From the NCBI RefSeq assembly GCF_003967195.1, contig NZ_AP018725.1, positions 744,001-808,000 on the forward strand: a stretch of DNA of 64,000 nucleotides, in the 5' to 3' direction. Within the stretch, counting starts at the first letter, position 1, and each line of letters begins with the position of its first letter. Of the stretch, positions 1 to 64,000 are shown in pieces. The notes below the pieces were generated by a model. The model ran no database searches and had not been told where the DNA came from. It saw only the letters and a program-made list of their open reading frames with translations. The DNA is from Sulfuriflexus mobilis. Lineage in GTDB: Bacteria > Pseudomonadota > Gammaproteobacteria > AKS1. A program made the position numbers and the translations under genes.

Positions 1-1672
1 CGACCTGCGTGACCGCGAGGGCCTGGTCCAGGTCGTCATCGACCCGGACACCGAGGCCGCCTTTGCCAGTGCTGAGACTGCCCGTAGTGAGTATGTACTT
101 CGCATAAAGGGCCTGGTACGTCACCGTCCTGAAGGCACCGTCAACGAAGACCTGGCCAGTGGCAAGATCGAGGTGCTGGGCAAGGAACTCGAGATCCTCA
201 ACACCGCCAAGACCCCGCCGTTCCTGCTCGACGAAGAGAGCGAGGTCCGGGAAGAGGTGCGCCTGCGTTACCGTTATATCGACCTGCGCCGTCCGGTCAT
301 GCTGCGCAACCTGCGCCTGCGCTCCGAGGTGACCCGTGCCCTGCGTGAACAGCTGGATGCCAACGGCTTTATGGATATTGAGACCCCGATCCTGACCAAG
401 GCCACCCCGGAGGGCGCGCGTGACTACCTCGTGCCGAGCCGTACCCACAGTGGCGAGTTTTTTGCCCTGCCGCAGTCGCCGCAGCTGTTCAAACAGCTGC
501 TTATGGTCTCCGGCATGGACCGTTATTACCAGATCGTGCGCTGCTTCCGTGATGAAGACCTGCGCGCCGACCGCCAGCCGGAATTCACCCAGCTCGATAT
601 CGAGACCTCGTTCATGGACGAGGAGGCGATTATGCAGATCAACGAAGACATGATCCGCAACGTCTTCGACCGCGTGCTCGGTGTGCAACTGGCCAAGCCC
701 TTCCCGCGCATGACGCACGCAGAGGCCATCCGCCGCTTCGGTGTCGACAAGCCGGACCTGCGCATCCCACTGGAACTGGTCGATGTCGACGACCTCATGC
801 AGGGTGTCGAATTCAAGGTTTTTGCCGGTCCGGCCGCCGACCCGGAAGGCCGCGTCGCCGCGCTGCGCCTACCCAAGGGCAGCGAGCTGTCGCGCAAGCA
901 CATTGATGATTACACCAAGTACGTCAGCATCTACGGTGCCCGGGGTCTGGCCTATATTAAGGTTAACGATATCGCCGCCGGTCGCGAGGGCCTGCAGTCA
1001 CCGATCCTGAAATTCCTGCCCGATGCCACCATCGAGGGCATTATGCAGCGCACCGGTGCCGAGAACGGTGACCTGGTGTTCTTCGGTGCCGACAAGGCCC
1101 ATATCGTCAATGAGGCACTCGGCGCCCTGCGTATCAAGCTCGGTCACGATACCGGCCTGGTTGAAGAGGGCTGGCGCCCGCTGTGGGTGGTCGATTTCCC
1201 GATGTTCGAGAAAGACCCGGCCAGCGGTCGCCTGAATGCCCTGCATCACCCCTTCACCGCGCCAAGTTGCAGTGTTGAAGAACTGCAGGCCGAGCCGGCC
1301 AAGGCCCTGTCGCGTGCCTACGATATGATCCTCAACGGCAGTGAAGTCGGTGGCGGCTCCGTGCGTATCCACGACGCCGAGATGCAGGCGACAGTATTTA
1401 AATTACTTGGTATTAGTGATGAAGAGGCCACCGACAAGTTCGGCTTCCTGCTCGAGGCCCTGGCCTACGGTTGCCCGCCACACGGCGGTATCGCCTTCGG
1501 CCTCGACCGCCTGGTTATGCTCATGGCCGGTGCCGATTCGATTCGTGAAGTCATGGCCTTTCCGAAGACGCAGAGCGCCAACTGTCTGCTCACCAATGCG
1601 CCGTCAGAGGTGAACGAGGCGCAGCTGAAGGAGTTGAGCCTGCGGATCAAGAAGCCGGTGAAGCAGGATTGA
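1..1672 (+). CDS. aspS: aspartyl-tRNA synthetase, 5' truncated by window edge
   Basis: Charges tRNA-Asp (or tRNA-Asp/Asn in non-discriminating forms) with aspartate in the cytoplasm. The frame is open from base 2, so the gene begins upstream of the window; the first visible residues ([16 protein letters not shown]) belong to the N-terminal anticodon-binding OB-fold. The class II catalytic core follows, with motif 2 region [18 protein letters not shown] and motif 3 region GLDRLVML near the C-terminus. The internal ATG at 173 is not the start. A terminator hairpin follows the stop directly. Identification is secure; only the N-terminal tip is missing. Confidence 0.97.
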
Positions 1673-1707
1673 TGATTTCGGATTGCTGAATGATGATTTG
1701 ATGAGAG

Positions 1708-1735
1708 AGCCCGGCGTTGCCGGGCTTTTTTATTT
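1708..1735 (+). terminator. rho-independent terminator after aspS
   Basis: An 8-bp perfect stem (AGCCCGGC / GCCGGGCT) with a 3-base loop is followed by a T-rich tract. It lies 36 bases after the aspS stop codon. Confidence 0.9.
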
Positions 1736-1781
1736 TATTTTTTAATGCTCAAATTTGGTGATAAATCTGAAAATTTTATCC

Positions 1782-2192
1782 TCAATGAATTTTTATCTCA
1801 TCAAAATTCAGTGCTGCGATGATGGCGTTGAGACGGCCTTGTTCACCAGTCTCTTGCGCGAGCGAGGAATTGTTATCGCCGGCGCTGCGGGCGGCGAGTT
1901 CGATTCGCTCGATGTATTGACGGTTGCACTCGGTGACGGTGTTCTTGAGCAGGTCGAGGATTTCAACAATGGCATCGGGTGACCTGACCCAGGCCTCGAT
2001 AAAGAGGCCTTCCTCAGCCTTTATCTTCGGCGTCGAGGTGTGTTTGGCGAGCAGGCTGTTAAAGGCGTTGCACCAATCTGCGGGGGCCTTGTGTGTCAGT
2101 TTGAAATAAAGGTCGATGTAGGGTTCTTTGCGAATGATGGGCGGCCGTCTTTCGTCGATACCGATAATTCTTAGATCACTGATGCCTTCCAC
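1782..2192 (-). CDS. hypothetical protein, 136 aa
   Basis: I do not recognise this protein. It is soluble-looking, with no signal peptide or membrane segment. An N-terminal stretch (ISDLRIIGIDERRPPIIRKE) is followed by a mixed alpha/beta body with KLTHKAPADWCNAF. The frame runs further up to a TTG at 2249, but the GTG at 2192 has AAAGGA 9 bases before it, so I prefer 2192. It is transcribed convergently with aspS and stands alone. Coding is supported by amino-acid composition only. Confidence 0.6.
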   Translation of the reverse strand: MEGISDLRIIGIDERRPPIIRKEPYIDLYFKLTHKAPADWCNAFNSLLAKHTSTPKIKAEEGLFIEAWVRSPDAIVEILDLLKNTVTECNRQYIERIELAARSAGDNNSSLAQETGEQGRLNAIIAALNFDEIKIH

Positions 2193-2385
2193 TGTCCTGA
2201 TTCCTTTATGCGCCTGACTAGAGACATCGTAGCTGAAAAGCCCGTGCAACGCCCTTTATTCCGCTTATTTTGTTGCCCTTACGCTGATTAGCGGGAGAGG
2301 GGATGTCTGTGCCGGCAAGAAAATCCCGTCTGTTTGCCGTCGTAGGCGGTATAATCGCCACAATTGATATTAATACGGTGACCCC

Positions 2386-2643
2386 ATGAAACTACTGATA
2401 CGCAATCTGGCCACGAGCACCACTGAGAAGGCGCTTCGGGACCTGTTTGAGGGTTATGGTACCGTGCAGTCCTGCACGCTGGTCATGGATAAAGATACCG
2501 GCCATTCCAAGGGTTTCGGCTTTATCGAGATGCCCAGACCGGGTGAAGCCAAGGCGGCGATGAAAAACCTCAATGGCATGCTTGTGGACGACAGCATGAT
2601 TCGGGTTAAAAAGGCCGAGTCGAAACAGAGTGGCGGCACGTAA
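2386..2643 (+). CDS. RRM-domain RNA-binding protein, 85 aa
   Basis: A single RNA recognition motif covers most of the protein: RNP2 is KLLIRNL at residues 2-8 and RNP1 is KGFGFIEM around residues 43-50, with the beta-alpha-beta spacing of bacterial glycine-rich/cold-inducible RRM proteins. These bind single-stranded RNA in the cytoplasm and are often cold-induced in proteobacteria and cyanobacteria. A perfect TATAAT (2350-2355) lies 30 bases before the ATG, but I see no good -35 at 16-18 bases from it. A paralogue lies at 14622-14882 next to a cold-shock gene. Confidence 0.9.
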   Translation: MKLLIRNLATSTTEKALRDLFEGYGTVQSCTLVMDKDTGHSKGFGFIEMPRPGEAKAAMKNLNGMLVDDSMIRVKKAESKQSGGT

Positions 2644-2669
2644 AAGGTACTAGCTAACGTTAACGCGTC

Positions 2670-2786
2670 TTATAAGTCGCCAAAATTCTTGGTGGTCTTT
2701 TTGGCTTTCTTTGCCGCTTTCTTTTCTTTTGGGCTCAGGGCAGGTTGTTTCTTGTTCTCTTTATTGCTTTTTTGTTCTTTACTCAT
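2670..2786 (-). CDS. small lysine-rich protein, 38 aa
   Basis: A 38-codon open frame with an ATG preceded by GGAG at 8 bases. The product is extremely basic: it begins MSKEQKSNKENKKQ, has the middle LSPKEKKAAKKAKK and ends TTKNFGDL. Composition suggests a disordered nucleic-acid-binding or ribosome-associated peptide, but that is inference. It is convergent with the RRM gene, whose stop is 27 bases away. No family is recognised. The good ribosome-binding site and coherent composition argue that it is real. Confidence 0.6.
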   Translation of the reverse strand: MSKEQKSNKENKKQPALSPKEKKAAKKAKKTTKNFGDL

Positions 2787-3179
2787 GATTTTCGCTCCAG
2801 GTAATTAGTGGGTAATCTTCAAGGTTAATGATGGTCTGACAATGCTTTACAAACTACTGAACATCAAAGGGTGTAGTCCGCATTGAATATTCCGCTATCG
2901 GGCAAGAGAAATGCCAAAGCTGGCGGGTAGGGTAGATACTCCACAGCCTACCATAAATGCTGAATAAAAGGGGCGTAGCCTTTATTCCCGTTCAGTATCG
3001 CCACGGCGTGATTCATGAGTACTTGTTTAGCCTATGGAAATAATTGCCCTCTGAAGCCGTTTATTTTGGCGAAACCGTGTAGGAGGCTACTGATACCACC
3101 AATATAGACTCCAGCCAGAAATAGCCACTTTTTTTGACCGGATTGAATTCTCCCGCACTTGCCCATACCCTATATTTTC
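2787..3179. other. intergenic stretch, no gene seen
   Basis: About 390 bases without a convincing open frame. It holds two imperfect inverted repeats: CTGAATAAAAGG against CCTTTATT(cccg)TTCAG at about 2958-2996, and GGTAGG against CCTACC at about 2926-2951. It probably carries the promoter of the exported protein downstream and of the small lysine-rich gene. I cannot assign -10/-35 boxes with confidence. Confidence 0.4.
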
Positions 3180-4151
3180 ATGCGTTACGTATTACACTCT
3201 CTGGTTAGTCACCTTGTGGTTGGGGCCCTCGCGGGATCTCTGTTGCTGTTGAGCACGTTCGCCCAGGCCGGGGCAGACAAGCTGCTAAAAAAATATGAGC
3301 AGATAGAAACCACTCTGCAAGATAACGTCTTCGGCCTTCCAGTGCATGTGGAGTCAAACGGCGATAACGGCACCATGCGTGGTGATGTCTTTGGTATTAT
3401 CCCCCATGCCTTCAGCACCGTCCGCGATGCCCTCGGCACGCCGGCGAACTGGTGTGAAATGGTACCGAGACACCTGAATGTCAAGGCCTGCACCTATCGC
3501 CATCTTGACGGTGAGTGTCGTCTTACCCTCTACAGTGGCCGCAAGTTTTATGAGAAGGCGGATGATGTCTACTTGCTGGACTATCGTTACCAGCTGGGGG
3601 CCAAACAAAAGGATTATTTTTATATAACGCTTAATGCTGAAGAGGGACCACTCGATACCGGTAACTACTTAATTACAGCCGAGGCGATACCGCTTGGCGA
3701 GTCTTCTACATTTATCCACTTCAGTTACTCCTATGATCATGGTTTTATAACCGGCCTTGCCATGACAGGCTATTTCGCCACACTTGCCAGCGATAAAATC
3801 GGTTTTACCGTAGTCGACAAACATGATGATGGTGAACCGGTTTATGTGGATGGTGTTCGTGGGGTTATAGAGCGCAATGCCATCCGTTATTACTTTGTTA
3901 TCCAGAGCTTTCTGGATACTTTGAGCACGCCAGAACGGGGGCGTTTCGAAGCGCGTCTCAATAACTGGTTTGACCTTACCGAGCGATACCACGCACAGCT
4001 ATATGAAATGGATAAAAAGGATTACCTGAAATACAAACGCAATGAACGACAGGATCAGATACGCATGCAACTGGCCATCAACCAGACATCACACGCTCAG
4101 GGAGATAGTCTAGCCGCTAATGGCGAATGCCTGATGAATGGTTATCATTAG
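3180..4151 (+). CDS. exported hypothetical protein, 323 aa
   Basis: No family is recognised. The N-terminus is a good Sec signal peptide: a basic start, a hydrophobic core (VVGALAGSLLLL) and AQA-G as the likely cleavage site, so the protein is probably periplasmic. The mature part has several cysteines in its first third (NWCEMVP, VKACTYR, DGECRLTLYSG), which could form disulfides, then beta-rich stretches and a polar C-terminus. The ATG at 3180 is preferred to an upstream in-frame TTG (3159) because the signal peptide then begins MRYVLHS. It stands alone between two convergent or unrelated genes. Confidence 0.7.
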   Translation: MRYVLHSLVSHLVVGALAGSLLLLSTFAQAGADKLLKKYEQIETTLQDNVFGLPVHVESNGDNGTMRGDVFGIIPHAFSTVRDALGTPANWCEMVPRHLNVKACTYRHLDGECRLTLYSGRKFYEKADDVYLLDYRYQLGAKQKDYFYITLNAEEGPLDTGNYLITAEAIPLGESSTFIHFSYSYDHGFITGLAMTGYFATLASDKIGFTVVDKHDDGEPVYVDGVRGVIERNAIRYYFVIQSFLDTLSTPERGRFEARLNNWFDLTERYHAQLYEMDKKDYLKYKRNERQDQIRMQLAINQTSHAQGDSLAANGECLMNGYH

Positions 4152-4225
4152 CTGCCTGCCTGTATCGACAAGGTGTGATTCATGAATGCCTCTCAGTGAG
4201 ATCAAGTGGACAGATAACTTGTTAT

Positions 4226-5242
4226 TCAACCGCCCGTTAATCGTAGCACGCGCTCGGCCGTAGCCGGGTGGCTATCGAGGTAACCGCTGGTGTCGCTGTC
4301 GCCGTATTCCTCACCAAGGCGTTGCAGGATGCTGGTCAGGTAGCGGGTATCCAGCCCCTGTTGTTGCATGAAGCTCACGGCAAAGGTATCCGCCTCGGTC
4401 TCAAACTGGCGTGAATACTTTGCCTGTGCCAACAGGGTCGGCAGGGTGGCAGCCAGGGAACTGGCGGAGCCGACGTCACCGGTGATCATGATCAATAGCA
4501 GTGCCAGGGCCGAATTCTGCAAGACGTGACGCATGGCATGGCGGTGTTCGACATGACCGAGTTCGTGGCCGAGGATGCCGAGCAGTTCACGGTCGTCCTC
4601 TGCGATCTTTACCATGTCATCGGTAAACACGAGGATACCGGAAGGCAGTGCCAGGGCGTTGGCACCGATGGCCTTGCTGTGACGAAACTCGATACGCGGC
4701 AGGGGGGCGCGGCCTGCCTTGTGCAGGGCGGCATTGAACTGCTGCAATAAATGCTGTCGACGCCCTTCGCTTAACCGCGTGGGGGTGAGCAGCCCCAGTC
4801 TTTCCAGTGCCGCCAGGGTCTGTTCGCCCGTGGTGGTTTCCCATTCCAGGGGGATACGCTCTGCGACGTGTTTCGCCGCCGCGGGCAACAGGTATTCAAC
4901 GCCGCCCCAGATGATTGCCATCGCCAGCAGCATGCCCAACAAGGCATACTTGAGACTGTTCTCCCAGTGATGTACCCAATCGAGAAAGCCGCCCTTGTGC
5001 GCGGCCGGCAGGGCCGCGCGCAAGGCCCGATAGTCGGTGACCTCACACAGGGAGTTATCCGGAAATTGCAGGCGTGCAGGCACGGCACCGACCTGCGCGG
5101 GGATGTCGATATCATCGAGTGAATAACTCAGCGAAATGCCCTCACCATTCACCTTGATGGTGCCATCCGCGTAGATAGCGAGCGTTACGGGCTGGCTCGC
5201 CGAACTGTGGCCATCGTAGCGGCTGGCAGACAGTGTGTTCAC
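4226..5242 (-). CDS. M48-family membrane metalloprotease, 338 aa
   Basis: A zinc metalloprotease of the M48/HtpX-BepA group. The catalytic HELGH lies at residues 226-230, with a third-ligand candidate in RQFETEADTFAV. One membrane segment lies at about 99-120 (YALLGMLLAMAIIWGG), after an N-terminal domain of about 90 residues that could be small and beta-rich. The start codon overlaps the stop of the upstream DUF898 gene by 4 bases (ATGA type), so the two are probably translationally coupled. The protease may act on or with its DUF898 partner; that is inferred from the coupling. The substrate is unknown. Confidence 0.88.
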   Translation of the reverse strand: MNTLSASRYDGHSSASQPVTLAIYADGTIKVNGEGISLSYSLDDIDIPAQVGAVPARLQFPDNSLCEVTDYRALRAALPAAHKGGFLDWVHHWENSLKYALLGMLLAMAIIWGGVEYLLPAAAKHVAERIPLEWETTTGEQTLAALERLGLLTPTRLSEGRRQHLLQQFNAALHKAGRAPLPRIEFRHSKAIGANALALPSGILVFTDDMVKIAEDDRELLGILGHELGHVEHRHAMRHVLQNSALALLLIMITGDVGSASSLAATLPTLLAQAKYSRQFETEADTFAVSFMQQQGLDTRYLTSILQRLGEEYGDSDTSGYLDSHPATAERVLRLTGG

Positions 5243-6345
5243 AGGCCGATATCTACCCCGAAGACCTCACCGAGTTCCTCTCCGGTGGCACTGGTCTGGC
5301 TCTGTTCGCCGGCGATGAAGTGACCGATTTCACCTTCAGACAGCACGCTCATGCAACTGACCCGGTAGCGTGTCATGCGGATGCGCGCCCAGGGGATGAG
5401 CAGGCCGAAGGATAGGATGATGCCAAGTGCGTTACTGTAGTACAGCCAGATCATGCGGGCGGTTTTCAGCTTTGAACGAAAACGCTTTTTTGCGACGCTG
5501 ATGTTGTTCCACAACAGGTTGGTAATGGCCGTCTGCATGTAGGCAAAGATCGCGATGTAAAAAATCGAGATGATCCCTATGATGATAAAAGTCAGCATGA
5601 TGACGGTTGTCTGTTGTTCAGGGTCAACGTCCGGGCTGTCTGCCACGGCCTGTTCGACACCGGCCAGTTCCGGGAACAGGAAGGTCAGCATCGGGCCGAG
5701 TGCCACCATCAGAACACCGAGCAGCATGAATAACAGCCAGATGGCGATATATATAAGGTAAAAATCCCCGACGGGCGCATTCAGGCCAAAACGGCTCTGG
5801 CCAAAACTGCTTTTGTCGATGACAAATTTACTTTGCCGGTAATGATAGTAGGGAAAAATCAAACCCAGGGTTAATGGGATCAACAGGCCGATGCCGACAA
5901 AGACCTTGTAGGCATCGGCATAGTCGCGTTCGAAATTGAAACGGATGTTGCGATAGGTGGTATTTGCCAACCGGAACGCCATGCTGCGCACTACCACCCA
6001 CGGCAAGACCAGAAAAAATACTAATACGAAGAGTATACTGACTTGCGGGTAAAACTCGCTGGTAACGGAAAACGCGATATAGAACCCGAGGGCGATAAGG
6101 TAACCCTTGAGGATGGCTACAGGGTTGGCAACAAAATCAAACGTGGAATCGGCCAGCAAGGTATTGCCGTAAAAATAACGCTTGGTGCGCACCTTGGCCC
6201 AGGGGGCATAAATCCCCAGGGTGAGGATAGTGAGCAAGACGTTGACGATCCAAATCCCGAAGTACTCACGGGCCTTGCCATTGAACTGTAGCGGTATTTC
6301 ACGTAGTTGCGCAGTAGACTCTGCCGTTGTTATGTTTTCCTGCAT
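5239..6345 (-). CDS. DUF898 (YjgN-like) multi-pass membrane protein, 368 aa
   Basis: Matches the YjgN/DUF898 pattern: repeated GxxxAPWAxVRxxRY elements (TLGIYAPWAKVRTKRYFYGN near the N-terminus, LLIPWARIRMTRY near the C-terminus) and about six to eight hydrophobic segments, so an inner-membrane protein of unknown function. The chosen ATG at 6345 has AAGGGG eight bases upstream; the frame continues to a TTG at 6399 with no ribosome-binding site. It is followed by the M48 protease with a 4-base overlap. A fixed DUF898-M48 pairing suggests a shared envelope role. Confidence 0.85.
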   Translation of the reverse strand: MQENITTAESTAQLREIPLQFNGKAREYFGIWIVNVLLTILTLGIYAPWAKVRTKRYFYGNTLLADSTFDFVANPVAILKGYLIALGFYIAFSVTSEFYPQVSILFVLVFFLVLPWVVVRSMAFRLANTTYRNIRFNFERDYADAYKVFVGIGLLIPLTLGLIFPYYHYRQSKFVIDKSSFGQSRFGLNAPVGDFYLIYIAIWLLFMLLGVLMVALGPMLTFLFPELAGVEQAVADSPDVDPEQQTTVIMLTFIIIGIISIFYIAIFAYMQTAITNLLWNNISVAKKRFRSKLKTARMIWLYYSNALGIILSFGLLIPWARIRMTRYRVSCMSVLSEGEIGHFIAGEQSQTSATGEELGEVFGVDIGL

Positions 6346-6523
6346 GGTTGGCACCCCTTGTGCATTTGTTGTTGTTTTATCAAAAAATACGCGGGCCAAT
6401 CATGCGGTATTTTCTGTTGCTTTTTAGCATAGCATGATATTCATAGAGTGTCTGATAAGGGACTGGTGTTGCGTATTAATTTAGCAGCAGCCGTTTATTC
6501 CGGCAGTATCGAGGTGCGGTGGT

Positions 6524-7342
6524 TCATGAATACCAGTCAGCCGGGTCTATTTTATAGAACACCCGAAGTTCCTCGTATAACGCGGGTTTTTCTTTCTTCA
6601 GGATCAGTGGTTGTTCAAAGAATGTTTCGGTAACGACGGCAAAGAATTCTGCCGGGTTGGTTGCGCCGTATGAATTAATGAGCGATTTTTGATGGTGCTC
6701 AACCAATCGCTGTAGTTCGGCATACTCACGGCTCAATACACGTGCCCAGGCCGTGTATTGAGAACGTCTGGCCAGTAACGGTGCGCCATCTGATTGCGGG
6801 TTCTCCTGATCCAGCTGGTGGGCGAATTCATGTAATACCACATTATCCCCATCGCCCTGGTCACTGGCCCCCTGCCTGACATCACCCCAGGACAAGACCA
6901 CCGGGCCGCGTCGCCAGGACTCACCCAAACGCGCCTTTTTCTGCCGGGTTACGACCAGGCCGTCACTGATGATTTCCTCCGCAACATAGGTGTCCGGATA
7001 AACAAGGATAGTACTGAGCAGGGGGTAGTAGTCCGTCTCACGGTTCAACAACAACATACAGGCCTGGGCCGCGATGGTGAGCCGGATCTCATCCGTCACT
7101 TCCAGGCCCGCACACCCTACAAACTGCTTGTCATGCAGAAACACCTGGATGTGCCCGTGCAGTTGTTTCTGTAATGCAGCGGGCAGTAATGCATAGAGGG
7201 GGAAATTCCGTTTCAGTATGCTGAGCCAGTCGCCGGGCAGGGGCGTGGCCAGCAAGGCACGGCGCTTGCGCGCGCGTAACCACCTGCTCGCAAACCAGAC
7301 GAGAATGATGAGGGTGACGATCGCAAGCGGCCAGGCGGGCAT
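6524..7342 (-). CDS. mtfA: MtfA-like zinc peptidase, 272 aa
   Basis: Resembles MtfA (YeeI), the zinc-dependent aminopeptidase that in E. coli also binds the glucose-system repressor Mlc. The active-site helix HEFAHQLDQE lies at residues 171-180, with a C-terminal helix NPAEFFAVVTETFFEQP characteristic of the family, and RNFPLYALLPAALQ near the N-terminus. Unlike E. coli MtfA it begins with a short membrane anchor (LAIVTLIILVWFA) followed by a basic stretch, so it is probably tethered to the inner membrane. Whether it regulates Mlc here is unknown. Confidence 0.88.
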   Translation of the reverse strand: MPAWPLAIVTLIILVWFASRWLRARKRRALLATPLPGDWLSILKRNFPLYALLPAALQKQLHGHIQVFLHDKQFVGCAGLEVTDEIRLTIAAQACMLLLNRETDYYPLLSTILVYPDTYVAEEIISDGLVVTRQKKARLGESWRRGPVVLSWGDVRQGASDQGDGDNVVLHEFAHQLDQENPQSDGAPLLARRSQYTAWARVLSREYAELQRLVEHHQKSLINSYGATNPAEFFAVVTETFFEQPLILKKEKPALYEELRVFYKIDPADWYS

Positions 7343-7595
7343 GTATTCAGTATTCTCCTATAGTTGACTAATGGGGCAGTTTTATAGATGTTCCAGGACA
7401 ATTCACGGCTTTATATACAAGTACAGCATACAATGTCAGCACAATCATCGTGTCTTGAGACATATATCGTTATTAAGAATCGCATTAGCGGGCCCCTTTA
7501 GCGTAAATCATGGCCCCTCACACAGGGTCTGATAGTATGGACCATGAAAAGTGGTTCAGCCGCCTTTATTTTGAGCAACAGGGTGTGAACAATAC

Positions 7596-8072
7596 ATGAT
7601 GCTTGAATTATTATTACTCATATTAGTCGCGAGTGGGGCACCTGTAGTTATCAGTTACCTGTTCCAACATCGGGCCTCATTGCCGGTTGATTTTGGGCTG
7701 ATGTTGGCCGACAAACAACGCTGTTTCGGTGAGCATAAAACATGGCGCGGCCTGTTCGCCTCGGCGATTGCCACCATATTCCTGGCCAGACTGCTGGGGT
7801 TTGATTATTTAACCGGTCTTCAGGTGTCTTCCCTGGCGATGACCGGTGATCTGTTTTCCAGTTTCATTAAACGTCGCCTGGGCAAAAAGGCTGGGGCAAG
7901 ATTTTTATTCCTGGATCAGGTGCCGGAGTCATTACTGCCCGCCTGGTTATTCATGGAGGAATTTAGTCTGGGGTGGGGGCAGGTGATAGGGATGGTTGCT
8001 GCATTTATTGTTATTGAACAGGTTCTGTCAGTACTGTTTTATAAACTGGGTGTGCGAAAAAGCCCTTACTGA
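7596..8072 (+). CDS. CDP-archaeol synthase-like (DUF46/CarS) membrane protein, 158 aa
   Basis: Small membrane protein with the DUF46/CarS signature: after the first membrane helix comes DKQRCFGEHKTWRG, then a hydrophobic helix, a GDLFSSFIKRRLGKK cytoplasmic segment and FLFLDQVPES before the last helices. In archaea CarS transfers CMP from CTP onto unsaturated archaetidic acid; bacterial members are thought to be CDP-lipid synthases of the same fold. It is followed after 22 bases by a CDP-alcohol phosphatidyltransferase, whose substrate it could make. The true lipid is unknown; no isoprenoid ether-lipid genes are nearby. Confidence 0.72.
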   Translation: MMLELLLLILVASGAPVVISYLFQHRASLPVDFGLMLADKQRCFGEHKTWRGLFASAIATIFLARLLGFDYLTGLQVSSLAMTGDLFSSFIKRRLGKKAGARFLFLDQVPESLLPAWLFMEEFSLGWGQVIGMVAAFIVIEQVLSVLFYKLGVRKSPY

Positions 8073-8094
8073 ATAATATCGAGTGAGCAGCATA

Positions 8095-8670
8095 ATGAAT
8101 AAAAAAGATTTTCTAAGCCCACCCAATATTGTCAGTCTTGTGCGTATTGTTATGTCACCGGTTCTTTTGTGGCTGGCATGGCATCAAGAACCCTTTTTAT
8201 ACATGCTGGCATTATTGTTTACCCTGTTTACGGATGTGCTGGATGGGTTCCTGGCGAGGACATTAAACCAGGTGACCAAGTTGGGTGCTCGCCTGGATAG
8301 TTGGGGTGACTTTATTATTTACACAACCCTGGTCGTTGCTGCATGGTGGCTCTGGCCCGAGATCATTATTGAGGAAATAATAGCGGTGCTGGCGATTATT
8401 ATCAGCTTCGCCATACCTGTAGCTATAGGCCTGATTAAATTCAGAACCTTAACCAGCTACCATACCTGGGCGGTAAAAATTGCCGTGTTTATAACAATCG
8501 TGTCGTATGTCGTGACTTTTATGGACTGGGCGCGCTGGCCTATTTACGTGGCGGCAACGGTCGCGGTGCTGGCGGCGATTGAGGAAATTGCGATCACCCT
8601 GGTTATGCGCCATGAACATGCAGATGTGCGATCAATCTGGCATGCCTTGAAATATTATCGCGATAATTAA
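8095..8670 (+). CDS. CDP-alcohol phosphatidyltransferase family protein, 191 aa
   Basis: Carries the CDP-alcohol phosphatidyltransferase motif DG-x2-AR-x8-G-x3-D-x3-D: DVLDGFLARTLNQVTKLGARLDSWGD. These integral membrane enzymes swap CMP on a CDP-lipid for an alcohol such as glycerol phosphate, serine or inositol phosphate. About five to six membrane helices are visible. I start it at the ATG 8095 (MNKKDFLSPPNIVS); a GTG at 8083 is in frame but its sequence GTGAG looks more like the ribosome-binding site. It forms a probable two-gene unit with the CarS-like gene upstream. The acceptor alcohol cannot be told from sequence. Confidence 0.85.
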   Translation: MNKKDFLSPPNIVSLVRIVMSPVLLWLAWHQEPFLYMLALLFTLFTDVLDGFLARTLNQVTKLGARLDSWGDFIIYTTLVVAAWWLWPEIIIEEIIAVLAIIISFAIPVAIGLIKFRTLTSYHTWAVKIAVFITIVSYVVTFMDWARWPIYVAATVAVLAAIEEIAITLVMRHEHADVRSIWHALKYYRDN

Positions 8671-8812
8671 TGGACGCGACGGTAGACAAAGAGAACCGAT
8701 GGCAAATTACGCTCCAGCGCATTTTGACAAAACGACTTGATCTGGATTACGGCACCACATACGGGTGCCGATAGAGTAGGTCTGGTGCCGGCCGATAACG
8801 AGGGAAAAAACC

Positions 8813-9733
8813 ATGAAACACACTCTTCAGGTATGTTTGTTGCTTTTTATCGGCGGTTTCCCGTTGTGGTTAACGGCGACGGAACTCTATTTTGTGGATG
8901 CCCACAGTCAGGTGGACCACGAGGTTGGGGACCTGGCGTTAATCCTGCGGCGTATGGATGCGGCCGGTGTTGACAAGACGATCCTGGCAAGCCGCGGCAG
9001 ACGTCCGCATGCAGACATTGCCAACATGGCGGCAATGTACCCCGAGCGTATTGTTGCCGCCATCCGCACCAAGGGTGGTGTCTATCGGCAGAATAACCCG
9101 AAGTTTTATAAAAAACTGCGTAGACGGGTAAATAGCGGCAACTACTCCGCGATGGCGGAGGTGCTTATTTATCATGCGCAAAAGGGCAACAAGGCCGAAG
9201 AGGTAGATGTGCCATTGACCGACCCGAGGGTGGATGCCGTATTGCAGGCCTGTCTTGAGAAGGGCTGGCCAATGTACCTGCATATTGAGTTTGCCTCACT
9301 GCATGGGGACAAGCGCAGGCAAACCATGCAGGCACTGGAGCGGTTTGTGGATGCGCAGCCGGCGCATCCCTTTGTGCTGACCCACATGGGGCAGTTGAAT
9401 AGTGATGAGGCAGGGCCACTGCTGGAGCGGCATAATAATCTGTATTTTATGGTGGCCCACACCAATCCGGTGATCACCCGCCAGTCAAACCAGCCGTGGA
9501 CGGAGATGTTCTCCGGCGATTTTCTTAAAGATGACTGGAAGCAGTTGATGCGCCAATATCCGGAGCGCTTTATCTTTGCCCTGGATAATGTTTGGCAGCG
9601 GCACTGGCAGGAATTTTATATCCCGCAAATGGCTGTGTGGCGCAAGGCCTTGGCAGAATTGCCTGATGAGGTGGCTCACAAGTTTGCCCACGGCAATGCC
9701 GAACGGTTATGGCGGTTGTCGCCACAGCGTTAA
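8813..9733 (+). CDS. exported amidohydrolase-2-like TIM-barrel protein, 306 aa
   Basis: Begins with a Sec signal peptide (VCLLLFIGGFPLWLTATE) and continues as a metal-dependent-hydrolase-like barrel: strand 1 FVDAHSQVD, a central MYLHIEF, LTHMGQ after it, and FALDNVW near the C-terminus. The usual first metal motif HxH is HSQ here, with the second histidine missing, while the later H and D positions seem kept. The enzyme may use fewer metals, or may be a non-catalytic barrel. A perfect TTGACA (8724-8729) lies upstream but the -10 is poor. Substrate unknown. Confidence 0.75.
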   Translation: MKHTLQVCLLLFIGGFPLWLTATELYFVDAHSQVDHEVGDLALILRRMDAAGVDKTILASRGRRPHADIANMAAMYPERIVAAIRTKGGVYRQNNPKFYKKLRRRVNSGNYSAMAEVLIYHAQKGNKAEEVDVPLTDPRVDAVLQACLEKGWPMYLHIEFASLHGDKRRQTMQALERFVDAQPAHPFVLTHMGQLNSDEAGPLLERHNNLYFMVAHTNPVITRQSNQPWTEMFSGDFLKDDWKQLMRQYPERFIFALDNVWQRHWQEFYIPQMAVWRKALAELPDEVAHKFAHGNAERLWRLSPQR

Positions 9734-9776
9734 TTCATGACCTCTGGCGGATTCATATCACCTACTTATGAGTCGG

Positions 9777-9805
9777 TTGATTATATTGGTGACGTGCGGT
9801 ATATA
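9777..9805 (+). promoter_or_regulatory. sigma70-like promoter of the first RND pair
   Basis: TTGATT, a 17-base spacer and TATATA, ending 41 bases before the ATG of the adaptor gene. The spacing is optimal and both hexamers are close to consensus. Confidence 0.6.
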
Positions 9806-9846
9806 TCAGCTGCCCTTTAGCAGCCATTCAACAGGAACTCCATAGC

Positions 9847-10947
9847 ATGTCAAAACGATTGATTATCGCCATGATATTACTGGTTATTATCACCGTGGCT
9901 GTGGCTGGATATATATATTGGCAGGCTGTACAGCGACAAGCCGCGAAACCACAGGGTTTTCCGCCTGCCATGATTTCGGCGACCGAGGTTAGACCGGAAA
10001 ACTGGCAACCCTCGCTGCAATCCGTCGGCTCACTGGTGGCAACCAATGGCATTAATGTGAGTACTGAAGTTAATGGGATTGTCAGTGAAGTTGTCTTTAA
10101 ATCCGGACAACCGATTGAGCAGGGTCAGGTGCTTATCCGCCTCGATGATGCCGTCGACGAGGCAGCATTGGAGGCCCTGCGTGCAGAGCGTAAACTAACA
10201 CAAGTGCAGTTCCATCGTGCCAAGGACCTGCTAAAAAAACGCGTCACCTCAAAATCGGAATACGACGAGGCAGAGGCACGCTACGACGCCGCAACGGCCC
10301 GCTTAAAACAGCAGGAAGCGATCATAAAGCGGAAAGTGATTCGCGCACCGTTTACCGGTTTGGCCGGGATACGGCAGGTTGACCTTGGGCAGTTTATCGA
10401 AGCGGGTGACCCAATCGTGAGCCTGCAGGCATTGAATCCCATCTATGTTGATTATACCTTGCCGGAGCGCCACCTGACCCGGATTAAAACCGCCCAGGTG
10501 GTGAAGGTTCACCTGGATGCCGTGCCGAACCAGATTTTTAGCGGCGAAGTCAGTGCCGTAAATTCTGGTATTGATATCGGTACGCGCACGTTGAAAGTCC
10601 GCGCCACATTGGACAATACCGACAGTATCATGCGTCCCGGTATGTTCGCGCAGGTGGAGACCATCACCGATGCGCCTCAGCCGGTGTTGACGCTGCCGTA
10701 TACGGCGATCAGTTTTAATACTTACGGTAATTTTGTGTTTGTCATCAACAAGGATGATAAAGGCATGCTCACGGTCAAGCGTACACCGGTTGAAACAGGT
10801 GAGACGCGTAATGGGCGTGTCGTTATCAAGGGCCTGCAGGTGGGTACACAGGTTGTACGCACCGGCCTGGTGAAGCTGCGCGATGGTATCCCGGTGAAAA
10901 TTGATAACCAGGTGGAACTCAACGATGCAGAGATAACGGGCGAATGA
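9847..10947 (+). CDS. RND efflux periplasmic adaptor (membrane fusion protein), 366 aa
   Basis: Periplasmic adaptor joining an inner-membrane RND pump to an outer-membrane channel. An N-terminal anchor (IIAMILLVIITVAVAGYIYW) is followed by the lipoyl-type half motif VVFKSGQPIEQGQVLIRLDD, an alpha-hairpin of about 60 residues (ALEALRAERKLTQVQFHRAKDLLK), then IRAPFTGLAGIRQVDLGQ and the beta-barrel domain with MRPGMFAQVE. This arrangement is that of MexH/AcrA-type proteins. Its last codons overlap the permease start by 4 bases. Substrate unknown. Confidence 0.92.
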   Translation: MSKRLIIAMILLVIITVAVAGYIYWQAVQRQAAKPQGFPPAMISATEVRPENWQPSLQSVGSLVATNGINVSTEVNGIVSEVVFKSGQPIEQGQVLIRLDDAVDEAALEALRAERKLTQVQFHRAKDLLKKRVTSKSEYDEAEARYDAATARLKQQEAIIKRKVIRAPFTGLAGIRQVDLGQFIEAGDPIVSLQALNPIYVDYTLPERHLTRIKTAQVVKVHLDAVPNQIFSGEVSAVNSGIDIGTRTLKVRATLDNTDSIMRPGMFAQVETITDAPQPVLTLPYTAISFNTYGNFVFVINKDDKGMLTVKRTPVETGETRNGRVVIKGLQVGTQVVRTGLVKLRDGIPVKIDNQVELNDAEITGE

Positions 10948-13900
10948 AATTTACTGACATTTTCATTCGCCGCCCGGTGCTGGCGACGGTTGTCAGCCTG
11001 TTGATCCTGTTACTGGGGTTGCGCTCGCTTGGGTTGCTGGAGGTGCGCCAGTTTCCATTAATCAAGAATACCGTTATCACGGTGACCACTGCCTACCCCG
11101 GGGCCAGTTCTGAACTGGTGAAAGGTTTTGTGACAACACCGCTGCAACAGGCGATGTCCGAGGCCAATGGTATAGATTACATTTCTTCCACCAGTTCACA
11201 GGGGCAGTCGACGATCGAGGCGCAGATGCGCCTCAATTATGATCCGAATGCCGCGGTAGCAGAGATTCTCGCCAAGATTGCCAGCAAGCGCGGCGAACTA
11301 CCTGCCGAGGTTGAAGACCCGGTCATAGAGTCGACCACCGGTGACCGTACGGCGCTTATATATCTGGCGTTCTTCAGTGACAAGGTACCGCGGCCGCAAA
11401 TCAGTGATTATGTACTGCGTGTGATACAGACACAATTGCAGGCCTTGCCCGGCGTTGCCAAGGCACGCCTGTTTGCCTCGCAGTTTGCCATGCGCATCTG
11501 GCTGAACCCGCAACGCATGGCGGCATTGGGCGTGACCGGTGAGGATGTTGTCAATGTGTTGCGCAACAATAACTATCAGGCGGGTATCGGCTCGACCAAG
11601 GACAAATACGTCACAATTGACCTGACTACCACCACCGATATCAATGCCCCGGAAAACTTCCGTAAACTGGTGGTGCGCAGTGAAAACGGCACACTGGTGC
11701 GCCTGCAGGATATTGCCGAGGCCGAGCTCGGTGCCGATGACTATAACACCACCACCTGGTACAAAGGCATACCCTCGGTCTTTATTGGTATTGAACAGGC
11801 ACCGGGCGCTAATCCCATTACCGTCGCCGATGCCGTTAACGATTTGATCCCAAAAATGGCGTCACAGTTACCGGCAGGCATGCAGGTCAAGGTGCCGTAT
11901 GATGCCAGCCAGTTTATTAAATCCTCCATTGATGAAGTCTACAAGACCATCATTGAGGCCATGCTGATCGTGCTGGTGGTGATTTATCTCACCCTCGGTT
12001 CACTGCGTGCGGCGATTATCCCTGCTGTGGCGGTGCCCCTGTCGATCATCGGTGCCGCCTTTATTATGTATCTACTGGGTTATTCACTCAACCTGCTTAC
12101 GTTGTTATCTATGGTGCTTGCCATTGGTCTGGTGGTGGATGATGCGATCATTGTGGTTGAAAACGTGCACCGGCACATAGAGCGTGGTGAACCGCGGATG
12201 CAGGCGGCATTAATGGCGGCACGTGAACTGGCCGTACCCATTATCGCCATGACCACAACCTTGCTTGCCGTGTATGCCCCCATCGGTTTCCTCGGTGGCC
12301 TGACTGGTGCATTGTTTATTGAATTTGCTTTCACCCTAACCGGCGCGGTGTTGATCTCCGGTGTGATTGCCTTAACCCTGTCACCGATGCTGGCGTCGCG
12401 CGTATTAAAAGAGCACGGTGAGGAAGGTCGCTTTGAACAATTGGTGGAAAGGGCCTTTACCTGGTTATCCGACAGTTATGGGCGGGTGTTACATAAAACA
12501 CTTAATGCTGTGACGGTCGTAGCCATGCTTGGTGGCCTCATCCTGGTTTCTAATTACCTTATGTACATGAACAGCAAAAATGAACTGGCACCTGATGAAG
12601 ACCAGGGTATCCTGTTTTTCAGTTCCACCGGCCCGCGCACGGCGACACTGGAATATCTTGAAGCCTATGGCGGGCAGATCCAGTCCAGTTTTGAGACCTT
12701 TCCAGAATACAATGACAGTTTTTACATCCTCGGGCGCACACCGGGGCAGATCTTTGGCGGCTTCAAGATGAAGCCGGCGGAAGAACGCGAGCGTACGCAA
12801 AAAGAAGTGCAAGGTCCCCTGTTTGGTGTGCTTGGCCAGGTGTCGGGCCTGCGTAGTTTTGTGTTTCCACGCCCGAGTATCCCGACCCCTTCGCGTGGCG
12901 CACCCTTGCAGTTTGTGGTGACCACCGACCGCAGTTACGAGGAACTGGTTGAGGTTGCAGATCAACTCTTGGGCCAGGCTATGGCCAGTGGCCGTTTTTT
13001 GTTTCTGGAAAAATCGATTGATATCGATCGGCCCACCATCAGTATCGAGATCGACCGTGATCGTGCCGGTGACCTGGGCATCAGTATGGCAAGTATCGGG
13101 CGGAATCTGGGAACCTTGCTGGGCGGTGGTTATGTGAATCGCTTTAGCATGGAAGGCCGCAGTTACAAGGTGATTCCCCTGGTGTCACGCGATTACCGCC
13201 GCGATGCAGAGATGCTCAACGATTATTATGTCCGCAGCGCCGCCGGCAACCTGGTGCCGTTATCGACCCTTGTCACCATGAAGCAATCGGTGGAACCCAC
13301 CGACCGCACCCAGCTCCAGCAATTGAATTCGCTTACCATTCAGGGGGTGCCCCGCCCCGATGTGGCCCTGGGGGATGCACTCGAGCACCTGACTGAATTG
13401 GCGACACAGATTCTGCCCAAAGGCTATGGCTATGATTATCTGGGTGATTCACGCCAGTATGCGCAGGAGAGTTCGGCCCTGACGCTGACCATGTTGATGT
13501 CGTTACTGGTTATTTATCTGGTGCTGGCGGCCCAGTTTGAGAGCTGGCGCGATCCGGCGATTATTCTTGTATCGGTGCCGCTGGCTACAGCGGGTGCGCT
13601 GATCTTTATCATGCTGGATGTGAACGCACTGTCACTGAATATCTATACCAAGGTCGGTTTGATCACCCTGATTGGTGTGGTGGCGAAAAATGGCATTCTG
13701 ATTGTTGAGTTTGCCAACAAACTGCAAATAAACGAGCGCCTCTCCAAACGCGCTGCGGTAGAAAAAGCCGCCGCCATTCGCCTGCGCCCCATCTTCATGA
13801 CCTCGGTCTCTCTGATTGTTGCCATGTTTCCCCTGTTGACGGCCGCTGGGGCCGGTGCGGTGAGTCGCTTCCACATCGGCCTGACCATCGCCGCCGGCCT

Positions 13901-14015
13901 GGGGATCGGTACCTTCTTTACCCTGTTTATCCTGCCGGCGTTTTACATTTTGCTGGCAAAGGATCATAACCGCGATCGCCCTGAACAGGACTTGTTAACG
14001 GATAAACAGGAGTAA
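10944..14015 (+). CDS. RND multidrug-type efflux permease, 1023 aa
   Basis: Inner-membrane proton-driven pump of the HAE/AcrB type. It has normal length and the two-fold RND layout: TM1 (FIRRPVLATVVSLLILLLG), a first periplasmic loop, TM2-6 with GLVVDDAIIVVENVHRHIERG in TM4, a second loop, and TM8-12 with GVVAKNGILIVEFAN. The paired aspartates of TM4 (VVDDA) expected for proton relay are present. The closest types by feel are MexI/AcrB-like exporters. It is coupled to its adaptor by a 4-base overlap; no outer-membrane factor lies nearby, so it probably shares a TolC-type channel encoded elsewhere. Confidence 0.94.
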   Translation: MKFTDIFIRRPVLATVVSLLILLLGLRSLGLLEVRQFPLIKNTVITVTTAYPGASSELVKGFVTTPLQQAMSEANGIDYISSTSSQGQSTIEAQMRLNYDPNAAVAEILAKIASKRGELPAEVEDPVIESTTGDRTALIYLAFFSDKVPRPQISDYVLRVIQTQLQALPGVAKARLFASQFAMRIWLNPQRMAALGVTGEDVVNVLRNNNYQAGIGSTKDKYVTIDLTTTTDINAPENFRKLVVRSENGTLVRLQDIAEAELGADDYNTTTWYKGIPSVFIGIEQAPGANPITVADAVNDLIPKMASQLPAGMQVKVPYDASQFIKSSIDEVYKTIIEAMLIVLVVIYLTLGSLRAAIIPAVAVPLSIIGAAFIMYLLGYSLNLLTLLSMVLAIGLVVDDAIIVVENVHRHIERGEPRMQAALMAARELAVPIIAMTTTLLAVYAPIGFLGGLTGALFIEFAFTLTGAVLISGVIALTLSPMLASRVLKEHGEEGRFEQLVERAFTWLSDSYGRVLHKTLNAVTVVAMLGGLILVSNYLMYMNSKNELAPDEDQGILFFSSTGPRTATLEYLEAYGGQIQSSFETFPEYNDSFYILGRTPGQIFGGFKMKPAEERERTQKEVQGPLFGVLGQVSGLRSFVFPRPSIPTPSRGAPLQFVVTTDRSYEELVEVADQLLGQAMASGRFLFLEKSIDIDRPTISIEIDRDRAGDLGISMASIGRNLGTLLGGGYVNRFSMEGRSYKVIPLVSRDYRRDAEMLNDYYVRSAAGNLVPLSTLVTMKQSVEPTDRTQLQQLNSLTIQGVPRPDVALGDALEHLTELATQILPKGYGYDYLGDSRQYAQESSALTLTMLMSLLVIYLVLAAQFESWRDPAIILVSVPLATAGALIFIMLDVNALSLNIYTKVGLITLIGVVAKNGILIVEFANKLQINERLSKRAAVEKAAAIRLRPIFMTSVSLIVAMFPLLTAAGAGAVSRFHIGLTIAAGLGIGTFFTLFILPAFYILLAKDHNRDRPEQDLLTDKQE

Positions 14016-14156
14016 CAAGGAGGCCTGATGTCGGCCGGGGGCATTAATAGGTTGCGTATCTCATTGATTACATAGAACAATCACACTCTATGGTCCTTGT
14101 CTCCCCGGGGGCATGATTTCCCCCAAATAAGCCCCCAGTCTGGCCGTTAATAGTGC

Positions 14157-14185
14157 TTGCTAAACGGGCGGGATTCTCCTATAGT
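14157..14185 (+). promoter_or_regulatory. promoter and long leader of the cold-shock gene
   Basis: TTGCTA, a 17-base spacer and TATAGT. Transcription from here would give an untranslated leader of roughly 120 bases before the cold-shock ATG, in keeping with the long structured leaders known for cspA-type genes. Confidence 0.5.
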
Positions 14186-14312
14186 TCATGTAGCTACAGA
14201 TTTTGTTATCGGCAATTTTGGTTGTTGCCTTAGTGTTACCCCCCTGATTCCTCGTTTCATTACCTGTATGCAGCACTCTAATATTGTTTAATTTATTCAA
14301 GGTACAAAGATT

Positions 14313-14513
14313 ATGGCTACAGGTACAGTAAAGTGGTTTAACGAATCGAAAGGTTTTGGTTTTATTTCTCAGGATGACGGCGGCGATGATGTATTCGTAC
14401 ATTTCAACGCAATCCAGGGCTCGGGCTTCAAAACCCTTGCTGAAGGCCAAGCGGTCACCTATGAAATTGAAAAGGGTCCTAAGGGCCTGCAGGCAGCTAA
14501 TGTTACTGCCTAA
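14313..14513 (+). CDS. cold-shock protein, CspA family, 66 aa
   Basis: A complete single cold-shock domain. The RNP1 KGFGFISQ (residues 14-21) and RNP2 DVFVHF (residues 29-34) are intact, after the usual TGTVKWFNE start. It binds single-stranded RNA/DNA as an RNA chaperone in the cytoplasm. A strong terminator follows. A candidate promoter about 120 bases upstream leaves a long leader. The gene is followed by an RRM protein, another single-strand RNA binder. Confidence 0.96.
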
Positions 14514-14541
14514 GCAAGACCTCATCGGATAAACCGATACC

Positions 14542-14573
14542 AAGAACCCCGCTCCGGCGGGGTTCTTTTTTTG
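14542..14573 (+). terminator. rho-independent terminator after the cold-shock gene
   Basis: An 11-bp perfect stem (AAGAACCCCGC / GCGGGGTTCTT) with a TCCG tetraloop and a run of seven T. Confidence 0.95.
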
Positions 14574-14621
14574 TGGCACAGTAAGTCACAGCAGCCGGCA
14601 TAGCCGAAAAGGTGAACTGCA

Positions 14622-14882
14622 TTGAAAAAAATATTTATTGGCAGTTTGCCTGCCAGCGCAAATGAGGAAGACCTGCAGAGCCTGTTTTCTGAATTTGGTA
14701 CCGTGCGTTCATGCAAACTGGTGATGGATGTTTTTTCCGGCCAGTGTAAGGGCTTTGGTTTTATCGAAATGGAAGGCCATGAGGCGCGTGCCGCTATAGC
14801 CGGCCTGAATGGCAAAGACTTCAACGGCAAGCCCATGAAGGTTAACTTTGAGTCTCCCAAGCCGGGACGCGGACGCCGTTAA
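14622..14882 (+). CDS. RRM-domain RNA-binding protein, 86 aa, TTG start
   Basis: A single RNA recognition motif: RNP2 KIFIGSLP at residues 3-10 and RNP1 KGFGFIEM around residues 43-50, ending in a short basic tail PGRGRR. It starts at TTG 14622, with AAGGTG seven bases upstream; no ATG is available near it. Paralogue of the protein at 2386-2643. Its position right behind the cold-shock gene and terminator suggests a cold-linked role, either by read-through or by its own promoter; this is inference. Confidence 0.9.
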   Translation: MKKIFIGSLPASANEEDLQSLFSEFGTVRSCKLVMDVFSGQCKGFGFIEMEGHEARAAIAGLNGKDFNGKPMKVNFESPKPGRGRR

Positions 14883-15064
14883 CAACTAAACCGGGCCCCG
14901 GGATCTGGCGCCTATTACGCAGCCTGGCCCACCCAGTCAGTACATTCTGTTCTACTCCGATGGGTGTTGTCTGCCACGCACTTGTCGATCAAGACAATCT
15001 CACTCCGCCTATCAAACTGACTTCATCTTTTGCTATTCTCATGGTGAATAGATGAAGGATAGAA

Positions 15065-15562
15065 ATGTCGCCGCTAAGCATAATCGTTCGTCCGGCCACC
15101 ACAACCGATCTCGATGCCATTAATCGCGTCATTGAGGCGGCAGTGATGACATGGAAACTGCCTGAACGGGTCAAGCGCCTGTTCCTGTCCAGCTACCGCT
15201 ATACCGTACTGGACTTTAAACATTTAGAGGCAGTGGTGGCAGAGGATGAGCAGAAAAAAATTATTGGTATTGCCGCCTGGGAACGGGCCGATGCCAAAGA
15301 TAGCCCAACAGGGCACACGGCCCTGTTGTTACATGGCATCTATGTTGAACCGTCGCATCACCATCAGGGCATTGGTCGCCAACTTTTTAGCGCGGCCGAA
15401 GTGGCTGTTCGTAACCAGCAGTGTGATGGCCTGCTGGTTAAGGCCCAGGAGGACGCCAAGGGTTTTTTCATTTCACAGGGAATGTGCAGCCTGCAGGTCG
15501 AAGACCCCTCGCGTCAATATGCAAACCGTTTCTGGAAGGGCATCGATCAACTCACAAGGTAG
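15065..15562 (+). CDS. GNAT-family N-acetyltransferase, 165 aa
   Basis: GCN5-related acetyltransferase fold. The N-terminus IIVRPATTTDLDAINRVIEAA is typical of the first strand and helix, and the acetyl-CoA pyrophosphate loop is YVEPSHHHQGIGRQL (Q-x-x-G-x-G-type). It would transfer an acetyl group from acetyl-CoA to an amine of a small molecule or protein; the substrate cannot be told. The ATG has AAGGATAG upstream. It appears monocistronic. Confidence 0.88.
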   Translation: MSPLSIIVRPATTTDLDAINRVIEAAVMTWKLPERVKRLFLSSYRYTVLDFKHLEAVVAEDEQKKIIGIAAWERADAKDSPTGHTALLLHGIYVEPSHHHQGIGRQLFSAAEVAVRNQQCDGLLVKAQEDAKGFFISQGMCSLQVEDPSRQYANRFWKGIDQLTR

Positions 15563-15777
15563 TCGTTTTCCGTTCTGCTTACGCCAGGCATTTTAGCGAA
15601 TGCATCGCTCACGGTATTTTTCGGGCTTGCTGCGATATTTCCTTCCCCCCAGCCCTGCCTGACAGCTAAAACTCAGTCCAGAGTCACCAGGGTCTTGAGT
15701 CGGCTTTATGTCGATTAATAGAGGTCTTGTGTTACATTCTACTAACGGACTCAACCATAACCTGATGTGATTCGGCT

Positions 15778-17136
15778 ATGAAAAAATATCTGCAAAAACC
15801 CTATATTCTATTTGCTGCTATGGGTCTCGGCGCACTCATTGCAATCGCATTGGTGATGGGGCGTGCGCCCCTGAATCATGCCGGCACGGAGATGCCCAGA
15901 AAAAGTGTTGAGGTCATAACAGCAAGGCGTATCCCTTTTAGCGCAAAGGTGACGGCTTACGGCAATGTAGAACCCACGGTGACATTGCAAACCCTGGCCG
16001 AGGTCAGCGGAAAAATCAGTTTTGTACATCCAGATCTTAAACAAGGCAACAGTATCGCTGCCGGCACCGTGGTGGCGCGAATTGACCCGCAAGATTATGA
16101 GGTAACACTGAAGCAAACCCAGGCCGACCTGGCTGGCAACAAATCTTCCCTCAGGCAGCTGCAGGTGGAACAGCAAACGACACAGCGTTCCCTGGACCTG
16201 GCAGAGAAAAACCTGCAAGTGGGAGAAAAAGAGTTGCAGCGTATCCGTAGTGTCTGGGAGCGTAAACTGATCGCCCGCTCAGTCCTTGACGCAGAGGAAC
16301 AGAAGGTCATTCAACTCCGTCAGCAAGTATCTGAACTACAGGGTCAGCTCAACACCTACGCCACTCGCAAGGCCACGGTGCAGTCCCAAATCACGCGTGC
16401 CGAGGAGCAGGTCAAGGGCCAAACGACCACGCTGGGGCGTACTGAAATTACCTTGCCCTTCAGCGCACGTATTGGTGCGGTATCCATCGAAAAAGGTCAG
16501 TTTGTAAACATTGGCACGATGTTGTTCGAAGCCCTGGATATCAATGGTGTGGAGGTCAATGCACAGTTACCGATTTTGCATATGCGCTCCCTGGTGGCTC
16601 ACATGGAAGGCAATACGTTTGATAGCACGATGATGGGTAAGTCCCAGGACATGCTCGCCAGACTGAATCTTTCGGCACGGGTGACCCTGGTAGGGGACAT
16701 GCCAGATGCCTGGTGGGATGCCGAGGTGTTGCGCTTTAGTGAATCCATTGACCCTACCCGACGTACCCTGGGCATCGTAGTGGGGGTAGATCGTCCCTAT
16801 GAAAAAATGATCCCTGGTCGAAGGCCGCCACTCTTAAAAGGTATGTTTATGTCCGTGGAGCTTTATGCTCCGATGCATGAAGCCTTAGTGATCCCACGTA
16901 AGGCGGTACATCACGGGCGTGTCTATGTGGCCAATAGCGATGATCGCCTTGAGATCAAAGCCGTTGATATTCAGCAGCGTCAGGATGATCTTGTGGTGAT
17001 CAGTGGCGGACTGCAGGAAGGTGACCGGCTTATTATTAACGACCTGGTCCCGGTCATCGAGGGCATGCCACTAACGCCGATAGTTGCCAGCGACTACGAA
17101 AAGGCATTAGCTAAGCGCGCCAGCGGAACGGAATAA
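15778..17136 (+). CDS. RND efflux periplasmic adaptor, 452 aa
   Basis: Periplasmic adaptor of the HlyD/AcrA type. An N-terminal membrane anchor (ILFAAMGLGALIAIALVMG) precedes the barrel-sandwich half motif VEPTVTLQTLAEVSGKISF and an unusually long coiled-coil hairpin of about 110 residues (QTQADLAGNKSSLRQLQVEQ through the TRAEEQVKGQTTTLG end). TEITLPFSARIGAVSIEKGQ marks the second half. It is longer than the adaptor at 9847. It ends 2 bases before the permease it must serve. Confidence 0.92.
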   Translation: MKKYLQKPYILFAAMGLGALIAIALVMGRAPLNHAGTEMPRKSVEVITARRIPFSAKVTAYGNVEPTVTLQTLAEVSGKISFVHPDLKQGNSIAAGTVVARIDPQDYEVTLKQTQADLAGNKSSLRQLQVEQQTTQRSLDLAEKNLQVGEKELQRIRSVWERKLIARSVLDAEEQKVIQLRQQVSELQGQLNTYATRKATVQSQITRAEEQVKGQTTTLGRTEITLPFSARIGAVSIEKGQFVNIGTMLFEALDINGVEVNAQLPILHMRSLVAHMEGNTFDSTMMGKSQDMLARLNLSARVTLVGDMPDAWWDAEVLRFSESIDPTRRTLGIVVGVDRPYEKMIPGRRPPLLKGMFMSVELYAPMHEALVIPRKAVHHGRVYVANSDDRLEIKAVDIQQRQDDLVVISGGLQEGDRLIINDLVPVIEGMPLTPIVASDYEKALAKRASGTE

Positions 17137-17138
17137 TT

Positions 17139-20100
17139 ATGATCCGTTATTTTGCCAGTCACCAGACCGCAGCCAATATCCTGATGTTTGTCATCCTGCT
17201 GGCCGGGCTGCTCGTTTTGCCCACCCTGAACAAGGAGACCTTCCCTGAAATCGACACCAACAAGGTACAAGTCACCGTGCCGTATCCGGGTGCCAGTCCT
17301 GGCGAAGTGGAAGAGGGCATTTGCAACCGCCTGGAGGATGCAACCGATGGCATCAGTTTTCTGGAAGAGCAACGTTGCGAGGCCCGTGACAACATCGGCA
17401 TATTGACCCTGGACATGCAGGAACAAGGCAACATCCGGCGGTTTCTGGATGATGTCAAAGCCGCCATCGATGGTATTAGCGATTTCCCGGAGAATGCCGA
17501 GGAACCGGTGGTTGAAGAACTCGGCCGCACAAAGCCGGTGGTCAGTGTCGCCATTAGTGCGGACCTGGCCCAGCCAGAACTGAAGGCCCTGGCCGAATAT
17601 TACCGAGGCCGCCTGCTGGCCCTGCCGGGAATCCCGATTGTGACCGTCTCCGGTTTTTCTACCCACCAACTCAGTGTATTGGTCAAACCGGAAAATCTGC
17701 GTCAGTATCAATTAAGTATTGAAGATATCGCCAACCGTATTAAAAGCCAGTCCATAGATATGCCGGCAGGTACTCTGGATAGCGATGAACGCTCCTATCA
17801 GATACGTTTCCTGAATGAACGTCGTAGCGTAGACGAACTGGCGGACCTGATCATCCTCGACAACGTCAATGGCGCCCAATTGCGCCTGGGCGAAATAGCC
17901 CGCATCGTCGACGATTTCACCGACGAGGAAATGCGTACTGATCTAAATGGCAGACCCGCTGCAACCCTGCAGATCAGTAAAAATCTCAGTGATGATACCC
18001 TTACCGTATTCAATGCGGTGAAAAAATTTGTCGATGAGGAAAATGCCCGTCTGCCGCAGAGCACCCGCCTGGTTATTACCCAGGACACCGCTTCTATCGT
18101 TCAGGATCGCCTGAGCCTGTTGCTGAAAAATGGCTGGCAAGGCTTGATCCTGGCGACCCTGGCCCTGCTGATGTTTTTTACCTGGCGCTACACGTTCTGG
18201 GTCGCCCTGGGACTACCCATCTCCTTTATCGGTGGCCTGGTGATGATGAGTGCCTTTGGTATCAGTATTAACATGATTTCCATGGTCGCCCTGCTCATGG
18301 CCATCGGCATCCTGATGGACGATGCCATTGTCATTTCCGAAAGTATTGAATCTGAATATCGAAACGGTAAAGGCCCACTACAGGCTTCAGTGGATGGTAT
18401 TAGTAAAGTCGCCCGTGGCGTGTTCTCGTCATTCACCACCTCAGCGATACTGTTCGGCAGCCTGTTGTTCCTCAAGGGTGATATGGGGCAGATCATGGGG
18501 GTATTGCCGGTGGTATTACTGAGCGTACTTACTATCAGCCTCATCGAAGCCTTCCTGATCCTGCCGCATCACCTAAAACATTCACTGGAACGTCATCACG
18601 AGCAGCAACGGGCCAACTGGCGTACTCGTTTTGAGGCAGGCTTCGATCGCCTGCGTGATCGTGTCGGAGCCATGGGCGACATGGCGATTCGTTTTCGTTA
18701 TGCCGTACTCGGCGGGGTCATTGCCCTGTTTATTATCTCCATTAGCCTGATTCCGGCGGGAATGATTAAATTCAAATCCTTTCCGGATCTGGAAGGAAAC
18801 ATTCTCGATGTCCGCCTGATCATGCCGCAGGGCACACCTTTCTCGCGCACAGAGGAGGTCGTCGCAATTCTCCTCGACAGCCTGCAGAAATCCCTGGCAC
18901 AACTACCGGAGGAAGATGACGCTAAACTGGTTAAAAATATTCAGGTCTCTTACAGCAGTAATGCCGATGCCGGCGAAGAGGGTGTGCATCTGGCCACCAT
19001 TAGCCTGGACCTGCTGGATGCTGAAATACGTAAAAACTCGCTGAATGACCTGCGACGTTTATGGTTGGAGACCACACCGACTATTGCCGATACCATTTCC
19101 ATTCAATACAAAGAGCCTGCCTTCGGCCCGGCGGGACAGGCGATTTCCATACGCCTGCAAGGCCAGGACCTTGAAGAATTATCCAGGGCCTCATGGGAAC
19201 TGCAGAACTGGTTAAAGGGTTATCCGGGGGTCTCCAATGTCATGGATGATCTGCGACCGGGCAAACCGCAGTTCAGTGTCAAGCTCTATCCGGGCGCCCT
19301 GAACTCGGGTCTCGATGCACAGCAAGTCTCGTTACAGTTGCGTGCCGCCTACCAGGGCACCAAGGTCAGTGATGTCTATCAGGGGCGCGAGGCCTATGAG
19401 ATAAATGTCAAACTGGACAGCGAACCGAAAAATGCACTGAACGATTTTGAAAGCCTCACTGTCTTTTCCAAACAGGGAGAGGCTATACCGCTGGCGGCCA
19501 TTGCGCAAATTAACGAAGTGCGGGAATTTTCTCGTATCGTACGCATCAATCATCAACGCACCATCACCATTTCTGGCGATATCGATAGCGAAATCACCAA
19601 TACCAATGTTGTGATCAACGACAGCAAAAAACGTTTCCTGCCCCAATTACAAAAAGCTTATCCCGGCCTGCTATTCAGTCTGGAGGGCGAAGTAAAAAAT
19701 GCCAGCGAAACCAACACCTCGGTATTGAGTGGCTTTATTGCCGGTATCGCCGGCGTGTTTCTGCTGTTGAGCCTGACGTTCCGTAATTATCGGGAACCGC
19801 TGGTGGTATTGATCAATATCCCACTGGCCCTCATTGGCGTTATCTGGGGTCACCTGCTCATGGGGCTGGACCTCAGTCTGCCGAGCATGGTCGGTTTCGT
19901 GTCTCTGGCCGGTATTGTGGTAAACGATTCAATCCTGCTGGTGGAGTACGTAAAAATCCACAGTCGTGAAGGCATGGCGTTACATGATGCCGCGGGTCAG
20001 GCCGTGCGGGATCGTTTCCGCGCCATCTTCCTGACCTCAATCACGACCGTCGCCGGTATGTTCCCGTTACTCTTGGAAACCAGTCTGCAGGCCCAGGTAT

Positions 20101-20234
20101 TGGTTCCACTGGTCGCCAGTGTCGTATTCGGTATGATTGCGTCTACCTTTCTTACTTTACTGGTACTCCCGGCCAGCTATACCATCATGGAAGACCTTGG
20201 GTTTGTGGAAGTCGCAGAAAACGAAAACGGATAA
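17139..20234 (+). CDS. RND efflux permease, 1031 aa
   Basis: Second AcrB-type pump of the window, with the normal 12-helix two-repeat layout. TM1 is TAANILMFVILLAGLLVLP; the TM4 proton-relay motif region is GILMDDAIVISESIESE; the second repeat has GIVVNDSILLVEYVK. The opening sequence (RYFASHQTAANILMF) and the acidic GEVEEGICNRLEDATDGI motif place it in an AcrB subgroup often called simply efflux RND permease, different from the HAE-like pump at 10944. No outer-membrane factor follows; a promoter and B12 riboswitch for another operon begin about 150 bases later. Confidence 0.93.
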   Translation: MIRYFASHQTAANILMFVILLAGLLVLPTLNKETFPEIDTNKVQVTVPYPGASPGEVEEGICNRLEDATDGISFLEEQRCEARDNIGILTLDMQEQGNIRRFLDDVKAAIDGISDFPENAEEPVVEELGRTKPVVSVAISADLAQPELKALAEYYRGRLLALPGIPIVTVSGFSTHQLSVLVKPENLRQYQLSIEDIANRIKSQSIDMPAGTLDSDERSYQIRFLNERRSVDELADLIILDNVNGAQLRLGEIARIVDDFTDEEMRTDLNGRPAATLQISKNLSDDTLTVFNAVKKFVDEENARLPQSTRLVITQDTASIVQDRLSLLLKNGWQGLILATLALLMFFTWRYTFWVALGLPISFIGGLVMMSAFGISINMISMVALLMAIGILMDDAIVISESIESEYRNGKGPLQASVDGISKVARGVFSSFTTSAILFGSLLFLKGDMGQIMGVLPVVLLSVLTISLIEAFLILPHHLKHSLERHHEQQRANWRTRFEAGFDRLRDRVGAMGDMAIRFRYAVLGGVIALFIISISLIPAGMIKFKSFPDLEGNILDVRLIMPQGTPFSRTEEVVAILLDSLQKSLAQLPEEDDAKLVKNIQVSYSSNADAGEEGVHLATISLDLLDAEIRKNSLNDLRRLWLETTPTIADTISIQYKEPAFGPAGQAISIRLQGQDLEELSRASWELQNWLKGYPGVSNVMDDLRPGKPQFSVKLYPGALNSGLDAQQVSLQLRAAYQGTKVSDVYQGREAYEINVKLDSEPKNALNDFESLTVFSKQGEAIPLAAIAQINEVREFSRIVRINHQRTITISGDIDSEITNTNVVINDSKKRFLPQLQKAYPGLLFSLEGEVKNASETNTSVLSGFIAGIAGVFLLLSLTFRNYREPLVVLINIPLALIGVIWGHLLMGLDLSLPSMVGFVSLAGIVVNDSILLVEYVKIHSREGMALHDAAGQAVRDRFRAIFLTSITTVAGMFPLLLETSLQAQVLVPLVASVVFGMIASTFLTLLVLPASYTIMEDLGFVEVAENENG

Positions 20235-20383
20235 CACGTAAACGTTACAGGCCTGCAATCATATTTTGCCTGTCTGCTAAGTAAAACAAATAGTTGAGCA
20301 CACGGCAGTGCAAATTATTTATTTACCCAGGGTCATTGTGCATAGTGCGATGACGCTGTGTGTGCGTTTTTTTATCTCCTTTC

Positions 20384-20412
20384 TTGACTTGCCGGCAGAA
20401 TCACAATACTGT
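20384..20412 (+). promoter_or_regulatory. sigma70-like promoter of the cobalamin operon
   Basis: TTGACT, a 17-base spacer and TACTGT, placed so that transcription would begin about 20419, just before the cobalamin aptamer. Confidence 0.6.
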
Positions 20413-20424
20413 CAGCAAAGTTGC

Positions 20425-20622
20425 TTCAGGTGTTCGATGGGTATCCACCCAGAGAATGAAACGGGAAGCCGGTGCGTACTGGTAATAATCAGCACAATCC
20501 CGGCACTGCCCCCGCAACGGTAAGCGAGTTTTGGCGGATCATACAGTCACTGCGTTTCGACGTGGGAAGGCGATCCGACCAGGTAGACATCTACCACTTG
20601 CGAGTCCGGAGACCGGCCTGAA
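20425..20622 (+). promoter_or_regulatory. cobalamin (B12) riboswitch
   Basis: The leader of btuB carries the conserved elements of the adenosylcobalamin/cobalamin aptamer in order: GGGAAGCCGGTGCG at about 20463, CACTGCCCCCGCAACGG ending near 20520, and the B12 box variant GAGTCCGGAGACCGGCC at about 20602-20618. Binding of cobalamin is expected to reduce expression of the operon. The 137-base expression platform before the btuB ATG holds a short hairpin (ACAGG...CCTGT) followed 8 bases later by T-rich sequence, which could be a terminator. Control of initiation is equally possible. Confidence 0.93.
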
Positions 20623-20759
20623 GCCATTGGTTCGCATTGCGGAGGGCGATGTTGCGGCTGACAGGTCGTTTTGCCTGTTTCCGTCTGATTTTTTCCTCTG
20701 TAGATGCCTATATGTCACTGATTTGCGCGCGGGTGAGCGTGCCAGAGGAAATTTAAATA

Positions 20760-22580
20760 ATGAAACGCTATTTGTCTGCAGCGGCATTACTGCTGCTGAG
20801 CCCCCACACTGTTTTTGCCACCGAACTCGATCCCCTTATTGTCACCGCGACGCGCACCGCGCAGACGGCGGACAAAACACTCGCCTCGGTAACCGTCATC
20901 AGCCGCGATGATATCGAGCGTCAGCAGGCGCAATCCGTACAGGACCTGCTACGCGGTATAGCCGGCATCAGTATCAGCAACAACGGTGGCGCCGGAAAGG
21001 CCACCTCGGTGTTCCTCCGCGGCACGGAATCCGATCATGTGCTGGTACTCATCGACGGTGTCAAGGTGGGTTCCGCGACCCTTGGCACAACGGCCTTTCA
21101 ACATATCCCTGTTGAGTTAATCGAACGTATTGAGGTCGTGCGCGGTCCGCGTTCGAGCCTGTATGGTTCCGAGGCCATCGGCGGCGTGATCCAGATATTC
21201 ACCCGCAAGGGTGGCGGTGCGCCCAAGCCCTTTTTCAGCATCGGCGCTGGCAGCGATAATACCTATAGCGCCTCGGCCGGGGTTTCCGGCAGTGGCCATC
21301 GTGGCTGGTTCAGCCTGAGTACGAGCGGTATCGACACCAGGGGGTTTAACGCCTGTAACGGTAAACCCTCACCGGGCGGTGCCGGTTGTTTTACCCGTGA
21401 ACCTGACAAGGATGGTTACCGCAATCTGTCCGCTTCCCTGCGTGCCGGCTACCGCTTGGAGAACGGGCTCGAAGTTGATGGACATGTACTGCGCACCCGC
21501 GGCGACACCGATTTCGATGGCAGCTTCGTCAACGAATCGGAATCGGTTCAACAGGTCCTTGGCGGCACGCTCCGTTTCTCACCCGTGGACACCTGGCAGG
21601 TAAGTCTGGCCGCAGGCCGTAGCCGGGATAAATCCGATAACTTCAACGACGGCACCCTGCGAAGTCAGTTCAATACCCGGCGTGATAGCCTTTCCTGGCA
21701 GAACGATGTCTCGATCGCAGATGATCATTTACTCACCCTGGGACTCGACTACCAGAATGACCGGGTCGATGGTAGCACCGCTTATGCCGTTAGCTCCCGT
21801 AATGACAAGGGGCTGTTCGCTCAATACCAGGGCGCGTTCGCCGCACATGACCTGCAACTGTCCCTGCGCCAGGACGATAACGAACAGTTTGGTGAGCACA
21901 CGACGGGTGGGGTCGGCCTGGGTTATGCGTTGGCTAAAAACCTGCGGCTGACCGCGGCCTACGGCACAGCCTTCAAGGCACCGAGCTTCAACGAGCTTTA
22001 TTTTCCAGGTTTCGGCAATGCCACGCTTCGGCCCGAAGCGTCGCGCAGCGTCGAGCTTGGTCTCGGTGGTAAGGTCGGTTGGGGCCAGTGGTCGCTCAAC
22101 GTCTATGAGACCCGCATCGACGACCTGATTGCCTACGATTCAAGTATTTTCGCGCCGGCAAACATCAACCAGGCCCGCATCCGCGGCCTTGAGGCAATAC
22201 TCACCACGCAGCTCAAGGGGTGGGACGTCAATACGAATCTCAGTCTGCTCGATCCTGAGAACCGCTCAAGCGGTGCCAACGGCGGCAATGTCTTACCGCG
22301 ACGCGCTGAAGAATCGTTACGCATCGATGCCGATCGCCAATTTGGCCAGTACTCATTGGGTGCGACGCTGCGCGCGGAAGGTAAACGTTATGAGGACCTT
22401 GCCAACAGCCGCAAGCTCGGCGGCTATGCCACGCTGGATCTGCGCACCGACTACATGCTTGACAGAGACTGGCAGTTACAGGCACGTCTCGAAAACCTGC
22501 TCGACAAGGACTATGAAACTGCTGCATTTTTCAATCAGCCGGATCGCGGTCTGTTCGTGACCCTGCGTTACCAACCTTAA
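20760..22580 (+). CDS. btuB: TonB-dependent vitamin B12 receptor, 606 aa
   Basis: Outer-membrane barrel that takes up corrinoids with TonB energy. After the signal peptide (AALLLLSPHTVFA-T) the TonB box DPLIVTATR is seen at once, then the plug domain (SVQDLLRGIAGISISNNGGAG, VLIDGVKVG, IEVVRGPRSSLYGSEAIGGVI) and a 22-strand-type barrel ending with the aromatic-rich GLFVTLRYQP. Length is about that of E. coli BtuB (594 mature). It lies directly behind a cobalamin riboswitch and heads the salvage operon; the ribosome-binding site is AGAGGAAA. Confidence 0.96.
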   Translation: MKRYLSAAALLLLSPHTVFATELDPLIVTATRTAQTADKTLASVTVISRDDIERQQAQSVQDLLRGIAGISISNNGGAGKATSVFLRGTESDHVLVLIDGVKVGSATLGTTAFQHIPVELIERIEVVRGPRSSLYGSEAIGGVIQIFTRKGGGAPKPFFSIGAGSDNTYSASAGVSGSGHRGWFSLSTSGIDTRGFNACNGKPSPGGAGCFTREPDKDGYRNLSASLRAGYRLENGLEVDGHVLRTRGDTDFDGSFVNESESVQQVLGGTLRFSPVDTWQVSLAAGRSRDKSDNFNDGTLRSQFNTRRDSLSWQNDVSIADDHLLTLGLDYQNDRVDGSTAYAVSSRNDKGLFAQYQGAFAAHDLQLSLRQDDNEQFGEHTTGGVGLGYALAKNLRLTAAYGTAFKAPSFNELYFPGFGNATLRPEASRSVELGLGGKVGWGQWSLNVYETRIDDLIAYDSSIFAPANINQARIRGLEAILTTQLKGWDVNTNLSLLDPENRSSGANGGNVLPRRAEESLRIDADRQFGQYSLGATLRAEGKRYEDLANSRKLGGYATLDLRTDYMLDRDWQLQARLENLLDKDYETAAFFNQPDRGLFVTLRYQP

Positions 22581-22600
22581 TTACCCTGGAGGAAGAAACT

Positions 22601-23194
22601 ATGCTGACATTATCCCCTCGAAACCAGATCATCATCGGGCTTGTCCTGACCCTGCTCATGATCGGCACACGCGGTCATCACTTCGCAACCCTTGAGCACC
22701 TGCCCGGCGCCTCCTGGGCGGTGTTTTTCCTCGCCGGTGTTTATCTGCGCCCAGCCTGGGTCTTGCCGGGTCTGCTGGCGCTGACCTGGTTGCTGGATTT
22801 TGCGGCCTTCACCTGGGGTGGTGCCAGTGGCTTTTGTCTGACACCGGCATATATCTTCCTGTTGCCAGCCTATAGCGCGCTGTGGTTCAGTGGCCGCTGG
22901 TACACCAATCGACATCGTTTTGAGTGGCGCACCCTGATGCCGCTTGCACTAGCGATGCTGGCCGGTGCGGCAGTCTGTGAATTGTTCTCCAGCGGCGGCT
23001 TTTATTTCTTCTCAGGTCGTTTCACTGCGCCGAACTTCGCCGAGTTTGCTATGCGCTTAGTGACGTATTTCCCGGCTTATTTGCAATCACTGGCATTCTA
23101 CGTTGGCGTCGCCTCTGTGCTGCACACAATGGTTGCCCTGACGCATAATGCCTTCGGTCAGCGCGCATCTACGGCTGGACATCAAGGGCGATAA
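22601..23194 (+). CDS. btuM: BtuM-type solitary cobalamin transporter, 197 aa
   Basis: Inner-membrane protein with about six helices that matches what I know of BtuM, a lone ECF-S-like B12 transporter described in Thiobacillus denitrificans. Features recalled for that family are present at near-identical positions: a histidine pair in TRGHHFA (residues 23-29), Asp 66, an invariant cysteine at residue 79 (GFCLTPAY) that in BtuM binds cobalt and removes the cyano group, and Tyr 84. Its place between btuB and cobO fits B12 import. No btuCD or ECF module is in the window. Confidence 0.8.
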   Translation: MLTLSPRNQIIIGLVLTLLMIGTRGHHFATLEHLPGASWAVFFLAGVYLRPAWVLPGLLALTWLLDFAAFTWGGASGFCLTPAYIFLLPAYSALWFSGRWYTNRHRFEWRTLMPLALAMLAGAAVCELFSSGGFYFFSGRFTAPNFAEFAMRLVTYFPAYLQSLAFYVGVASVLHTMVALTHNAFGQRASTAGHQGR

Positions 23195-23198
23195 GGGC

Positions 23199-23804
23199 AT
23201 GGACACAGGCGATCAAGCACAACGCCACCGCAGCCGCATGCAGCGCAAGAAGGCGGTCGTCGATGCGACTATCGCCGCTGCGGATCGGGATCAGGGCCTG
23301 CTGCTGGTGCTCACGGGCAATGGCAAGGGCAAGTCCAGCTCGGCCTTCGGTATGGTGGCGCGTGCCCTGGGTCACGGCATGCGCGTCGGTGTCGCCCAAT
23401 TCATCAAGGGCCGTAACGATACCGGCGAAGAGGGATTTTTCCGCAAGCAACCCGGAGTGGACTGGCATGTGCTCGGTGAGGGTTTTACCTGGGAAACCCA
23501 GAACCTCGCGCGTGATATTGAAACCGCACAACGCGGTTGGGCCGTGGTGCGGGAGATGCTGGGCGATCCGTCCCTGGGACTCGTCGTCCTCGATGAACTG
23601 ACCTATCCGCTTAAGTATGGCTGGCTGGAACTGGATACCGTGCTCGCCGACCTCAAGGCCCGCCCGTCGATGCAGCATGTGGTGATCACCGGTCGTGGTG
23701 CACCGGAGGGACTATGCGAGGCGGCCGACACCCTGACTGCGTTGCGCGACAGCAAGCATGCTTATCGAGCCGGGGTTCGGGCGCAGAAGGGTATTGACCT
23801 GTGA
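23199..23804 (+). CDS. cobO: corrinoid adenosyltransferase, CobO/BtuR type, 201 aa
   Basis: Transfers the adenosyl group of ATP to reduced corrinoid to give adenosylcorrinoid. The inverted P-loop is GNGKGKSSSAFG near residue 41, with the CobA/BtuR signature VAQFIKGRNDTGEE and VVLDELTYPLKYGWL. The ATG at 23199 has AAGGGC just upstream and lies 4 bases after the btuM stop; the frame extends further up inside btuM and that extension is not used. Essential for the salvage route of the operon. Confidence 0.96.
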   Translation: MDTGDQAQRHRSRMQRKKAVVDATIAAADRDQGLLLVLTGNGKGKSSSAFGMVARALGHGMRVGVAQFIKGRNDTGEEGFFRKQPGVDWHVLGEGFTWETQNLARDIETAQRGWAVVREMLGDPSLGLVVLDELTYPLKYGWLELDTVLADLKARPSMQHVVITGRGAPEGLCEAADTLTALRDSKHAYRAGVRAQKGIDL

Positions 23805-23856
23805 GAACCTGTTCCGCGCTGTTCATCACCGAAGCCAGCGCGCGGTTGTTTATGCC

Positions 23857-24510
23857 ATGAGTCGTTTTAGTGAAGAAGAGATCAGTGCGGTGTACCGCGC
23901 GATACGCGAGCGGCGCGACATGCGCCACTTCCTACCCGATCCCATAGACCCGGCGATACTCACACGGTTGCTGGAGGCGGCCCATCTCGCACCGAGTGTC
24001 GGTCTTATGCAGCCGTGGCGTTTCCTGCGCATTAACAATTTGGTGTTGCGGCACAAAATCCATGCCCTGGTTGAGGCGGAACGAGCTGCCACCGCCGAGG
24101 CCCTGGGTGAGCGCGAGGATGAATTTTTGCGGCTCAAGGTTGAGGGCATACTGCAGTGCGGCGAATTGTTTGTCGCCGCGCTAATGGACGGGCGCGAGCG
24201 CCATATCTTCGGCCGCCGTACCTTGCCGGAGATGGACCTCGCCTCCGTGGCCTGCGCCATCCAGAACCTGTGGCTGGCCGCGCGCGCCGAGGGCCTGGGC
24301 ATGGGCTGGGTTTCGCTGTTCGAGCCGGTGGCGCTCGCGCAATTGCTTGAGATGCCCGCGGGCGCCAGGCCGGTGGCCATCCTCTGCCTCGGGCATGTCG
24401 AGGCGTTCTACCCAGCGCCGATGCTGGCACTGGAGGGTTGGACCCAGGGAGGTTCGATACACGAACAGGTTTTTCACGATACCTGGGGCAATACGGAGAC
24501 ACCGGAATGA
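23857..24510 (+). CDS. bluB: 5,6-dimethylbenzimidazole synthase, 217 aa
   Basis: Flavin-destroying nitroreductase-fold enzyme that makes the lower ligand 5,6-dimethylbenzimidazole from FMNH2 and oxygen. Family signatures are clear: VYRAIRERRDMRHFLPDPID, LLEAAHLAPSVGLMQPWRFL at residues 38-57, and GLGMGWVSLFEP. The N-terminal FSEEEISAVYRAI matches known BluB starts, so the ATG 23857 is used. That leaves 52 bases after cobO without a clear ribosome-binding site. Its presence predicts true B12 with a DMB lower ligand and an aerobic lifestyle. The stop overlaps the next frame by 4 bases. Confidence 0.95.
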   Translation: MSRFSEEEISAVYRAIRERRDMRHFLPDPIDPAILTRLLEAAHLAPSVGLMQPWRFLRINNLVLRHKIHALVEAERAATAEALGEREDEFLRLKVEGILQCGELFVAALMDGRERHIFGRRTLPEMDLASVACAIQNLWLAARAEGLGMGWVSLFEPVALAQLLEMPAGARPVAILCLGHVEAFYPAPMLALEGWTQGGSIHEQVFHDTWGNTETPE

Positions 24511-24608
24511 TCCTGGATACCAATAAAGGCCCGCAACGCATCGTCTGCCTGACTGACAGAGTGCGGCCGTTGCAGAGCATCGTGCAGCGCTGGGGAGCGC
24601 GCGCATGA
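24507..24608 (+). pseudogene. 33-codon frame, probable remnant of a cobalamin-binding protein gene
   Basis: A 33-residue frame overlaps bluB and cobQ by 4 bases each (ATGA junctions), so ribosomes could pass through all three. It opens MILDTNKGPQRIVCLT, which is how many proteobacterial BtuF-like cobalamin-binding proteins begin, and then runs on as [17 protein letters not shown], which resembles the later VRP region of such proteins only in that tripeptide. The simplest reading is an in-frame deletion of btuF that kept translational coupling. It could instead be a genuine short coupling peptide. Confidence 0.5.
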
Positions 24609-26074
24609 CCGCCCGTACCTTGATGATACAGGGTACCACCTCGGATGCCGGTAAGAGTCTGCTGGTGACGGCATTGTGTCGCTGGCTGCTCCGGCAGGGT
24701 GTGTGCGTCGCACCGTTCAAACCGCAAAACATGGCGCTGAATAGTGCCGTGACCGCGGATGGCGGAGAGATCGGTCGCGCCCAGGCGGTGCAGGCACTTG
24801 CCTGCGGGCTGGAAGCGCATACCGATATGAATCCGGTTTTGCTCAAGCCTAACACCGATACGGGAGCGCAGGTCATCATTCAGGGGCACGCCGTCGGTAA
24901 TATGAACGCCCGCAATTATCATCGTTACAAACACACCGCCCACGACGCGGTGCTGGAATCTCATCAACGCCTCGCCAGCTGTTTTGATGCCATTATCGTC
25001 GAAGGTGCCGGGTCGCCGGCGGAGATCAACCTGCGAGAGAACGACATCGCCAACATGGGTTTTGCCGAGGCCGTCGACTGTCCAGTGATCCTGGTTGCCG
25101 ACATCGACCGTGGCGGCGTGTTTGCACATATCACGGGAACGCTGGCGTTGCTGAGTGAAAGTGAACGTGCGCGTATCAATGGTTTTGTTATCAACCGTTT
25201 TCGTGGCGACATAGCGCTGCTGGAGTCCGGGCTGGAGTGGCTGGAGGAGTACACCGGCAAACCGGTACTCGGCGTACTGCCCTATCTTCAGGACCTGCAC
25301 CTGGAGGCCGAGGATGCGATCGACACACGTCAAGCCGGACACGCAGAGGCCGCGTTGCGCGTGGTGGTACCGGTCACCCCACGCATAAGCAACCACACCG
25401 ATTTCGATCCCTTGCGCCTGCACCCGCAAGTGGACTTGTGTTTTGTCGGCCCCGGAGAAACGATTCCGCCCGCCGATCTGATCATCCTGCCGGGTTCCAA
25501 GAGCGTACGTGCTGATCTGGACTGGTTGCGCAGCCAGGGCTGGGAGGCGGTGATTCAGCGTCACCTGCGCTACGGCGGCAAGCTCATCGGCATCTGTGGC
25601 GGTTTTCAGATGCTGGGCAGACAGGTTCACGACCCACAGGGTATTGAGGGCGAACCGGGCAGTACCGAGGGCTTCGGCCTGCTCGACATGGCGACGACCT
25701 TGGCGCAGAAAAAACAATTACGCAACGTTCATGGCAGACTGGTTATCGGCGACGCAGCCATCAGCGGTTACGAGATTCATGCGGGTGTCACGCAGGGTGC
25801 GGCACTCACGCGGCCTGCGGTTCACTTCGACACCGCTACCGACGGTGCAATAAGCGAGGATGAAAAAATATTGGGTACCTATGTGCACGGCTTGTTCGAG
25901 CGCGCCGATGCCTGTGCGACCTTGCTTGCCTGGGCAGGGCTGGATAACCATGAAGCCGTGGATTATCACGGCATGCGTGATGCGGCTATCGAGCGGCTGG
26001 CGACAGCCGTGGAGCAGCACCTCGATACCGAGGCGTTGTTAAAACTGCTTACGTTGCAGGTGGTGTCGCCATGA
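24605..26074 (+). CDS. cobQ: cobyric acid synthase, 489 aa
   Basis: Amidates adenosylcobyrinate a,c-diamide at positions b, d, e and g using glutamine and ATP. The N-terminal dethiobiotin-synthetase-like ATPase domain has [30 protein letters not shown] and [19 protein letters not shown]. The C-terminal class I glutaminase-like domain has the nucleophile motif [11 protein letters not shown] and the histidine in TYVHGLFE. Normal length. It is coupled to the genes before and after by 4-base overlaps. Confidence 0.97.
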
Positions 26075-26592
26075 AGACCCTGATCCTCGGTGGTGTACGT
26101 TCCGGCAAGAGCCGACTGGCCGAAGGCATGGCGAGCGAAACCGGTCTGCCCGTGATCTACATTGCCACCGCCACGGTCGAGGATGAAGAGATGCGCGAGC
26201 GGATTGAAACACATCGTGCACACCGGCCAGCGCATTGGACGGTGATCGAGGAACCACAACAGTTGGCAGGGGTGCTGCGAGAGCACGCCGCCCCCGGATG
26301 CTGTGTGCTGGTGGACTGTCTGACGCTCTGGCTCACCAACCTGCTGACAGCGCAGGACACAACGGTATTCGAGCGCGAGCGCGAGGCCCTGCTTGCGTTA
26401 CTGCCAGGCCTTACGGGCCAGATCATTTTGGTCAGTAACGAAACCAACATGGGCGTAACGCCGCTGGGTGAACTCAGTCGCCGTTACTGTGATGAGGCCG
26501 GTCGACTGCATCAAGAGTTAGCACAGGTCTGCGAGCGGGTCGTGTTGACCGTCGCCGGTCTGCCACACCCCTTAAAAGGCGGGCCGCTGTGA
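26071..26592 (+). CDS. cobU: adenosylcobinamide kinase / phosphate guanylyltransferase, 173 aa
   Basis: Bifunctional enzyme that phosphorylates adenosylcobinamide and attaches GMP. The P-loop is [13 protein letters not shown] at residues 5-17, with the family's [23 protein letters not shown] (guanylylated histidine region) and [23 protein letters not shown]. Full length. Overlaps cobQ and cobT by 4 bases each. Confidence 0.97.
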
Positions 26593-27647
26593 ACAACGAC
26601 ACGGACTGGTTACAGCAGTCGGTCGCCGCGCCAAACGACGGCATCTTGCGGGCGGCCGAGACACGCCAGGCCCATCTGACCAAGCCGCCGGGTGCCCTGG
26701 GAAGACTGGAATCCACCGCGACCCGGCTGGCCGCGCTGCAGGGCGCGGAGTGTCCCTGTGTCGATCGGGTGCACATCAGCATATTTGCCGCCGATCATGG
26801 TGTTGCGGCCGAGGGCGTCTCCGCCTTCCCGCAGGCGGTCACTGTCGAGATGATAAAAAACTTTGCGCGCGGCGGTGCCGCCATCAATGTCCTGGCTGGT
26901 GAACTCGGTGCACAACTGGAGGTGATCAATCTGGGCACGGTCAGTGACCCCGGCCCCCTGGAAGGCGTGTTAAGCCTTCGACTCGGTCCGGGCACGACCA
27001 ACTTTTGCGAGGCACCGGCCATGCACGAAGACCAGCTAGTCCAGGCCCTGGATGCGGGACGGCAGGCCGCTGAACGCGCCAGCCTTTCAGGCGCACAGCT
27101 GTATATCGGTGGTGAGATGGGGATTGGTAACACCACTACGGCGGCGGCACTGGCCTGTGCCCTGCTTGATGCGACACCGGAGGCCCTCGCCGGCCCGGGC
27201 ACCGGCCTGGATCAACAAGGGGTCGCGCGCAAGGTCGAGGTGATCCGGCGGGCATTACACCGACACAGGCAACACCATACCGTGCCACAGCAGGCATTAC
27301 GATGCCTCGGCGGTTTTGAGATCGCGGCGTTGGCGGGCAGTTATATACGTTGTGCACACAGGGGCTTGCCGGTACTGGTAGATGGTTTTATTAGTTCAGT
27401 GGCGGCCCTGGCGGCCATGCGCCTTTGTCCCGGTGCCGAAAACTGGTTTCTTTTTTCACACACCTCGGCTGAACCGGGACACCGTATTGTGCTTGAGGCA
27501 CTGGCCGCCAGGCCGTTGCTGGAACTGGGCATGCGTCTGGGCGAGGGCAGCGGTGCCGCCACTGCGGTGCCGTTGCTGCGCATGGCCTGCGCATTGCACA
27601 ACGGCATGGCTACCTTCGCCGAAGCCGAAGTCTCCGGTCAAGAGTAA
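26589..27647 (+). CDS. cobT: nicotinate-nucleotide-dimethylbenzimidazole phosphoribosyltransferase, 352 aa
   Basis: Makes alpha-ribazole phosphate from DMB and nicotinate mononucleotide, joining the product of BluB to the salvage path. Signatures are [30 protein letters not shown], the [15 protein letters not shown] phosphate loop and [14 protein letters not shown]. The catalytic glutamate expected near the C-terminus can be seen in [12 protein letters not shown]. Normal length and operon position. Confidence 0.97.
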
Positions 27648-27651
27648 GCGG

Positions 27652-28254
27652 ATGATGCCGGCGACTACCTTCATCGACCTCATGCGCCACGGCGAAACCG
27701 TGGGGGGCGCCGGCTTTCGTGGCAGTACCGATGCCGCCTTGAGTGAACGCGGCTGGGCACAGATGCGGGCGGCCGTGGACATTGAACCCGCCTGGGATCG
27801 CATTATTAGTTCACCGCTGTCACGTTGCGCGGATTTTGCCCGCACGCTGCAGCAGCAACACGACATCGGCCTGCAGTTCGATGCGCGTATCCAGGAGATC
27901 CACTTCGGGGCGTGGGAAGGTCAGAGCGCAGAGACACTCATGCAAACGCATGCCGAGGCACTGACGCGCTACTGGCAGGACCCAACGCGGTATACGCCAC
28001 CCGAGGGAGAAGCCTTGAGAGGCTTTAACACCCGCGTGTTGTCGTTCTGGCAAGAATTGATAGAGAAGCCTGTGGGGGAAAAGATATTGCTGGTCACGCA
28101 TGGCGGCGTGATCCGCGTACTGCTTTGCCATATCCTGCAGCACCCCCTGCAACGCCTGCTCGAATTTGAAATTGGCCACGCGACGATTCAACGCATTTGT
28201 ATTGAACACACCGCGCAGGGCCTTCGCGCCACCCACATCGGGGCAAGCGCGTGA
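27652..28254 (+). CDS. cobC: alpha-ribazole phosphatase-like histidine phosphatase, 200 aa
   Basis: Phosphoglycerate-mutase-fold phosphatase with the catalytic LMRHGET at residues 10-16 and the second histidine in VTHGGVIRVLL. In this context it should remove the phosphate of alpha-ribazole phosphate or adenosylcobalamin phosphate. It starts at ATG 27652 (or 27655), 4 bases after cobT. A longer in-frame extension upstream lies inside cobT and is rejected. Its stop overlaps cobS by 4 bases. Confidence 0.93.
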   Translation: MMPATTFIDLMRHGETVGGAGFRGSTDAALSERGWAQMRAAVDIEPAWDRIISSPLSRCADFARTLQQQHDIGLQFDARIQEIHFGAWEGQSAETLMQTHAEALTRYWQDPTRYTPPEGEALRGFNTRVLSFWQELIEKPVGEKILLVTHGGVIRVLLCHILQHPLQRLLEFEIGHATIQRICIEHTAQGLRATHIGASA

Positions 28255-28988
28255 TCCGCCCGTTGCTTATTGCGCTACAGTTTCTGACCTCGGTGCCGGT
28301 ACGCATGGCAAGCGAACCGGATGAAACCGGTATCGCACGCTCGCTCGGTTATTATCCGCTGGTAGGGCTGCTTATCGGTATATTACTCGCTGCGCTTGCC
28401 TGGGTGCTTAGTGATATACCGGTCTTGTTGTCTGCCGGGCTGTTGCTTGTCGCCTGGGTATTCGTGACGGGTGGACTCCATCTCGATGGTCTTGCCGATA
28501 GCGCAGATGCCTGGGTCGGCGGCCTGGGTGACCGTGAAAAGACACTGGCGATCATGAAAGACCCGTACGCTGGTCCGGCCGGTGTGGTGGGTATTGTGCT
28601 GCTGTTGCTGATCAAATTCGCAGCGCTACACGCGGTGTTGGTGGCGGGGGATTTAACCGTCTTGTTGCTGGCCCCCGTGTTGGGAAGAGCGGTGCTGCTC
28701 GTATTATTCTTGACGACCCCCTATGTTCGCGCCAACGGCCTCGGCGCCGCCATGGCCGCCGGCCTTCCGCGCCGCGCCGTTATAGTCGTTGTAGTTTTGA
28801 GCCTTGCCGTGGTGTTGTTCCTCGCCGGTATTGACGGCCTGTGGCTGGTGCTGGCAGTGATGCTGGTTTTTATAGTGCTACGAACCGGAGTGATGCGCCG
28901 CATCGGGGGCATCACCGGCGATGTGGCGGGGGCGCTTGTCGAGATAACAGAGGCAACGATTTTGGTAACGGCCATCCTGATTGACTAA
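28251..28988 (+). CDS. cobS: adenosylcobinamide-GDP ribazoletransferase, 245 aa
   Basis: Integral membrane enzyme joining adenosylcobinamide-GDP to alpha-ribazole (phosphate), the last step of nucleotide-loop assembly. The N-terminal LIALQFLTSVPVR and the hallmark GGLHLDGLADSADAWVGG at about residues 72-89 followed by IMKDPYAGPAGV are clear, and about six membrane helices are visible. It is the last gene of the cobalamin operon; I see no strong terminator hairpin after it. Confidence 0.96.
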   Translation: MIRPLLIALQFLTSVPVRMASEPDETGIARSLGYYPLVGLLIGILLAALAWVLSDIPVLLSAGLLLVAWVFVTGGLHLDGLADSADAWVGGLGDREKTLAIMKDPYAGPAGVVGIVLLLLIKFAALHAVLVAGDLTVLLLAPVLGRAVLLVLFLTTPYVRANGLGAAMAAGLPRRAVIVVVVLSLAVVLFLAGIDGLWLVLAVMLVFIVLRTGVMRRIGGITGDVAGALVEITEATILVTAILID

Positions 28989-29065
28989 GGTCTATTTCGC
29001 TGTTAACGATGGCTACAAGCCCTCAGCAAGAGTGCCTTCGTTAAACGCCTATCCTGCCCGAAGAC

Positions 29066-29791
29066 TTATTCGGTGTTGCGTAGCCGAATGAGCATATTCA
29101 TCATCAGGGGTATAAATATGCCGATACACACAGCCGCCAATACGTCAGTGGGCCAGTGTACACCCAGCACAAGGCGTGAAAAGGCGACACTGCCGAGCCA
29201 CAGCATAGCAACGGATAATGCTAAACGCTGTTTCGTAGGCCAGATACTCCCCACACAAAGTGCCGCGGCGGTAGCGAACGCGGAAACGACCAGGGTATGT
29301 CCACTCGGAAAGCTCGAACCCCAGTACCAGGCTGTTTGCCAGAGCAGGGGACGATCTCGACCAACAAGGGTTTTGACAAGGTAGACAATCATTGCGGCAC
29401 TGACGACGGAACTGGCAAGCAGTAATGCCTCGAAGCGTCGTTTGGCATAAAACAACGAGAGCGTCAGGATTAGCGTCAGCGGCAGCAAAAGCTTTAATGA
29501 GCCGGAAACGGTTATTATCTCAAAGAATCTATTTAGTGAGGCCGGAAGGTGGTTATGGATATAGAGCAGGACCGCCTTATCGAACGCCCCGGATTCTGCA
29601 TAGAGCACATCTTCACTTATCTTGATCGCGACCACCGCGAGAATCAACACTAGCAGAATAGTAAAGCGGCGTTTCTCCAAAGGCCCGGACCATGTAGGGT
29701 GTTTATTGCGCACATAGATAATAATACTGAAATAGAGACAGGCGATAATAATCGACAGCTTTACTATGTTTTCTATGAACTCAAAAAACAT
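29066..29791 (-). CDS. PAP2-family membrane phosphatase, 241 aa
   Basis: Inner-membrane phosphatase of the PAP2 family with all three active-site motifs: KTLVGRDRP, PSGHT and SRLVLGVHWPTDVLA. Such enzymes release phosphate from undecaprenyl pyrophosphate, phosphatidylglycerol phosphate or phosphatidic acid on the periplasmic side. About six membrane helices. The ATG has GGAGA upstream. Convergent with the cobalamin operon; the exact lipid substrate is not determinable. Confidence 0.9.
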   Translation of the reverse strand: MFFEFIENIVKLSIIIACLYFSIIIYVRNKHPTWSGPLEKRRFTILLVLILAVVAIKISEDVLYAESGAFDKAVLLYIHNHLPASLNRFFEIITVSGSLKLLLPLTLILTLSLFYAKRRFEALLLASSVVSAAMIVYLVKTLVGRDRPLLWQTAWYWGSSFPSGHTLVVSAFATAAALCVGSIWPTKQRLALSVAMLWLGSVAFSRLVLGVHWPTDVLAAVCIGIFIPLMMNMLIRLRNTE

Positions 29792-29907
29792 ATTTTCTCC
29801 AATGTAAGCTTAGCCACTTATGTTTGAAAAGGCTTGGCAGCAGTAATTCAATCGGCACTCGTCAAAAATCACGAAAAACATCCCGGTTCAGTCATAAAGA
29901 GTTATTT

Positions 29908-29942
29908 ATTTTACCCTCGTGGAAGATCACTGTTCAACGAAA
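29908..29942. repeat. 35-bp repeat, left copy
   Basis: Matches 32326-32360 on the same strand at 31 of 35 positions; the four differences are all transitions. The core CCTCGTGGAAGATC is identical. The two copies bracket the MFS and methyltransferase genes. The 268-base gap around this copy holds no gene. Confidence 0.75.
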
Positions 29943-30059
29943 AGAGGTGGGGTGAACAGTGTGCCTAGATGCTTGACTTTGAATCACAGTCGCTTGTTAT
30001 GTGTTTTAAATAAATAAGTCACCTAATCAGGCACCAAAAAATTATTGTTTCGCGTGTAT

Positions 30060-31307
30060 TTAACGACTACTAGTATCCACAATAGATTCAGCTCGGGGAT
30101 CCAGTTCGAGCATCGCGGGTGAAGTGCGTGTCATGATAACGAAATCGCCCTGTTCGGATATACTTATGGGTGAGCCAATGGAACGTCGCATCAGGGCAAG
30201 GCTGGCCAGCAACAACATGAGTGATGAAAAATAGATCATCAGTGTTTGCGCACCAAACCACCCCATTAACAAACCGGCGGTGAGCGGACCGATGGTGGCG
30301 CCAACTCCACTAAGTAATAAAAGTCCACGGCTTATTTCAAGTACATTTGCCGCCTCAATATGATCATTGGCATGAGCTATACTGAGTGAGTAGATCGAGA
30401 AGGCGCAGCCGCCAAAGATAAATGCAGCCAATAGTCCAAGAGCCTGGTGTGAATCCATCATATAGAACACCGTTATCGCAGCGATACCGGCCATGAGACT
30501 GACCCCAAAGATGACTAAACGCCGATCATGCCGATCAGATAAATGGCCGAGTGGCCACTGCAACAATGAACCACCAAAGACTACCCCACTCATAAATAGC
30601 GCAATACCGGCCACATCAAAACCTACACTCAGTGCATAGACCGAGCCCATTCCCCAGAAAGCACCACTGACAACACCTGATAATAACGTTCCAAAAAATG
30701 CAAGCGGTGAAGTGGAGTAAAGATGTTTGATTCCGAGGTGGCCGGTTTCAACCTGTTCCGGCTGCGAGATACGGGTGAGAGCAATAGGCACCAGCGCCAG
30801 TGAAAAGAACAAGGCGATGAGGGCAAAGGGTGCAAGACTTTGTATCTCATATATAAGCAACAGGTATTGACCGGCACCCAGTGCAAGCAGGTTAATGGCC
30901 ATATAAATGGCAAAAAGGCCGCCACGTGTTTTGTTCGTCGCAAGACTGCTAATCCATGATTCGATCACAAGATACATTCCCAGCATACAGATACCAGTGA
31001 TAATACGCAGGATCAGCCAAACGATGGGATCGATAATGAGACCGTGCAGGATCACGCTGACACACCCCATGGCGGCAAAGACGGAAAAGCTGCGAATATG
31101 ACCGAAAGTGCGAATGACATGCGGGCAAAGATAGGAACCGAGAACATAGCCCATAAAAAAACCTGACATGATCAGGCCGATCACTGGTTGCGGGAAAGAT
31201 TCAATTCCTGCCCGCAGGGCGACCAGAGTTCCCAGCAGTCCTGAACCCAGTAACAAAACAGCTGTCGCCGCGAATAATGAAAAGTGGGCACGAATTATTT
31301 TAATCAT
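30060..31307 (-). CDS. MFS transporter, 415 aa
   Basis: Twelve-helix major facilitator. The loop 2-3 motif region reads GYVLGSYLCPHVIRTFGHIR and the second-half counterpart GHLSDRHDRRLVIFGVSLM. The overall feel is of the YcaD-like group (IESWISSLATNKTRGGLFAIYM in the first half), whose substrates are unknown. The C-terminus ends in an acidic cytoplasmic tail. The ATG has no strong ribosome-binding site. It follows the methyltransferase on the same strand, 74 bases apart, so they may be cotranscribed. Confidence 0.88.
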   Translation of the reverse strand: MIKIIRAHFSLFAATAVLLLGSGLLGTLVALRAGIESFPQPVIGLIMSGFFMGYVLGSYLCPHVIRTFGHIRSFSVFAAMGCVSVILHGLIIDPIVWLILRIITGICMLGMYLVIESWISSLATNKTRGGLFAIYMAINLLALGAGQYLLLIYEIQSLAPFALIALFFSLALVPIALTRISQPEQVETGHLGIKHLYSTSPLAFFGTLLSGVVSGAFWGMGSVYALSVGFDVAGIALFMSGVVFGGSLLQWPLGHLSDRHDRRLVIFGVSLMAGIAAITVFYMMDSHQALGLLAAFIFGGCAFSIYSLSIAHANDHIEAANVLEISRGLLLLSGVGATIGPLTAGLLMGWFGAQTLMIYFSSLMLLLASLALMRRSIGSPISISEQGDFVIMTRTSPAMLELDPRAESIVDTSSR

Positions 31308-31381
31308 ATTTTTTTACGGATGAAAAAAACATGACAGCCAATAGCCGCCGCCTTTTTGTCATCATGCCCCATTCATTAGCC

Positions 31382-32161
31382 TCAGGCTTCGATACCCTTT
31401 GATTCTAAAAACGAATCCGGGACATCCGCTTTTTTTCTGCCTGCAATGGCAAAATAATAAAGAGGCTCACCGTCAATAGATAATCTGTGTCGATAGCGTT
31501 CAATATAATAAACATCAAGATATTTTGAGAAGGTTAGCTCTCTTATCATTTTAGAGAAACCAGAATCATCTGTTGTATCAAAGAAACTGTCTTTAATATT
31601 AAACGCGACCCAGCCTTCACTTCTGATAATATTAAAAGCTTCAATGAAGGCTTTCACAGGGATGTCGCCAAAACCAAGTGCCGCAACCGTGACCATACAG
31701 TCACATTGCCATGAAACAATATCTTCTTTTTTATCAGCATCCAGAGAAGTGAAATCTTCGACGTAGTAGGCATCATAGACACCGGGTCTGTCTCGAACGG
31801 TTGCGTCGTATGCTTCATCAATAATATCGACGCCAATCAAGCGCGAGACACCGTGTTTTTTAAGTTCCTCACCCATCATGCCATTACCGGCACCTAAATC
31901 CAGTACCCGAAGTTCAGAGAAATTATCCTGAGACTGTTTTACTGCCGCTTCGAGTATAGCAGTCACTTTAACAGGAGATGAACATTTAAGACGGTCATAA
32001 AATAACTGCTCATACAACCCGGGGATTTTATAAATTTCATTGTAGTCGTGAAATCTGATTTTTTGTTGTTGATTCGTTCCCTGAAGATAAAAATAGGACT
32101 GGTCCTGGTTTAAATCGGATGATTCTGCTTTCGGGAACTGTATACGATGTCGTTTCTGCAT
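31382..32161 (-). CDS. class I SAM-dependent methyltransferase, 259 aa
   Basis: Rossmann-fold methyltransferase. The SAM-binding glycine motif is VLDLGAGNGMMGEEL, followed by the acidic end of strand 2 in LIGVDIIDEAYD and a later DCMVTVAALGFGDIP strand-4 region. The N-terminal 60 residues are not recognised. The closest broad types are methyltransferases acting on small molecules; no substrate can be named. The ATG has AGGA upstream. It lies with the MFS gene inside the pair of 35-bp direct repeats. Confidence 0.8.
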   Translation of the reverse strand: MQKRHRIQFPKAESSDLNQDQSYFYLQGTNQQQKIRFHDYNEIYKIPGLYEQLFYDRLKCSSPVKVTAILEAAVKQSQDNFSELRVLDLGAGNGMMGEELKKHGVSRLIGVDIIDEAYDATVRDRPGVYDAYYVEDFTSLDADKKEDIVSWQCDCMVTVAALGFGDIPVKAFIEAFNIIRSEGWVAFNIKDSFFDTTDDSGFSKMIRELTFSKYLDVYYIERYRHRLSIDGEPLYYFAIAGRKKADVPDSFLESKGIEA

Positions 32162-32325
32162 TATTTCCTCAGTGTGGCTTAAATATAATTTACTATGAAG
32201 TGATGTCTCAGGGTAACAGTTTCAGAGAGGGACTTGGGGAAATATCAGACAATCAGAGGATAAAATGCCTGTTTTTTTTATTAAAAAGGGGTCTGGGCCT
32301 GTGTGATCCCTCTTTTATTCGCTTC

Positions 32326-32360
32326 ATTTTGTCCTCGTGGAAGATCGCTGTTCAGCGAAA
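32326..32360. repeat. 35-bp repeat, right copy
   Basis: Direct repeat of 29908-29942 with four transitions. This copy contains a perfect small dyad CGCTG-TT-CAGCG that is degenerate in the left copy. It lies about 45 bases from the attC-like palindrome at 32406-32499. Nothing else was recognised in 32162-32405. Confidence 0.75.
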
Positions 32361-32405
32361 GCAGTCGTTGGCAAAATAGTTTTATTAGGCTGAGTTCGGC
32401 TGCGG

Positions 32406-32499
32406 CTTCAACGTTGCAAATAACCGGATGTCAAAAGCAGAGTGGAGCGATAGCGAAACCGCGTTTTTTGGGTGTCCGTGTTTATTTGCATTGTTAGGT
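32406..32499 (-). other. attC-like recombination site (integron cassette type)
   Basis: A 94-base imperfect palindrome directly after the stop of the minus-strand gene at 32512. Read on the minus strand it opens ACCTAAC, a perfect RYYYAAC core, and ends GTTGAAG, six of seven to GTTRRRY. The arms pair through TGCAAATAA (32489-32481) and TTATTTGCA (32423-32415), and further in through CACGGACACC against ACATCCGG. Length, ends and position just 3' of a gene are those of integron attC sites. No integrase is in the window. Confidence 0.55.
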
Positions 32500-32511
32500 T
32501 TATTTGGCAGT

Positions 32512-32877
32512 CTATTTAAGTGGTAATACAAAGACAAGACTGACGAACAACATGCCTATTGCAGGTAAGGCAACTTCAAACAGGAATAAAAATATAAACA
32601 TATTGGGGCTCTTCTTTCGATAGTATCTTTTACGTCTGCCAGTTATATAGCCACGTTCCAAATTTATCAAACCCCAAAATATTAATGATAGTGCAATTGA
32701 TAGCCCGAAGTATGCGCCAGTATATTTTTTAATAATATTGTTATCGGAATTTCCGAAATACGCGATACACGCAAATCCAGATATAAATAGTATCAATGCG
32801 ATCCAGTGTTTTACTGTCCATTTATTATTCGCATAATATTTATTAATTTTCTCTTGAACTTCTTGATTATTATCCAT
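32512..32877 (-). CDS. AT-rich hypothetical membrane protein, 121 aa
   Basis: Not recognised. Three hydrophobic segments are visible at about residues 25-41, 54-71 and 93-119, separated by a very basic loop (TGRRKRYYRKKS), so probably a small inner-membrane protein. Codon use is markedly AT-rich (many AAT, ATA, TTT) compared with the GC-rich housekeeping genes around, which suggests acquisition. The ATG at 32877 lacks a strong ribosome-binding site, as many cassette genes do. An attC-like site follows 12 bases after the stop. Confidence 0.6.
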   Translation of the reverse strand: MDNNQEVQEKINKYYANNKWTVKHWIALILFISGFACIAYFGNSDNNIIKKYTGAYFGLSIALSLIFWGLINLERGYITGRRKRYYRKKSPNMFIFLFLFEVALPAIGMLFVSLVFVLPLK

Positions 32878-32979
32878 TGTCAAATCTACCGATCAAAGTG
32901 ACCGAGCCCGAAAAAGCAAGTGAAAAGCCGCTTTTGAGAGTTCGGCAGGTTTGAAAAATCTGCGTAGTTAAACGACTTA

Positions 32980-33335
32980 TTATGTTTTTTTATTAAGTAT
33001 TTTATTCGCCCAGTCATTATGAACTATGATTGAGTTACCGAAGCCGGCAGAAACAAGAAGGTCTCTATAGTCAGTTTTGCCCCGTTCAATAGCTTTATTT
33101 AACTTTTTAATTAAAGTTTTTGCTATTGTTAAGATTGCTAAGCAAAAACGTTCATATGTTTCTAGGTGCGATTCTTTTGAAAAAACTCCGATAGATATTC
33201 ACAGTAATCTTGGAGTTGGGCAACGACTGATGCACTTTCATTTGGAAAATATTTCACTGCTATTGCTTTCAATTTATCGCTGACTAATTCATTTCTTTTT
33301 AAACATAACAGATGATAATACGGCTCCGAATAACA
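32980..33335 (-). pseudogene. frameshifted hypothetical gene in AT-rich DNA
   Basis: Two overlapping frames look like halves of one protein. The upstream frame (33335-33162) reads NELVSDKLKAIAVKYF and VAQLQDYCEYLS; the other (33198-32980) continues with FSKESHLETYERF, IKKLNKAIERGKTDYRD and VHNDWANKILNKK. A one-base slip within 33162-33198 would join them. Neither half has a plausible start; an 18-codon ATG frame just upstream (ending VMFKKK) may be the true beginning, with a second slip in an A-run. Function unknown. Sequencing error is possible. Confidence 0.5.
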
Positions 33336-33634
33336 TTAACAGCATTCACTTATATAGCCCCGTTAATTAATATTAATCAAAAGTTTATGGACTAATTACA
33401 TGAATAGCAAATCAGGTCCCCGAAATGCAGAATGCAAAGAAATATAGAGTCATAAATGTCTGCTTCGGGTCGACTCCAGCCTATCATTATATGTAGTCCA
33501 GCGTCCCTTTTCAGTGGTGCCCGGCTTTGTAATGGGTGATTATGGCTAGTCGAAACTGGGCTTGCACGCTGAGACTATCTATCCATTCATATCTACACTA
33601 CGATTATCCATCATTTCATAACCATCAATCAGCC
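33336..33634. other. intergenic, no gene seen
   Basis: About 300 bases moving from AT-rich to normal composition. I see no convincing frame, hairpin terminator or promoter. It probably marks the right edge of the accessory stretch. Confidence 0.35.
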
Positions 33635-34066
33635 ATGTCTTATAAACGTCCTGAATCTGTCCTCGTCGTGATCTATACCCGGGATGCCCAGGTGCTCATG
33701 CTCGAGCGTGCCGCGCCGCGCGGCTTTTGGCAGTCGGTGACCGGCAGCCTGCGCGAGGGGGAGTCGGCCCTGGCAGCGGCCCGGCGTGAACTCGAGGAGG
33801 AGACGGGTCTGGTCGGCGAGCCCGTCGAGACCGGTCTGACAAATACTTTCTTGATCGCCCCGGCCTGGCGTGCCCGTTATGCCCCGGCGGTGACACATAA
33901 CCATGAGACCGTGTTTGCCCTGCAACTGGATAGTGCCCGCGAGGTGCGACTGAACCCGGACGAGCACGTGGCACAGCGCTGGTTGTCGCGCGAGCAGGCC
34001 GCGGCGCAGGCCAGTTCGTCGAGCAACCGTGAGGCGATCCTGGCCCTCGTGCCGGACCGGCTGTAG
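33635..34066 (+). CDS. nudB: NUDIX hydrolase, dihydroneopterin triphosphate pyrophosphatase-like, 143 aa
   Basis: The Nudix box GSLREGESALAAARRELEEETGL (G-x5-E-x7-REUXEEXGU) is complete near residues 36-58. The opening YKRPESVLVVIYTRDAQVLML and the later FALQLDSAREVRLNPDEH match NudB, which removes pyrophosphate from dihydroneopterin triphosphate in folate synthesis. In many gammaproteobacteria nudB lies between aspS and yebC-ruvC, as it does here relative to yebC, which supports the call. The ATG 33635 is used; an in-frame upstream extension to 33536 looks non-coding. Confidence 0.88.
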   Translation: MSYKRPESVLVVIYTRDAQVLMLERAAPRGFWQSVTGSLREGESALAAARRELEEETGLVGEPVETGLTNTFLIAPAWRARYAPAVTHNHETVFALQLDSAREVRLNPDEHVAQRWLSREQAAAQASSSSNREAILALVPDRL

Positions 34067-34221
34067 GCTGACCAATACGGCCATCCCTGGCTTTCCTGAC
34101 AAAGACTGCAAAAACAAACAGATAGTCCCGATTCCGGGTGTATTGTGCGGTGACGACGAGGATCGTTAAATGGTACACTCACGTGAATTTTATGGTTGTT
34201 GTTTCAGAAAGGTAGCAAGGC

Positions 34222-34965
34222 ATGGCTGGACATAGTAAGTGGGCGAATATCAAGCACCGCAAGGCGGCGCAGGACGCCAAGCGTGGCAAGATTTTTACCA
34301 AGCATATCCGTGAGTTAACCGTGGCCGCGAAGATGGGTGGGGCCGACCCGGATGCCAACCCACGCCTGCGTACGGCGATTGATAAGGCCCTCGGTGTCAA
34401 CATGACCCGGGATACCGTCGAGCGCGCCATCAAGCGCGGTGCCGGTGCCGGTGAGGGTGAGAATTACGATGAGGTGCGCTACGAGGGCTACGGTACCAAC
34501 GGTGTCGCCATCATGGTCGACTGCCTGACCGACAACATCAACCGTACCGTTTCCGAGGTGCGTCACGCCTTTACCAAGGCCGGTGGCAATCTGGGCACCG
34601 ACGGTTCGGTGTCTTACCTGTTCAGCAAGCAGGGTATCCTCAGTTATCCGGCCGGTGCTGATGAAGACGCGATTATGGAGGCCGCCCTGGAGGCGGGCGC
34701 CGAAGATGTCACCACCCATGACGACGGCAGTATCGATGTGCTGACCACGCCGGAGACATTCATGGCAGTGAAAGAGGCCATGCTCGCGGCCGGGCATGAG
34801 CCGGAGAATGCCGAGGTCACCATGCAGCCGTCGATGACAGTGGACCTTAATCTGGAAGATGCCGAGAAGGTCTTGCGTCTGGTCGATGCCCTGGAAGACC
34901 TCGACGATGTGCAAAATGTGTATTCAAACGCCGATGTCTCCGATGAGATCATGGCGCAACTTTAA
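34222..34965 (+). CDS. yebC: YebC/PmpR-family protein, 247 aa
   Basis: The canonical N-terminus [23 protein letters not shown] identifies the family at once. Three-domain cytoplasmic protein, long annotated as a transcriptional regulator and more recently linked to translation at proline-rich stretches. Normal length, with [14 protein letters not shown] and [35 protein letters not shown] at their expected places. It heads the ruvCAB block, and the order yebC-ruvC-ruvA-ruvB is widely conserved. Confidence 0.97.
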
Positions 34966-35010
34966 GTTTCACGACGAAGGGCCAACACGGAGGAAGTGAT
35001 CGTCAAGAGC

Positions 35011-35529
35011 ATGGTACGCATACTGGGTATCGACCCGGGTTCACGTCTGACCGGTTACGGTGTCATTGACGTGGAGGGTAACCACAGCCGCTATGTGACC
35101 AGCGGTTGTATCCGCATCACTGGTGATGACTGGGGTCAGCGCCTGGGCATCATCTTCGAAAGCCTGAATACCCTGATCAGCGAGCATGCCCCCGACGAGT
35201 TTGCCGTTGAGCAGGTCTTTATGCACCGCAATGCCGATTCGGCGTTGAAACTCGGTCAGGCCCGCGGCGCGGCGATCTGTGCCGGTGTCAGCCGCGCGTT
35301 GACGCTTTCTGAATACTCCCCGCGTGCCATTAAACAGGCCATTGCCGGCAAGGGCGGGGCGAGCAAGGAGCAAGTGCAACATATGGTCCGCGTGTTATTA
35401 AACCTGAATGCCACGCCGCAGGAAGATGCGGCCGATGCCCTGGCTGTGGCCCTGTGTCATGCACACACCTGCCAGACCCTGCAGAAGATCCCCGGTGCCA
35501 AGGGTGCCGGCGGCGGGAGATTTCGATGA
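35011..35529 (+). CDS. ruvC: Holliday junction endonuclease RuvC, 172 aa
   Basis: Resolves Holliday junctions together with RuvAB. The N-terminal ILGIDPGSRLTGYGV carries the first catalytic aspartate; the acidic residues in FAVEQVFMHRNADSALKLGQARGAA and the C-terminal ATPQEDAADALAVALCH supply the others. I start at ATG 35011 (MVRILGID), matching the family length; a GTG at 34996 is in frame and is only two bases from a GGAGG, so it is less likely. The stop overlaps the ruvA start by 4 bases. Confidence 0.96.
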   Translation: MVRILGIDPGSRLTGYGVIDVEGNHSRYVTSGCIRITGDDWGQRLGIIFESLNTLISEHAPDEFAVEQVFMHRNADSALKLGQARGAAICAGVSRALTLSEYSPRAIKQAIAGKGGASKEQVQHMVRVLLNLNATPQEDAADALAVALCHAHTCQTLQKIPGAKGAGGGRFR

Positions 35530-36134
35530 TTGGACGCCTGAGCGGGCAGTTACTCGTGCGCCATCCCCCACAACTTCTGATCGACGTTAACGGTATCGGC
35601 TACGAGGTCGAGGCGCCGATGTCGACGTTTTACTCCCTTCCCGAGGTCGGTGCTAAAGTGACCCTGCATACCCACCTGGTGGTGCGCGAGGATGCGCAGA
35701 CCCTGTTTGGTTTTGCCACCGAGAATGAGCGTGCCATGTTCAGGGCCTTGATCAAGGTGAATGGTGTCGGTGCCCGGCTGGCACTGACCATCCTCTCCGG
35801 TATCAGTGCCGATGACTTTATCCGCTGTATCATGGACAGCGATGCTGCGGCCCTGACGCGCCTGCCGGGGGTGGGTAAGAAGACCGCCGAACGCCTGATC
35901 GTCGAGATGAAAGATGTGTTGAAGAAATGGCAGGCCGAAGGAGGCGAGGGCGTAAGCACCTCACCGGTTTCTGCCCTGGTGAAACCCAACGATGCCGTCG
36001 CCGATGCCGTCAGCGCCCTGATCGCCCTGGGTTACAAGCCACCCGAGGCAAGCCGCATGGTGCGCGGCATTCAGACCAAAGACCTGAGCAGTGAAGAGAT
36101 AATTCGCCTCGCCCTGCAGACTGCGGCGAAATAA
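35526..36134 (+). CDS. ruvA: Holliday junction branch-migration protein RuvA, 202 aa
   Basis: Binds the four-way junction and loads RuvB. An N-terminal OB-fold ([28 protein letters not shown]) is followed by two helix-hairpin-helix motifs ([18 protein letters not shown] and [19 protein letters not shown]) and a C-terminal RuvB-contact domain ([20 protein letters not shown]). Full length. Overlaps ruvC by 4 bases; ruvB follows after 11 bases. Confidence 0.97.
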   Translation: [202 protein letters not shown]

Positions 36135-36145
36135 GGGTATGAAAG

Positions 36146-37195
36146 ATGATTGAAACGGATCGATTGGTACAGGCCCAGGGCAGCGCCGAGGACGTGGCGA
36201 TTGATAATGCCATCCGCCCCGCGAAGCTGGCCGATTACGTCGGTCAGTTGGCCGTGTGTGAGCAGATGGAGATCTTTATTCATGCGGCGAAAAAACGCGG
36301 CGAGGCCCTCGACCACGTGTTGCTGTTTGGTCCGCCCGGCCTCGGCAAGACCACGCTGGCGCACATTATCGCCAACGAGATGGGTGTGAACATGCGCCAG
36401 ACCTCGGGACCGGTGCTGGAGCGCCCCGGTGACCTGGTGGCCCTGCTCACCAACCTCGAACCGCACGATGTCCTGTTCGTCGACGAGATCCACCGCCTCG
36501 GTGCCGTGGTCGAAGAAATACTTTACCCGGCGATGGAAGATCGCCAGATCGATATTATGATCGGTGAGGGCCCGGCCGCACGCTCCATCAAACTCGACCT
36601 GCCGCCGTTCACGCTGGTTGGCGCGACCACGCGTGCGGGCCTGTTGACGTCGCCACTGCGGGATCGCTTCGGCATTGTGCAACGCCTGGAGTTTTATAAC
36701 ACCGCAGAACTTTGCCGTATCGTTACACGCAGTGCGGATATCCTCAATGTCGATATGGACGAGGGCGGGGCGCGGGAGATCGCCTGCCGTTCCCGTGGCA
36801 CACCGCGGATTGCGAATCGCCTGTTGCGCCGCGTGCGTGACTATGCCGAGGTCAAGGCCGATGGCCATATTTCAGCCGAGGTGGCGGATAAGGCCATGGA
36901 CATGCTCAGTGTCGACAGCAACGGTTTTGACATGATGGACCGTAAACTATTACTGGCAATCATTAATAACTTCGACGGTGGCCCGGTCGGCGTCGATAAC
37001 CTCGCCGCGGCGATTGGCGAAGAACGCGGCACCATCGAGGACGTACTCGAGCCTTTTCTTATCCAGCAGGGCTTTATTATGCGTACGCCGCGCGGGCGCA
37101 TGGCGACGCGCAATGCCTATGAGCACTTTGGCCTGCAAGCCCTTGCCAAGGCCGATGCGACACAACTGGACATGGGCATCGATGATCAGGAATAA
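36146..37195 (+). CDS. ruvB: Holliday junction helicase RuvB, 349 aa
   Basis: AAA+ motor of branch migration. Walker A is [15 protein letters not shown], Walker B is [10 protein letters not shown], sensor 1 is LVGATTRAG, and the arginine-finger region is [11 protein letters not shown]. The C-terminal winged helix has [24 protein letters not shown]. Complete and typical. The start ATG is 11 bases after ruvA. Confidence 0.98.
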
Positions 37196-37245
37196 AGCGG
37201 AATTATTTGACCTGCCTCAGGTCGATATGGGGAAGTGAAAGAACT

Positions 37246-37650
37246 GTGACTGAATTCCTGTGGCCGATACGCGTTTACTACGAAGATACCGATAGTGGTG
37301 GCGTGGTCTATTACGCCAATTACCTCAAGTTCATGGAGCGTGCACGTACCGAGATGTTGCGGCATAAAGGTTTTGAACAGGATCGCCTGCGCGACGAGGC
37401 GAATATTCTCTTCGTCGTGCGCTCGGTGGAAATGGACCTGTTACAGCCGGCCCGTTTTAATGAACAACTGCAGGTAAAGACCCGTATTGCAGAATCGACA
37501 CGAACCAGTATTACATTTGAACAACATATTTATCGGCATGGTGAAGAAAAACCCGTGTGCAGTGGTCGTATCCGCGTGGTCTGCATTGATGCGCAACGCT
37601 GGTGGCCGGTGGTCATTCCGGAAGAAATTTTACAGGAGATCGAGGCGTGA
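37246..37650 (+). CDS. ybgC: YbgC-type acyl-CoA thioesterase, 134 aa
   Basis: Hot-dog thioesterase at the head of the tol-pal block. The family motif YYEDTDSGGVVYYANYLKFMERARTE (with the catalytic aspartate) begins near residue 10. It hydrolyses acyl-CoAs and is associated with phospholipid metabolism near the Tol-Pal system. The start is GTG 37246; an upstream in-frame start inside a weak leader is rejected. The stop overlaps the tolQ GTG by 3 bases, indicating coupling. Confidence 0.94.
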   Translation: MTEFLWPIRVYYEDTDSGGVVYYANYLKFMERARTEMLRHKGFEQDRLRDEANILFVVRSVEMDLLQPARFNEQLQVKTRIAESTRTSITFEQHIYRHGEEKPVCSGRIRVVCIDAQRWWPVVIPEEILQEIEA

Positions 37651-38321
37651 ATGCTGATCTGAGTCTTTATCACATGCTGGCAGGTGCCAGCCCGGTCGTG
37701 CAACTGGTGATGCTGTTATTGCTGCTGACCTCGATAGTGTCGTGGAGCATGATTCTGCGCAAGGCACGGGACATGAAAAAGGCGAGCCGTGCCGCTGATG
37801 AATTCGAGGCGCGTTTCTGGTCGGGCAAAAAACTCAGCGAGTTGTATGAACAGCTGGGCACCGGACGACGCAGTCCGACCGGGATGTCGGCCATTTTCGA
37901 GGCGGGTTTTCGTGAATATGTGCGCCTGCGCAAGAAAAATAACAGCGACCCGCAGTTTGTCCTCGCCGGGGCGCAGCGTTCCATGCGTGTCGCCCTGATG
38001 CGCGAGATCGATGTCGTTGAGGCGAATCTGTCATTTCTTGCCACGGTCGGTTCCACCAGCCCCTACGTGGGCCTGTTCGGTACCGTCTGGGGCATCATGA
38101 ATTCCTTCCGCGCCCTCGGCAACGTCCAGCAGGCTACCCTCGCGAGTGTTGCGCCGGGGATCGCCGAGGCCCTGATCGCCACGGCCATGGGCCTGTTTGC
38201 GGCGATCCCGGCGGTAATTGCCTATAACCGTTACTCGCACGAGGTGGAACGGCTCGAGTCTCGCTACGAGACCTTTATGGAAGAATTTTCCACCATCCTG
38301 CAACGCCAGGCGCACGACTAA
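37647..38321 (+). CDS. tolQ: TolQ proton-channel subunit, 224 aa
   Basis: Inner-membrane protein that with TolR uses the proton gradient to energise TolA in outer-membrane constriction. Three membrane helices: one near residues 15-35 (VVQLVMLLLLLTSIVSWSMIL) and two later, the latter with the signature VGSTSPYVGLFGTVWGIMNSF and SVAPGIAEALIATAMGLFAAIPAV. The start is GTG 37647 with AGGAG upstream. It overlaps ybgC by 4 bases and tolR by 1 base. Confidence 0.96.
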   Translation: MNADLSLYHMLAGASPVVQLVMLLLLLTSIVSWSMILRKARDMKKASRAADEFEARFWSGKKLSELYEQLGTGRRSPTGMSAIFEAGFREYVRLRKKNNSDPQFVLAGAQRSMRVALMREIDVVEANLSFLATVGSTSPYVGLFGTVWGIMNSFRALGNVQQATLASVAPGIAEALIATAMGLFAAIPAVIAYNRYSHEVERLESRYETFMEEFSTILQRQAHD

Positions 38322-38740
38322 TGGCCAGACGGCAACGCAAAAAACCCATGAGCGAGATCAACGTCGTTCCTTATATTGACGTGATGCTGGTGTTGCTGGT
38401 GATCTTTATGGTTACCACGCCATTGTTGACGCAGGGTGTCGCCGTTGACTTACCACAAGCCAGTTCGAACCCTGTAGAAAGCAAGAATCTTGAACCATTG
38501 ATCGTTACCGTTGATGTCGAGGGCAATTATTACGTGAGTATCGGCGATGATCAGGACAAGCCGATTGACCATGCAGACCTCGTAACGCGTGTTGCTGCGG
38601 TGATGCAGTACAAGCCGGGCACGCCGGTGCTGGTACGTGGTGATGAAAATGTCAATTACGGCAAGGTCGTGGTGGCGATGTCGCTGATTCAAAAGGCCGG
38701 TGCGCCGAATGTCGGTCTGCTGACCGAGTCACCGCGTTAA
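38321..38740 (+). CDS. tolR: TolR proton-channel subunit, 139 aa
   Basis: ExbD/TolR family. A short cytoplasmic start (RRKKPMSEINVVPYIDVMLVLLVIFMV) leads into one membrane helix bearing the conserved aspartate (IDVML), followed by a periplasmic domain ending VGLLTESPR. Overlaps the tolQ stop by one base (TAATG). Confidence 0.96.
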   Translation: MARRQRKKPMSEINVVPYIDVMLVLLVIFMVTTPLLTQGVAVDLPQASSNPVESKNLEPLIVTVDVEGNYYVSIGDDQDKPIDHADLVTRVAAVMQYKPGTPVLVRGDENVNYGKVVVAMSLIQKAGAPNVGLLTESPR

Positions 38741-38748
38741 GGCCGACG

Positions 38749-39678
38749 ATGTTAAAGGTATTACGAAATAACCTGGTGCCGGTGCTGATTGCGATCGGTG
38801 TGCATGTGGTGTTGATCGTTATGTTATTTATCAGTTTTGACTGGTCGTCAAAGCCGGCCTTGGTGCAGGACCAGCCTAACGTAGTCAAGGCCACAGTGGT
38901 GGATGCCGGCAAGGTCAAGGCCGAGCTGGACAAACTCAGGCGTGCCGAGGAGAAAAAGCAAACACAGGAACAGGCACGTATCGACAAGCTCAGGCGGGAA
39001 GAGCGCGAGACCAAACAGCGCCGTGCGGCCGAGGAAAGGCGCATCGCCGAGCTGAAGGAGAAACGCGCCACCGAGGAAAAATACCGCCAGCAGGAGCAAC
39101 AGCGCCTGACGAAGATAAAACAGGAACAGGCCGCGTTGGAGAAAAAGCGTGAGGCCGAACAACAGCGTCTGACTGAACTTGAGCAGCAACGTAAAGTCGA
39201 ACAGGAAAGACAGCGGCAGGCCGAGGCGAAGAGGAAAGCGGCCGAGGCCAAGCGCAAGGCGGCAGAGGACGAGCGCAAGGCCATCGAGGCCAAGCGCCAG
39301 GCCGCTGAGATTAAACGGCGTGCGGATGAACGCAAGCAACAGCTGGCCGAACAGCTGGCGGCAGAAGAACAGGCCAATGCCGAGGCAGTCAGTCAGAATG
39401 AGATTAATAAGTACCAGGCCCTGATCAGGCAGAAGGTGACGCGCAACTGGTTAAAACCGGCGGGCGCAGACAAGGGCCTGGCCTGTACCGTGAGGGTGCA
39501 TGTTATCCCGGGTGGTGAGGTTGTCGGCGTGACGATCATCAAGGGCAGCGGTAACGCGGTCTTTGATCGCAGTGTCGAGAGTGCGGTGCGCAAGGCCTCG
39601 CCATTGCCCTTACCAAGTGACCCGGCCGTGGCCGCACGTATGCGCGAAATTGATTTTGAATTTATACCGGAGGCATGA
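38749..39678 (+). CDS. tolA: TolA envelope-spanning protein, 309 aa
   Basis: N-terminal membrane anchor (LVPVLIAIGVHVVLIVMLFI), then a long Lys/Glu/Ala/Arg-rich helical stalk at about residues 60-205 (repeats of the type AEAKRKAAEAKRKAAEDERK), then the C-terminal domain III that meets Pal and TolB (NWLKPAGADKGLACTVRVHV, FDRSVESAVRKASPLP). The stalk is somewhat shorter than in E. coli. Overlaps tolB by 4 bases. Confidence 0.96.
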   Translation: MLKVLRNNLVPVLIAIGVHVVLIVMLFISFDWSSKPALVQDQPNVVKATVVDAGKVKAELDKLRRAEEKKQTQEQARIDKLRREERETKQRRAAEERRIAELKEKRATEEKYRQQEQQRLTKIKQEQAALEKKREAEQQRLTELEQQRKVEQERQRQAEAKRKAAEAKRKAAEDERKAIEAKRQAAEIKRRADERKQQLAEQLAAEEQANAEAVSQNEINKYQALIRQKVTRNWLKPAGADKGLACTVRVHVIPGGEVVGVTIIKGSGNAVFDRSVESAVRKASPLPLPSDPAVAARMREIDFEFIPEA

Positions 39679-41000
39679 TGAAGTTAAGGCGTTTGTTTAG
39701 TGTTGTGTGTGGCAGTTTCTGGCTATTACTGGCCATGCCAGGCCAGGCGGCATTAACGATTCAGATCACCGAAGGGGTCGAAGGCGCCTTGCCGATCGCG
39801 GTCGTGCCGTTCGATAACCGGTCATTAAAATCGCCCTTGCCGTATAACCTGAGCGCAATCATTGCCGCCGACCTCGCAGGCAGCGGCCGCTTTGCACCCA
39901 TGCCGGAGAAGGACCTGATCGCCCGCCCGCATGACGGCAGCGGGGTACGTTTTGCCGACTGGCGCCTGTTAAATATGGAAAGCCTGGTGGTCGGGCGCCT
40001 GCGCGAACTGGGAGGGGCACGCTACGAGGTGCAGTTCCAGTTGTTCGATGTCTTCAAGGGTGCACAGCTGGCGGGATACAGCATTGCCTTTGCCGCCGAC
40101 GATGTCCGCAGCACCGCGCACCGCATTAGTGACCTGATTTATGAAAAGCTGACCGGGCAGCGTGGCGCCTTTAGCACGCGTATTGCCTATGTCACCGCGC
40201 TGAGGGCGGCGGATAAGAGCCGGGAATATCGTCTCAGTATCGCCGATGCCGATGGTTTTGATGAGCAGGTCATTCTCGATTCGAAACAACCCCTGATGTC
40301 GCCGGCATGGTCGCCGGACGGGCAAAAGCTGGCATATGTCAGTTTTGAATCGGGACGCCCTGAGATATATATCCAGGAGGTATTCAGTGGTCAGCGTCAG
40401 TCAGTCACAAAATTCCCCGGCCTGAATAATGCCCCGGTATGGTCACCCGATGGGCGTTACCTGGCGATGACCTTGTCGAAGACCGGTAACCCCGAGGTGC
40501 ACGTGTATAACCTGCAAACCGGTGCATTGACGCAAATTACCCATCACCCGGGAATTGATACCGAGCCGAACTGGTCACCGGATGGCCGTAAGCTCGTATT
40601 CACCTCGGACCGTGGCGGACGACCGCAGCTGTATACAGTGAACATGAACGGTGCCAGCAAGGGTGGCCGTCCACAGCGTGTTACCTTTGAAGGGGATTAC
40701 AATGCCCGTGGTGTGTTCTCCCCGGATGGCCGTCGCCTGGCAATGGTACATGGTGAAGGCAGCCAGTTCCGCATCGCGATACTGGAGCTGGACAATGGCA
40801 GCTTGCAGGTACTGACAGATTCACGCCTGGATGAATCGCCGAGTTTTGCGCCTAACGGCAGCATGATCATCTATGCCACCGAGAATCAGAACCGTGGTGT
40901 GTTGGCGGCCGTGTCTGTTGATGGCCGTGTACACCAGCGATTGGAACTGCAACAAGGCGACGTGCGGGAACCCGCCTGGTCGCCATTCAATAACAAATAG
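39675..41000 (+). CDS. tolB: TolB periplasmic beta-propeller, 441 aa
   Basis: Signal peptide (LFSVVCGSFWLLLAMPGQA-A), an N-terminal alpha/beta domain (LPIAVVPFDNRS), then a six-bladed propeller with repeated PxWSPDGxxLAY/F elements (PAWSPDGQKLAYVSF, PVWSPDGRYLAMT, PNWSPDGRKLVFTSD). It relays between TolA and Pal. Start at 39675 or at the adjacent ATG 39678; both are in frame. Confidence 0.97.
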   Translation: MMKLRRLFSVVCGSFWLLLAMPGQAALTIQITEGVEGALPIAVVPFDNRSLKSPLPYNLSAIIAADLAGSGRFAPMPEKDLIARPHDGSGVRFADWRLLNMESLVVGRLRELGGARYEVQFQLFDVFKGAQLAGYSIAFAADDVRSTAHRISDLIYEKLTGQRGAFSTRIAYVTALRAADKSREYRLSIADADGFDEQVILDSKQPLMSPAWSPDGQKLAYVSFESGRPEIYIQEVFSGQRQSVTKFPGLNNAPVWSPDGRYLAMTLSKTGNPEVHVYNLQTGALTQITHHPGIDTEPNWSPDGRKLVFTSDRGGRPQLYTVNMNGASKGGRPQRVTFEGDYNARGVFSPDGRRLAMVHGEGSQFRIAILELDNGSLQVLTDSRLDESPSFAPNGSMIIYATENQNRGVLAAVSVDGRVHQRLELQQGDVREPAWSPFNNK

Positions 41001-41020
41001 TCTTAAACAAGGAGTCAAAC

Positions 41021-41572
41021 ATGAAACGTCTAAGCAAAATATCGGTATTACTCTTGCCGGTGATGCTGTTCACCGGTTGTGAAAGCCTCGGTCTTCAGGA
41101 GGGCGATGATGTCGCCGTCGAAGATCGTGGCACCATTGCCGAGGGTGCCGAGGGCGCGCAAGCGGGTGCCCAGGCGCGTGGTGCCCAGGCAGACCGCGAC
41201 TTTCAGGGACACCCGCTGGATGACCCGAACAGCCTCATTTCGCAGCGTGTGATCTATTTTGATTTTGACAGCACCTCGATCCGGCAGGCTGACCGCGCCG
41301 TGATCCAGGCGCATGCCGAATACCTGGCCGGCCATGGCAACGCCTCGGTCAGCCTCGAGGGGCATGCCGATGAGCGTGGCAGCCGTGAGTACAATATTGC
41401 CCTGGGTGAGCGACGTGCCAAGTCCGTACGTCAGCTGCTATTATTCCAGGGGGCGGCAACCGGGCAGCTGGAAACGGTGAGTTTTGGTGAGGAACGCCCG
41501 CTGGCCGATGGCCACGATGAGTCGGCCTGGCAGCAGAATCGCCGCGTCGAAATTCAATACAAGACACGATAA
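41021..41572 (+). CDS. pal: Pal peptidoglycan-associated lipoprotein, 183 aa
   Basis: Outer-membrane lipoprotein with a lipobox LFTGC (cysteine near residue 22) and a C-terminal OmpA-like peptidoglycan-binding domain (IYFDFDSTSIRQ, LEGHADERGSREYNIALGERRAKSV). It has an unusual Ala/Gly/Gln-rich linker between (EGAEGAQAGAQARGAQADR). 20 bases after tolB. Confidence 0.97.
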   Translation: MKRLSKISVLLLPVMLFTGCESLGLQEGDDVAVEDRGTIAEGAEGAQAGAQARGAQADRDFQGHPLDDPNSLISQRVIYFDFDSTSIRQADRAVIQAHAEYLAGHGNASVSLEGHADERGSREYNIALGERRAKSVRQLLLFQGAATGQLETVSFGEERPLADGHDESAWQQNRRVEIQYKTR

Positions 41573-41578
41573 AAGACT

Positions 41579-42340
41579 ATGACACAGCATCGATATTCAC
41601 GTGCGGGCCTATTGGCAGCCCTGCTTTGTAGTGCGGGCCTGCTGCTTGCGACCCCGGTTCACGCTGATGAAAGCCTGGAAAAACGCGTTGAGCGAATGGA
41701 AAAATTGCTGGAGAGCCAGGGGCTGGTAGACCTGTATCTGCGCCTTGAGGCCCTGCAGCAGGAGGTACAGCAATTGCGCGGTGACGTCGAGCAGCAGGGT
41801 TTTGCCGTAAATGGCATCAAGCAGCGTCAGCGCGACCTGTATCTGGACATTGATCGCCGGCTCGGCCAGCTGGAGACGGGGCGTGCACCGTCTGCTACGG
41901 CCCCGGCACCTGCCACGAGCCCGGCACCGCGCGCGGCGGCGGCCGGTAATCCGGCGGCTGAAGAGAGCGCCTACCGCGAGGCCTTCGGTCTGCTGAAAGA
42001 AGGGCGCTACAAACCGGCGCAGAGTCGTTTTGCCGACTTTGTGGTCAAGTACCCGGCCAGCGTCTATGCCGATAATGCCCAGTACTGGATTGGTGAGGTG
42101 AATTACGTCACCCGTGCCTTTGAGCAGGCGATCGTTGAGTTCAACAAGGTGCTGAATAACTACCCCAACAGCCAGAAGCAGGCCGATGCGCTGCTGAAGA
42201 TTGGTTATTGTTACTATGAGCTGAAAGACTTTGCCAAGGCGCGCGAGAGCCTGCAGGCCGTGGAGAGTCGTTTCCCCGACTCGACGGCTGCCCGCCTGGC
42301 CTCGACACGTCTGCAACAGTTGAAGACGGAAGGACAGTAA
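41579..42340 (+). CDS. cpoB: CpoB/YbgF Tol-Pal-associated coordinator, 253 aa
   Basis: Signal peptide (LLAALLCSAGLLLATPVHA-D), a coiled-coil trimerisation helix (KRVERMEKLLESQGLVDLYLRLEALQQEVQQLRG), a Pro/Ala linker (residues about 105-125), then TPR-like repeats (YREAFGLLKEGRYKPAQSRF, QADALLKIGYCYYELKDFAKARE). In E. coli CpoB links Tol to PBP1B during division. Last gene of the tol-pal block. Confidence 0.94.
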   Translation: MTQHRYSRAGLLAALLCSAGLLLATPVHADESLEKRVERMEKLLESQGLVDLYLRLEALQQEVQQLRGDVEQQGFAVNGIKQRQRDLYLDIDRRLGQLETGRAPSATAPAPATSPAPRAAAAGNPAAEESAYREAFGLLKEGRYKPAQSRFADFVVKYPASVYADNAQYWIGEVNYVTRAFEQAIVEFNKVLNNYPNSQKQADALLKIGYCYYELKDFAKARESLQAVESRFPDSTAARLASTRLQQLKTEGQ

Positions 42341-42374
42341 ACCGGCGGTGCCGTGATGGCACCGTTTCCCCGCC

Positions 42375-43016
42375 ATGAGTCGTCTGCGCATCACTGAAAT
42401 CTTTTATTCCCTGCAAGGGGAGGCGCGTAGTGTTGGCTGGCCCACCGTGTTTGTACGCCTGACCGGTTGTCCCTTGCGTTGTAGTTACTGTGACACCACC
42501 TACGCCTTCCAGGGGGGGGAGTGGATGGAACTCGACGAGATCCTTGCGCAGGTGGCCGGCCACGATTGTCGGCATGTCTGTGTCACCGGTGGTGAACCGC
42601 TGGCACAAAAGGCCTGCCCGGAACTGTTGACGGCATTGTGTAATGCCGGTTACGAGGTCTCGCTGGAGACCAGTGGTGCCCTCGACATCAGTCCGGTGGA
42701 TGCGCGGGTGAGTCGGGTCATGGATCTGAAGACACCATCGTCCGGTGAGTGCGAGAAAAACGACTATGCCAATATCGGACATTTGCAGCAGCAGGATCAG
42801 GTCAAATTCGTGATCGCAGACCGTAACGACTACGAGTGGTCTTGTGCGCAGTTACGGGAGCACGCGTTGCCATCTCGCTGCGAGGTATTGTTTTCACCCG
42901 TGCAGGGCGAGCTCGAGCCACGCCAACTGGCCGACTGGATTCTTGCCGACCATCTACCCGTGAGGATGCAGGTGCAGATGCACAAGCTACTCTGGGGCGA
43001 TGTGCCTGGACATTGA
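42375..43016 (+). CDS. queE: 7-carboxy-7-deazaguanine synthase, 213 aa
   Basis: Radical SAM enzyme of queuosine/7-deazapurine synthesis, making 7-carboxy-7-deazaguanine from 6-carboxytetrahydropterin. The start IFYSLQGEARSVGWPTVFVRLTGCPLRC has the cluster motif CPLRCSYC (C-x3-C-x2-C). The SAM-binding GGEPL is at residues about 74-78, and the substrate region LETSGALDIS follows. queC, the next enzyme, lies 17 bases downstream. Confidence 0.96.
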   Translation: MSRLRITEIFYSLQGEARSVGWPTVFVRLTGCPLRCSYCDTTYAFQGGEWMELDEILAQVAGHDCRHVCVTGGEPLAQKACPELLTALCNAGYEVSLETSGALDISPVDARVSRVMDLKTPSSGECEKNDYANIGHLQQQDQVKFVIADRNDYEWSCAQLREHALPSRCEVLFSPVQGELEPRQLADWILADHLPVRMQVQMHKLLWGDVPGH

Positions 43017-43033
43017 TGAATGTGGATTGATGA

Positions 43034-43726
43034 TTGATGGATAAACAGGCTAAAAAAAGAGCCGTTGTGCTGGTCTCCGGTGGGCTGGATTCGGCGACGA
43101 CGCTCGCTATCGCCCGGGCGGAGGGTTATGCCTGTTTTGCGCTGAGTTTTGATTATGGTCAGCGCCACATTGCCGAGCTGGCCGCCGCGGAGCGGGTGAC
43201 GGAGGCGATCGGGGTCGCCGAGCACAAGCGTATTCACCTGGACCTGGGGGCGATAGGGGGCTCGGCGCTGACCGAGGCCTGCATCGCGGTACCGAAGGCC
43301 GGCGTGCAGCCGGATACCATCCCGGTGACCTATGTGCCGGCGCGCAACACCGTGTTTCTGTCCCTGGCCCTGGGCTGGGCCGAGGTGCTTGGTGCACGGG
43401 ATATCTTCATTGGTGTCAATGCCGTGGATTATTCCGGCTATCCGGATTGCCGGCCGGCGTTCATCCATGCCTTTGAGCAGGTCGCCAACCTCGCGACCAA
43501 GGCCGGGGTGGAGGGCGGCCATTTTCATATCCATACGCCGCTGATTGACCTCTCCAAGGCCGCCATCATTCGCCGGGGCACCGCGCTGGGCGTGAACTAT
43601 GCCCAGACCATCTCTTGCTACGATGCCGATATCAAGGGCCGGGCCTGTGGCGAATGCGACTCCTGCCGTCTGCGTCGGGAGGGCTTTGCCGACGCCGGTA
43701 TCCCGGACCCCACGATATACCGTTAA
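43034..43726 (+). CDS. queC: 7-cyano-7-deazaguanine synthase, 230 aa
   Basis: ATP-dependent nitrile-forming enzyme that converts 7-carboxy-7-deazaguanine to preQ0. The PP-loop is [13 protein letters not shown] at residues 11-23, followed by LSFDYGQRH and [18 protein letters not shown]. The zinc site near the C-terminus is ISCYD...[17 protein letters not shown], with four cysteines. Forms a pair with queE. After its stop the sequence leads into the transporter promoter. Confidence 0.97.
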
Positions 43727-43759
43727 CTTTATGTAATTGCTGGTAAAAACGCGCAGAAT

Positions 43760-43788
43760 GTGACATGCGGCAAGGTTCAAGGTACAAT
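43760..43788 (+). promoter_or_regulatory. sigma70-like promoter of the YeeE/YedE transporter gene
   Basis: GTGACA, a 17-base spacer and TACAAT, about 100 bases before the ATG at 43890. Confidence 0.55.
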
Positions 43789-43889
43789 GCCTGCCACTTC
43801 GCGGCTGTCGGTCGTCGGCTCTATTGCGATGGTGCTGTTTTTACACGATTTACTAGATAATTACCCAAGTCTTAAGAGGGGAACGGAAT

Positions 43890-45152
43890 ATGTTGTTTGA
43901 AGATTTCGCATCGGCCCAGTCGGCGCTATTATGGAGCACCTTTGTCATCGCCTTGATCATGGGCGCGGTCGTTAACAAGACCAATTTCTGCACCATGGGT
44001 GCGGTGTCCGATATCGTCAATATCGGTGACAATGGCCGTATGCGCGCCTGGTTGTTCGCCGTCGCCGTCGCCATGATCGGTGTGGCCATTTTTGAAGCCA
44101 CGGGTATGGCCAGCGTTGATGCCAGCTTTCCCCCCTACCGCAGCAGCACGCTGATTTGGGCCGAGAACCTGCTCGGCGGGATCATGTTCGGCGTCGGTAT
44201 GACCTTTGGTAGTGGCTGCGGTAACAAGACCCTGGTGCGTATCGGTGGCGGCAACATCAAGTCCGTCTTTGTCCTGCTCGTGATCGGCGTGATCGCTTAT
44301 TTCATGGTTAACCCGTTCCCGGGGACCGATATCACCCTGATGTCAGCCCTGTTTTATGACTGGATTCGTCCCCTGGCCATCAATTTGACTGGCCCGCAGG
44401 ATCTGGGCTCCCTTATCGGTGGTGAGAATGCCGCGCAGATGCGCACCTGGCTGGGCCTGGGTCTGGGTCTGCTACTGGCCATCTATGCCTTCCGGTCTAC
44501 CGAGTTCCGTAAGAGCTTTGACAACATCCTCGCCGGAGTGGTCGTCGGTGGTGCGATTCTGGCCGCCTGGTATCTGACAGCAAACATGGCGGTAACACTG
44601 GATGGTGAGACCCATTCCCTGCGTGCCATCGTCGAAAACTGGAGCTTCGTAACAGATGACGCGCCGGGCAAACCTGCCGCCGCCGCGCCCTGGAGCACGC
44701 AGTCTTTCACCTTTATTAACCCGATGGGGCAGACCCTTGGTTATACGGCCTCGGGCTTCAATTACGGCCTGCTGACCTTCGGTGTCATGGCGCTGCTGGG
44801 TGTGATTTCTGGTTCCTTCCTCTGGGCGGTCGTCAGTAAGGGTTTTCGTATCGAGTGGTTCGCAAACTTCAAGGATTTCCTCATGCATCTGCTCGGCGGC
44901 GTACTGATGGGCTTTGGTGGCGTCCTGGCCGTGGGCTGTACCATCGGTCAGGCTGTTACCGGCACCTCGACACTGGCCGTAGGCTCCATGATCGCCTTTG
45001 CCGGTATCGTCTTCGGTAGCGCCATGACCATGAAGATCCAGTATTACAAGCTGGTTTATGAAGAAGAGGCCAGCTTCGCCAAGGCCTTGATCTCATCACT
45101 GTGTGACCTGCGTATGTTGCCAAACGGCCTGCGTAAGCTGGACGCGGTTTAA
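43890..45152 (+). CDS. YeeE/YedE-family sulfur-compound transporter, 420 aa
   Basis: Inner-membrane protein with about ten helices and the three cysteine-bearing motifs of the YeeE/YedE (TsuA, SoxT-like) family: TNFCTMGAVSDIVN near residue 33, FGSGCGNKTLVR at about residues 107-118, and AVGCTIGQAVTG near residue 351. Characterised relatives take up thiosulfate through cysteine-to-cysteine relay. In an organism with Sox genes a role in moving thiosulfate or sulfane sulfur into the cytoplasm is likely. AGAGGGG precedes the ATG. A promoter candidate lies 100 bases upstream. Confidence 0.85.
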   Translation: MLFEDFASAQSALLWSTFVIALIMGAVVNKTNFCTMGAVSDIVNIGDNGRMRAWLFAVAVAMIGVAIFEATGMASVDASFPPYRSSTLIWAENLLGGIMFGVGMTFGSGCGNKTLVRIGGGNIKSVFVLLVIGVIAYFMVNPFPGTDITLMSALFYDWIRPLAINLTGPQDLGSLIGGENAAQMRTWLGLGLGLLLAIYAFRSTEFRKSFDNILAGVVVGGAILAAWYLTANMAVTLDGETHSLRAIVENWSFVTDDAPGKPAAAAPWSTQSFTFINPMGQTLGYTASGFNYGLLTFGVMALLGVISGSFLWAVVSKGFRIEWFANFKDFLMHLLGGVLMGFGGVLAVGCTIGQAVTGTSTLAVGSMIAFAGIVFGSAMTMKIQYYKLVYEEEASFAKALISSLCDLRMLPNGLRKLDAV

Positions 45153-45166
45153 CACCGCCTCCGGGC

Positions 45167-45194
45167 TTGTTATTCCGACAGAGTCGGGTATCAT
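45167..45194 (+). promoter_or_regulatory. possible tRNA-Lys promoter
   Basis: TTGTTA, a 16-base spacer and TATCAT, ending 15 bases before the tRNA. Confidence 0.4.
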
Positions 45195-45209
45195 GCCGTT
45201 TCCTTTTTT

Positions 45210-45285
45210 GGGCCGTTAGCTCAGTTGGTAGAGCACCGGACTTTTAATCCGATGGTCGCGCGTTCGAATCGCGCACGGCCCACCA
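45210..45285 (+). tRNA. tRNA-Lys (anticodon TTT)
   Basis: A complete 76-base cloverleaf: acceptor GGGCCGT pairs with ACGGCCC followed by A and an encoded CCA; D-arm GCTCAGTTGGTAGAGC; anticodon loop CTTTTAA with anticodon TTT at 45243-45245; T-arm GCGCG-TTCGAAT-CGCGC. Confidence 0.97.
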
Positions 45286-45293
45286 TCAAATCA

Positions 45294-45325
45294 AAGGCTT
45301 ACCTATTACGGGTAAGCCTTTTTTT
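45294..45325 (+). terminator. rho-independent terminator after tRNA-Lys
   Basis: AAGGCTTACC pairs with GGTAAGCCTT around a short loop, followed by seven T, right behind the tRNA. Confidence 0.9.
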
Positions 45326-45458
45326 AATCTGATAGTCGGTACAGTACGCTGCCAGTACACTAGATAGTGCAGGGGTGTGCAGCATTGTTTTGGCATTCAT
45401 GTATTTATGACGGGCTTTGCCCGCGAAAGTAGGCGATGGCCTACTAATGTCTGATTTT

Positions 45459-46067
45459 TCATTTACTGGCTTGCCATAAATAAAAACTGGCAATGGTGCG
45501 GTAAGGCTGCCAGGCACTCGCAATGGAAACATATTTATCATGTCTTGTATCAGCGGCAAGCTGATAGTGGTGTTGCATGGATTTACGCAATACGAGATCG
45601 CCGACAGGGAAAACATCCAGTCGCTGTAGCGAGGCAATTAAGAATACATCGGCACTCCATTGGCCTATACCGGGATATTGCATCAGGGTATCGCGAATAG
45701 CCTCATCCTCCTGCTTTACCAATTTTCTGAAATTCAGTTTCCCCTCTGTAACAGCCCGAGAAAGGGTATGGATATAGTTGATTTTATTATATGAAATGCC
45801 ACATTCACGTAGTGTCGTATCTTTTAGTTTCAATACCCTCTCGGCTTTAAAATAACGTCCACCATGTTTGTCCAGGATTCGCTTTTCTATAGTCTTTCCA
45901 GCCTTGACTGAAAGCTGTTGGTTAATAATGGCGCGAACCAGAGAATGATAATAAGGTTTGCGGGTAGTGGTAAGCGTTAGTGGCTCGCCGTATTTTATTA
46001 TTTTTGCCATAACCGTATCGGTTTTTCGCAAATGGCATATTGCGGTGTTAAGTAATGATTTATCCAT
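45459..46067 (-). CDS. AlkA-like DNA-3-methyladenine glycosylase, 202 aa
   Basis: Helix-hairpin-helix GPD glycosylase for alkylated bases. SLVRAIINQQLSVKAG is the typical early helix; the HhH is LMQYPGIGQWSADVFLI, and the catalytic aspartate is in VFPVGDLVLRKSM. It lacks the extra N-terminal domain of E. coli AlkA, as in the short AlkA/MagA-like group. Convergent with the tRNA. Confidence 0.9.
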   Translation of the reverse strand: MDKSLLNTAICHLRKTDTVMAKIIKYGEPLTLTTTRKPYYHSLVRAIINQQLSVKAGKTIEKRILDKHGGRYFKAERVLKLKDTTLRECGISYNKINYIHTLSRAVTEGKLNFRKLVKQEDEAIRDTLMQYPGIGQWSADVFLIASLQRLDVFPVGDLVLRKSMQHHYQLAADTRHDKYVSIASAWQPYRTIASFYLWQASK

Positions 46068-46195
46068 ATGCCATATGCCTGTCTTCTACATAGTTCACAT
46101 CCCGGATTAATTACCCGTTATGAAAGCCTCATCTCTATCCGGGTTTGGCGTATGAAAAATATTTATATTAATGGGGCAGTCTTTGCTGGCATGAT

Positions 46196-46987
46196 TTATC
46201 GTGCCCGTCTCAAACTGTTGCGATCAAAATTTCTATCATTGAGGCCAATACGAAATTGATAGTTACTTAGTGTGAGAACGGTTGTTTTACCATTCTGTCG
46301 GTTGTCCATTACCTGTTCATGGGCTCGCCAGTATTTATCGAGATATTGTTTGTAGTTGTTAAATGTTAACGTCTTCAGTAGATCATCCTTCCGGTCATAG
46401 TATTCGACTTTTAACGGGATATAGCGTTGTTTATCGACCCAGACGATTTGCCGGGAATAACCCGAATGCTCGTAATTCGGATAATTTTCAATTACAAAAG
46501 TCTCTTGGTCATTTAGTTTTTCGTCGCGAAGATATTTATAATGATATTTGTCTACCTCAAATGAAGCGAGATCTTCATAAGCAAACTGGCTACCCATAAA
46601 AGGGCCGGATTTATTGGCAGAGGAAATACGTTTTACCCGTTTCAGGGCGGGTAGGTACAACCACTGATCATCGGCATTGATAACATGGGAAAAGGATAAA
46701 AATGCCGTGCCTTTGATGTCCCGAGGATTATCAAAGATGGTCAAGCTCTTATCACCATCGCCATTGACTTCAAGGAATTTGATACGGATTGAACGGCTGC
46801 TTTCTTCCCCCTGGCGGTTTCGCAGCACCATTTCCATACTCGCGGCGGCATCGCCCCAGCCCTGGTCGTTGCGGTCCACCTCTTGTGCAATGGCCAGTCC
46901 TTTTTCCTCAGCGGTACCAGCATGAACACTCATGAACGGTACTATAGTCACAGTAACCATCAATAATAATTGTCTAAAACGTTGCAT
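46196..46987 (-). CDS. LolA-like outer-membrane lipoprotein-sorting-type protein, 263 aa
   Basis: Exported (signal peptide LLLMVTVTIVPFMSVHA-G) half-barrel protein of the LolA/LppX-like fold annotated as outer membrane lipoprotein-sorting protein: SMEMVLRNRQGEESSRSIRIKFLEV, DQWLYLPALKRVKRISSANKSGPFMGSQFAYEDL and RQIVWVDKQRYIPLKVEYYD. These proteins bind lipids or hydrophobic molecules in the periplasm and are typically encoded beside an RND exporter, as here (14 bases after it). The ribosome-binding site is AAGGAGG. It is distinct from true LolA. Confidence 0.87.
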   Translation of the reverse strand: MQRFRQLLLMVTVTIVPFMSVHAGTAEEKGLAIAQEVDRNDQGWGDAAASMEMVLRNRQGEESSRSIRIKFLEVNGDGDKSLTIFDNPRDIKGTAFLSFSHVINADDQWLYLPALKRVKRISSANKSGPFMGSQFAYEDLASFEVDKYHYKYLRDEKLNDQETFVIENYPNYEHSGYSRQIVWVDKQRYIPLKVEYYDRKDDLLKTLTFNNYKQYLDKYWRAHEQVMDNRQNGKTTVLTLSNYQFRIGLNDRNFDRNSLRRAR

Positions 46988-47001
46988 AATTATCCTCCTT
47001 A

Positions 47002-49356
47002 TTAAGTGGTCTCAGTCACGGGATCAGTATTTATGACTGGAATTTTCTTTTTCGCATCCAGCTTCATGAGTAATGCGGGCAGGAATAGAAAATCGGCAAT
47101 CAGCGCAAAGGCGATAACAATTGACGTTAACAACCCCATGTCCGAGTTTAATTTGAATGTGGATAAGGTCAGGATCATAAAGCCAGAAATCAATACAGCT
47201 GAGGTTACCCATAGTGCCGTACCAACAGTTGAAAACGCATAACGCACGGCTTGTTCAACATCCAGGCCTTTTTCACGACGAGCACGTAAATATTTACTTA
47301 AAAAATGTACTGTATCATCAACGACAATACCCAAGGTCATGCCCGTGACGATTGAAAGCCCGACATTAATTTCACTCACCATCAGTCCCCATAGACCAAA
47401 CCCCATTGTGGCGGGTACAAGGTTTGGTACCAGGCTGATTAAACCTATTTTAATTGATCGTAATGCAAATATAAGAATAAAGGATATGAGCACCAATGCT
47501 ACAGTTGTACCAATTATCATGCTTTTAATATTACGTTTACCAATATGTGAGAACATGATGGTGGTGCTGGAGCCATCACTTTGTATCTCCGCACCATTTT
47601 GTTGTAGCCATGCCTGCGCGCGTTCTTCGAGCGCCAGTATCTTTGTAGTATTAATGTTCTTTATGGTTACGCTCATGCGTGTGGCAGACTTGTCAACATT
47701 GATCTGGTTATTCAAGTCAAGGCCATAGGGGAGTGACATTTCATATAATAATAAATATTGCGCCGATAAATTCCGCTCGCCGGGTAATATATAGAAGTCC
47801 TCTGAGTCTGCGTGCATATTCTTATTCAGGCGCTTCATGGTATCGGTCAGAGTGCTTACATGAATGACCTCTGGTTGTTGCTGGTACCAATTGGAAAATG
47901 CCTCCAGCCTATTAAGAAATTGCGGAGCAGAAATCCCCCCTGGGCCATATGATTTAACGGAATAGTCGATGCGATACATGCCCCCAAGGTTGTCTGACAC
48001 AAAGTCAGAGGCGGTGCGAAATGGTATGCTTTTATCAAAGTATTCTACAAAATTTTCGCCAAGATTGTTACGAGGTAGAAATGAACCTAATGTCAGTACA
48101 ATCAGGCTCATTCCAATCAATAACGAAGTGCGGCGACGAATGACAAATTCTGCAAGACGCAACATTGCTGAATTATCATCGAGTTTAGGCTTTGGCACCC
48201 GAACCGGGAGTATAGCCATCAGGGCAGGTAGAAATGTGATAGACAGAAAAAATGAAGCGCCCATGCCAACCGCAACAATATTACCGAGGTCGTGGAATGG
48301 TGGTGATTCACTAAAATTCATGCATAAAAAGCCAATAACCGTTGAAAGGCTGGTAAGGAACACGGGTTGCATATTAACGCGCAGGCTTTCGACGATAGCA
48401 TCCTGTTTTTGTTCGCCTATACGCATGGCGTGAAACATGCTCACCAATATGTGTATGGCATTGGCAACGGCAAGTGTCATGATAATGGTGGGTGCGACTG
48501 AGCTCGGCGGAGTAAGTTTTATCCCTGCCCAGCCAGAGAATCCCATGCCGACCATAATAGAAAAAACTATTATCCATAGCGTGCTGAAGGTGCTTGTCCA
48601 ACTACGCAAAAATAAACCAACCGCGATCAATATTACCAGAAAAGTAAGCGGCACCAATGTCGCCATATCTTTCATGGAAGAAGAAAAAAATGCATTGTTA
48701 AGCAGTACAATACCTGTCATATGAACGTCAATTTGAGGATACTGTTGTCGAATTTGATCGGCGATCCCATTAACTGCAGTAGTAATCTGAGGCATTTCAG
48801 TTTCAGGACTTATGCCGGGCAGCTGTACGGTAATATTAATTCCTGTGACATGTCCTTCAGATGAAATTATCCTATTAACCAACAGAGGCTCATTAAGTGC
48901 AACACGTCTTATGGTTTGAATATCCTGCTCGGATAATGATGCTGCGCCCTGATAAAGATCTTCGACAATGAGATCGTCATCATTTGCGTGGGTATATTGA
49001 AAATTACTGATTGAATCAACACGAGAGGAAAAGGGTACTTGCCAACCCATTCTGGTAATGTCTTCAACGGCTTGCAGGGTTTGTTTGTTAAATACATTGC
49101 CGCTTTTTGGTGCAAGCACGATTAAGACGTTATCATCTTTTGTATAGGTATTTTCAAGTCGCTCAAAAGCAAGCATTTGCGGGTTGTCGTCAGTAAAAAA
49201 TACATGATAGTCCCCGGTAAAACCTGCGTTACGTATCCCGCTGGTTATTGCCAGCACAAATAATAAGCTTAGAGCAATAACCGTCCAGCGATTCTGGACA
49301 ATCCAACGCGCATATATCGTAGTGCGATTGTTTATTTCTGAATTCTTATCTTGCAT
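47002..49356 (-). CDS. RND-superfamily (MMPL-like) exporter, 784 aa
   Basis: Twelve-helix RND protein about three quarters the size of AcrB pumps, of the HpnN/MmpL-like type thought to move lipids or hydrophobic compounds. TM1 is WTVIALSLLFVLAITSGI; a block of helices with VAPTIIMTLAVANAIHILVSMFHAM and SLSTVIGFLCMNFSE forms the first half and TGMTLGIVVDDTVHFLSKYLRARR the second. Paired aspartates (VVDDTVHF) are kept. Preceded by a GST gene, followed by the LolA-like partner, all on one strand. Confidence 0.9.
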   Translation of the reverse strand: MQDKNSEINNRTTIYARWIVQNRWTVIALSLLFVLAITSGIRNAGFTGDYHVFFTDDNPQMLAFERLENTYTKDDNVLIVLAPKSGNVFNKQTLQAVEDITRMGWQVPFSSRVDSISNFQYTHANDDDLIVEDLYQGAASLSEQDIQTIRRVALNEPLLVNRIISSEGHVTGINITVQLPGISPETEMPQITTAVNGIADQIRQQYPQIDVHMTGIVLLNNAFFSSSMKDMATLVPLTFLVILIAVGLFLRSWTSTFSTLWIIVFSIMVGMGFSGWAGIKLTPPSSVAPTIIMTLAVANAIHILVSMFHAMRIGEQKQDAIVESLRVNMQPVFLTSLSTVIGFLCMNFSESPPFHDLGNIVAVGMGASFFLSITFLPALMAILPVRVPKPKLDDNSAMLRLAEFVIRRRTSLLIGMSLIVLTLGSFLPRNNLGENFVEYFDKSIPFRTASDFVSDNLGGMYRIDYSVKSYGPGGISAPQFLNRLEAFSNWYQQQPEVIHVSTLTDTMKRLNKNMHADSEDFYILPGERNLSAQYLLLYEMSLPYGLDLNNQINVDKSATRMSVTIKNINTTKILALEERAQAWLQQNGAEIQSDGSSTTIMFSHIGKRNIKSMIIGTTVALVLISFILIFALRSIKIGLISLVPNLVPATMGFGLWGLMVSEINVGLSIVTGMTLGIVVDDTVHFLSKYLRARREKGLDVEQAVRYAFSTVGTALWVTSAVLISGFMILTLSTFKLNSDMGLLTSIVIAFALIADFLFLPALLMKLDAKKKIPVINTDPVTETT

Positions 49357-49401
49357 TTAATAACTCCGCGTTTTTAGTGGGATCAAGAATTACTGTAAAA
49401 G

Positions 49402-50064
49402 CTAAACCCTCCAGTTTGGAGGATAGGTATTGTCATAACCAGGAATGGATTCTATGCGCGTTATCCAACTGGCTATGCTCGGGTAATTTTTTTCTAAATG
49501 TTTAAGGTCGAGGTCTAGCGATTCAGCTTCCTTTAAAAGCATTGCGCGCAAAAGTGCCTGTATGAACGGAAATAGAACTATATCGGCGGCTGAAATTCTC
49601 TCACCTGCGATATAGTCAGACTTTTCAAGTAAGGCTTCCAGGGTCTTGAATTCAGCGCGTACATAACTGGCTGATTTTTCTATAGAATATAAATTGTCGC
49701 TGACATCGTCAAAGAAAACGGGCCGTACAATCCCGTCAATGGCTTCACGTAAGTAATTCTCGATCTCGAATACCCGTTGCCATATATGACTTGTCTCTCT
49801 TGCTGTGGTGCCAAATAATGGTCTTTCGGGGTGTTTGCGATCAAGATAGGCGAGAATCGCAACCGACTCATAGACGGATATATCACCATCTTTAAGAATG
49901 GGCAGCTGGCCGCGTGGATTCATCAATAGCATTTCAGGTGCCTGGTGCTCTTGTTTGGAGAATTCCAGTAGTCTGGAGTCGTAATTCAGGCCTTTGACTT
50001 CAAGTCCCAGCAAGGCTCGCCATGAGTAGGGGCTACCTGCACCCCAATATATTTCGTACGCCAT
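49402..50064 (-). CDS. glutathione S-transferase family protein, 220 aa
   Basis: N-terminal thioredoxin-fold with the start YEIYWGAGSPYSWRALLGLEVKGL (active-site serine likely in SPYS), the cis-proline NPRGQLPILKDGD and the ESVAIL glutathione-binding helix, then an all-helical C-terminal domain (ISAADIVLFPFIQAL). It would conjugate or reduce with glutathione in the cytoplasm; the substrate is unknown. First gene of the minus-strand unit GST-RND-LolA-like; the ATG has GGAG. The gene next to it is a divergent LysR regulator. Confidence 0.92.
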   Translation of the reverse strand: MAYEIYWGAGSPYSWRALLGLEVKGLNYDSRLLEFSKQEHQAPEMLLMNPRGQLPILKDGDISVYESVAILAYLDRKHPERPLFGTTARETSHIWQRVFEIENYLREAIDGIVRPVFFDDVSDNLYSIEKSASYVRAEFKTLEALLEKSDYIAGERISAADIVLFPFIQALLRAMLLKEAESLDLDLKHLEKNYPSIASWITRIESIPGYDNTYPPNWRV

Positions 50065-50170
50065 GTTTATTCTCCGGTTTTGCTTTTACCCGTACTGGGC
50101 CTGGAGTATAGATACTAATCGGTGCGTTTCTGCTATGAAAGCATTGAATTTGCAAATCACGGGTGCAATA

Positions 50171-51118
50171 ATGCACCACATGGACTGGGATAATTTACGA
50201 TTCTTTTTGACCGTTGCCCGTAAAGGCTCGTTGCGTGCTGCGTCTGAGGCCCTGTCTGTTAATCACTCGACGGTTTCACGTCGAATTACGTCTTTTGAGA
50301 AAAAGCTGGGTGTGCGTTTATTTGAACGATTGCCAAATGGCTATGTGCTGACCCCTACTGGCGAAGAAATGCTGAAATCAGCGCAACATATTGAAGACGA
50401 GGTCGTAAAGCTAGACCGTCAGGTCATCGGACGAGATGCACAATTAAATGGCGTGTTGCGGGTGACCATGCCCACCGCATTGGCAACGCATTTATTAATG
50501 CCTGATATTTCAGCCTTTACAAAGATGTATCCCAATATTCAACTGGAGCTGGCATTTTCCAGCGAAGAATTCAATTTACGCAAACGCGAGGCTGATATAG
50601 CGATTCGTCTGACGCCCAACCCACCGGACTATCTTGTAGGACGTCGTGTTTTACATCCGGCCAAGGGTGTATATGCCTCACATGACTACCTGAAGTCTAA
50701 GGATCTGGACAAACACCCGGATAAGTTAGACTGGATCGGCTGGGAAGAAATTTCTTCGCCAACGCAATGGAACAAGGATAGCCGGTTTTCATTATCGCCG
50801 GTTGTGCATAAAGCCGATGATTTGCTTGCACAACTTGAAGCAGTGAAGGCGAACATGGGAATTGCCATGTTGCCCTGTTTTCTGGCGGACACGGTCCCAT
50901 CACTGGAGCGACTGGAATTAATATCATCAAGAGGCACTTGTGGTGATTTATGGGTACTAACGCACGAAGACCTACGTGCCACGGCTCGTGTGAGGGCATT
51001 TATTGATTTTATGCTTGAGGCATTTGAGCGGCACCGCGATTTGTTGGAGGGGCGTCGTTATACGAGATCACTTGAGGAAATGGATACGATAGGCATATCA
51101 AAGATACAACACGGCTAG
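50171..51118 (+). CDS. LysR-family transcriptional regulator, 315 aa
   Basis: Winged-helix N-terminus WDNLRFFLTVARKGSLRAASEALSVNHSTVSRRITSFEKKLGVRLFERL is a textbook LysR HTH; the periplasmic-binding-like sensor domain follows. Divergently placed to the GST gene with about 100 bases between start codons, so it probably regulates that operon. The ATG 50171 is preferred over upstream in-frame starts (50063, 50135) because the HTH then begins within 6 residues; 50180 is also possible. Ligand unknown. Confidence 0.92.
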   Translation: MHHMDWDNLRFFLTVARKGSLRAASEALSVNHSTVSRRITSFEKKLGVRLFERLPNGYVLTPTGEEMLKSAQHIEDEVVKLDRQVIGRDAQLNGVLRVTMPTALATHLLMPDISAFTKMYPNIQLELAFSSEEFNLRKREADIAIRLTPNPPDYLVGRRVLHPAKGVYASHDYLKSKDLDKHPDKLDWIGWEEISSPTQWNKDSRFSLSPVVHKADDLLAQLEAVKANMGIAMLPCFLADTVPSLERLELISSRGTCGDLWVLTHEDLRATARVRAFIDFMLEAFERHRDLLEGRRYTRSLEEMDTIGISKIQHG

Positions 51119-51269
51119 CAGCGTCTCTAAGCGGGTGATGTAAATACAGTTTCTTTCTATATGTCTGAATCAGAAGTATATATCTAGACATACATTATAT
51201 TTTGTCATGGTGCGTATATACTGGCGAATGTTCACTGGGATAGTGACTAAAAAATAAAGAATTGTGAGT

Positions 51270-51704
51270 TTATTCTTTATTATATTTGGGAAAATCCTTT
51301 AAACAGCAGCGGCCGGAAGGGTTACTGGTGATACATGAGCAAAGCGCTGCTTTGGTTTGCCTAATAACAAAGCTCTTTGCCTCCGGCTGGGTTTGCGCCT
51401 CCAGATTAGAAATGCCAAAGCAGTAACAGCGCAATGCGCTATTTGAGTGATCCTTGATACCGATATGGGTCCTGACCTGGGATGTGGTTATTAGCGTATT
51501 GTCTTCGGCAAAGTAGACGACCTCGCAGGCCGGGTCATCACAATAGAAATACTTCTGTTCTTTTAATGCATGTATCCAGGGTTTGTCTATGTGCTGCAAT
51601 ACGGTTTTTCTTTGCACCTCAGGATAGTTATTGCCATTTCTCGGGCACTCGCATTTTACGGGTTTGGATTTCTTCTGGGCGTCTACGGAACAGCAATCAG
51701 ACAT
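51270..51704 (-). CDS. CopZ N-terminal-domain-like metal-binding protein, 144 aa
   Basis: Cysteine-rich cytoplasmic protein matching the N-terminal domain of the Archaeoglobus copper chaperone CopZ, which holds a [2Fe-2S] cluster and a zinc: YFYCDDPACEVVYFAEDNTLI, CYCFGISNLE, CSCITSNPSGRCCLKDF. An extra N-terminal cysteine group (DCCSVDA, KCECPRNG) is present. No classic ferredoxin-like HMA domain follows. It lies 2 bases behind the merC-like gene, so a role in mercury or copper handling is likely; which metal cannot be told. Confidence 0.8.
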   Translation of the reverse strand: MSDCCSVDAQKKSKPVKCECPRNGNNYPEVQRKTVLQHIDKPWIHALKEQKYFYCDDPACEVVYFAEDNTLITTSQVRTHIGIKDHSNSALRCYCFGISNLEAQTQPEAKSFVIRQTKAALCSCITSNPSGRCCLKDFPKYNKE

Positions 51705-51706
51705 GT

Positions 51707-52102
51707 TTACACCCTTGCATAGAGTTTTTTAGGTGGTAAGAAAATATCCCATATCGATACCAGCAACATGAGTGCGATACCGGTATACAGCAAGTAGGTA
51801 CTCCAGTTATATGCCCAAAGTGGGTATAGGGTTAACAAGACCAGGCTTGGGCCAGTGATGCCGGCCAATGTCCGGTACCAGACCTTATGCGAGATAAACG
51901 ACAACAGATTGGCAGCAAGGGCGATGGCTGCAAATATTGGCAACAGGGTATTGATAAAGATACCTTCGAACTGAGCCAGAAAACCCAGCCCGAGCGCGGT
52001 ACCAAGGGAACCCAGGGCGGGAAAGCAGGAGGCGCAGCCCATGGCGGCGATGAATGAGCCGAGGGCACCGGTCTTATCAAACAGGCGACTGAACCCATTC
52101 AT
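51707..52102 (-). CDS. merC: MerC-type mercury transporter, 131 aa
   Basis: Four-helix inner-membrane protein with the MerC motif GCASCFPALGSLG (paired cysteines at residues about 23-26) in the first helix. MerC brings Hg(II) into the cytoplasm for reduction or binding. Start ATG 52102 with AAGGATC ahead of it. Upstream lies a MerR-type promoter-operator, and the CopZ-like protein follows 2 bases after. No merA, merT, merP or merR gene is seen in the window, so the operon's outcome is uncertain. Confidence 0.82.
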   Translation of the reverse strand: MNGFSRLFDKTGALGSFIAAMGCASCFPALGSLGTALGLGFLAQFEGIFINTLLPIFAAIALAANLLSFISHKVWYRTLAGITGPSLVLLTLYPLWAYNWSTYLLYTGIALMLLVSIWDIFLPPKKLYARV

Positions 52103-52134
52103 AGGGGATCCTTAAAGATAATTTTGATAGCTGT

Positions 52135-52166
52135 AGTGTAAACTCTGTACCCCGGTACGGAGTCAA
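52135..52166 (-). promoter_or_regulatory. MerR-type promoter-operator of merC
   Basis: On the minus strand TTGACT (52166-52161) and TACACT (52140-52135) are separated by 20 bases, the long spacer of MerR-family promoters. A near-perfect dyad, ACTCCGTACC-GG-GGTACAGAGT (52163-52142), sits between them and overlaps the -35. It closely resembles the mer operator, TTGACTCCGTAC then GTACGGA. Confidence 0.85.
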
Positions 52167-52204
52167 GGCTGAATTGAAGAACATTAAGACCAATCATCAA
52201 TTAC

Positions 52205-52235
52205 AAAAGAAAAGGCCCCGCAACGCGGGGCCTTT
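52205..52235 (-). terminator. rho-independent terminator of soxB
   Basis: AAAGGCCCCGC pairs with GCGGGGCCTTT around a short loop, followed on the minus strand by a T-rich run. It lies 25 bases after the soxB stop. Confidence 0.85.
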
Positions 52236-52259
52236 CTACTACAGCCTTGAGAACGTGTA

Positions 52260-54020
52260 TCAGGCGATTCCGGGGTTGCCGGTAACGTTCTTGATCTTCG
52301 GTACGTTGAGGTCAATAGACTTGATGACCTTCTTTGAACGCAGGTAATCGGAAGTGATTTCCCATATCGGCCTGCCGTCAGCCTCGGTAAGCTCACGACC
52401 AACACTGGCCCAGCCTGCGACCTTGTATTTGCGGTTTGGGTCAATCGGCTGGCCGTTGAGTTCCATATCTGAAATACGCTTGCCTATGCGGGCAAGTGGG
52501 TCGATGCTGTATTTAAGGCCACCTACGCGAACCATGTCACCACCTTGCTGGTAGTAAGGGTCTTCGTTGAAGATATTATCGGCCACGTCTTCCAGCACGG
52601 TCTTGATGGTTTCGCCGGACAGTTCGTTAACGGTCACAATCGGATAGGTCATGGCAGTTTGTGTGGCCACTTCCTCGAAGGTGATCGGCTGGCCAGGGAG
52701 CACACTGACACCCCAACGGAAACCGGGTGAGAAGGCGATTTCGGCATCCTCGACTTCCAGCATGGAATCACAGATGAGCTGGTCAAAGGTGCCATTGAAG
52801 TTGCCGCGGCGATAGAGGACTTCTTCAGTAATGGCCAGTTCTTCATTGAGTTCCGAAAGGAAAGGCGCACGAACCTGGTCGATATAGGCCTGCATCTGCG
52901 GGTCCGGCTCGAGCATATTCGAGAATACCGGTAGCAATTTGTATTTGAAGTCACGAACCTTGCCGTTTTTGACATCGAAGTCGAGCACGGAGAGGAACTT
53001 GCTGTTGGAGCCGGAGTTGATAACCAGGGTAGTACCACCGGCGTTACTGACCTTGACCGGCTCTGGCACGGCGTCATGGGTATGGCCACCCATGATGGCG
53101 TCAATACCGGTAACACGGCTGGCCATCTTCAGGTCAACGTCCATACCGTTATGCGAGACCACTACCACGACCTGGGCGCCATCGGCACGGGCCTGGTCCA
53201 CGGCGGCCTGCATGCCGTCGTCACGGATACCGAAGCTCCAGTCTGGCACCATGAAACGAGGGTTGGCGATCGGTGTATACGGGAAGGACTGACCGATAAC
53301 CGCAACCGGGATACCGTTCTGTTCCTTGATGACGTATGGCTTGAAGACAGGCTCTTCAAATTCATTATCCACAACGTTCTGGGTGACAAAGTCGATGTGA
53401 CCCTTAAAGTCATTTTCCAGTACTTCACGAACGCGCTCGGCGCCAAAGGTGTATTCCCAGTGGCCGGTCATAATATCTACGCCAAGCAGCTTCTGTGCGT
53501 CGATCATGTCCTGGGCATTGGTGCGTAGCGAGGTCCAGGAACCCTGCCAGGTATCACCACCGTCAAGCAGCAGCGAAGCCGGGCGTTGGGCACGGATATT
53601 CTTCACCAGGGTCGCGAGGTGGGCAAAACCGCCGACCTTACCGAATTTCTGTGCGGCCTCGGCGAAGTCGATGTAGGTATAGGCGTGCGCCCAGGGAGTA
53701 TCAGGCTTGATGTTGTAGAACTTGAGCAGCTCTTCACCAACCAGATGCGGGGGGTTGCCGTACATGCTGGCGACACCGAGGTTGATATTCGGCTCACGGA
53801 AATAAATCGGCATGAGCTGGGCATGGCAGTCGGTGTAGTGCAGGAACGAGACGTTACCGAAGGCCGGCATCTCATAGATGTTAGTAGAGGCCGTGGTGGC
53901 CTTGGTGCTGCTGGTAGGCAGCTTTTGTGTCTCTGAGCCTGGCTCACAGCCACTCAGGTTTATGCCTGAGGCACTGGCTACGGCCAGCATCTGCAGGAAT
54001 TCTCGGCGAGAAATATTCAT
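52260..54020 (-). CDS. soxB: thiosulfohydrolase SoxB, 586 aa
   Basis: Periplasmic dimanganese hydrolase that releases sulfate from SoxY-bound thiosulfate. The N-terminus NISRREFLQMLAVASASG has a twin-arginine-like signal, followed by a cysteine (LSGC) that could be a lipid site. The metal-binding metallophosphatase-like motifs are visible: LHYTDCHAQLMP, DGGDTWQGSW, VSHNGMDVDLKM and GGHTHDAVPEP. C-terminal nucleotidase-like domain follows. It is last of the minus-strand sox set and has its own terminator; a 268-base gap separates it from soxA, possibly holding a promoter. Confidence 0.97.
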   Translation of the reverse strand: MNISRREFLQMLAVASASGINLSGCEPGSETQKLPTSSTKATTASTNIYEMPAFGNVSFLHYTDCHAQLMPIYFREPNINLGVASMYGNPPHLVGEELLKFYNIKPDTPWAHAYTYIDFAEAAQKFGKVGGFAHLATLVKNIRAQRPASLLLDGGDTWQGSWTSLRTNAQDMIDAQKLLGVDIMTGHWEYTFGAERVREVLENDFKGHIDFVTQNVVDNEFEEPVFKPYVIKEQNGIPVAVIGQSFPYTPIANPRFMVPDWSFGIRDDGMQAAVDQARADGAQVVVVVSHNGMDVDLKMASRVTGIDAIMGGHTHDAVPEPVKVSNAGGTTLVINSGSNSKFLSVLDFDVKNGKVRDFKYKLLPVFSNMLEPDPQMQAYIDQVRAPFLSELNEELAITEEVLYRRGNFNGTFDQLICDSMLEVEDAEIAFSPGFRWGVSVLPGQPITFEEVATQTAMTYPIVTVNELSGETIKTVLEDVADNIFNEDPYYQQGGDMVRVGGLKYSIDPLARIGKRISDMELNGQPIDPNRKYKVAGWASVGRELTEADGRPIWEITSDYLRSKKVIKSIDLNVPKIKNVTGNPGIA

Positions 54021-54240
54021 TAGGATTGAGATCCTCCGTTCACTATTTCGGGTGTATTGCCTGTTATTAGGGGCCTTATTGACCAGGCTTCGTTTTATTG
54101 TCCGTCATATTATTATTCAATTCCTGGACGCACATAATTTACCCATTCTAGCTGATTTTGCAGGTGCTCCTCAATGCCAAAAACGGCCTATTTAGCATTG
54201 GATAAGGCGGATTTTCTGAGTTTCTCCGGGTGAGGGCATA

Positions 54241-54271
54241 AAAAAAGCCCAACCAGAAGGTTGGGCTTTTT
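54241..54271 (-). terminator. terminator hairpin between soxA and soxB
   Basis: AAAAAGCCCAACC pairs with GGTTGGGCTTTTT around AGAA. Being symmetric in A and T runs it could act on either strand; it lies just 3' of soxA (minus strand). Confidence 0.85.
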
Positions 54272-54288
54272 GACAAACCAAGTACGTC

Positions 54289-55131
54289 TTACTGGCGGTT
54301 ACCTGGCGCGTTCAGCTTCAGGCCGTTAGACATGTAAGTATGGAAGTACTCCAGGTTGGTGTATTCCGGACCCTGTGCCTTAAATGGCTTGGCGCGTACC
54401 TGCTTGTTACAGCCACCGTAACGGCGGTGCATAGTACCCAGGCCACCCCACTTCGAGCGGTAAACCGGGAAGTTGGTTGCCTGGCCTATACCGGCACTGA
54501 GGATGTTCGCGCGGATGTACTTGCCGGCGGCATCGAAGTGACAGTGTGCACAAGAGAAGTTCAGCTGACCACGGCGGGCAAAGTAGAACTGCTTGCCAGC
54601 GTTGTAGGCAGCCAGGGCACCCTTGTCGTTAGGGACAGAAACGTTGATGGCCTTGCCACGAGAAGTGTTTTTCAGGTAGGCAGACAGCTGTGCCAGTTTA
54701 CCCTTTTTCCACTTCAGGGGCTTTTCGCCATTCTTTGTACGACACTCGTTAATCTCGGCCTCCAAGGTCTTGACCTTGCCGGCCCTGGCGTCCCAGTATG
54801 GGTAGTTCTGGGCGATGCCCTTACCACCGTTCTTGAAGCAGCTGGCATAGGTCTTGCCATTGCCGAAAGCAGTATTGTATTCCTTCTCGCCGGCTGAAAT
54901 ATCCAGTTCGTAAGGAGGAAATTCCTCAATCGCCTGCCAGGCATCGTACATGTCCTGATTGTAGATATAGATACCGTCAGCGTAGTCATCAAAAGTCTTG
55001 CCCGCAGGCAGTTTCTTGGTGAAGTAGCTGCGGAAGTTTTTCAGGTCTTCCTTGGGACCAGCCTGGGCAGACATTTGTGCACCTGCAACCAGTCCCAGAG
55101 CGGTCATTGTGATAATGATTTTCTTCATCAT
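54289..55131 (-). CDS. soxA: c-type cytochrome SoxA, 280 aa
   Basis: Subunit of the SoxAX complex that links thiosulfate oxidatively to SoxY. A signal peptide ending AQA-G is followed by a monohaem layout: C194-A-H-C197-H198 is the only CxxCH, with the Cys 241 (YGGCNKQVRAKP) expected as the persulfide haem ligand. The first half, which carries a second haem in some SoxA, has only Cys 98 and Cys 130 here, which could form a disulfide. It is therefore the single-haem type. Start ATG 55131 with GGAGGAG ahead. Confidence 0.96.
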   Translation of the reverse strand: MMKKIIITMTALGLVAGAQMSAQAGPKEDLKNFRSYFTKKLPAGKTFDDYADGIYIYNQDMYDAWQAIEEFPPYELDISAGEKEYNTAFGNGKTYASCFKNGGKGIAQNYPYWDARAGKVKTLEAEINECRTKNGEKPLKWKKGKLAQLSAYLKNTSRGKAINVSVPNDKGALAAYNAGKQFYFARRGQLNFSCAHCHFDAAGKYIRANILSAGIGQATNFPVYRSKWGGLGTMHRRYGGCNKQVRAKPFKAQGPEYTNLEYFHTYMSNGLKLNAPGNRQ

Positions 55132-55161
55132 TGTTTTATTCTCCTCCAGTTATGGGCTGGC

Positions 55162-55476
55162 TTAACGGATCTGAGCTTCCTGGGAAGCACTTTCACCCTT
55201 GTTGTCGACCCAGCTGATCTTGATGCTGTCACCCTTGTTGCCGCCCTTGAACTTGAACGACAGGTACGGGTTCTTCGAGATCGCCGGACCCCACAGGGCG
55301 GTCAGCACGGCGTTGCCGTTGTGCTCACACTTCACTTCCTGAATGAAGTGCGCGGGGATCACCTTGCCAGTTTTTTTGTCTTTACGCAGACCCGTGTCCA
55401 TCGGATGACTCATCAGGGCCTTGACCGTGGTGGAGTCTTTCTTTGCCGTGGCGCGGATTTTGATACCTTTTGCCAT
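55162..55476 (-). CDS. soxZ: SoxZ sulfur-carrier partner, 104 aa
   Basis: Immunoglobulin-like partner of SoxY. Diagnostic start MAKGIKIRATAKKDSTTVKALMSHPMDTGLRKD, central HFIQEVKCEHNGNAVLTALWGPAISKNPYLSFKF. No signal peptide, as usual (it rides out with SoxY). 29 bases downstream of soxY. Confidence 0.97.
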   Translation of the reverse strand: MAKGIKIRATAKKDSTTVKALMSHPMDTGLRKDKKTGKVIPAHFIQEVKCEHNGNAVLTALWGPAISKNPYLSFKFKGGNKGDSIKISWVDNKGESASQEAQIR

Positions 55477-55505
55477 GATAGTTTCCTCTTAAATTCCTGT
55501 TTGCC

Positions 55506-55970
55506 TTAGCCGCCGCAGCCGCCGATGGTGACCTTGACGTCTTTGCTGGCGCTGTAGACTTTGCCACCGGCCTTGACGACGGCGATGACCTTGGAGGTCT
55601 TGCCCATCTTGATGCGGGTGGAGACATAGCCTTCGGCGTTGGCACCCATGTCGAAGCTCGCACACAGTGGCGAGGCGTTGGCCGCCGCCAGGATGGAGAT
55701 GCTTTCGATGCCGGACTGCGCGGCGGTGATGCTGACCGGGACCACGGCGCCGTTTTCGGCAATGTCCGGGGCCTTGATCTTGATGTCCTTGCTGGCTGCA
55801 GAATCTTTGCTGCCGAACAGGGTGCTCATGGCGTTATCCACGCCCTTGGCTTCAAAGGCCTCTTTCGGCCAGGCTGCGAGGACGCTTTGCGGGGTCAGCA
55901 GGCCTGCGCCCACTGCCACAGCAACGGCACTGCCGGCCATGCTACCTTTGAGGAATGTTCTACGTTCCAT
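55506..55970 (-). CDS. soxY: SoxY sulfur carrier, 154 aa
   Basis: Carries thiosulfate sulfur on the C-terminal cysteine of the GGCGG swinging arm, which is intact at the very end. An N-terminal twin-arginine-like signal (MERRTFLKGSMAGSAVAVAVGAGLL) exports it with SoxZ. Start ATG 55970 with AAGGTG seven bases ahead; the GTG at 55979 is in frame but less well placed. Between soxX (upstream) and soxZ. Confidence 0.97.
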   Translation of the reverse strand: MERRTFLKGSMAGSAVAVAVGAGLLTPQSVLAAWPKEAFEAKGVDNAMSTLFGSKDSAASKDIKIKAPDIAENGAVVPVSITAAQSGIESISILAAANASPLCASFDMGANAEGYVSTRIKMGKTSKVIAVVKAGGKVYSASKDVKVTIGGCGG

Positions 55971-56014
55971 AATTTTCACCTTTTATTCTAGTAAGTTTCT
56001 GTGAAAGACGAGGC

Positions 56015-56386
56015 TTAAAGTGTGTACAGCCATTCGATAATATTATTGATGTCTTTCTTCGAAATGATTTCATGCTTGCCATATGGAGGCATCAGCGTGT
56101 TCGGATTAACGGACTGCGGGTCATTCAGACGCTTGGCCAGCTGTTCGCGATCCGGGAAACGCGCCTTCATGGCAACCAGTGGCGGCCCGATATTACCGGG
56201 TAGACTGGCACCTTCGTATGCATGGCAGGCAAAACAGTTGCCCTTCTTGCGGTCTTCAGCAACCTTCTTGCCGGCTTGGGCTGGGGTCATTTCTGCTGCG
56301 CCCGCAATTTGCGGTGCAAGTGTGAAGCTTCCCATCAGTACAGCTATGGCACTGGCAGTAGCTATTTTCTTTGCGACATTCCGCAT
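56015..56386 (-). CDS. soxX: c-type cytochrome SoxX, 123 aa
   Basis: Small monohaem cytochrome that pairs with SoxA and takes electrons from thiosulfate coupling. Signal peptide to AGA-A, haem motif CFACH at residues 51-55, and the axial methionine probably Met 99 in NTLMPPYG. Start ATG 56386 with AGGAGGAG; the longer frame to 56458 has no ribosome-binding site. First gene of the sox set. Its promoter is not clear in the 257-base gap upstream. Confidence 0.96.
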   Translation of the reverse strand: MRNVAKKIATASAIAVLMGSFTLAPQIAGAAEMTPAQAGKKVAEDRKKGNCFACHAYEGASLPGNIGPPLVAMKARFPDREQLAKRLNDPQSVNPNTLMPPYGKHEIISKKDINNIIEWLYTL

Positions 56387-56643
56387 CGCTCTCCTCCTAA
56401 GGTCTTTCTGTTTTAGTGTGTGATAAATACGTAAGTTTAGGAAAAACTCTAAGTCCACCCCTTTTATTAACTACTTTTATGTCGTTATTTACAGGGAAAA
56501 CTTCGATGCTTACGCGATGTAAGTTGTTTAATTCCGCGTCCAACGTAAGGCATAGCATACCTAAGTGGGTGGCGATGGCAAGTGCTATATGCAAGTAAAT
56601 GTATATCAGAAGATTCTAAGATACTGCATTAGTCGGGAATGAT

Positions 56644-58080
56644 TTAGTGAGGGTTTTCTTCGCGCTCGAGTTGTCGGAGTTGGTCACGTCGTGCCTGAAT
56701 TTTAGACAACTCAATGAAGTTTTCCGTTTTCAGTGCCAGGGCGATGTCGAGCTGACGAATGGCCTCACGTGTTTGCCCGTTCAGGTAGTGGTATTCGGCC
56801 AGTGACTGGTGTGCCTCAAGGGGGAAGCCGGCGGCATCTTCGGCAATGGCCAACAGGTGGTAGAGGCTGGCATCCGGGTCGCGTTGACGACGATGCTCAT
56901 GGAGCAGCTGGCGTGACTCGGCGGCGCGCTTTAACTGTAGCAAGGCGCGGGCATAAGTGACGGTCAGGCTGTGGTCACCCGGGTAGAGCTTCAGGGCCTG
57001 TTGGAAGGCATCCACTGCGGCCTGTGTCTTGCCGGACTCAAGCATAAACTGGGCACGGGCCAGCAGGAAATAAGGCTGTTCAGGGTGTTGCTTGAGGAGC
57101 TTGAGCAGTTCCTGGTCTGCCTGGTTAAACCGTCCAGCGGCTGCCAGGGCCAGGGCATAGCCATAGCGTGTCGCCGTTTCGTTGTTGTATTGGCGGGAGG
57201 CCAGCACCTTTTCGTAATAAGCTATGTCATGTGGCTGCTTGGGTATGTATTGACGGATCTTTTCCCTGATCAGGTGATAATCGAGGCTGTCCGTGAATTG
57301 CTTGAAAGGGTATCGCTCGGCGCGGCCTCGGGCATTGGCAATACGTGTCACGGTCACGGGGTGGGTACTGAGAAATTCGGGCGGTCGGCTGTAATAGCGT
57401 GAGGCCTGTTGCAGACGTTCGAAGAATACCGTCATGGCGCGCGGGTCGAAGTCGGCAGCAGCCAGGGTTTGAATACCGATGTGATCGGCCTCATTTTCAT
57501 TCGAGCGGGTAAAGTCGAGTTGGGCCTGTACGGCCGCAGCCTGTGAGGCAGAGAGGGTGGCGCGCCCGAGTTCGCTGTTTTGTGAACCAATAATAATGGC
57601 CGCAATGACGCCGGCCAGGGCCGGCAGGTTGAGGTTGCTCTGTGCCTCGTAGGCGCGGGCCATGTGACGTTGGGTGATATGGGCAATTTCGTGGGCAATC
57701 ACCGAGGCCAGTTCACTCTCTGATTCGGTGGCACTGAACAGGCCGGTATTGATACCGATAAAACCGCCGGGGGCGGCGAAGGCGTTGATACGTGGGTCAT
57801 CGAGCATAAAAAAGGTGTAGTTTTGCACCGGGTCATCACTGTTAGCGGCCACTCGGTTACCGAGGTTGCGGATATACTCGGTGATCTCAGGGTCTTCAAT
57901 AAGCTGAAAGCTCAGCCGTATGCGGCGCAAAAACTCGGTGCCGATGCGGTGCTCCTGCTCGGGCGAAATGAAGGCCCCGGCGCTGTCTCCCATGTCTGGC
58001 AGGCGAATGTTTTCCGCACTGAGCAGTCCGGGCAGGCACAGCAGCAGATAAAATGCTTTGAGTAAAGTTTGTAAGTCCAT
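56644..58080 (-). CDS. bepA: BepA/YfgC-like M48 metalloprotease with TPRs, 478 aa
   Basis: Periplasmic protease-chaperone of outer-membrane assembly. The signal peptide LLKAFYLLLCLPGLLS-A leads to an M48 domain with IAHEIAHITQRHMARAYE, then C-terminal TPR repeats (FNQADQELLKLLKQHPEQPYFLLARAQFMLESGKTQAAVDAF, LYHLLAIAEDAAGFPLEAHQSLAEYHYLNGQT). Length equals that of E. coli BepA (487). Start ATG 58080. Unrelated to the sox genes beyond position. Confidence 0.92.
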   Translation of the reverse strand: MDLQTLLKAFYLLLCLPGLLSAENIRLPDMGDSAGAFISPEQEHRIGTEFLRRIRLSFQLIEDPEITEYIRNLGNRVAANSDDPVQNYTFFMLDDPRINAFAAPGGFIGINTGLFSATESESELASVIAHEIAHITQRHMARAYEAQSNLNLPALAGVIAAIIIGSQNSELGRATLSASQAAAVQAQLDFTRSNENEADHIGIQTLAAADFDPRAMTVFFERLQQASRYYSRPPEFLSTHPVTVTRIANARGRAERYPFKQFTDSLDYHLIREKIRQYIPKQPHDIAYYEKVLASRQYNNETATRYGYALALAAAGRFNQADQELLKLLKQHPEQPYFLLARAQFMLESGKTQAAVDAFQQALKLYPGDHSLTVTYARALLQLKRAAESRQLLHEHRRQRDPDASLYHLLAIAEDAAGFPLEAHQSLAEYHYLNGQTREAIRQLDIALALKTENFIELSKIQARRDQLRQLEREENPH

Positions 58081-58201
58081 GAATAAATAAGAAATATATA
58101 TTGAGCTCAGAATATAGGACCACAATAAGGGGTTTGCAGTTCAGAATCCAGTGAATATACTCAGCCTCGATGATGATGGGTCTTGCATGCGCTGTGCGGA
58201 C

Positions 58202-58230
58202 TTGCCTTTGCCATAAACTTATCATATAAG
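58202..58230 (+). promoter_or_regulatory. sigma70-like promoter of tusA with overlapping dyad
   Basis: TTGCCT, a 17-base spacer and TATAAG. A perfect dyad ACTTAT-CAT-ATAAGT (58217-58231) covers the -10 box and could be an operator. Confidence 0.55.
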
Positions 58231-58314
58231 TGTACTCTTGAATTCTAATATCCTTGTCCGGACCTGGCTAGTACGGGGACCCGGGCGCTAAAAAATCTTG
58301 TAAGGAGATTAAAG

Positions 58315-58545
58315 ATGGCTGATTTTGATCAAGAACTCGATGCATCCGGTCTGAACTGTCCGCTGCCTATTCTGCGCGCCAAGAAGACTCTGGCCGGTAT
58401 GGATACAGGTCAGGTACTTCGCATTGTTGCGACTGACCCGGGTTCAGTAAAGGACTTTGAAGCCTTTGCCAAGCAGACCGGTAATGAACTTATGGATTCT
58501 GGTGAAGAAGGCGGCAAGTTCGTTTTCCGTATCAAGAAGGCCTAA
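58315..58545 (+). CDS. tusA: TusA-family sulfur carrier, 76 aa
   Basis: Cytoplasmic sulfur-trafficking protein. The sulfur-binding cysteine sits in LDASGLNCPLPILRAKKTL (CPxP type, Cys 15), and the family's VRIVATDPGSVKDFEAF-like stretch follows (LRIVATDPGSVKDFEAFAKQTG). AAGGAG precedes the ATG. With the DsrE protein 75 bases later it forms a tusA-dsrE unit often linked to sulfane-sulfur handling in sulfur oxidisers. Confidence 0.96.
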   Translation: MADFDQELDASGLNCPLPILRAKKTLAGMDTGQVLRIVATDPGSVKDFEAFAKQTGNELMDSGEEGGKFVFRIKKA

Positions 58546-58620
58546 CAAGCTTTTTGTTGTTAGGCCCGAACTCAGTGTGCCTGACTCCTCAGTAACATAA
58601 CGCTCGTAAGGAGAGCCATT

Positions 58621-59100
58621 ATGTCGGGAAAGAAACTCGGAATTATTGCGACCAAGGGCACACTGGATTGGGCCTATCCTCCTTTTATCCTTGCTTCCAC
58701 TGCTGCAGCACTGGGGTATGAGACACAGATATTTTTTACCTTCTATGGTCTGCAGCTGGTTCGTAAAGATCTCAACCTGAAGGTTAGCCCACTGGGTAAC
58801 CCGGGTATGCCGATGCCGATGGCCATGGACAAATGGTTCCCGGTACTGGGTACTGCCCTGCCAGGTATGGAAGCGGTCATGACCAGTATGATGAAGGCGA
58901 AGATGAAGTCCAAGGGTGTGGCCAGTATCGAAGAACTGCGCGAGCTCTGTATTGAGGCTGAAGTGAAGATGGTCGGTTGCCAGATGACAGTAGACCTGTT
59001 CGACTTCACGCAGGATAATTTCATTGATGGCCTGGAGTACGGTGGTGCCGCGACTTTCTTCGAGTTTGCCGGTGAAACGGATGTTTGTCTGTATATCTAG
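58621..59100 (+). CDS. DsrE-family (DsrE2/DsrE3-like) sulfurtransferase, 159 aa
   Basis: DsrE/DsrF-like alpha/beta fold. The start KKLGIIATKGTLDWAYPPFILASTAAALGYETQIFFTFYGLQL is typical of the DsrE2/DsrE3 group, whose hydrophobic segment may rest on the membrane. A candidate persulfide cysteine is in MVGCQMTVDLF (near residue 120). It would pass sulfur with TusA. AAGGAGAG precedes the ATG. A terminator closes the two-gene unit. Which DsrE subgroup it belongs to needs a tree. Confidence 0.88.
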   Translation: MSGKKLGIIATKGTLDWAYPPFILASTAAALGYETQIFFTFYGLQLVRKDLNLKVSPLGNPGMPMPMAMDKWFPVLGTALPGMEAVMTSMMKAKMKSKGVASIEELRELCIEAEVKMVGCQMTVDLFDFTQDNFIDGLEYGGAATFFEFAGETDVCLYI

Positions 59101-59124
59101 ATCTGATCTTTAAAAATACGGATA

Positions 59125-59153
59125 AAAAAAGCCCGGCATAGCCGGGCTTTTTT
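59125..59153. terminator. bidirectional terminator between dsrE-like and fadL-like genes
   Basis: AAAAAAAGCCCGGC, loop ATA, GCCGGGCTTTTTT: a symmetric hairpin flanked by A and T runs, serving the plus-strand dsrE gene and the minus-strand porin that end facing each other. Confidence 0.93.
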
Positions 59154-59175
59154 ATTGCTTGTAGCAGGCTGCAAC

Positions 59176-60576
59176 TTAGAATGCCCAGCGCGCCTGGACA
59201 CTGAGGATGTCAATATCGATTTCGTATTCACCGACCAGAGCACCACGCAGTGTGTTTTCGGTATCGGCCAGGGATTTGTTGATTTTGGCATCCTTGACAA
59301 ACAGGTGGGCATAACCCACATCAAAGCTGAGCTTGTCTGACGACTTGTAGGTAAAGCCGGCGGTTAGCCAGGTACGGTCCTGATCAGGCACGCGCGGTGT
59401 CTGGTTTTCACTATTACGATTAGCAGATTCATCAAAGGCAATACCGCCACGCCAGGTCCACTGTTTGTTCGGTACATAGCTTACGCCAAGCGAGTAACGG
59501 TTACTGTCCTGCCACTTTGTGGTGGTGACAGAATCGGCCGCACCGGAATCAAATTCAATACGTAGTTCCTCGAATTCACTCCAGTTGGTCCAAGTGAGGT
59601 CACCGTTTACGGTCCATTTCGAATCTATCTCATGGTTAAAACCGACTGACAGGGAATCCGGCAGGGTAACCTTGGCTTTGACATCGGTATCTACCAGACC
59701 GCGCCCTGCGGCAATCGCGGTGGCATTACCCGTAGCTGGGTTGTTAGGCGTATCGAAGTCGGCATCACCTTTTAGTGTGTGTTTGATACGCGAACGATAG
59801 GCGATACCGATGCGGGTCTGCGGCGTGGCCTGCCACATCATCCCCAAGTTATAACCGAAGCTCCAGTCATCGCCTTTGACCTCGGCCTCACCATCGTCCG
59901 CTTGCGGCGAAAGGTTAAGTGCCGTACAGGTGCCTGCGGGCAGGGTCATGGTAATGTTCTCACCGGCAAAGCATAGACCGCCATAATCCACGGCATTGGT
60001 GAGACGGGCCTCAATATATTGCGCATTGAGACCAAAGCCGAGACTCAGTTTGTCGTCTACTTTGTAGGCTAGTGAAGGGTTGATATTGACGGTTTTCAAC
60101 TCTGAGGTCAGGGCATGGTAACGACCGACCCAGCCATCATCGTATTCGGTGACCAGTCCGAAGGGGGCACCGATACCGACACCGAAGGTCCACTGCTGGT
60201 TGATCGGGCGACTGTAATAAAAATTGGGTACCAGGGCGACAGGGCCGGCATCACCGCCGTTCTCATTGTTGACATCGAGTGACGCGGTTGTGAAATGGGT
60301 TGAACCCTGATCCTTGAATTTGGCATTCGGGTCGATGACGTGGACAGCAAAAATGGCCTGGGCGCCATCAAGGCGAGTCATCCCGGCAGGGTTGAAGTAG
60401 ATGGTTGAGGCATCCGTCGCGCCGCTTGAACCCCCGGCAAAGGCATTGCCCAGGCCAGTGACGCTTTGCTCGATGATACCAAAGCCTGCGGCATGGCTCG
60501 TGCCACTGACGGTGGCGAGTGCGTAGATGGAACAGTAAAGGGTCTGTTTTAGTGCCTGTCGTGGGGTGAATGACAT
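59176..60576 (-). CDS. FadL-family outer-membrane porin, 466 aa
   Basis: Outer-membrane barrel of the FadL/OmpP1/TodX family that lets hydrophobic molecules through. After the signal peptide the mature N-terminus AAGFGIIEQSVTGLGNAFAGGSSGATDASTIYFNPAGMTRL shows the N-terminal plug (hatch) motif with NPAG. The C-terminus ends in an aromatic residue, SVQARWAF. Convergent with the sulfur genes and divergent to a second FadL gene, with which it shares the upstream region. Substrates may be fatty acids or hydrocarbons; unproven. Confidence 0.92.
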   Translation of the reverse strand: MSFTPRQALKQTLYCSIYALATVSGTSHAAGFGIIEQSVTGLGNAFAGGSSGATDASTIYFNPAGMTRLDGAQAIFAVHVIDPNAKFKDQGSTHFTTASLDVNNENGGDAGPVALVPNFYYSRPINQQWTFGVGIGAPFGLVTEYDDGWVGRYHALTSELKTVNINPSLAYKVDDKLSLGFGLNAQYIEARLTNAVDYGGLCFAGENITMTLPAGTCTALNLSPQADDGEAEVKGDDWSFGYNLGMMWQATPQTRIGIAYRSRIKHTLKGDADFDTPNNPATGNATAIAAGRGLVDTDVKAKVTLPDSLSVGFNHEIDSKWTVNGDLTWTNWSEFEELRIEFDSGAADSVTTTKWQDSNRYSLGVSYVPNKQWTWRGGIAFDESANRNSENQTPRVPDQDRTWLTAGFTYKSSDKLSFDVGYAHLFVKDAKINKSLADTENTLRGALVGEYEIDIDILSVQARWAF

Positions 60577-60924
60577 GGGTAACCTCGGTATTGTTGTTAT
60601 GGTTTATGTATTCCGGTGAATAATCTCGCGAGAGGGGCCACCTTGTAAAGCAGGCAAGAAAAGTAAGCATGTAAGAATATAGTAATATAAATATTAGTAC
60701 ATACCGAAATTGCTAGGAAAATCAGTGCGTAAGTTGAGATAAATCACGAAAAAAAGTTGACATGGTGCGTGTTGCGAAACACACTGTTGTCATTACGCAC
60801 AGGGGTGTAGGTAATACACAACAACGGCAGTCACAGATTGCATGATCCGGCATAGAAGCGGCCTGCGCATAAGAAGCTTTATACAATAAACACGTGTTGT
60901 CTTTAATTTGGGAGGAGACACTCA
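60577..60924. other. divergent intergenic region of the two porin genes
   Basis: About 350 bases. Two related dyads are seen: GTGTT-GCGA-AACAC (60769-60782), directly after a perfect TTGACA (60757-60762) whose -10 is poor, and AACACGTGTT (60889-60898), near a TATACAAT. Shared half-sites suggest one regulator acting on both porin genes. No open frame is convincing. Confidence 0.45.
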
Positions 60925-62238
60925 ATGAAACATAGTAAGCATTTGCTCGCCGCTGCGGTTGCAGCTTCTTTTATGGTACCAATGTCGGCATCCGCGACGA
61001 ACGGTTATTTTGGTGCTGCGTACGGACCTAACGCGCGCGGTATGGCCGGCGCCGTCACGGCCCTGCCTCAGGATTCCATGGCTGCTGCCGTCAACCCGGC
61101 GGGCATGGCCCATGTGGGTGAGCGTGCGGACGTCAATATTGAGGTATTCTCACCCGATCGTGACGCCTCCACAGGTGCAGGTTCGGCTGTGAGTGAAATG
61201 AACGGTTTCATCATTCCATCGGGTGGTTATGTCCGCAAGATTGACGACAATATGACGGCGGGTATTACGATTTATGCCAACGGCGGCATGAATTCCAATT
61301 ATGATGACGGTGCCGGTGTCAATCCATTTGGGTTCCCGGATCGGCTGGGTGTTGACCTTGCACAGATGATTTTTGCCCCAACCATTACCTATAAGCTGAA
61401 TGAGACTCATACAGTGGGTGCCTCCCTGCTGGTCGGTTACCAGCAGTTTAAGGCCTATGGCCTGCAAGGCTTTTGTGGCTTTAAAGGTGATGGCAGCTGT
61501 AATCCAATGACCGGTGCCGGCGTTGATTCAGCGGCCGGTAATAAGGGGCTGACCAACCAGGGCTATGATGATGCATGGGGTGTAGGCCTGCGTGTAGGTT
61601 GGCAGGGTCAGATGAGCGAAAATGTGACCCTGGGTGCCGCGTATTCATCGAAGATCTACATGAATGAGTTTGATAAATACGATAGGCTCTTCGCTGAAGA
61701 CGGTGATTTTGATATCCCCGCCAACTGGTCGGTCGGTATAGCCGCCAAGGTAACACCAAAGTCGACAGTAACTTTTGATATCCAGCAGATTGAATACAGT
61801 GATGTGAAGGCCATCGCGAATAAGGGACCATCTCTTACCTCTCCTACTGGATTTGATGCAGGTCAGGGTTTTCTGGGTGCCGACAATGGTCTCGGTTTCG
61901 GCTGGGATGACATGACCATCTTCAAACTCGGTTTTGTCTATGACCATGATGCGAACTTTACATACCGGTTAGGTGTCAGCCACGGTGATCAGCCCATTGG
62001 TGACGATGATGCGTTGTTCAACGTACTGGCCCCGGCAGTGCCAGAAACGCATATTACCGCCGGCTTTACTTATCGCCCGACCGGTAAAGACGACAATGAA
62101 GTGACCGTGGCCTTCATGCATGCGGTCCGTAACGAGGTCAAAAACGATAGAGGCAATGCCTTCTTTGCTATGGGCGCGCCAACCGAGATCAGCATGTACC
62201 AGAACGCCGTGGAGATCGGTTATTCCTGGAAGTTCTAA
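60925..62238 (+). CDS. FadL-family outer-membrane porin, 437 aa
   Basis: Second FadL-type barrel. Signal peptide (LLAAAVAASFMVPMSASA-T), mature NGYFGAAYGPNARGMAGAVTALPQDSMAAAVNPAGMAHVG with the NPAG plug motif, and aromatic C-terminus EIGYSWKF. It differs from the minus-strand copy in sequence, so they are probably ancient paralogues rather than a recent duplication. A strong ribosome-binding site (GGGAGGAG) precedes the ATG. Followed by a terminator. Confidence 0.92.
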   Translation: MKHSKHLLAAAVAASFMVPMSASATNGYFGAAYGPNARGMAGAVTALPQDSMAAAVNPAGMAHVGERADVNIEVFSPDRDASTGAGSAVSEMNGFIIPSGGYVRKIDDNMTAGITIYANGGMNSNYDDGAGVNPFGFPDRLGVDLAQMIFAPTITYKLNETHTVGASLLVGYQQFKAYGLQGFCGFKGDGSCNPMTGAGVDSAAGNKGLTNQGYDDAWGVGLRVGWQGQMSENVTLGAAYSSKIYMNEFDKYDRLFAEDGDFDIPANWSVGIAAKVTPKSTVTFDIQQIEYSDVKAIANKGPSLTSPTGFDAGQGFLGADNGLGFGWDDMTIFKLGFVYDHDANFTYRLGVSHGDQPIGDDDALFNVLAPAVPETHITAGFTYRPTGKDDNEVTVAFMHAVRNEVKNDRGNAFFAMGAPTEISMYQNAVEIGYSWKF

Positions 62239-62260
62239 GCTTTGTTACACAGTCGTATAG

Positions 62261-62289
62261 AAAAGGGGCCCGACAGGGCCCCTTTTTTT
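62261..62289 (+). terminator. rho-independent terminator after the plus-strand porin
   Basis: AAAAGGGGCCC, loop GACA, GGGCCCCTTTT and a T run. Confidence 0.93.
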
Positions 62290-62390
62290 ATGCCCAAAGT
62301 AGCCCCAAAAGGCCCCCTGAAGCAGGCACAAGACTAGGCCTGCGGCCTTGAGTCGGTATAATAGGCGGAAGACTGATTGTTTCCGGAGGC

Positions 62391-63443
62391 ATGATGCCCA
62401 CTACTCGTCACCTGCTGCTGATACTCAGCGGCCTTATCCTGCACACTGCCGCGCTGGCGGAGGTGTCCCTTAATACGGTCACGCTGGCCTACGAAGAGGT
62501 TGTCAGCCAACGCGAGTTTGATGGCCTGATCGAGGCGGTCGACAAGGCAACGATTACCGCCGAGGTCTCCGATCGTATTGTCGAGATCAATTATGACGTC
62601 GATGATTACGTACCGAAGGGCGCGGTGATCCTGCGTTTCCGTGATACGCGTCAGCGTGCGCAACTGGAACAGGCCGAGGCGGCATTACGCGAGGCAGAAG
62701 TGGGGGCCCAGGATGCCGAAAAGGAGTTTGCGCGCATTCGTGATATTTATGCGAAGAAACTGGTCGCCAAGGCGGCACTCGACAGGGCCAGTGCTACGCT
62801 GAATGCCGCCAAGGCGCGCAAAGAGCAGGCGCAGGCGCGCGTCCGTGAGGCATCAGACCAACTGGAACGTACCGTGTTACGCGCCCCTTATAGCGGTATT
62901 GTTACCGAACGGCATGTCGAACTGGGCGAAACACCGACCATTGGGCAAAAGATTATTACTGGCCTGTCACTCGACCGGCTGCGTGTGGTGACGGATGTCC
63001 CGCAGCAATTTGTCTCGGTCCTGCGTGGTGATTGTTGCCCGGCACGTATCCTGTTGCCCGGGGACGGCGAGCGTTTCGTAGCCGTCGAAAAACTTACGGT
63101 TTCTCCGCTTGCCAGTGCGAATACTCATAGCTTCCGCGTGCGTGCCGACCTGGCGAAGGGGCAACATGATTTGTATCCCGGGATGTTCGTCAAGCTGGTG
63201 CTGGATATTGCAAAACAATCGCGTCTGCTGGTACCACGTGCGGCGATAGTGCACCGTAGTGAAGTCACCGGCGTGTATGTTGTTGCAGAGGCGGGCCAGG
63301 TCAGTTTCAGGCATATTCGTAGCGGACGCATGCATACCGATGGCCGTGTCGAGGTACACGCCGGACTCGAAGCCGGGGAGAAGATCGCCCTGGAACCCCT
63401 GGCGGCGGGTATTTACCTGAAAGGACAGCCGGGTCATGAGTGA
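62391..63443 (+). CDS. RND periplasmic adaptor, 350 aa
   Basis: Exported (signal peptide LLLILSGLILHTAALA-E) adaptor of the HlyD/AcrA type: half motif VEINYDVDDYVPKGAVILRFRD, alpha-hairpin of about 70 residues rich in Ala/Arg/Glu (AEAALREAEVGAQDAEKEFARIRDIYAK), then VLRAPYSGIVTERHVELGE and LYPGMFVKLVLDI. Starts at 62391 or the adjacent ATG 62394. Third RND adaptor of the window; the permease that follows overlaps it by 8 bases. Confidence 0.9.
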   Translation: MMPTTRHLLLILSGLILHTAALAEVSLNTVTLAYEEVVSQREFDGLIEAVDKATITAEVSDRIVEINYDVDDYVPKGAVILRFRDTRQRAQLEQAEAALREAEVGAQDAEKEFARIRDIYAKKLVAKAALDRASATLNAAKARKEQAQARVREASDQLERTVLRAPYSGIVTERHVELGETPTIGQKIITGLSLDRLRVVTDVPQQFVSVLRGDCCPARILLPGDGERFVAVEKLTVSPLASANTHSFRVRADLAKGQHDLYPGMFVKLVLDIAKQSRLLVPRAAIVHRSEVTGVYVVAEAGQVSFRHIRSGRMHTDGRVEVHAGLEAGEKIALEPLAAGIYLKGQPGHE

Positions 63444-64000
63444 AGGCATGGGACTGTCAGGGCGTATTGCCAAGCAGTTTCTGCGAACCGAGATCACGCC
63501 ACTGCTGGCCATCTTGGGTTTGTTACTGGGTCTGTTTGCTGTCCTTGTAACGCCGCGTGAAGAGGAGCCGCAGATCAGCGTGACCTTCGCCAATGTCTTT
63601 ATTCCCTTCCCCGGTGCCACGGCAAAAGAGGTCGAACAGCTCGTTACCACCTCGGCCGAGCAGGTGCTTGCCGAGATAGAAGGCGTCAAGCATATTTACT
63701 CGGTGTCGCGTCCGGGCATGTCGGTACTGACTATCCAGTTTAAGGTGGGTGAGCCACGCACAGCGGCCATTGTTCGACTCTATAACGCGATTTATTCCAA
63801 CCGCGACTGGTTACCGCCCAATATCGGTGTCGGCCAGCCGCTGATCAAACCACAGGGTATTGATGATGTGCCAATCGTCACCGGCACCTTGTGGACGGAT
63901 GACGAGGCAATCGGTACCCATGAGTTACTGCGTGTCGCCCATGCCATCGAGGCGGAACTCAAACGTGTCCCGGGGACACGCGATATTTATACCATCGGCG
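63436..64000 (+). CDS. RND permease, 3' truncated by window edge
   Basis: The open frame starts at ATG 63436 inside the last codons of the adaptor and runs off the window. TM1 (LLAILGLLLGLFAVLVTPREEEPQI) and the first periplasmic part (NVFIPFPGATAKEVEQLVTTSAEQVLAEIEGVKHIYSVSRPG) are typical of RND pumps. The PREEEPQIS stretch after TM1 is like that of the subgroup related to cation and unknown-substrate pumps. 188 residues are visible. Confidence 0.9.
   Translation, partial: MSEGMGLSGRIAKQFLRTEITPLLAILGLLLGLFAVLVTPREEEPQISVTFANVFIPFPGATAKEVEQLVTTSAEQVLAEIEGVKHIYSVSRPGMSVLTIQFKVGEPRTAAIVRLYNAIYSNRDWLPPNIGVGQPLIKPQGIDDVPIVTGTLWTDDEAIGTHELLRVAHAIEAELKRVPGTRDIYTIG

Follow-up and report, generated by a model that had tools for sequence, protein, structure and literature searches.

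The window analysed here is a 64,000-nucleotide stretch of the Sulfuriflexus mobilis chromosome (NZ_AP018725.1, positions 744,001 to 808,000), to which positions refer unless given as genome positions. It holds a 2.2 kb AT-rich block, 31382-33640, with a GC content of 0.33-0.41 between flanks of 0.54-0.60. Read on the minus strand, the block consists of a pseudogene, a degenerate palindromic site (attC2), a small membrane gene, an intact-looking palindromic site (attC1), a repeat, and a methyltransferase gene (Table 1). A preliminary description of this DNA had singled out the membrane gene as AT-rich and unlike its neighbors, which agrees with its GC content of 0.325, and had placed a 94-base palindrome 12 bases past its stop codon, exactly where attC1 starts. 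The GC content of attC1 alone is 0.45.

Table 1. Features of the AT-rich block (window positions) and integrase-less attC loci elsewhere in the chromosome (genome positions)
Feature	Position	Strand	Description
SAM-dependent methyltransferase-like gene	31382..32161	minus	GC 0.40
38-nt repeat	32323..32360		87% identical to 29905-29942
attC1 (putative)	32406..32499	minus	94-base imperfect palindrome 3' of the 121-codon gene
attC1 R'	32406-32412	minus	GTTGAAG; GTTRRRY 6/7
attC1 L'	32415-32423	minus	TTATTTGCA; then spacer AC
attC1 L''	from 32482-32490 onward	minus	preceded by spacer AA, followed by variable loop
attC1 R''	32493-32499	minus	ACCTAAC; RYYYAAC 7/7
121-codon membrane gene	32512..32877	minus	ATG 32877, stop 32512; small hydrophobic protein, about three membrane segments (by eye)
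attC2 (putative)	32884..32985	minus	degenerate attC of the preceding cassette
Pseudogene	32992..33308	minus	frameshifted gene of the preceding cassette, beyond attC2
124-nt repeat	33358..33481		far edge of the AT-rich block
attC loci without integrase	~179-185, 300, 475-479, 660-663, 899, 908, 1407 kb
attC loci without integrase, continued	~1438, 1976, 2157, 2368, 2530, 2669 kb

On the minus strand, from 32499 to 32406, attC1 reads ACCTAAC-AA-TGCAAATAA...TTATTTGCA-AC-GTTGAAG. The perfect R'' box, the R' box matching at six of seven positions, and the 9-base paired arm proposed for this palindrome were all recovered, with 9/9 pairs between L'' and L', a mismatched AA/AC spacer, and both core triplets (AAC and GTT) intact. 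Two bases of the L'' side stay unpaired, and extrahelical bases on this side are a feature of known attCs.

Fold energy alone set attC1 only moderately apart from chance, with a bottom-strand z-score of -1.84 and equally good folds in 8 of 200 shuffles. We built a generic attC covariance model (R1) from 11 unrelated array attCs of S. mobilis and related genomes, leaving the window out. Since RNAalifold returned no structure on the MAFFT alignment, the only pairs included in this model were those of the R boxes. With it, attC1 scored 17.3 bits (E 0.39 over 246 kb) and was the top match of the local 4.5 kb (E 0.007), where it and 32831-32985 were the two best matches. Simpler scans were less informative: a two-block position matrix scored attC1 at 19.9 compared with maxima of 20-30 in shuffled windows, a crude stem scan did not separate it from shuffled sequence, and strict RYYYAAC..GTTRRRY consensus scans recovered no real array and were abandoned. 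A position-matrix match at 8090-8155 was set aside because its score merely equaled that of the best shuffled window. An Rfam scan of the 64-kb window found nothing at the attC1 site; its matches were a cobalamin riboswitch (20411-20635), a cspA thermoregulator (14168-14571), and a tRNA (45210-45282).

The identification of the palindrome as a putative attC rests on homology, covariation, and context rather than on the generic-model score. Among 369 gammaproteobacterial genomes searched, attC1 has a relative in genome G271 (80% over 92 nt, E 6.6e-15), another in G143 (72%) that is one of four tandem attCs (locus L067), a third in G048 (71%) that closes an array of several attCs (L021), and a match of 90% over its first 30 nt in G244; shorter matches occur in additional genomes of the sample. 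When seven relatives were aligned, 84.6% of the cells in the stem were paired, compared with 24-41% when the stem was slid by 1-3 columns. Five pairs had changed on both sides, including one from A-T to C-G (columns 20/94) and one from C-G to T-A (24/91), and the covariation score was matched by 1 of 500 shuffles. Thus, homology and covariation together mark attC1 as more than a chance palindrome.

On the far side of the membrane gene lies attC2, a site absent from the preliminary description. It is 85% identical over 94 nt (E 4.9e-23) to an attC at 574-675 of locus L020 in genome G046, which is itself flanked by two other attCs, and it scored 15.3 bits with our generic covariance model. Both of its crossover triplets are mutated, since R'' reads ACATAAT (AAC to AAT) and R' reads GGTAGAT (GTT to GGT). 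With attC1 in the same orientation 12 nt behind the gene and the mutated attC2 ahead of it, the membrane gene is a bounded cassette, so the earlier reading of an attC behind a cassette gene is strengthened by homology to array attCs, by covariation, and by a second site bounding the gene. With both core triplets of attC2 gone, automated detection would probably report at most one attC at this locus.

The membrane gene had also been called an orphan. This holds with respect to Pfam, where a search with its product returned no family, but not entirely, since a scan of genome contigs identified one relative, the only one among named genomes, in a Sulfuriflexus MAG (G002, 67-68% at the amino acid level). 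The G002 copy is located at an array end, between mutM and MOSC-GGT-coaD-rsmD, with just a weak palindrome 3' of it. Between mutM and MOSC, S. mobilis has a diguanylate cyclase gene without any cassette (257-259 kb of the genome), and its copy of the membrane gene is found at 776 kb; the gene therefore appears to have changed place between G002 and S. mobilis. The dN/dS of 0.37 between the two copies indicates that purifying selection acted on the membrane protein during some or all of the time since they diverged.

The pseudogene beyond attC2 survives as pieces (...ELVSDKLKAIAVKYFP... and ...KTDYRDLLVSAGFGNSIIVHNDWANKILN), and a 127-aa open frame in genome G360 is a distant relative. At the other end of the block, the methyltransferase gene has a 79%-identical relative in G004 that is situated between attC sites (L017). 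A search for an attC behind the methyltransferase gene in the window found none; judging by its relative, this is probably a third former cassette gene. Interspersed repeat sequence lies between attC1 and the methyltransferase gene and includes the 38-nt repeat, whose two direct copies, 2.4 kb apart, flank the MFS transporter and methyltransferase genes. The 124-nt repeat is 86% identical to genome positions 1434136-1434260, which adjoin another attC-bearing locus. An interspersed repeat with the pattern GTCTGCTT..GGGTCG..CTCCAGCC occurs at 33447-33506 and 33358-33481 of the window and at L053:6137-6261, 9036-9062 and 10651-10676, L058:9332-9365, and L062:6731-6771; it adjoins several attC loci, is also present in G002, and may be either a marker of cassette-block edges or an unrelated palindromic repeat.

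The genome of S. mobilis aks1 (AP018725) comprises 3,111,340 bases in one contig (PMC6397845). A search for intI, which the preliminary description had suggested, found a pair of integron integrase genes, each adjoining an array, at genome positions 236.9 and 2300.1 kb; they match TIGR02249 with 457 and 421 bits against a cut-off of 265. They are 539 kb and 1.5 Mb from the block, consistent with the earlier view of a cassette far from an integrase. Both are broken: each contains the same 50-nt insert, GTCGCTCCCGGCGTCCTGCCTxxCGCGACACTAGTACATCCTGTACGTCG (48/50 identical), immediately ahead of the TAT in the YTHV motif with the catalytic tyrosine, at L010:18048-19037 and at its counterpart at 236.9 kb (L008/L009). 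The insert thus causes both frames to be lost before the catalytic tyrosine, and with both frames shifted the genome has no functional IntI of the kind that an active integron system requires.

The search for further sites, likewise suggested beforehand, yielded 33 attC matches in the genome at E <= 0.1 with our covariance model. Outside the two integron arrays, these fall at 13 further loci without an integrase, and the matches at all 13 are attC-like in appearance upon inspection. The loci lie beside small, mostly AT-rich genes amid ordinary chromosomal genes, and several are runs of three to six attCs. With the window locus included, the chromosome has about 14 integrase-less attC places. 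Other gammaproteobacteria in the sample also carry attCs on several contigs (in a comparison limited to 12 scored candidates per genome), indicating that such scattering is not limited to S. mobilis. Near-identical two-ORF transposases are present within both integron arrays (L009:3228-4450 and L010:15063-16285), and 345-aa transposases with a common N-terminus, which we take to be IS110-like, lie beside two integrase-less attC loci (L049:7309-8346 and L055:2344-3381). An attC-like palindrome between the integrase at 236.9 kb and the first cassette (L009:1140-1198) fits the consensus better in the opposite orientation.

Taken together, the sequence features make it very probable that the palindrome is an attC and that the block is the decaying remnant of a cassette array without an integrase, similar to a CALIN. 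CALINs are clusters of attC sites lacking an integron integrase and are thought to be degraded integrons (IntegronFinder, PMC9024848). Like a CALIN, the block combines attCs and cassette-like genes in a shared orientation with no integrase nearby; measured against the definition of at least two attCs without a nearby integrase, it has two attCs by homology, one of which lacks both core triplets, and the nearest intI 539 kb away. It differs from a CALIN in the loss of both triplets from its second attC and in belonging to a set of about 14 such places in a chromosome that also carries two integrons. In Xanthomonas, seven distinct non-ilvD CALIN loci were reported across all well-sampled species when clusters of at least two attCs were counted (PMC12444791). 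The S. mobilis clusters resemble these in lying away from an integron elsewhere in the genome, whereas the S. mobilis count of 14 places comes from a single genome and includes many with one recognizable attC.

In such a history, IntI would once have excised or inserted these cassettes as single-stranded attC hairpins, and they would have come to their present place either as part of a broken-up integron or through insertion by an integrase at a site other than attI. The block may have been mobile in the past; the loss of both crossover triplets in attC2 and the frameshifts ahead of the catalytic tyrosine in both integrases would make it immobile now. With attC2 dead, the membrane-gene cassette is not expected to be excised by attC x attC recombination.

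The mode of arrival is the subject of the strongest alternative, which leaves the attC identity unaffected and which we consider possible but somewhat doubtful: IntI may have inserted a lone cassette or a short run of cassettes at a chromosomal non-attI (attG-type) site, and the locus would never have belonged to an integron. Experiments have shown that cassettes can insert at chromosomal attG sites (Loot et al. 2024, Nat Microbiol 9:228, as cited in PMC11023631 and PMC12444791), and the process as cited would place cassettes at scattered chromosomal sites, as found here for attC blocks spread over 14 chromosomal places. The block showed no noticeable remnant of an integrase or attI, and the deviation of R' (GTTGAAG) from GTTRRRY would be expected if its 3' half were genomic. 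The cited process is an experimental one, whereas an attG insertion in S. mobilis is hypothetical, and the block has more than one cassette; a single insertion would not yield the at least two, and probably three, cassettes of the same orientation present here. Furthermore, no empty site defines the junction, since synteny around nudB/ruvC in three congeners revealed no empty site and the gene order upstream of nudB differs. Of the two origins that the preliminary description had offered, a single stray insertion is thus disfavored, and an array fragment without integrase is the better option because of the upstream attC2, the further decayed gene, and the methyltransferase that is a cassette gene elsewhere.

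Alternatives that deny the attC identity fare far worse. A role as transcription terminator or as leader of neighboring genes, a possibility raised at the outset, would fit a hairpin directly 3' of a stop codon, but it is very improbable given a length of 94 nt with a mismatched spacer and extra bases, the absence of a T run after either arm, and relatives that stand behind unrelated genes in cassette arrays, with R'' and R' core letters kept in nearly all seven aligned. An interspersed S. mobilis repeat unrelated to integrons is just as improbable an origin: other short repeats do lie to either side of the palindrome, but the genome has a single copy of it, and its relatives are array attCs in other families. 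Chance, for which the fold z-score of just -1.8 and the 17.3 bits might speak, can be dismissed in view of 80% full-length identity to a site in another genome, compensatory changes, and a second attC across the gene.

The array remnant favored here is known biology; the locus stands out by its decayed state and by how many such places a single chromosome carries. Stray attCs that have lost their core triplets, and are probably missed by standard callers, can be recovered by homology. One free-living gammaproteobacterium carries at least 14 integrase-less cassette places alongside two integrons with broken integrases, making the S. mobilis genome a natural test case for cassette scattering by non-attI insertion versus integron break-up. 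A more far-reaching scenario, which we regard as unlikely, is that integrase insertion outside attI scattered cassettes chromosome-wide until one and the same mobile 50-nt element entered both integrase genes beside the catalytic tyrosine codon and shut the process down, leaving a fossil record.

The 50-nt insert is a member of an interspersed gammaproteobacterial element that is usually 51 nt long and has two hairpins and the core TCGCTCCCGGCGTCCTGCCT. Its 20-nt core was found with at most one mismatch in 26 of 369 genomes, with up to 90 copies in one. The insert was not found in phages or plasmids, nor its core in viral contigs, and a literature search for the core or its peptide returned no paper containing either. 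The element is apparently an undescribed protein-coding insert element, and its behavior resembles that of Rickettsia palindromic elements. In many of the 28 loci read in other genomes (L081-L108), it lies in frame inside long open frames. An integron integrase of genome G287 (L088) carries a 51-nt copy at the same place as the S. mobilis integrases. Ten element-bearing frames were compared with Pfam, and their matches included a class I tRNA synthetase (probably ValRS), a ClpB-like AAA protein, apolipoprotein N-acyltransferase (lnt), topoisomerase I (topA), HsdM, an HsdR-like subunit, a class V aminotransferase, and HrpB.
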